This document shows positions 1 through 22,370 of a DNA stretch of 22,370 nucleotides, one piece after another. This DNA is from a virus. A program made the translations under genes and the position numbers. The notes below the pieces were generated by a model, which worked only from the letters and a program-made list of their open reading frames with translations, did no database searches and was not told the origin of the DNA. The stretch lies in IMG/VR virus record IMGVR_UViG_3300018080_000630, positions 1-22,370 of that record. One strand, 5' to 3'. Position 1 is the first letter of the stretch, and the number at the start of each line of letters is the position of its first letter.

Positions 1-33
1 GATTAACGCTATTAGTGTTATTATTGTTTTCAT
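1..33 (-). CDS. N-terminus of a small exported protein (partial)
   Basis: An ATG on the minus strand at 33-31 opens a frame that runs off the left edge of the window. The eleven visible residues, MKTIITLIALI, have a lysine followed by a hydrophobic stretch, as at the start of a signal peptide or membrane anchor. The leader is A/T rich with no Shine-Dalgarno sequence, like other genes here. It lies 43 bases downstream of the 38-residue membrane peptide on the same strand, so the two may be co-transcribed leftward. Function cannot be judged from this fragment. Confidence 0.4.
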   Translation of the reverse strand, partial: MKTIITLIALI

Positions 34-76
34 GATAATTTGTTGTTTACTTGTATTAATATTCTTATTGTGTTAG

Positions 77-193
77 CTAGGCTAATGTTTGCCCAAAACA
101 AGCGGTTAAGGTGATAAGACTTGCAACTACAGTTAAGAAAATAGTTACTATCACTTTTGTGATCTTTTGGGCTTGTGTAGATGTTGTTTTCAT
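77..193 (-). CDS. 38-residue membrane peptide, smalltalk-like
   Basis: The frame starts at ATG 193-191 and ends at TAG 79-77. It has a short polar N-terminus (MKTTSTQAQK), one hydrophobic segment at about residues 11-29, and an LTAC motif at residues 29-32 that resembles a lipobox or the threonine-cysteine ending of 'smalltalk' peptides, which Bacteroidota and their phages encode in large numbers. An AT-rich leader precedes the start, and a TATATTTG -7-like box lies 27 bases upstream. Family knowledge: such peptides often sit near lysis genes, but their role is unknown. The match is to architecture only; I could not compare sequences. It is transcribed away from the structural genes. Confidence 0.5.
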   Translation of the reverse strand: MKTTSTQAQKITKVIVTIFLTVVASLITLTACFGQTLA

Positions 194-219
194 GATGTGT
201 TTTGTTTAATTGTTATATA

Positions 220-250
220 CAAATATACGTATAATGTTTGATATATGCAC
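220..250 (-). promoter_or_regulatory. Candidate leftward promoter (-7 box only)
   Basis: On the minus strand TATATTTG (complement of 220-227) matches the Bacteroidota -7 consensus TANNTTTG exactly. About 20 bases further upstream there is no good TTTG -33 box. Transcription would start about 20 bases before the 38-residue gene. Only half of the bipartite promoter is convincing. Confidence 0.35.
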
Positions 251-512
251 TATAACGCACAAAGAAAGTGTAGTATTTTAACAAGTTTTAACCCTTCTTT
301 TTGTTTACATAGTTAAGTCGCTGTGAGTGAGGTGTTTAGGTGTGGCTGTTTTAGGGTGTTGTGGTAAAAAAAGGCAACATTTAAAAGGAAGGTGTGAAAA
401 TTAATTATTTTTTGAGGTGTAAAGTGTAAAGTTGGTGTTTTTAGGGAGTGTTAAAAAGTCTTTAGCGCGAAAAAAGGTGTTTTTTAGTTAGTTTGTTGGG
501 AATCAGCGTTTT

Positions 513-534
513 AAGGTGTTTTGGGTGTATACAA
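513..534 (+). repeat. Composite repeat, copy 1
   Basis: A 22-base unit made of two GGTGT words 9 bases apart, the second running into the palindrome TGTATACA (526-533). It matches 823-844 at 20 of 22 bases, differing only at unit positions 10 and 11. The copies are 310 bases apart. Confidence 0.6.
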
Positions 535-582
535 TATTTTTTTATTGTTGACATGTTTTGTTTACATGCCTTTTGCAGTGGT

Positions 583-624
583 GCAAAGGGTTATAGGTAT
601 GAGGTGTAAAAATAAACAAAGAAA
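583..624 (+). repeat. Dispersed direct repeat, unit A
   Basis: GCAAAGGG (583-590), ATA, GAGGTGTA (601-608) and ACAAAGAAA (616-624) occur in the same order as at 754-782, with small spacer differences. The two units share more than 25 positions and look like diverged duplicates. Confidence 0.5.
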
Positions 625-725
625 TGAGTGAAACTTCTTATATTGCTTTTTGAGATTTTGCCGGATAGAAAAATTCCCGGAATTGGTGAACTGCTGTTCA
701 GATCTTTTAGAAAACATTGTTTTTT

Positions 726-733
726 TGTATACA
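726..733. promoter_or_regulatory. TGTATACA palindrome, candidate operator half of a set
   Basis: TGTATACA is its own reverse complement. It occurs at 526-533, 726-733, 769-776 and 836-843 in the leader and once more at 1621-1628 before the large terminase promoter. Four perfect copies of an 8-base palindrome in about 320 bases exceed chance expectation. A dimeric regulator could bind it, but no protein in this window can be tied to it. Confidence 0.4.
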
Positions 734-753
734 AATGGCTGTAGAGGGTTGTA

Positions 754-782
754 GCAAAGGGATAGAGGTGTATACAAAGAAA
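754..782 (+). repeat. Dispersed direct repeat, unit B
   Basis: GCAAAGGG (754-761), ATA, GAGGTGTA (765-772) and ACAAAGAAA (774-782) are in the same order as in 583-624 but more compact. This unit contains a TGTATACA palindrome (769-776), which the A unit has lost or never had. Confidence 0.5.
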
Positions 783-822
783 AGTGTTAATTGATTTAAC
801 ATTAGCTATATGTACGTGGTAG

Positions 823-844
823 AAGGTGTTTAAGGTGTATACAA
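823..844 (+). repeat. Composite repeat, copy 2
   Basis: The second copy of the 22-base double GGTGT plus TGTATACA unit, 20 of 22 bases identical to 513-534. Its right part, AGGTGTATACAAAGAA at 833-848, is also repeated exactly at 766-781. It lies 72 bases before the small terminase start codon, close to any promoter of that gene, so it could act as an operator. Confidence 0.6.
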
Positions 845-857
845 AGAATTTTTGCTC

Positions 858-891
858 TTTGTTTATGTTTACAAATGTTAATTTATATTTT
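858..891 (+). promoter_or_regulatory. Candidate promoter for the small terminase gene
   Basis: TTTG at 858-861 is followed after 22 bases by TATATTTT at 884-891, seven of eight bases of the Bacteroidota -7 box. Spacing is one base longer than usual. The predicted start, about 895-900, would give a leader of roughly 20 bases. A second -7-like word, TATCTTTG at 904-911, is too close to the start codon to serve. Confidence 0.35.
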
Positions 892-915
892 AACATTTAT
901 GCTTATCTTTGAGGT

Positions 916-1368
916 ATGGATCAAATACAAACATACGTACCTAAAGAAATGGACCTTTTGAAATTCAAAGGGGTGTTAACTGTAATGAAACATGAAGGGC
1001 TGTTCTTATATGAAGCTTTACAGGAGTGCGGGCTTGATAGAACAATCTTTTATAAGATCGTAAATTCATCTCCCGAATACAATAAAATATATTCAGACGC
1101 GCGCGCGACTTCAGGCGAACGTCGTTTTGTTGAACGTTTACAGGACCTGGAGAACGAGCCTTCTACGTTGGAAGGGCCAGGGGGTAAGATAGTGCAGAAT
1201 AGTGCAGGCATCCAAAAGCGCGTTAAATTACTGGAGTTTGAACAATGGAGACTAAGAAAGTTCAATCAGGAGTATGCAGACGAGGCCCAAAATCAAATAA
1301 ATATACAGAATAACGGCAAAACTGTTAACGTTAATCTAGGCGGGGCGCCCTTGGACCTATCAGAATAA
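916..1368 (+). CDS. terS: Terminase small subunit
   Basis: The 150-residue product has the order expected of phage small terminase subunits: an N-terminal helix-turn-helix region at about residues 14-60 (helices around KHEGLFLYEALQECGL and DRTIFYKIVN, then the typical SPEYNKIYSDAR), a basic helical core at 64-125 with a WRLRKFNQEYADE segment, and a short polar C-terminal tail that would contact the large subunit. Family knowledge: these proteins form rings, bind pac or cos DNA and start packaging. It sits directly upstream of the large subunit, though with a 399-base gap, and directly downstream of the repeat-rich leader, a natural place for its binding site. The start is supported by an A/T-rich leader and by the loss of conserved helices with any later Met. 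The subfamily resembles the Sf6-like small terminases; assignment is from pattern memory. Confidence 0.85.
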   Translation: MDQIQTYVPKEMDLLKFKGVLTVMKHEGLFLYEALQECGLDRTIFYKIVNSSPEYNKIYSDARATSGERRFVERLQDLENEPSTLEGPGGKIVQNSAGIQKRVKLLEFEQWRLRKFNQEYADEAQNQINIQNNGKTVNVNLGGAPLDLSE

Positions 1369-1546
1369 CACACAGGTACATGTTAACACTATCATTTTGT
1401 AAACGTTTTCCTATAAATAGTATTATGTTAAATAGACTTATGTAAGATATTAAGGATCAGCTAATTATGTGCCCGACAATAGCCTTTTCCTGGCCCGTAT
1501 CAGCTTTAAAGTTGTTTGTGTATAAATGTAAGCTTTTAACCCCGGT

Positions 1547-1581
1547 TGCTGTAGATCGTTTAATATATAGTTTAAACAGCA
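1547..1581 (+). repeat. Interrupted stem-loop in the terminase gap
   Basis: The inner arms GTTTAA (1558-1563) and TTAAAC (1572-1577) pair around an 8-base loop, and outer arms TGCT (1547-1550) and AGCA (1578-1581) pair across a 7-base one-sided bulge. No T-run follows, so it is not a typical terminator. It may be a protein-binding structure or chance. Confidence 0.3.
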
Positions 1582-1703
1582 GCGGACCAATAACAGCCGG
1601 TTCCTTATTTTCTATCTAATTGTATACAGCAGAGGCCCCCCGCCTTTTTACGCACAGCAAACGCCAACGGCCTTCCACCCCCACATTAATTTCCCCGCCG
1701 ATT

Positions 1704-1735
1704 TTTGATTAAATGAATCCTATTTCGTATCTTAG
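1704..1735 (+). promoter_or_regulatory. Promoter of the large terminase gene
   Basis: TTTG at 1704-1707, a 20-base spacer, then TATCTTAG at 1728-1735, which matches TANNTTTG at five of its six defined bases. This is the Bacteroidota housekeeping promoter form. The start would fall near 1740, leaving a leader of about 25-28 A/C-rich bases before the ATG at 1768. Confidence 0.6.
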
Positions 1736-1767
1736 CCGCTGCTACTAACATATCTAAACAACACATT

Positions 1768-3258
1768 ATGCCTCAGCAATTAAATTTTGACCGCAATTTC
1801 TTATATTTCTATTTAGTATGGGTTTATAAGACGTGCCGCAACTTACCTAACCCCGATGTCACAACAGAAGATCACCCCGAAGGTGTACCGACTATACCCG
1901 TGGTATATAACCAGGGAGGAACAAGGTCTGCAAAGACTTGGGAGATAATAGCTTTCATTTATACTTTCTGCGACCACAACCGAAACTCACGCCACAAAGT
2001 AGGAGTGTACAGGGATACCATGGTTAATTGTAGAGATATTACTTTAACGGATTTTGTTGATTGTTTTGAGTACATAGGGTTGGAGCCGGATGTGGATTAC
2101 GATATTGTCCGCTCACCTAGACCTATTATCACTATCGGGAAATGCACGATTGAGTTCATGGGTATACCCGAGCTAGGAAAGGAAGGCGGTAAAATGTCTA
2201 TCTGCTACATAAATGAGCTGATCGAGAATAATAATCAGCAGGTGGTAAAGAATCTTTTCCAACGTACTACTCACATGTGTATAGGGGATTGGAACCCTTC
2301 GGTTACTGAGCATTGGTGCTTAAGCGAAAAAGCGTTTAACTTACATAGGACTAATACTACGTATTTAGATAATGTTTTCTTACAGGATAGTTTGAAAAGC
2401 AAGTATGAGAGTTGGTGCCCTTGGGACTTTTCCGATTCTCATGTGGAGACGTATGGGCAGATTGAGGTAAACGGGAAGTTAGAAGGGGGATTTAAAAGAC
2501 GTGTTTGGCATAAACCCGAATGTCCCGAAGGGGAAATATGGACCACCGCTCATCGAAAACCCAATAAGTATAACATAGAGAACGGGACTGCCGATAGGGT
2601 GCAGTGGTTGGTATACGGAGAGGGTATACCTTGCGCCAGGGAAGGCTCGATATATGAGGTGGATGAGTGGATCAATGCGTTCCCGAATGATGATTATGAG
2701 GATCTGAACTACGGACTGGATTTTGGGTACTCTAATGACCCTTCTTCGTTAGTGAAAGTAGGTAGGCGCTCTCGCGAACTGACGATAAAATATGAGTTTA
2801 ATGCGCCCACCAAAGACCCTTTTGTGCTATGGGAGTGCATACGGCCGATACTACAGGAAGAAGAGGATCGCCGCCGAATTGAGCACGGGTGGAAAAAGAA
2901 AGATGACGGTACATGGGAACAAGGGCATAAGTATCCCGAGATCCTCATAGTCTGCGACTCTAAGGACACAAGTGAGGGGTATCATTTTGTGAATGACCTT
3001 AATCTTTTGGCCCATGGGGAAGGTAAGGGTTGGTACTTCTTCAAATGTAAGAAACCAAAGATAACGGTCCGCATAGGTATAATGAACCGCTTCCGATTAA
3101 GGGTAGTAAGGGACAAGACTGCAGAGTTTGAGTTTAATAATTACGTGTGGAAGATAATAGATGGCCGCTCGGTCAACATCCCCGTGGATAAGAATAACCA
3201 CGGGTTAGATGCTGCCGGCTATAAGGTGTTTACTTTCGATAGGTTCGCGGTGGAATAA
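1768..3258 (+). CDS. terL: Terminase large subunit, ATPase and nuclease
   Basis: The 496-residue product is the DNA-packaging motor that docks on the portal, translocates DNA and cuts the concatemer. The N-terminal ATPase has a Walker A-type loop at residues 48-57 (NQGGTRSAKT), a Walker B strand with catalytic acid at 145-150 (ICYINE) and a coupling-type motif at 173-178 (GDWNPS). The C-terminal RNase H-like nuclease shows three spaced acids: D318 in YGLDFGYSNDPS, D397 in ILIVCDSKD and D481 in NHGLDAAGY. Motif order and length fit the Terminase_3/6 type. It has its own promoter and ends three bases before the stop of a convergent 51-residue ORF. GGTRSAKT departs from the commoner GGRGSGKS form but keeps the lysine. 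Nothing suggests truncation. Confidence 0.95.
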   Translation: MPQQLNFDRNFLYFYLVWVYKTCRNLPNPDVTTEDHPEGVPTIPVVYNQGGTRSAKTWEIIAFIYTFCDHNRNSRHKVGVYRDTMVNCRDITLTDFVDCFEYIGLEPDVDYDIVRSPRPIITIGKCTIEFMGIPELGKEGGKMSICYINELIENNNQQVVKNLFQRTTHMCIGDWNPSVTEHWCLSEKAFNLHRTNTTYLDNVFLQDSLKSKYESWCPWDFSDSHVETYGQIEVNGKLEGGFKRRVWHKPECPEGEIWTTAHRKPNKYNIENGTADRVQWLVYGEGIPCAREGSIYEVDEWINAFPNDDYEDLNYGLDFGYSNDPSSLVKVGRRSRELTIKYEFNAPTKDPFVLWECIRPILQEEEDRRRIEHGWKKKDDGTWEQGHKYPEILIVCDSKDTSEGYHFVNDLNLLAHGEGKGWYFFKCKKPKITVRIGIMNRFRLRVVRDKTAEFEFNNYVWKIIDGRSVNIPVDKNNHGLDAAGYKVFTFDRFAVE

Positions 3259-3261
3259 GAA

Positions 3262-3417
3262 CTATTGGTTTAGTTCAATGTTTGCTTGTTTTTCAGCCTC
3301 CTTTACGAGGCTTTCTATTTTGAACTCTATCCGGTCTAACCTATCCATACTTTTTTTAATTCGGTATACACTTACACAGGAAAGTATTATAGCTGTTATT
3401 ATAATTATTCTTTTCAT
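3262..3417 (-). CDS. 51-residue membrane-anchored peptide
   Basis: The frame runs from ATG 3417-3415 to TAG 3264-3262. After MKR comes a hydrophobic segment at residues 4-17 (IIIITAIILSCVSV) containing a cysteine, then a charged helical tail (RIKKSMDRLDRIEFKIE and onward) with regularly spaced Leu, Ile and Val that suggests a short coiled coil. An N-in membrane peptide or small lipoprotein are both possible; the lipobox is weak. It begins ten bases after the stop of the XRE regulator on the same strand, so the two most likely form one operon. No function can be assigned. The tight spacing and sensible composition are the support. Confidence 0.5.
   Translation of the reverse strand: MKRIIIITAIILSCVSVYRIKKSMDRLDRIEFKIESLVKEAEKQANIELNQ
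3295..3321 (+). terminator. Candidate terminator of the large terminase transcript
   Basis: AGCCTC (3295-3300) and GAGGCT (3307-3312) form a perfect 6-base stem with a CTTTAC loop, followed by TTCTATTTT. It lies 37 bases past the terL stop. The T tract is on the plus-strand side only, so it would stop rightward transcription. It is inside the coding region of the convergent small gene, and the stem is short. Confidence 0.4.
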
Positions 3418-3427
3418 AATCATTTGT

Positions 3428-3694
3428 TTAAATTATTCCGTTAATTTTATACCCGTGTCTTTCTATGTTTTCACAAACACATCTTTGCATAATTATCGTT
3501 GAATCAAAGAAATTAGCATAAATCAAAACGCTATCCAAAGCAACCGAACGACCTTTCTCTACTTTGTAGACCGTTGGTTGGGTTAACCCCGTCGCTTCTG
3601 CTATTTTTCTAGCACTTAGTTTTCTTCGTGTTCGCATTTTGAACAAGCTATCGCCTATCTCTCTGCGTCTTTGTTGTAGTTCTTCGTGTGTCAT
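3428..3694 (-). CDS. XRE-family helix-turn-helix regulator
   Basis: The 88-residue product has a Cro/CI-type DNA-binding domain at about residues 13-66: helix 1 GDSLFKMRTRRK, turn region LSARKIAEATG, recognition helix TQPTVYKVEKGRS, then a helix with ALDSVLIYANFF. The tail is short with two cysteines (RCVCENIERHGY). The frame is open to an ATG at 3715, but the internal ATG at 3694 is preferred: it follows an A/T-rich leader, and the strong promoter at 3722-3752 would start transcription at about 3716, leaving a 20-base leader. The gene is antisense to everything around it, between terL and the portal. It may repress the divergent portal promoter, autoregulate, or act on repeats elsewhere. It could be a prophage moron or an antitoxin-like protein, but no toxin is visible beyond the 51-residue partner. 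Confidence 0.8.
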   Translation of the reverse strand: MTHEELQQRRREIGDSLFKMRTRRKLSARKIAEATGLTQPTVYKVEKGRSVALDSVLIYANFFDSTIIMQRCVCENIERHGYKINGII

Positions 3695-3721
3695 TGTATT
3701 TAATTTATAAAACATCGTTTA

Positions 3722-3752
3722 CAAAGCTATATATATTTAGGAGAAAACCAAA
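3722..3752 (-). promoter_or_regulatory. Strong Bacteroidota promoter of the XRE regulator
   Basis: On the minus strand TTTG (complement of 3749-3752), exactly 19 bases, then TAGCTTTG (complement of 3722-3729). Both boxes match TTTG-N19-TANNTTTG perfectly. This is the best promoter in the window and supports both the host phylum and real expression of the antisense cassette. It overlaps the divergent rightward promoter, so the regulator could control both. Confidence 0.75.
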
Positions 3753-3769
3753 GAAAAAGTGTACTTTTG
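3736..3769 (+). promoter_or_regulatory. Rightward promoter for the portal and head-tail operon
   Basis: TACTTTTG at 3762-3769 matches TANNTTTG exactly. The -33 side has only TTTA (3736-3739) or TTAG (3737-3740), 21-22 bases upstream. The start would be near 3775, about 15 bases before the portal ATG. A weak -33 box suggests that an activator or phage factor may be used. Confidence 0.5.
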
Positions 3770-3789
3770 GAGTAATTTAACGTTTAATT

Positions 3790-4989
3790 ATGGCGATACC
3801 CGATTTTTTTAGAAGAGTATTTGATAAAAGATGGCGCAGAACAGACGTGTATAACTCCGTCTACGGTCAGAAAACGGAGATAAATACATCTACCGTTCAA
3901 GGGCAAGCTGACGCTTATACTCGGTGTCCTGTGGTTAATACGGCGATAGGAGTGGCTTCCAGGGCGCACTCTAACCTTAAAGTAAGGGCGGTAGATAAAA
4001 ACGGAAGGGATGTCGATAACCAAACGGTGGACGCAGACCTTAAGAAACTAAAACGGTTTAACGAGTATCAGAATTTCCGCACTTTCAACCTTCAGCTTAA
4101 AACCTACCTCCTTATATTTGGGAAAGCTTACGTACTTAAAGATAAGCTGATAGGGGTAGACAAATATTATTATTACATTATACCAAATACAGTTATAACC
4201 CCTGTTTACGACTTAACGGGACATGATTCAATGTTCAATAAGAAGGTAAGTAAGTACCAGGTGACAGTGAACGGGGAAGTTATGTACCTGTCAACAAAAG
4301 AGGTGTCGGTTATATATGACTCCTGCTTTGATTTTTCAGGGGACGGTTTAGGTGCATCTCGTTTAGAGAGCTTAAAGGAGCCGGTTTCTACTATCCTTAG
4401 TTCATTGGAGGCTAGTACACAGCTTCACGCAGATGGCGGGGCTAGAGGTATAGTAGTGTTAGGGGAGAGTGACAGCGATAAACTGCACAACCCTCTACTA
4501 GAGAAAGAGAAAGAGAACTTACAGGATAGTTTGAAAGGGTACGGGCTGTTAAGGGATAAGTTTAAGTACATTATATCCAAGACGGCAGCAAGTTTTGTCC
4601 CTATGACCACTAAGGTAGTGGATATGGACATACCTGCCATTTACAACATAGCCGAAAAGGCAGTTTACAAGGTATACGGTATACCCCCTATCATGGGCCA
4701 GGATGAGACAAGGTACAAAGCATTACCTGAAGCGACCAGTGTATTGTACACAGGCTCGGTTATACCTGAAGGGGTGGACATTATTAACGCTTTAGTAGAG
4801 TTGGTAGGTATACCCGATAGAAAATGGGCGTATCAGCCTGATTGGTCACATTTAGATGTGTTCCAGGAGAGCTTAGCTAAGTCAGCTAACGCTTTAACGC
4901 AAGCCGCGCAGGCTATTAACCAACTATCGCAGATAGAAAGTGTTACCCCGGAGCAGATAAAGTACATTTTAGAACCTTATATACGTTAA
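3790..4989 (+). CDS. Portal protein, HK97 family
   Basis: The 399-residue product forms the dodecameric ring at one capsid vertex through which the terminase packages DNA and to which the connectors attach. It shows the HK97-type (Phage_portal) pattern: a short basic N-terminus, a VNTAIGVASRAHSNL helix at residues 49-63, a G-rich GDGLGASRLESL segment at 184-195, and the typical KVYGIPPIMG motif near 294-303 followed by a helical region. Length is typical. It is followed within two bases by a 33-residue ORF and then the protease, the usual portal, protease, capsid order. A clear -7 promoter box lies 20 bases upstream. The ATG follows an A/T-rich leader. Confidence 0.9.
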   Translation: MAIPDFFRRVFDKRWRRTDVYNSVYGQKTEINTSTVQGQADAYTRCPVVNTAIGVASRAHSNLKVRAVDKNGRDVDNQTVDADLKKLKRFNEYQNFRTFNLQLKTYLLIFGKAYVLKDKLIGVDKYYYYIIPNTVITPVYDLTGHDSMFNKKVSKYQVTVNGEVMYLSTKEVSVIYDSCFDFSGDGLGASRLESLKEPVSTILSSLEASTQLHADGGARGIVVLGESDSDKLHNPLLEKEKENLQDSLKGYGLLRDKFKYIISKTAASFVPMTTKVVDMDIPAIYNIAEKAVYKVYGIPPIMGQDETRYKALPEATSVLYTGSVIPEGVDIINALVELVGIPDRKWAYQPDWSHLDVFQESLAKSANALTQAAQAINQLSQIESVTPEQIKYILEPYIR

Positions 4990-4991
4990 TT

Positions 4992-5093
4992 ATGAATAAA
5001 ATAAAGGACATAAAGACGGATAACGAGAAGTTAAAGGCGAGCATAGCGGATAAGCAAAAGGCCTTGAAAAACAATAAAATCGTGAAAAAATGA
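4992..5093 (+). CDS. 33-residue charged helical ORF
   Basis: The frame starts at ATG 4992, two bases after the portal stop, and its TGA overlaps the protease ATG as ATGA (5090-5093), the arrangement of translational coupling. The product is almost all Lys, Asp, Glu, Asn, Ile and Leu (MNKIKDIKTDNEKLKASIAD at the start), a likely short helix or coiled coil. It may be a real small head protein or a coupling ORF that carries ribosomes to the protease. The position and overlap are the only support. Confidence 0.5.
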   Translation: MNKIKDIKTDNEKLKASIADKQKALKNNKIVKK

Positions 5094-5917
5094 TAGATAT
5101 TCCACAATTTGAGACAAAAACCGAACTTTTCGATCACCTGGTAGAGCATAAAAACGAGTTGATACAGCAAAAGAAGTTCGAGATGAAGAAAGCTGACGGC
5201 TTTAGCTTTTTCTCGTCCGCGGTTAATGAAAAAGGGGAGGCAGTGAAGGCTAAACCTGAAGACCTAATGTCGAAAGACAGCTTAAAGGTAAAAGTGGTCA
5301 TTAATACCACTAACCTTTTAGACTCTCACTCAGATGTTCACATGAAAGGCATATGGAACCGCACCGTTAAGAACGCTAAGGACGTATACTTATTACAGGA
5401 GCATCAGATGAAGTTCGATAACATAATTGCTTCCGATGTAAAAGCCACCGTTCAGACGATGACATGGAAACAGCTAGGGATTGACCTTAAGGGTACCACC
5501 GAGGCTTTGGTTTTCGAAGCGAACATAGAGAAGAGCCGCAACGAGAAAATGTTCAACCGTTACGCTAAAGGTGAAGTGAAGAACCATAGCGTAGGTATGC
5601 AATATGTACAGCTTAAACTATGTATAGAAGATAAGAGATACAAAGAAGAAAGAGCAAACTGGGACGAATATATTTCAGAGGTAGCCAATGTAGAGTTGGC
5701 CGAAGAACAAGGATATTTTTGGGCCGTTACTGAGGCAAAGATGATCGAAGGGTCAGCCGTAGTAAAAGGATCCAATTACGCTACTCCGACGTTATCAGCA
5801 AAAAGTGACTCGTCAGACGACACTCACAAAGGTACTCGCGAAAGCACTACCGAAGGCTTAGACTTGGGGGCGATAAAAAATGAGTTAAGTAATCAATTTA
5901 GTAAACTTAAAAATTAG
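5090..5917 (+). CDS. Prohead protease, HK97/S78-like
   Basis: The 275-residue product would cleave the capsid scaffold domain inside the prohead. The catalytic triad pattern of the family can be read: His105 in LLQEHQ, Ser167 in NHSVGMQY and Glu220 in MIEGSAVVKGSN, the last matching the usual E-x-S-x-V-xx-xxN ending of the fold. A VVINTTNLLDSHSDVHMKG segment at residues 69-87 corresponds to the typical entry strand. The C-terminal 45 residues are Ser, Thr, Glu and Lys rich and may be scaffold-like. It overlaps the preceding 33-residue ORF by four bases and ends five bases before the capsid gene. Residue roles are inferred from motif order, not alignment. Confidence 0.8.
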   Translation: MIDIPQFETKTELFDHLVEHKNELIQQKKFEMKKADGFSFFSSAVNEKGEAVKAKPEDLMSKDSLKVKVVINTTNLLDSHSDVHMKGIWNRTVKNAKDVYLLQEHQMKFDNIIASDVKATVQTMTWKQLGIDLKGTTEALVFEANIEKSRNEKMFNRYAKGEVKNHSVGMQYVQLKLCIEDKRYKEERANWDEYISEVANVELAEEQGYFWAVTEAKMIEGSAVVKGSNYATPTLSAKSDSSDDTHKGTRESTTEGLDLGAIKNELSNQFSKLKN

Positions 5918-5922
5918 TACAA

Positions 5923-7122
5923 ATGAACCAAGAAGAATTAAAAGCGTTCATGGACGATCAATTTAAGGCATTTAAAGAAGGTCTTCCGAAACAGCTTACA
6001 GAGAAAGAGCTTACAGATAAGCTAGAGGAGTTCAAAGGCACGCTTGATTTAGACGGAATCAAAAAAGAAGACGTCGAAGAGATGTTTGAGACTCACAAAG
6101 ATGCTATCGGTAAAGACATTGCCGACAAGTTAAGAGACAAAGAGGGCACCAAAGAGTCAGTTACAGGTGTTACTCAGAAAGACCTAGATAACATTAAAGA
6201 AAGTTTAACAAAAGGCACAAAAGCTGAGATCACTGTGAAAGCAGCCGCAGCTATGACAACTGCTAACATTACAAGTGGAACGCACCTTACTACTTATGAG
6301 GTAGTACCAGGTATCCAGTCAGCACCTCGCGAAGCGAATGTTGTACTTCCTACTTTACTTAAAGGATCGACAAAAGGTAGAACTATCTACTGGTCGAACC
6401 GAGTTAACGAGGACGGTGGATCAGCGTGGACAGCGGAAGCAGGGCTTAAGCCTTTGAAAGACTGGGACTACGAAGAAGAGAACAGCGTAGCTAAGAAAGT
6501 AACCGTTCGAGGTAACTTCTCTCGTGAGATCTTAAACGATATGACTGAGTTCAATCAAGAGATCCAACGTATGTTACGCTTAGACTTACTAGAGTATGTA
6601 GATGAGCAACTTTTAACAAGTACGCTTTCTTCTACCGCTCCTGCAGGTATCACTACCGTAGCTTCTAGTTACACTACTACTAACTTAGACGATCAGATCG
6701 ATCTTCCGAACAATGCGGATGCGATCAGAGCGGCTATGTTACAGCTTCGTTTGTTAAACTATAAGCCAAATGTTGTGTTTGTTAACCCAACGGAAGCGGC
6801 TATTATGGATTTAACGAAAAACGAAAACGGTAACTACATTAAGATTGAGATAGAAGGTATCTTACGCTCGTTACAAGTTATTGAGACTACGAGAATCGAT
6901 GCAGGTTATTTCCTTCTTATGGATACTGAGAAGTGGATCGTTAAGATCTTAGAAGATATTTCGGTTGAGTTTGGCTACAACACCGACGATTTCTCTAAGA
7001 ACATGATTACCGCAATCTGTGAAATGAGATTACATAGCTACTATAACTCTATTGACGTAGGTGCATTTCTTTACGATCAGTACGATACGGTTAAAGCCGC
7101 TATCGATAGCAACGTAGCTTAA
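5923..7122 (+). CDS. Major capsid protein, HK97 fold with scaffold domain
   Basis: The 399-residue product builds the icosahedral shell. Residues 1 to about 105 are charged and helical (MNQEELKAFMDDQFKAFKEG onward), the delta or scaffold domain removed by the protease, with a likely cut near the Ala-rich stretch at 107-117. The mature part starts with the N-arm, then the E-loop region around 154-185 (TIYWSNRVNEDGGSAWTAEA) and P- and A-domain strands. The sequence VVFVNPTEAAIMDL at about 285-298 is typical of this family. Codon use looks even and well adapted (ACT, GTA, CTT), as in a highly expressed gene. It directly follows the protease, as in HK97-like modules. Confidence 0.93.
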   Translation: MNQEELKAFMDDQFKAFKEGLPKQLTEKELTDKLEEFKGTLDLDGIKKEDVEEMFETHKDAIGKDIADKLRDKEGTKESVTGVTQKDLDNIKESLTKGTKAEITVKAAAAMTTANITSGTHLTTYEVVPGIQSAPREANVVLPTLLKGSTKGRTIYWSNRVNEDGGSAWTAEAGLKPLKDWDYEEENSVAKKVTVRGNFSREILNDMTEFNQEIQRMLRLDLLEYVDEQLLTSTLSSTAPAGITTVASSYTTTNLDDQIDLPNNADAIRAAMLQLRLLNYKPNVVFVNPTEAAIMDLTKNENGNYIKIEIEGILRSLQVIETTRIDAGYFLLMDTEKWIVKILEDISVEFGYNTDDFSKNMITAICEMRLHSYYNSIDVGAFLYDQYDTVKAAIDSNVA

Positions 7123-7146
7123 TATTAACCACTAAAAACAACAATC

Positions 7147-7347
7147 ATGTCAGATAAAAAACAAGAACAAGTTGTAAAACTAGAAGAGAAAGTACAAGTT
7201 TTCGGGACGAAAGCAAGTAAGTACTTAAAAACAGGTGAGCCGTATAAGGTTCACCCAATTAAAGCAGAAAAGCTTATTCAAAAATGTCACGCCGTTAAAG
7301 ATAAAAAGGACGTGAACAAGAATAAGCCTGCAAATACGGACGTTTAA
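7147..7347 (+). CDS. Small basic head-region protein
   Basis: A 66-residue Lys-rich protein, 24 bases after the capsid gene. Its core, VFGTKASKYLKTGEPYKVHPIKAEKLIQK (spanning residues 18-46), has the 'x-SKYL-x-G-xx-Y-x-V-xxxxA-xx-LI' form I associate with short proteins that follow capsid genes in Mu-like and Bacteroidota phages. The C-terminus is a Lys/Asn tail. It may decorate or stabilise the head or contact DNA at the connector. The A/C-rich leader (CCACTAAAAACAACAATC) is typical of Bacteroidota starts. Function is unproven. Confidence 0.65.
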   Translation: MSDKKQEQVVKLEEKVQVFGTKASKYLKTGEPYKVHPIKAEKLIQKCHAVKDKKDVNKNKPANTDV

Positions 7348-7349
7348 AA

Positions 7350-7355
7350 AGGAGG
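7350..7355 (+). promoter_or_regulatory. Perfect Shine-Dalgarno sequence AGGAGG
   Basis: AGGAGG, nine bases before the ATG at 7365. No other gene in the window has so strong a site; the rest have A/T-rich leaders. Family knowledge: Bacteroidota ribosomes largely ignore Shine-Dalgarno sequences because the anti-SD tail is held in a protein pocket, so a strong site may mark special control. Confidence 0.7.
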
Positions 7356-7364
7356 ATACAAACA

Positions 7365-7796
7365 ATGAAAAAAGTAATTTTATTAGCAGTATTGGCTATC
7401 TTCGTTACTTCGGTAGCAGGGCAGTCAATTAGCACAGGTAAGTCTTACGACAAGGTTACCACGGATTACACGTTGACAAATACGACCCCTGATACAGTAA
7501 AATGGGAAGCTGCACAGCACTACCCAACTACTCAGGATTTTGTTTGCAACATCGACAGTACATCAGGCACGCACACTAATGTTGCGGTAGCTTTGTACGG
7601 AGGTAAATCGGAGGTTGCAGGGGATTGGACACAGATCGGATCTACTGTTAACTGGAAATGTACATCTAGCGATACAACTATAATTATTAGTAACGCTACA
7701 GCGAACCGATACCGCCGTTATCGAGTAATTTATACAGGAACCGGCACAGGTGTATCTACGGTAGATACGCAGGAGCTTAAATTGTATTACGAGTAA
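7365..7796 (+). CDS. Secreted beta-rich protein in the head module
   Basis: The 143-residue product opens with a classic Sec signal peptide: MKK, a hydrophobic core VILLAVLAIFVTSV, and a cleavage site near Ala18-Gly19 before QSISTGKSY. No lipobox cysteine follows. The mature part is rich in Thr, Ser, Val and Tyr with alternating strands (TTDYTLTNTTPDTVKWEAAQ, TTIIISNATANRYRRYRVIY), suggesting a beta-sandwich. It sits between the capsid and connector genes, where decoration proteins often occur, yet decoration proteins assemble in the cytoplasm and need no signal peptide. It may instead act at the host surface, for example in exclusion, or the hydrophobic N-terminus may be used in the virion. 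Translation is from a strong Shine-Dalgarno site. Family unknown. Confidence 0.75.
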   Translation: MKKVILLAVLAIFVTSVAGQSISTGKSYDKVTTDYTLTNTTPDTVKWEAAQHYPTTQDFVCNIDSTSGTHTNVAVALYGGKSEVAGDWTQIGSTVNWKCTSSDTTIIISNATANRYRRYRVIYTGTGTGVSTVDTQELKLYYE

Positions 7797-8338
7797 TGAT
7801 ACTAGATGCCACATATTTTGAAGAATACCCTACCAAGTTGCCTCAATCAGAGGCGCTTGGGAACGGTGTTTCATCCGAAGTAAGTACTGCGGATGCCGCT
7901 TTTATTACGGAGAATTTACCTATCTACGAGCAAACGTTTTTTCGTAGGGTTCTAGGTAGGGATTTAGGGGACGAGTTTTTAGCTGACTATAAAGAGGCTG
8001 TAGATAACCCCCCTTTAGCCGATAAATGGCAAGATATGTTGGATCAAATACTCGATACTGATACAAAGAAAAGTCCTATTGCTAATTACGTCTTTTTTAA
8101 CATGGTCCCTCAGTTACTAGAGAATATATCTCGTGTAGGAGGAGTGGCGGGTAAAAAAGACGAAATGGAAGTGATAGGCGTTACATTACATCAAACAAAT
8201 GCTTGGAATTTGATGGCTGACGATTTACTTACCTTCTATGAGTACATGGAAGACAATAAATCGACTTACGAACATGACGATGTTTATTTGGATGCGGACT
8301 ATTTAATGTTACAACCAGTGAATAGATATGGCATATAA
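7796..8338 (+). CDS. Head-tail connector (adaptor) candidate
   Basis: A 180-residue, acidic, mainly helical protein. The N-terminus (MILDATYFEEYPTKLP) is followed by helices with FFRRVLGRDLGDEFLADY at about 48-65 and KSPIANYVFFNMVPQLLEN at about 91-109. This shape, an 'LG-x-x-L' helix, then W, then 'SPIANYVF', is one I recall from Bacteroidota phage proteins of the DUF6712 kind placed as gp6-like head completion adaptors. Position after the capsid and before the tail tube supports this. The ATG shares one base with the upstream TAA. Role inferred from order and fold type. Confidence 0.6.
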   Translation: MILDATYFEEYPTKLPQSEALGNGVSSEVSTADAAFITENLPIYEQTFFRRVLGRDLGDEFLADYKEAVDNPPLADKWQDMLDQILDTDTKKSPIANYVFFNMVPQLLENISRVGGVAGKKDEMEVIGVTLHQTNAWNLMADDLLTFYEYMEDNKSTYEHDDVYLDADYLMLQPVNRYGI

Positions 8339-8876
8339 TTTAATACAGGATGCGTTTAACGACGGCCTCATCGAGAAAATAAGACTCACAGCGTATTTGA
8401 AAAATACAGACGGGGAATATGTTACAGATGGGAGCGGGAATAAAGTACCTTTAGATAATCTTTCTTTTGCGTGTTGCACACGCAGAGAGTTTGTCAGCGA
8501 GGTACAAACACGTTTAACACAGCCTCAGAAATTCCCATTTATATTCATAGAAAGCGGGGATAACATTTCATACGAAAGCGAGATTAACGGTCGGACAGTA
8601 GTGGCTATAGGCGAGGTATTTTTATGTACTTTGTCTAACCAAAAATTATTAGCCGATGAAAGAGACAAGATTAGTTTTAATACTATTCTTTTCCCGTTAA
8701 AGGAGTCTTTCGAGCAGAATTTAAAACAGGGTCCTTTGATGATGAGAAACACAAAAGATCAAAGTTTTAAGTTTAATCAGTATCACTCTTATGTTACAAG
8801 TGAGTCAAGATTCGAAGAGAAATTAGATGTGATTATTTTACAGGATTTAGAATTAATATTAACTACAAAATGTTAA
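8328..8876 (+). CDS. Neck or tail-terminator candidate
   Basis: A 182-residue protein of mixed alpha/beta character that overlaps the connector by 11 bases and precedes the tail tube gene by six. The segment FPFIFIESGDNISYESEINGRTVVAIGEVFLCTLSN (spanning about 64-99) looks like the central sheet found in tail terminator and head-closure proteins: a helix, then F-P-xx-x-I-E, then paired strands. The C-terminal strand DVIILQDLELIL is of similar type. I know of no specific family. Order in siphovirus operons (adaptor, stopper, terminator, tail tube) makes a neck role most likely. Confidence 0.55.
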   Translation: MAYNLIQDAFNDGLIEKIRLTAYLKNTDGEYVTDGSGNKVPLDNLSFACCTRREFVSEVQTRLTQPQKFPFIFIESGDNISYESEINGRTVVAIGEVFLCTLSNQKLLADERDKISFNTILFPLKESFEQNLKQGPLMMRNTKDQSFKFNQYHSYVTSESRFEEKLDVIILQDLELILTTKC

Positions 8877-8882
8877 ATACAA

Positions 8883-9824
8883 ATGGAAGAATTATTTAAA
8901 CCGGATTGCGCGGTAGATGATGCGAACGTAGGTATTCCTTCATGTAAGCCTCAAATTGAGGTATTGAAAGGTGCCATCTTCGCACAAACGCGTAAAGAAT
9001 ACACCGACACTACTTTGTCGGCGTTCATTACATCTCTTCAAGCAGATGTTCTTAATGCAACGAAATCGGAAAGGATTTATCCTTTCTTTGAATTTTCTGA
9101 ACTAGCTGCAGACAACACAGAGGAAACCCCTAAGATCGTTAAGGGTTCAGGTAGTGTTATCTTCGGAGCAGACAAGAAAAGAGATTTCCGTTACGAGTAC
9201 AAAAACGTAGGATTAGAAGCCTTTAAGAAATTTAAAAGAGCAAGTGGATCTTTCAAATACTTTTTCGGGTATGACTTGAAAGACCAATTCATTTGCGCTG
9301 CGAACTCTTCAGGTAACGCTATCCCTATCGAAATCGAGGCTATGCACGTACATGAGCCGATGTACAACCAGGATACTACTGTTAACTTCTTCGTTGACAT
9401 TATCACAGCAGATCCTTTCGCCTTCGGGTTAAACGCTAAGATTGTAGATTTTTCAACGTCTCCTTTGAACAACGAGTTGTCAGGATTATATGACGTTACG
9501 ATGGCCGCAACAGGCGGATCTACTGAAATAGCTATTACAGCGGACGTAGACGTTTCAGGTGAAGACTTCATCGAGAAATACGAGACTGACCTAGTGGTAG
9601 GCAGCTTCGTAGTTACGGATGAGTCAGACGGTTCGGTGGAAACACCTTCAGGTATAGCTATTACTTCTTCGGGAGGTACTTATACTGCGACGTTAACCGT
9701 TACGGCGGGGACGTACACTGTGAAATTAGCAGCACCGGCTACTTTGGTAGGTCAAAGTATAGGTTCTGCAAGTGAAGGAGGTTACGAAAGTAACATCTTA
9801 ACAGGTATTACAGCTACAGCTTAA
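8883..9824 (+). CDS. Major tail tube protein with C-terminal Ig-like domain
   Basis: The 313-residue product fits a siphovirus tail tube subunit by position (last large gene before the tape-measure region) and by composition. Residues 1 to about 190 form the tube domain, with a charged loop KGSGSVIFGADKKRDFRYEY at 87-106 and a strand MYNQDTTVNFFVDIITADP at 160-178. Residues about 198-313 are a Ser/Thr/Val/Gly-rich beta domain (TATLTVTAGTYTVKLAAPATL), like the Ig-like additions on the outside of many tail tubes. No sheath gene follows, supporting a non-contractile tail. Identification is from order and composition. Confidence 0.65.
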   Translation: MEELFKPDCAVDDANVGIPSCKPQIEVLKGAIFAQTRKEYTDTTLSAFITSLQADVLNATKSERIYPFFEFSELAADNTEETPKIVKGSGSVIFGADKKRDFRYEYKNVGLEAFKKFKRASGSFKYFFGYDLKDQFICAANSSGNAIPIEIEAMHVHEPMYNQDTTVNFFVDIITADPFAFGLNAKIVDFSTSPLNNELSGLYDVTMAATGGSTEIAITADVDVSGEDFIEKYETDLVVGSFVVTDESDGSVETPSGIAITSSGGTYTATLTVTAGTYTVKLAAPATLVGQSIGSASEGGYESNILTGITATA

Positions 9825-9825
9825 T

Positions 9826-10074
9826 ATGGATTACATTAAAGTAGGGAGGGTTAAATTAACTCTCCCTTCTATAAAAAGTACACCCAAAGATAAATGGGTG
9901 AAGTTGCATAACGCAACGTGCAAAGTAGACAAAGAAACGCTCGGAAAAATATGGGACGATGTTAACGGAACTACTGAAACTAAAAAATCTCCTTCTAAGA
10001 ATACAAGTGGATCTTCCGCTAATGGTAGCAGCAAGTCTAAAAAAACACGAAGACCAAATCCTTCAGCTAAATAA
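9826..10074 (+). CDS. Small tail-region ORF overlapping the next gene
   Basis: An 82-residue frame starting two bases after the tail tube gene. Residues 1-46 look like a normal small folded protein (MDYIKVGRVKLTLPSIKSTP, then DKWVKLHNATCKVDKETLGKIWDD). Residues 47-82 are low-complexity Ser, Lys, Asn and Thr and lie in the segment shared with the next frame (from 9959), which probably dictates this composition. It may be a tail assembly chaperone-like first ORF or a small connector protein. A run of seven A at 10040-10046 lies in the shared segment and would allow a -2 or +1 shift into the next frame, so a minor fused product is conceivable. Confidence 0.6.
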   Translation: MDYIKVGRVKLTLPSIKSTPKDKWVKLHNATCKVDKETLGKIWDDVNGTTETKKSPSKNTSGSSANGSSKSKKTRRPNPSAK

Positions 10075-10414
10075 AGAGCAGTTAGCTAAAGGGATGTATC
10101 CCAATGGGTCACCTACCCCGAGGTATTCGGAGGCTACATTAAGCATGAGGGCTGAAGCAGGTAACCCTCCAACATCTACCAATTTCACTTTATTTGATTC
10201 GGGCCAACTTAACAGGGCTATGTATAATGTATTAGAGGATTTAGTTTTAACTATTGATTCCGACAGCATAACCGCTAAGAAGCTCGACGCAGATTTAAGA
10301 GATAGGTACAGGATAACGATAGATAATTTTTTCGGGGTACCTGATAAGGAAGAGATGAAAGTTTTAACTTTGGTTTTCGAAGACGTTTTAAGCCAAATAA
10401 AGAAATTACTGTAA
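9959..10414 (+). CDS. Tail completion or minor virion protein
   Basis: The frame gives 151 residues from ATG 9959, overlapping the previous ORF by 116 bases in the +1 frame. The core QILQLNKEQLAKGMYPNGSPTPRYS (spanning about 33-57), then DSGQLNRAMYNVL, SDSITAKKLDADL and the ending FFGVPDKEE, has the 'LN-xEQL-xxG, xxG, YS, D-xxG-xx, I-x-S-x-S-K' form that I recall from Bacteroidota phage tail-region proteins. Residues before this (LLLRIQVDLPLMVAASLKKH) look like a natural amphipathic helix, so I prefer 9959 to the later ATG at 10022, which would reduce the overlap to 53 bases. The stop overlaps the next ATG as TAATG. Exact function unknown. Confidence 0.65.
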   Translation: MLTELLKLKNLLLRIQVDLPLMVAASLKKHEDQILQLNKEQLAKGMYPNGSPTPRYSEATLSMRAEAGNPPTSTNFTLFDSGQLNRAMYNVLEDLVLTIDSDSITAKKLDADLRDRYRITIDNFFGVPDKEEMKVLTLVFEDVLSQIKKLL

Positions 10415-10626
10415 TGGGGTGTAAAGCATGCAAAAACAAAAAACCTTTAAACGAAAGCTATGAGAAAGCAAAAGAAGCAGCAAGGAAATTCGGAGAAAAA
10501 TGTGACGGGAGTTGCGAAGCAGCCTATATTTTCTCGTTGGAAGGCAAAACTTTCGACTTTCGTTTTGACTATGCTCAAATTCCGATCGAAGTTGTTTATT
10601 TGGAATACGTACAGTTCAGCATATAG
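10414..10626 (+). CDS. Small Cys-rich tail-region protein
   Basis: A 70-residue protein whose ATG overlaps the previous stop (TAATG). It begins MGCKACKNKKPLNESYEKAK, a CxxC knuckle followed by a helix, then a second Cys pair (CDGSC) and a beta-like half (AAYIFSLEGKTFDFRFDY). Small 'CKxCxKxKPL' proteins just before the tape measure gene are, as I recall, common in Bacteroidota phages. The four Cys could bind a metal ion. The other frame across this segment reads as a very basic shadow, so this frame is taken as the coding one up to the point where the next gene begins. Confidence 0.6.
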   Translation: MGCKACKNKKPLNESYEKAKEAARKFGEKCDGSCEAAYIFSLEGKTFDFRFDYAQIPIEVVYLEYVQFSI

Positions 10627-11173
10627 CACTCCTTATTTTAAGGTCTATGCTATGTTTTCCACAACAGGGGATGTCAAGCACCTTAAAAGGGTCAAATGGC
10701 TGTATACACCCAAACTAACCTTACTCGAAGGTTATGCTAACATAGGTAAAGAGTTGGCAGAATTAATAGGCGACAAGACAGCAGAGAGAAGGTCCACTAT
10801 TTTGAAGGACATGTATTACCATGACAAAAAGCTGACTAAACTCTATATGTGCTATTACGTTTTATGCGTTAAGGAAAGCGAGATAGCAGTAGAGGAACTA
10901 AAGAAATTAAGGATAACAGGGAAAAACAGAGACGCATTAATAAAGAAAACATCAGGGGCGATAAAGATGATAGAGACTAAACTTAAAGGTTTAGTAAAGT
11001 CACAGGAGGAAAACAAGCAAGAGGCAAAAGTGGAGTTGAAGGATTTTTTACAGAATCAAATCATATTCCGTAAAAACGGATTTTTAGGGGACGGGGATTG
11101 TACAGTAGCAGAGTACGGTAACGCGTCCGTTTTATTTAAGAAAGAAGTAAACCGAAATAAAAATGCCAAATAA
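10571..11173 (+). CDS. Tail assembly chaperone candidate
   Basis: The frame is open from 10460, but I place the start at ATG 10571 (200 residues), since upstream codons give a basic shadow of the 70-residue gene. ATG 10652 is an alternative without overlap. The product is helical: a leader with YFKVYAMFSTTGDVKHLKRV, then LLEGYANIGKELAELIGDKT, then KDMYYHDKKLTKLYMCYYVL, a long charged coiled coil (AIKMIETKLKGLVKSQEENK) and a compact end (IFRKNGFLGDGDCTVAEYG). It lies directly upstream of the tape measure and overlaps it by 11 bases, which is the place of tail assembly chaperones (gpG/gpGT-like). The repeated helical hairpins fit that, but there is no family match I can prove. Confidence 0.6.
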   Translation: MLKFRSKLFIWNTYSSAYSTPYFKVYAMFSTTGDVKHLKRVKWLYTPKLTLLEGYANIGKELAELIGDKTAERRSTILKDMYYHDKKLTKLYMCYYVLCVKESEIAVEELKKLRITGKNRDALIKKTSGAIKMIETKLKGLVKSQEENKQEAKVELKDFLQNQIIFRKNGFLGDGDCTVAEYGNASVLFKKEVNRNKNAK

Positions 11174-14100
11174 AATAGATTTTTCGCAGCAGCTAGGGAT
11201 AGATCAACTGAATCAGAAATTGATCGAGACAGGGGAGACGGTTGATAAACTTACTAAGAAGGTAGAAAATCTTCTTAAGGCGGGTAAGATCGACATGGGT
11301 AAAGATGAGATACAAGCTGCAAAGGTTGAAACGGAAAAACTAAGGCAAGAGATACTGAAACTAAACGCAACCCAAAAGCAACTGCAGATCGAGGCCAAGA
11401 AAACAGCTACCGCAGAGAAAGAGGCAGCTAAGGCAAAAAGGCAAAACGCTAATGAGCTTCGACAACTAGAAAAGAATATAAAGAACCTTACTCCTGCACA
11501 AAAAGAAAGACTTAAACTACTACAACAAGAAAAGTTGGCACAGTCGGAAATGGTAAAGACTTTCAAAGCGCAGGCAACGGTGATGAACACAGGGGCCAAT
11601 GCCTACGAGAGATTAAAAGCGGAGCAACAACTATTAGCCAACAGAGCTTTAAAATTAGCCGCTGCTTTCGAGTACCAAAAAAGAACAGGCAAGTTAAGCG
11701 AAGAACAAATAATGAAATGGACAAGGGTTGTAGAAAAAGCCTCTGTCCGTTCACAAGATACCGCACATTCCCTTACACGTATGGAGCAGGCGACAGGTAA
11801 AATGACAGCCCGTACCATGGGGTCTTACCCCGCAGTATTTTCTTTCTCTCAGGTTATGAGGGAGATGCCCAACTTTGCTATGTCTGCAAGGATAGGTTTT
11901 ATGTCTCTATCGAACAACATACCTATGTTGGCCGATGATTTCAAAAGATTAACTAAAGAGATTGACGCTAACACAGGGAAAATGCTAGGCAGCAAAGGGG
12001 CGTTGAAAATACTAGCCAAAGAGCTTGTCGGGTTTAACGCTATTGTTATATTAGCTACCACTTTAGTAGTTATGTACGCAGATGAATTAGGAGAGTGGGC
12101 GTCGGAGCTATTTTCGGTAACACGAGAGCTGGGATCAGCAGAAAGCGCGTTACGGGCATTTAACGAAGAGCAGGGTAAAACGGACGGCGCGGGGGCAGCC
12201 CTACGGAAAGATTTATGGTTAACGCAGGGAGTTCTCGAAGGCACTATTGATAAAGTAAAGGGGTTTACAGACGAGCAAAAAATACAATGGGTGGAGAGCG
12301 AAAGAGCGTTAGGGCTGTTCAAGTCTACACTAGAAAACCTTTTACCTAAAGCGAAAGTATCTTTCCTGGAAGATAAGGACTTGTCAAACTTAGAGAAAGC
12401 CGAGAAAGCGTTAAAGGTGATGGAGGAGCTTAACCCTAAACTCATATCCGCTGCTAACGCAAGAGCAGCTGCCGAAAAAAAACTAACCGACGCCTCCGAA
12501 GAACAAGCCGAACTAGACAAAGAAAGAACGGATTTTATTAAAGATCAAGGACTGGATGAAGAGATTTTTGCTGAAATGGCTATACTTTCCAGGGAAAAGT
12601 TGGCAGATGCCGCAAAAAAAGCAGGGGTGACCGAAAAAGAAGCGTTAGAGGCTTACGGGCGAACGAGTAACTATTTTAAATCTCAACTTTCGTGGTGGTC
12701 AAACACAGCAACACAGGATTGGAAAGAGTTGAGAGAAAGCCTAGACGCAGAAATGGGGGGTATAAGTAAAATACAAGAAAGATACTTAGAGAAAGCAGGG
12801 GATATGCTTGAGTCAGAGAAAAAGATTACTGAATTAAGAAAAGATGCGGGCATGCTTTTAGCTGAGTCCGAATTAGCCTTTCCGAGGAGCACAGACAGCA
12901 GTAAAGGCCGAGAAAAACAGTTACGTAATATATTTAAAATAGAGTCTGATTATTCTCACTGGAAAGCAGTTACCGAAGAGGAAAATAAAAACCTAGAGAT
13001 AGCCTTTGCGAAAGAGACTAACGAAGGGGTTCTTAATTCCTACCAAGGGAGATTAACAGCTTTGCAGGACTACTACGATAACGCTAACAAAATTGCGTTT
13101 ATCGAAATGTCTATGGCTGAAAGCCAGGCAAGAAAAAGATACGAAAAAGAGAAATCGCAGCTTGACGACAATCTTAGGAAGAAGACTATATCTGCGACTA
13201 AGTATGCGGAGCAGATGGAAATTATCCAAACAAACTTGGATTTAAAACTAACAGAGATACAGGATAAATACCAAGCGGACACTAACGATAATTTACGCGA
13301 TTTCGTTTCGACTACTTACGATATACGAAAAGACCAATATGACAGAGAGGTTGAACTACTGGAACAAAAATATGACAGAGAAGAGAAACTAAGAGACGTT
13401 GCTTTTGAGAAAGAAAAGCAAGCGATCAAGGATAAATATAGTTTAAATAAAAGACTAGGAGGGGATGACTTACAGGAAACAATAGCCAACATACAGTCTA
13501 AATCAGCGAAAGAGAAAGCAGCTATAAATGATGAAATATTCCAAAAAGAGGATCAGATTGATAAACTACACGCTCTCGGTAAGTTTAACACCGAGGAAGA
13601 GTTAAGGTTAAAAGAAGAGATAACCGAAAGTAAACTGGACCTGGAGAACGCTTATAAGATGGAGGCGATAGCTATTGCCAACACTATAAAAGATACGAAA
13701 TCAGCTTTAGAGGATGAGATATTCGATAAAGCTGTAGCCGCAGCAAAAGCCACAGTAGACTCTCTTTTCCAAATACGTTTCGACGCTTTGGATAAAGAAA
13801 GCGAATATTTTAAAGAAGTAGAGGACGAAAAACTAGAGGATGTAGCAGACCGTTTAGAGGCAGGAGTCATATCGGAGAAGGAAGCCGATGACGAGAAAGA
13901 GAGAATAAAAGCCAACGCGTTAGCTGAACAAAAAAGGATAGCTAAAGACGAGGCCGACCTTAAAAGAAAGCAGTTCTTCATTGACCAGGCTATAGCTTTA
14001 GGCCAGGTTATCACTCAAATGGCTTTGGGTATAGCTTCAGCTACAGCTTTAGCACCAATAACCGCAAAAACGTCTCTCGCACTTATACCTCTTATTAAAA

Positions 14101-14534
14101 CTTCGGCAGCTATAAACTCGGCTTTAATATTAGCCCAAACAATACCTCAGTTCGAGCAAGGATCTAAAGGGCCTTTAGCAGGGGACACACTAGGTATAGC
14201 GGGAGAGAAAAGAGACGAGGTAGCGGTCCACCAAGGTAAACCTTACTTGATACCAAAAGGGGCAGCGATGTACAGGTTTAAGAAAGGTACAGAGATCTAC
14301 CCTAGCGTAGATGACTGGATAGATAACTCGGTTATCAAAAACGATAACATGGACATAGAAAGGCAGTTAAACAGCCTTACGTTTTCCCCTAACTTTTCTT
14401 TCGACGACGGGAGACTATTAGAGCAGCTCGTGGCTTTAAACAAGAACATAAAAAACAAGAAAAGCGACTACTCGAGAAAAGACTATATGAGAGATGTTCG
14501 CAGGTACAGAAACCAAACTAGAGGTATTGTATGA
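11163..14534 (+). CDS. Tape measure protein
   Basis: At 1,123 residues this is the longest gene. It sets tail length and sits inside the tube; about 0.15 nm per residue predicts a tail near 170 nm. Residues 10-210 are Lys/Glu/Ala-rich coiled coil. The segment SFSQVMREMPNFAMSARIGF and SLSNNIPML at 227-256 is a motif I associate with Bacteroidota tape measures. A hydrophobic stretch follows at 288-305. A second long coiled coil covers about 620-940. A hydrophobic helical pair lies at 945-1000 (ALGQVITQMALGIASATALA, then a second). The C-terminal IAGEKRDEVAVHQGKPYLIP region is also typical of the family. No peptidase domain is visible. It overlaps both neighbours (11 and 4 bases). Confidence 0.92.
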   Translation: MPNKIDFSQQLGIDQLNQKLIETGETVDKLTKKVENLLKAGKIDMGKDEIQAAKVETEKLRQEILKLNATQKQLQIEAKKTATAEKEAAKAKRQNANELRQLEKNIKNLTPAQKERLKLLQQEKLAQSEMVKTFKAQATVMNTGANAYERLKAEQQLLANRALKLAAAFEYQKRTGKLSEEQIMKWTRVVEKASVRSQDTAHSLTRMEQATGKMTARTMGSYPAVFSFSQVMREMPNFAMSARIGFMSLSNNIPMLADDFKRLTKEIDANTGKMLGSKGALKILAKELVGFNAIVILATTLVVMYADELGEWASELFSVTRELGSAESALRAFNEEQGKTDGAGAALRKDLWLTQGVLEGTIDKVKGFTDEQKIQWVESERALGLFKSTLENLLPKAKVSFLEDKDLSNLEKAEKALKVMEELNPKLISAANARAAAEKKLTDASEEQAELDKERTDFIKDQGLDEEIFAEMAILSREKLADAAKKAGVTEKEALEAYGRTSNYFKSQLSWWSNTATQDWKELRESLDAEMGGISKIQERYLEKAGDMLESEKKITELRKDAGMLLAESELAFPRSTDSSKGREKQLRNIFKIESDYSHWKAVTEEENKNLEIAFAKETNEGVLNSYQGRLTALQDYYDNANKIAFIEMSMAESQARKRYEKEKSQLDDNLRKKTISATKYAEQMEIIQTNLDLKLTEIQDKYQADTNDNLRDFVSTTYDIRKDQYDREVELLEQKYDREEKLRDVAFEKEKQAIKDKYSLNKRLGGDDLQETIANIQSKSAKEKAAINDEIFQKEDQIDKLHALGKFNTEEELRLKEEITESKLDLENAYKMEAIAIANTIKDTKSALEDEIFDKAVAAAKATVDSLFQIRFDALDKESEYFKEVEDEKLEDVADRLEAGVISEKEADDEKERIKANALAEQKRIAKDEADLKRKQFFIDQAIALGQVITQMALGIASATALAPITAKTSLALIPLIKTSAAINSALILAQTIPQFEQGSKGPLAGDTLGIAGEKRDEVAVHQGKPYLIPKGAAMYRFKKGTEIYPSVDDWIDNSVIKNDNMDIERQLNSLTFSPNFSFDDGRLLEQLVALNKNIKNKKSDYSRKDYMRDVRRYRNQTRGIV

Positions 14535-17005
14535 TTTACTCATATAAAATAAAGATCAAAGGGGCCGAATACCCTACTAACAACGATAGGGTAGAGTGGA
14601 CAGATAACAATGTTAAGTTTGCTCGTTCGAAGGCCCGTTCGGTTGTTGCCGAATACGTCGATAATGCACAATTCATAGGGACAAGCAGAGATTTTCTCTT
14701 AGAAGTGTTCTCCCAATTCGGGTATAGAGAGGATATACTTTTAGAAGTATACAAATACGACCAAGGCGGAACAAAAGCGCCGGCTTTATGGAACAGTTAT
14801 TATTTTGATTATACTACCTTAAAAGATACCCCTTATAAACTAGAAATAGGTTTAGTGGATACATCCATACGGAATAAAGTAGAGGCTAGAGCAGATGACG
14901 AGTATGAAATAAGTGTTAGCTCTGCGGACTTAAACGCTTTAGCTTATACAGGGGTAAGTAAGTACGCTAATAACCAAATCCAGTGTGGCGCAGGTAAATT
15001 GATCGAACAGATAGATCAAGGTACACATTCGTATTATTCCATTAACGGTACTAGAGCCGCTAGGGCATATACCGCTAACTTACAGTTCGCAGATGATAAC
15101 GACAACCTCAATATCTATATGGTTACTAAGGCGATAAAAACAACACACATTACCGTTAATTTGGTTATCGACGGCCTTCAGATAGTAGCGGAAGGTGTCG
15201 GGTGGCTACCTGACCAAGGGGAATTAAGACTCGTCAAACGCTCGGCTAGGTCGCTTATATCCATAGAGGCTACTATACCGTCGGCTACGTACAGTGACGG
15301 TAATTACCGCAGGGACACATTTAACTATACGGGTACACACGAGGTAACGCTAAACAAATGGGAGCATTTAGCCTTAATGTATTACGGTGAGGATAACGCC
15401 GCTTTACAGACCTGGGGGATATCTCCCGAAATTTCACCCGGCACAGGGGCGAATACTTACATGGAGATTATAGACTTCACTCAATCCCCTTACGGGACCG
15501 ACAGCGAGTATACCATGTTCGGTATAACCCACGAAAAGGCGTTAGAGTTGACCCTTGCCGAGATACTAGGAGTGGGGAATTTTACACTTGACTTTAGGGT
15601 AGAGTTTGATTTTTTTGACATTATTGTTTCTTCGCAAGGGTTAAGAGGAGATACTACCCCGACGCATATATTATCGCTGAAAGAAATAATGGAGTCTTTA
15701 ATGTGTTTTGGTGCGTCTTACGATATACAGGGTTCGACTTTTATAGTAGACTACTATACCAATTTTTATGAGTCCGAAGAGAACACCACGTCTACTACAT
15801 ATACGCCGAACGCCTTAGACGATATGGACGTTATATCAGAGGTAGAGTTAACGGCTAACACCGAAGATGTATACACTAGCTTGAAGGTCGGGTATGAGGT
15901 AGCAAATAGAGATAAGGAAAACGGAGCCTTCGCTTTTAACTGCATAAATTCATTTAAGTTGCCCAGTGCCACTTTAAATAAAGAAGGCAAAGACAAGGCT
16001 TTAGAAATAAGAAATCCTTTTATAACAGATGCTTACACAATAGAAGATTACTTAAACCGAAAGCAACAGGACGCAACAGAAGATAACCGATCGGATAACA
16101 GGAATTTTCTTTTCGCCTGCGAGTTAGACAAGTATACAGAGGTCCAAGACGCGGAAGGTTATTCTAGGGCATACGTAGTTAACACGTTTAGGCCGATAGA
16201 CGAGATTTACACCTCGGGGGGAATGTTCGAAAAGAAAGATTATAACAGTATAGGGATCTTACAGGACTGTAGGTTAGTAATAAAATACAGCACTTACGCT
16301 ACACCTATATCGGGAGATTTCTTATCATCCACCCCTTGGACTAAAATAATAAAGAACGGGGCAAACATACCCGAATCACAGCAATTTTTCACGGTAAACG
16401 ATGCAGGAGATTACTGTAGCATAGACTACAGATTTGAGCTTGACGTGGTTGCAGGAGATGATATAAATATAGCGGAGTTCTTTTATAGAGATTCTAATAT
16501 AGCTGAAGCCTTTTTATATTTAACTTCGGACAGGACTATATATACAGGAGAGAAACCCACCCTTTACAGGAAGTACATAGGTACGCCTAGCGGCCAATTT
16601 GACCCAGTAACTATATATAATTTGCCGCTTTCCCCTAAAAGAATTTTGTTAAATAACCTACCTTTAATAAGTGTTAGCGGGTGGAATAGAACAGGAGAAC
16701 AAGTCGAGTTTATTTCCTCGGAGAGAGACGCAGATGTATCCTCGCAGATGCAGTACGAAAAGGAGGTTGTTACAGAGAATACCGACGTTGATTTTGTAGA
16801 CCCTTTATTCTTACCTGTAAATATTTCGTTTAACAGTGTACATAATTACGAAAATTTTAGTAATTTAGTGGCGAACAAGCATAAATACTTTACTGTTCGG
16901 GATAACGATAGGAATAGATATTTCTACGGGTGGATAAAAGCACTGGACATAAACGTGGGGATGAACCAAGAACAGGCTGTAGAATTAATACTTAAAGCAT
17001 TATGA
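14531..17005 (+). CDS. Tail-tip protein, distal tail or hub candidate
   Basis: An 824-residue, acidic, Tyr/Thr/Asp-rich beta protein whose ATG overlaps the tape measure stop (ATGA). The N-terminus (MIYSYKIKIKGAEYPTNNDR, then VEWTDNNVKFARSKARSVVAEY) looks like the start of a distal tail or hub protein. The middle contains a DIIVSSQGLRGDTTPTHILS stretch at about 364-383 followed by a hub-like section with LKEIMESLMCFGASYDIQG, a pattern seen in tail proteins that mimic phage hub (gp27-like) domains. The end, ENFSNLVANKHKYFTVRDNDRNRYFYGWIKALDI, is also typical of tail-associated proteins. Position after the tape measure is the main support. Confidence 0.65.
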   Translation: MIYSYKIKIKGAEYPTNNDRVEWTDNNVKFARSKARSVVAEYVDNAQFIGTSRDFLLEVFSQFGYREDILLEVYKYDQGGTKAPALWNSYYFDYTTLKDTPYKLEIGLVDTSIRNKVEARADDEYEISVSSADLNALAYTGVSKYANNQIQCGAGKLIEQIDQGTHSYYSINGTRAARAYTANLQFADDNDNLNIYMVTKAIKTTHITVNLVIDGLQIVAEGVGWLPDQGELRLVKRSARSLISIEATIPSATYSDGNYRRDTFNYTGTHEVTLNKWEHLALMYYGEDNAALQTWGISPEISPGTGANTYMEIIDFTQSPYGTDSEYTMFGITHEKALELTLAEILGVGNFTLDFRVEFDFFDIIVSSQGLRGDTTPTHILSLKEIMESLMCFGASYDIQGSTFIVDYYTNFYESEENTTSTTYTPNALDDMDVISEVELTANTEDVYTSLKVGYEVANRDKENGAFAFNCINSFKLPSATLNKEGKDKALEIRNPFITDAYTIEDYLNRKQQDATEDNRSDNRNFLFACELDKYTEVQDAEGYSRAYVVNTFRPIDEIYTSGGMFEKKDYNSIGILQDCRLVIKYSTYATPISGDFLSSTPWTKIIKNGANIPESQQFFTVNDAGDYCSIDYRFELDVVAGDDINIAEFFYRDSNIAEAFLYLTSDRTIYTGEKPTLYRKYIGTPSGQFDPVTIYNLPLSPKRILLNNLPLISVSGWNRTGEQVEFISSERDADVSSQMQYEKEVVTENTDVDFVDPLFLPVNISFNSVHNYENFSNLVANKHKYFTVRDNDRNRYFYGWIKALDINVGMNQEQAVELILKAL

Positions 17006-18159
17006 TATTTGAGCCAATACATATACCTATAATAAGCGCGTATAACTGGGAAGGGTTTCAGCCTCAACAGATGTACGACATACAAGCAAGCTATTGTCAA
17101 AGGCATTATATATATGATATATCTTATCAACAGTTTAGGTTTACCCAAGACAAGGACTATGTTTTACGTTTACGCGATGAGAGCCATAACGTTATAAAAC
17201 AGTGGGACTTTAACCAAACATATTATGCTTCTTCTAGGTATCCTTATCTTTACGATGTATATTTTGACTTAAACCAGGAAGAAGGCGAATATTACTTGGA
17301 CATATATAACTCTACCGATGACACCATATCGGCTAATACTCACCCTTTTTACATAGTAGAAGAAGTAGAAAAGCACCTACCTTATGAAGGGTACAACGAA
17401 CTGGATAAAGACGGGTGGATTTTCACCGAAACCACAGGTAAGTTTGTACGTACAGAGGATAGCGTAGGGGCAGGAGCTATAACAGTAAGTGGTACCGATT
17501 GCGTTCTTACGGTAGCAACTTCAGGTACCGCCGTAACAGCTAAAATGGAAGATAAGGACGGTACTTTAATATCCACCAAAACTTTCTCGGGGACCACCGT
17601 GACGTTCAATGATATTGACGGATCAACATACGACCTAAACACGAATTACAGAGTGTTCGTTTACGATACAAACGACGATCTACTTTCTTACACAAACTGG
17701 TTCCAACTAAGATTAGTTCTAGGGTCTTACGTTTTGTACGCACAGAACCGAATAAGAATGAGGATAGAGTCGAACATAAGACAAGACGATGTAAAAGAGA
17801 CTTCAACTTTTAACCAGTTTACCGATCAGGATTTCGATACTCGAACTACTTCATCCAACGAAAGCACAACAGCTACGCTTACTTTTGGGGCCAAAGGCGT
17901 CCCAAATTGGTTAGCTAGAAAGATAAACAGGCTAATGGGGCTTAACCACATATACCTTAAAGGGGAGGAGTATTCTAAGACGGATGATTTAGGGCAGGAG
18001 GAAGAGAGGGAGAACTTATACTATGGTTTTTCTATACCTAAATACGAGGTACAGAAATCAGACCACCAGGAGTTCGAGGATAACGTGATAGGGGCTATAA
18101 TAACTAATGAAAACAATCGACCTTTAGCCAATGAGGACAGCAAACTAGAAACACTATGA
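17002..18159 (+). CDS. Tail-tip or baseplate protein with a beta-domain insertion
   Basis: A 385-residue protein overlapping both neighbours by four bases (ATGA). The N-terminal half (MIFEPIHIPIISAYNWEGFQ to about 135) and the C-terminal part from about 236 (LVLGSYVLYAQNRIRMRIES, then NLYYGFSIPKYEVQKSDHQE) flank a Ser/Thr/Gly/Val-rich stretch at about 155-225 (VGAGAITVSGTDCVLTVATS, FSGTTVTFNDIDGSTYDLNT), a likely Ig-like insertion. Aromatic richness in the N-terminal half suggests carbohydrate-facing strands. I recognise no family. Its place between hub and fibre supports a role in the tail tip or in fibre attachment. Confidence 0.55.
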   Translation: MIFEPIHIPIISAYNWEGFQPQQMYDIQASYCQRHYIYDISYQQFRFTQDKDYVLRLRDESHNVIKQWDFNQTYYASSRYPYLYDVYFDLNQEEGEYYLDIYNSTDDTISANTHPFYIVEEVEKHLPYEGYNELDKDGWIFTETTGKFVRTEDSVGAGAITVSGTDCVLTVATSGTAVTAKMEDKDGTLISTKTFSGTTVTFNDIDGSTYDLNTNYRVFVYDTNDDLLSYTNWFQLRLVLGSYVLYAQNRIRMRIESNIRQDDVKETSTFNQFTDQDFDTRTTSSNESTTATLTFGAKGVPNWLARKINRLMGLNHIYLKGEEYSKTDDLGQEEERENLYYGFSIPKYEVQKSDHQEFEDNVIGAIITNENNRPLANEDSKLETL

Positions 18160-19433
18160 TAGATCTATTAAAATTAATAAAGCTACCTAATTCGCCGGTA
18201 TCAACAACTTTTGATACGGACGATTCTTTCGTATTAGTCGTTAACGGTCAGGTCGTTTTAATGACTAAGGCGGATTCCAATATACCTTTTATGGTAGGAG
18301 GTAAAGTACCCTCGCAGTATTTACCTTCTTACATTGACGAGGTTTTGGAATACCCGACCGCAGGAGATTTTCCGGCAACAGGGGATAGCAGTAAACTATA
18401 TGTAGCACTGGACGAACCCACTAAAATATACAGATGGGGAGGAACCGCATACCACGTTGTAGGAGGGTATTTAGAGCTAGGCGAAACATCGACCACAGCT
18501 TACAGAGGAGACAGGGGTAAGATAGCTTACGATTTTTCACAAGGGCACGAGGTCACTACGGAAGGAGCTTTAGATACGGTAGCTAACGGGTATTTTTACC
18601 CTCAAACTACGCTGACCGTAAACAGTCAATCTTTGCTTTGGGGGATGACTTTCGGGAATACCTCATACGAAGGCCAAGTTATTTTCTGTGACGGAGGGCT
18701 AATTTACGTAAGATATAAGGACGGGGGAGCGTCCTATGGAGATTGGCAGATAGTAGGGGGCACTACCTTATACTACACAACAGGTAATAAAGCCATAGAG
18801 TGTACCTCAGATAATATAGTCTTTTACCTAGATGACGGGAGCACCATACGTATGGAGATGACAGATTCTGATACGTTTATTTATACCGTTGACGGGGAAA
18901 CAGCTATACAAATAGAAGCGGATAGGATGGACTTAGGTTCTTCCGTCGCAGGTTTTGTAGGGATAGGAATACAGAAAGTGGATAGCTTAGAACTAATAGA
19001 TTTTACAGATAAGACCAAGAAAATAATTTTTGACGTAAGCGGGGTATCTACCGCAACTACTAGGACTATAGCTTTCCCTGACGCTTCGGGCACGATAGCT
19101 TTACAGAGCTACGTGGTAGATTACGTTAACACTGCAATAGGAGCGGGGTTAGAACAGTATGTAAGTACCGCGATAAGCGTTACCTTACAGGCTGACCAAA
19201 AGAACGTAGAGGTTACAGGGGCGGCAACTATAACACTACCGACGGCGGTAGGAGTACAAGGTAAGAAATACGTTATAAAAAATACACATACGGCGGCTAT
19301 AACAGTCGATACGACAAGCTCCCAAACTATAGACGGGGCACTTACTAAGACTCTCGAGACTTATGAAAGTTTGGAGGTCCTTTCAAACGGAGTTAATTGG
19401 ATTATAACTAACGCATACATAACACAGATATAA
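18156..19433 (+). CDS. Tail fibre protein
   Basis: A 425-residue modular beta protein. Residues 45-102 carry a recurring fibre unit, GGKVPSQYLPSYIDEVLEYP then KLYVALDEPTKIYRWGGTAY, followed by ELGETSTTAYRGDRGKIAYD at 107-126, sequences I recognise from many phage fibres. Residues 283-320 hold the collar-like FTDKTKKIIFDVSGVSTATT / RTIAFPDASGTIA motif, also found in the next gene. The last 85 residues (SVTLQADQKNVEVTGAATIT onward) form a repeat-rich beta tip. No catalytic motif of a depolymerase and no S74 chaperone are seen. It likely forms trimers that bind the host surface. Confidence 0.8.
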   Translation: MIDLLKLIKLPNSPVSTTFDTDDSFVLVVNGQVVLMTKADSNIPFMVGGKVPSQYLPSYIDEVLEYPTAGDFPATGDSSKLYVALDEPTKIYRWGGTAYHVVGGYLELGETSTTAYRGDRGKIAYDFSQGHEVTTEGALDTVANGYFYPQTTLTVNSQSLLWGMTFGNTSYEGQVIFCDGGLIYVRYKDGGASYGDWQIVGGTTLYYTTGNKAIECTSDNIVFYLDDGSTIRMEMTDSDTFIYTVDGETAIQIEADRMDLGSSVAGFVGIGIQKVDSLELIDFTDKTKKIIFDVSGVSTATTRTIAFPDASGTIALQSYVVDYVNTAIGAGLEQYVSTAISVTLQADQKNVEVTGAATITLPTAVGVQGKKYVIKNTHTAAITVDTTSSQTIDGALTKTLETYESLEVLSNGVNWIITNAYITQI

Positions 19434-21799
19434 TGAAAAAGACAATACTTATACTGACAGGATTAATATTAGCTAGCGTTGTTTTCGCAAGCAAAACCGT
19501 AACGCGTAGAGATTCGGCATACTGGACAAACGGTACCGATTCTGTAGGCATTATAGTAGACCAAACAAACGCAGAGTTTACAACGGATAAGCCTGCTTTT
19601 GAGTTTGATAAACCTATAATTTCGGAAGGAGATACTTTAAAGCCAGGGCTAGTAAACCCAGTAGACAGCTTAGTTTTTAACGGACTCATCCCAGTTGTTT
19701 CCGAACAAGACTATACAATATTTGCCGACACTTTAACTGGTAGGTTGGCATACTATAACGAGGGAGGCGTAAGATACTTTGATGCTGTCGACGATGTTCC
19801 TTTTATAAATACAACAGGACAAACAATTTACCCTAGCTATCCCTTAAGCGCACAAGGTATTGACGTTTCAACAGGCAGAGGCTTGCCTAGTGTAGCTATT
19901 ACAAACTGCCTAGATATAGACTTGGCTTATTCATTTTTCGGGGTTAGTAGAGATACGGTTCTAAACGGGCAGGTCGGAAATTTACTTATAAGAAACTTTC
20001 TTTTAGATTATAACACAACAGGATTTAATGTAGGCGATAATATTTGGGTTGATTGCGACACCAGTTTAACAAATGTTAGACCAATGCCACCTAGCTACCC
20101 TATATTTGTAGGTAGGGTTTTAACAAGTGCAACCGATGGCATTATAGCTATCACGGCATCCCCATTTACTGGTAGCGACACCGATGTAAATACAGAAGGG
20201 ATGTCTAACGGAATTATTACACAAAAGCAAGCTATAAGAGACACTATTATATCAAACGTTCTTTATTTTGAAACGTATAACGAAGAGTACCCAACTAAAG
20301 ATTTACCTTTTATGTATAGCGGGGATAGATACGATCTAAACACAACTACTAACACGGGGACAAATGGATATGCAAGAACTACTTTAACTTACGGAACATC
20401 AACAGAAGCGCAAACAAACTACATTTACATAGACTACAATGCAGGAAGCCCGCAGCTTGCTGTTAGTACAACAGAGTTTCCCGATGATGGGGTGAGGTTA
20501 GCCGAGTGTGGCGTATTCGACCAAACAACGCACGAAACATACGGGTTTGGATATTTCCAAAGGTTTAATAATTCAATGAACGGATCTAATACAGACGGCT
20601 GGGTTAGCAAAACAGCTAAAAGAGTAAGGCTAGAAGGATCTAAATATGAATCAGGCGTAGACCCAACGGTAACAATAGTTACAGACGGAGCAGGCTTAGA
20701 TAGCTTACAGGTTAGCTCTACTGCTGGAATTATATGGCAATTCAACAGGCAGTCTTTTGATTCACAAGACGGGAGAAGATACCTTTGGTTAAATAGCCCA
20801 ACAGGGGAAAGGTTTATAACTGACCTAAACGAAATAGATTCAACAGAAACTAATATTGATCTACACGGAGGCAATAACAGAAGATACGGGCTTAACATAT
20901 TTGCTATTCAAAATTCAGGAGGCTTTGAAGATTATTTGGCTGTTACGTCTCCTACCGATTATTATCCAACGGACAATAACGCTATTAATGATGTAAATAA
21001 TTATGCCGTTACCTCTGTTCCTTCTAAGTATGCAAAGGTAGCAGTTAGATTATTTAGAGTTGTTGTAAATTATTCGACTACCAGTAGCGGTACAATAACT
21101 AATCTATTAGGCGCAGGGGGCTATCAAGACGAAAGAGGGCAGCCACTTGGTATAGGTGGAGGCGGTTCAGGTTCAGGCGCAGCACAAACAAACTTTTCCG
21201 ATTCTGATTTTAGCGTTTATGATAATTTAGACCCTACGAAGATATTACAATTTGACGCTTCAAACATAACAACGGGCACAACAAGAACGTTAACAATTCC
21301 AGACGTAACAGACACAATCGCAACAAGAAGCTATATACAATCATGCGTTTTAAAAGACTTTGCAACAGTAGAATTTAACGATTCCCCAACGACTGACAAG
21401 ACTTGGAGCTTAACATCTTCTTTAGTTAGGCAAAATATATACGAAATTGATAGCTATAACATGACTGTTGACGGTGATACAATACTTATAGGAACAACAC
21501 AAGAATATGACATTGATTTAAACATCAATTTCACAAGCTGTTCTTCTAGTGATAGAGTACATAACATAGTTGTAAGAAAAACCGATGGAACTATATTGTT
21601 ACAAACTAATACAACAAGTCCGGAAGGGGGAAGCGGAAGAGGTTGGATAGCCCACAATGAAAAATTTAAAGTGTCTCTTACGGCAGGTGATTATATCGAA
21701 GTAGTCGCTTCTGCTGCTTCAAGTGCTACGTTTACGCTGCCCGAAAACGATTTGGGTTACAGTATAGAATTAACGATAGTTGAAAGTAGTTGTCAATAA
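19433..21799 (+). CDS. Fibre-like receptor-binding protein with a signal peptide
   Basis: A 788-residue protein whose start overlaps the upstream stop (TAATG). Residues 1-19 are a clear Sec signal peptide (MKKTILILTGLILASVVFA, cut before SKTV). The body is Thr/Asn/Asp/Tyr-rich beta structure with VRPMPPSYPIFVGRVLTS at 215-232 and a jelly-roll-like unit at 480-562. A Gly/Ser linker (GIGGGGSGSG, 573-582) leads to the FSDSDFSVYDNLDPTKILQF and TTGTTRTLTIPDVTDTIA segments (588-630), shared with the preceding fibre, and then a C-terminal beta domain of about 150 residues that looks like a C1q/TNF-type head. Fibre architecture is plain, but the signal peptide is unexpected for a protein that assembles in the cytoplasm. 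It could be exported, or the hydrophobic start may attach it to the tail tip. Confidence 0.75.
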   Translation: MKKTILILTGLILASVVFASKTVTRRDSAYWTNGTDSVGIIVDQTNAEFTTDKPAFEFDKPIISEGDTLKPGLVNPVDSLVFNGLIPVVSEQDYTIFADTLTGRLAYYNEGGVRYFDAVDDVPFINTTGQTIYPSYPLSAQGIDVSTGRGLPSVAITNCLDIDLAYSFFGVSRDTVLNGQVGNLLIRNFLLDYNTTGFNVGDNIWVDCDTSLTNVRPMPPSYPIFVGRVLTSATDGIIAITASPFTGSDTDVNTEGMSNGIITQKQAIRDTIISNVLYFETYNEEYPTKDLPFMYSGDRYDLNTTTNTGTNGYARTTLTYGTSTEAQTNYIYIDYNAGSPQLAVSTTEFPDDGVRLAECGVFDQTTHETYGFGYFQRFNNSMNGSNTDGWVSKTAKRVRLEGSKYESGVDPTVTIVTDGAGLDSLQVSSTAGIIWQFNRQSFDSQDGRRYLWLNSPTGERFITDLNEIDSTETNIDLHGGNNRRYGLNIFAIQNSGGFEDYLAVTSPTDYYPTDNNAINDVNNYAVTSVPSKYAKVAVRLFRVVVNYSTTSSGTITNLLGAGGYQDERGQPLGIGGGGSGSGAAQTNFSDSDFSVYDNLDPTKILQFDASNITTGTTRTLTIPDVTDTIATRSYIQSCVLKDFATVEFNDSPTTDKTWSLTSSLVRQNIYEIDSYNMTVDGDTILIGTTQEYDIDLNINFTSCSSSDRVHNIVVRKTDGTILLQTNTTSPEGGSGRGWIAHNEKFKVSLTAGDYIEVVASAASSATFTLPENDLGYSIELTIVESSCQ

Positions 21800-21811
21800 A
21801 ATGATAAAGAT

Positions 21812-22279
21812 ATGACAGACAAGGAAAAACTTATAAAAGAGCAGAATTTACCCATAGCAGAAGAAATACTATCGGGCAACTATATCCGTGTTATAATCAG
21901 CGGTGTTTCATGTTTGATTGACGTAGACGATTTTATATCAGGGCTGTCAATTACTTCGGCGTATGCGGCAGAAACAACATCTACTACAACAGGAAAGTTA
22001 AAGCTAAAATTGGCAACTGAAAAAGTAATTGAAACGGCTTTAGATAGCGCAGATAGTTTAATAATTGCTTTACCTACTCCTGTTAGTGGATTGGTTAATG
22101 AAAGTATTTTGATTTTTACAACAGATACAACATTACCAACTATTACGCAGCCAGCAAGTGTTAATTGGCTAGGAACAGAGCCGACAATAGGTACAGAAGA
22201 AACTTGGGTTATTTGTTACGAGCAATCTTACAACGGCTCTAGTTGGGTTAAATATGCAACAGCAGTAAAAGTAGCATAA
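21812..22279 (+). CDS. Small fibre-associated protein
   Basis: A 155-residue protein 12 bases after the fibre-like gene. The N-terminus (MTDKEKLIKEQNLPIAEEIL, then SGNYIRVIISGVSCLIDVDDFISGL) looks like a short linker helix and strand pair that often begin phage fibre accessory proteins. Residues 46-155 are Thr/Ser/Ile-rich strands with a WVICYEQSYNGSSWVKYATA ending. It may be a fibre tip, a spacer, or a chaperone of the fibres. The stop overlaps the next start (TAATG). No family recognised. Confidence 0.6.
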   Translation: MTDKEKLIKEQNLPIAEEILSGNYIRVIISGVSCLIDVDDFISGLSITSAYAAETTSTTTGKLKLKLATEKVIETALDSADSLIIALPTPVSGLVNESILIFTTDTTLPTITQPASVNWLGTEPTIGTEETWVICYEQSYNGSSWVKYATAVKVA

Positions 22280-22370
22280 TGTATTACGGAAAGAAATTAT
22301 TTGGACAAGTAAATGGAGTTGGAGAAGAAGGTTTAATAGCCTATTGGCCTCTTTCTTCTGATGCTTTAGA
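22279..22370 (+). CDS. LamG-like protein start (partial, cut at window edge)
   Basis: An ATG at 22279 overlapping the previous stop opens a frame to the right edge. The thirty visible residues include MYYGKKLFGQV and, after a short Gly/Glu linker, GLIAYWPLSSDAL. The 'GLIAYWPL' form with Asp following is the typical first strand of LamG/concanavalin-type carbohydrate-binding domains in Bacteroidota surface and phage fibre proteins. It is probably another receptor-binding or tail-tip component. The rest is outside the window. Confidence 0.6.
   Translation, partial: MYYGKKLFGQVNGVGEEGLIAYWPLSSDAL

Follow-up and report, generated by a model that had tools for sequence, protein, structure and literature searches.

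The DNA analysed here, referred to as the window, belongs to a Bacteroidota tailed phage that, judged by the IMG study numbers, was probably sampled in salt marsh; the virus record is linear and 22,370 bp long. Comparison with its relatives gives about an even chance that a group of tailed Bacteroidota phages uses host XerC/XerD, by way of a dif-like att or dimer-resolution site in the gap between the small and large terminase genes, terS and terL, and that this site lies beside a divergent origin or switch region in which an array of one-strand words diverges fast while the architecture is kept. The array itself, made up of GGTGT words upstream of terS, had been singled out by a sequence-only reading as most simply a packaging initiation site; the dif-like site is the more striking feature of the two.

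Genome setting

The late operon of the window runs rightward and comprises terL, a portal gene (Phage_portal), a protease-like gene, a major capsid gene (Phage_capsid) and further virion structural genes. The 150-residue protein encoded ahead of terL had been proposed to be the small terminase, an identification that is borne out by a weak match to PHROG 1482 (small terminase) and by its predicted fold: the top BFVD matches of a moderate single-sequence AlphaFold model (pLDDT 70) are named small terminase, including that of Cellulophaga phage phi18:2. The best PDB matches, to Sf6 TerS, were not significant, and a comparison with annotated phages returned no match. An HTH_3 regulator gene with its own leftward promoter is embedded between terL and the portal gene (3428-3789). 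Two 43-nt stretches of the window (2-44 and 3386-3428) share 79% identity, and in each of them a small leftward ORF for a membrane-protein-like product has its start.

Table 1. Features of the window, with positions counted from its first letter
Feature	Position	Strand	Remark
Nearest leftward ORF, 38 aa	77-193	minus	taken from the sequence itself
Divergent non-coding region, with small leftward genes on one side and rightward terS on the other	194-915 (722 bp)		from the left extension in L002
Leftward -7 element, TATATTTG	220-227	minus	for the left genes
Operator-like TGTWTACA, seven copies	302, 526, 559, 726, 769, 836, 866 (span 302-873)
GGTGT array, 13 copies and 0 ACACC	331-838 (starts 331, 339, 355, 391, 416, 434, 476, 515, 524, 603, 767, 825, 834)	plus	C-poor, G/T-rich strand
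Composite word GGTGTATACAATA	524-536	plus
Composite word GGTGTATACAAAG	767-779	plus
Composite word GGTGTATACAAAG	834-846	plus
Perfect 9-bp inverted repeat, AAATGTTAA-N8-TTAACATTT	873-898		just upstream of the terS promoter element
Bacteroidota -7 element (TAnnTTTG), TATCTTTG	904-911	plus	sole rightward one in 1-1800
terS (small terminase)	916-1368	plus	150 aa, or 139 aa from ATG 949
Non-coding terS-terL gap	1369-1767		also in L209 and L211
Box A, dif-like XerC/XerD site, 28 bp, TTTTCCTATAA-ATAGTA-TTATGTTAAAT	1406-1433	plus
Box B, conserved box CCCCGCCTTTTTACGC (motif CCCCGCCTTTTTRCGC)	1638-1653	plus	candidate packaging element
terL (large terminase)	1768-3258	plus
HTH_3 regulator gene	3428-3715	minus	own sigma-ABfr promoter at ~3751-3722

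A dif-like site and a second conserved box between terS and terL

Protein scans identified many distant relatives of the window phage. In the relatives that were mapped through portal, MCP or protease-like genes and that include DNA upstream of terL, terS usually stands closely behind other genes and no leader like that of the window was seen. The exceptions to this placement are three contigs: L211, whose TerL is 30% identical to that of the window, L209, with 33% identity and a non-coding terS-terL gap, and L210, which shares the TerL protein start of L211 and includes only 249 bp upstream of terL. The terS-terL gap is unusual in itself and holds sequence that is conserved across phages with TerL proteins only ~30% identical.

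The first of the conserved elements, Box A, consists of a 6-bp centre between two 11-bp arms, and the arms match the Bacteroidota chromosomal dif. Sites of this kind are present in four phage lineages, with those outside the window located at ~257-284 in L209, ~5361-5388 in L211 and ~3436-3463 (minus strand) in L044; three of the four lie in the terS-terL gap, and the fourth, in L044, is oppositely oriented within a large non-coding gap. The phage sites fit the pattern CCTATAA-N6-TTATGTYAART with 0 mismatches. On the host side, CCTATAA-N6-TTATGTTAARTA is found with at most two mismatches in 139 of 198 Bacteroidota genomes, where most well-matching sites are variants of one 25-mer, e.g. CCTATAATTAATATTATGTTAAATA. 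As a reversed-pattern control also gave scattered 2-mismatch matches in host genomes, single weak matches do not count as dif. In the 2.38 Mb of loci that were fetched, nothing but the window with its near-identical contig L002, L209, L211 and L044 carries the exact arms, and the reversed control pattern has one match at two mismatches or fewer. The centre of the L211 site, TTTATA, is one that is common in hosts, unlike the remaining phage centres, which are not those of the hosts listed.

Proviruses of Bacteroidetes microviruses sit at dif-like sites (PMC3091885), and tailed phages go unmentioned in a review of Xer elements, as judged by searching its words (PMC5357621). Among annotated phages, the best dif-like matches belong mostly to small microviruses and Acinetobacter phages, with weak ones in larger phages. 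No integrated relative or prophage was found at a host dif, and the one strong terL relative in 395 host genomes does not lie beside dif. No integrase was noticed among the scanned ORFs of the window and of the L211 left arm, both genomes being partial.

The second conserved element, Box B, matches its L211 counterpart (5481-5496, CCCCGCCTTTTTGCGC) at 15 of 16 positions, and the L211 and L209 versions (the latter at ~518-531, CCCTTTTTGCGCCT) share 13 identical bases. By position and conservation only, Box B would be a better packaging-site candidate than the leader, and the comparison makes it more likely that the packaging signal lies in the terS-terL gap than upstream of terS. Between Box B and terL, L211 also has a ~22-bp repeat, AAGGCGCAAACTGCTTTATAC, in some seven copies, together with GACTTACCCC repeats (5585-5735).

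A one-strand word array in C-poor DNA

An exact recount confirmed every GGTGT start and the absence of ACACC in 331-838, an interval that, as had been stated, does not code for protein and is crossed by short mechanical ORFs only. The window as a whole has 24 GGTGT and 13 ACACC, and in the 21.9 kb outside the interval the two are balanced, at 11 and 13 copies. Shuffling the interval 1000 times while preserving mono-, di- or trinucleotides gave an expected 1.3, 2.0 and 4.4 copies of GGTGT, respectively, with maxima of 6, 6 and 10, and thus never reached 13; tetranucleotide shuffles gave a mean of 10.0 and reached 13 in 1.6% of cases, so that the excess over this control is mild. Ten of the copies extend to AGGTGT. 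The complete strand bias had been taken to indicate a directional word, and the bias itself stands; its weight as evidence does not, being mostly a matter of C depletion. The interval is composed of A 29.5, C 7.1, G 26.4 and T 37.0%, ACACC is expected only ~0.04 times in dinucleotide shuffles, and because the strand has so little C, the absence of the complement adds no extra evidence. What the interval holds is best described as a series of AGGTG/GGTGT-type words on a strand that contains 7% C, 26% G and 37% T. A strand-exclusive pentamer cluster of this size is uncommon, not unique: at least 13 strand-exclusive copies of some GC-containing pentamer within 508 bp were found in 9 of 220 other viral loci.

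The words might have no specific function, with GGTGT the commonest word of a C-depleted, G/U-rich strand that is selected for, or left by, transcription. Rightward RNA without C would escape Rho, and the antisense RNA (C 26%, G 7%), a C-over-G rut-like stretch, would stop leftward read-through. Consistent with such a strand effect, the GC skew of the array region (0.58 in 331-838, 0.48 in 199-915) exceeds that of every other one of the 134 non-coding gaps measuring at least 350 bp in the loci examined (sd ~0.15), the tetranucleotide shuffles by themselves supply 10 copies, and there is no spacing rule, since neither a period nor a helical phase was detected (best R 0.57 versus a null median of 0.61). 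However, the di- and trinucleotide shuffles fall well short of the observed count, and the -7 element of terS lies downstream of the array, so rightward transcription of the array is not required. We consider a pure strand effect unlikely.

Searches for other functions of the leader gave little. Distant blastn of its DNA against annotated phages produced no meaningful match, Rfam returned nothing credible for 1-1800, folding of the plus strand as RNA was unremarkable (z -1.2), and a literature search on a Bacteroidota Chi site yielded nothing useful. A DNA-pattern scan for paired GTGTATACA matched 103 contigs, with no relatives among those fetched. The structure signal of the minus strand (z -3.5) was not read as an RNA fold, as it probably stems from symmetric palindromes, and RNA binding of the RbpB type was discarded, the paper in question describing a 41-nt sRNA motif without a GU word.

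All GGTGT words point towards the dif-like site at 1406, the orientation expected if they were polar words of the KOPS type, on which FtsK would be loaded and sent to that site. In the 400 kb around dif of four Bacteroidota genomes, which may not include the host of the phage, GGTGT is nevertheless not polar (1171 copies towards dif versus 1053 away, rank 140 of 1024), and neither is AGGTGT (265 versus 245). We rejected this role as extremely improbable. By contrast, GAGTAG (183 versus 72), GGAGTAG and GAAGA are polar towards dif in these genomes (loci L262-L341, 200 kb on each side); they are possible candidates for Bacteroidota FtsK-orienting words, to which gene-direction bias could also contribute.

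A divergent region with promoters and operator-like words

The contig L002 is 99.95% identical to the window over 5,515 bp, with three differences, none of them in the leader. It runs 2,072 bp further left than the window and carries only leftward genes in that stretch, which makes 194-915 a divergent intergenic region; the leftward genes beside the array are probably early genes. The left arm of the window phage, known for 2 kb only, shows no replication gene. Cumulative GC skew turns at a minimum at the left edge of the region, which is not independent evidence because such minima coincide with the switch of gene direction. Known Bacteroidota promoter spacing suggests that transcription begins at ~918, with terS translated from ATG 949 and not from 916. 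With this start, the array would lie upstream of the late promoter and not inside its leader; its reported location, non-coding and directly upstream of terS, holds. The best AT-rich tract of the window, at ~849-908, is modest (84% AT).

The operator-like word TGTWTACA is concentrated here, with seven copies in 302-873 and three in the other 21.8 kb. Three GGTGT copies are fused to it as GGTGTATACA, and AGGTGTATACAAAGAA is repeated exactly at 766 and 833. A phage regulator could bind TGTWTACA and the coupled GGTGT, switching the leftward promoter against the late promoter at 904 with no origin function involved; the HTH_3 protein is a possible, putative binder. Such an operator or activator array gains from the 9-bp palindrome, which covers DNA immediately ahead of the terS -7 element, from the CGTTTACAAAG word at 3716, which overlaps the -7 element of the HTH_3 regulator's own promoter, and from three similar words in the L211 terS-terL gap. 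The remaining ten of the 13 GGTGT copies are, however, unlinked to TGTWTACA, a matrix scan of the window ranks the site at 3714 no higher than 18th, and 13 irregular copies over 500 bp exceed the needs of a simple operator. We regard regulation alone as possible, though rather unlikely.

The same architecture with a different word in L211

In L211, leftward genes are followed by ~990 bp of non-coding DNA that is poor in C; terS comes next, separated from terL by a non-coding gap of 899 bp. The leader contains a one-strand array of ~7-8 copies of a 19-20-bp repeat (GGTTTTAGGTCCTTATCA, 3966-4138), direct repeats with the regular spacing of iterons, and after it a tract of 94% AT (~4278-4345). 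Canonical TTTG-N20/21-TAnnTTTG promoters stand on each side of the array, one leftward from 3879 and one rightward from 4577, and the GC-skew minimum again falls at the divergent region. The left operon, fetched as L231 and running away from the array, is of replication type, with genes for a RecE-like exonuclease, a zinc-ribbon DUF6371 protein, a DUF5906/VapE-like helicase, a DNA methylase, a DnaA C-terminal-domain protein and a SNF2-type helicase. The L211 left arm yielded no second non-coding iteron array of this kind; ATCCCCCCTCGAAAAAAAA occurs there six times, both within small genes and between them (L231 1029-1989).

The L211 leader has no GGTGT cluster, only scattered single copies, and shows no clear sequence similarity to that of the window (best E 0.006 within one pairwise search). 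In the one relative compared, the leader lacks the GGTGT array and holds a different repeat. As judged from sequence features, the divergent point, the one-strand array and the C-poor strand towards the late operon are common to both phages, and the word differs. Such a combination is what one would see in an origin or switch region co-evolving with its own initiator or regulator.

Tentatively, and with somewhat less than even confidence, we favour the view that the GGTGT array is part of a cis-acting region at the divergence of the leftward genes and the rightward late operon, serving as a replication origin or early-late switch. We infer origin function, a binding protein and a link to replication from the array, its composition, the divergent layout, the promoter elements and the L211 architecture with its flanking promoters and replication operon. 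An initiator or phage regulator would bind the repeated one-strand words and linked TGTWTACA sites, the adjacent AT-rich tract near the terS promoter would open, and replication and divergent transcription would start from 194-915; the leftward transcription unit would be an early/replication operon as in L211. Further support comes from two phages in which short repeated words (TAGTTACAG, GTTAACCT, ~six copies) occupy a gap (L015 5287-5519, L071 5093-5298) directly behind a large, probably replicative gene of 714-736 aa; these gaps are likely the origins there. Speaking against an origin or switch are, besides the modest AT tract, the missing replication gene in the 2 kb of left arm and the dependence of the skew minima on gene direction, the irregularity of the window array, which unlike that of L211 lacks regular spacing at one to two helical turns, the dissimilar leaders, and the lack of an initiator tied to the GGTGT words.

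These comparative data are a better fit to origin iterons or operators, both listed as alternatives by the sequence-only reading, than to its lead idea of a pac or cosB-like packaging initiation site bound by TerS. The array does lie directly upstream of a gene whose product is TerS by sequence and fold, and since the TerS proteins of the window and L211 fall in different PHROGs, their leaders could still be TerS-specific sites. Even so, L211, with the same layout, does not keep the word in its leader, and the conserved boxes are found in the terS-terL gap instead. The pac site of P22 is a single 22-bp sequence inside the gene for TerS, and DNA binding by most TerS proteins of pac phages is weak and non-specific (PMC9611059). 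Packaging initiation at the array is quite improbable.

Implications and comparison with known systems

Attention therefore moves from the leader, which looks like a replication or switch region, to the terS-terL gap with its host-matching dif site. If the proposed use of host XerC/XerD is true, there would be Xer-exploiting tailed phages or phage-plasmids in Bacteroidota. A working dif-like site would place tailed Bacteroidota phages alongside the microviruses and filamentous phages that borrow host chromosome-dimer resolution, would account for how such phages lysogenize or resolve dimers when they have no integrase, and would offer a short searchable signature for more such phages.

Compared with known systems, the array resembles the pac and cosB sites of P22, SPP1 and lambda in adjoining the terminase genes, and differs from them in that the leader of the window has no conserved repeat and the conserved elements lie downstream of terS. 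With iteron origins such as phage lambda ori and those of iteron plasmids it shares the repetition of words on one strand within a non-coding or early region, a likeness that extends in L211 to repeats of 19-20 bp adjoining an AT-rich tract; in the window, by contrast, the words are short and irregularly spaced, with no cognate initiator tied to them. The Xer-using (IMEX) filamentous phages and microviruses have, like the phages described here, a dif-like XerC/XerD site whose arms match the host dif; the difference is that no integration is seen here and that the site belongs to a tailed phage, which carries it between terS and terL.
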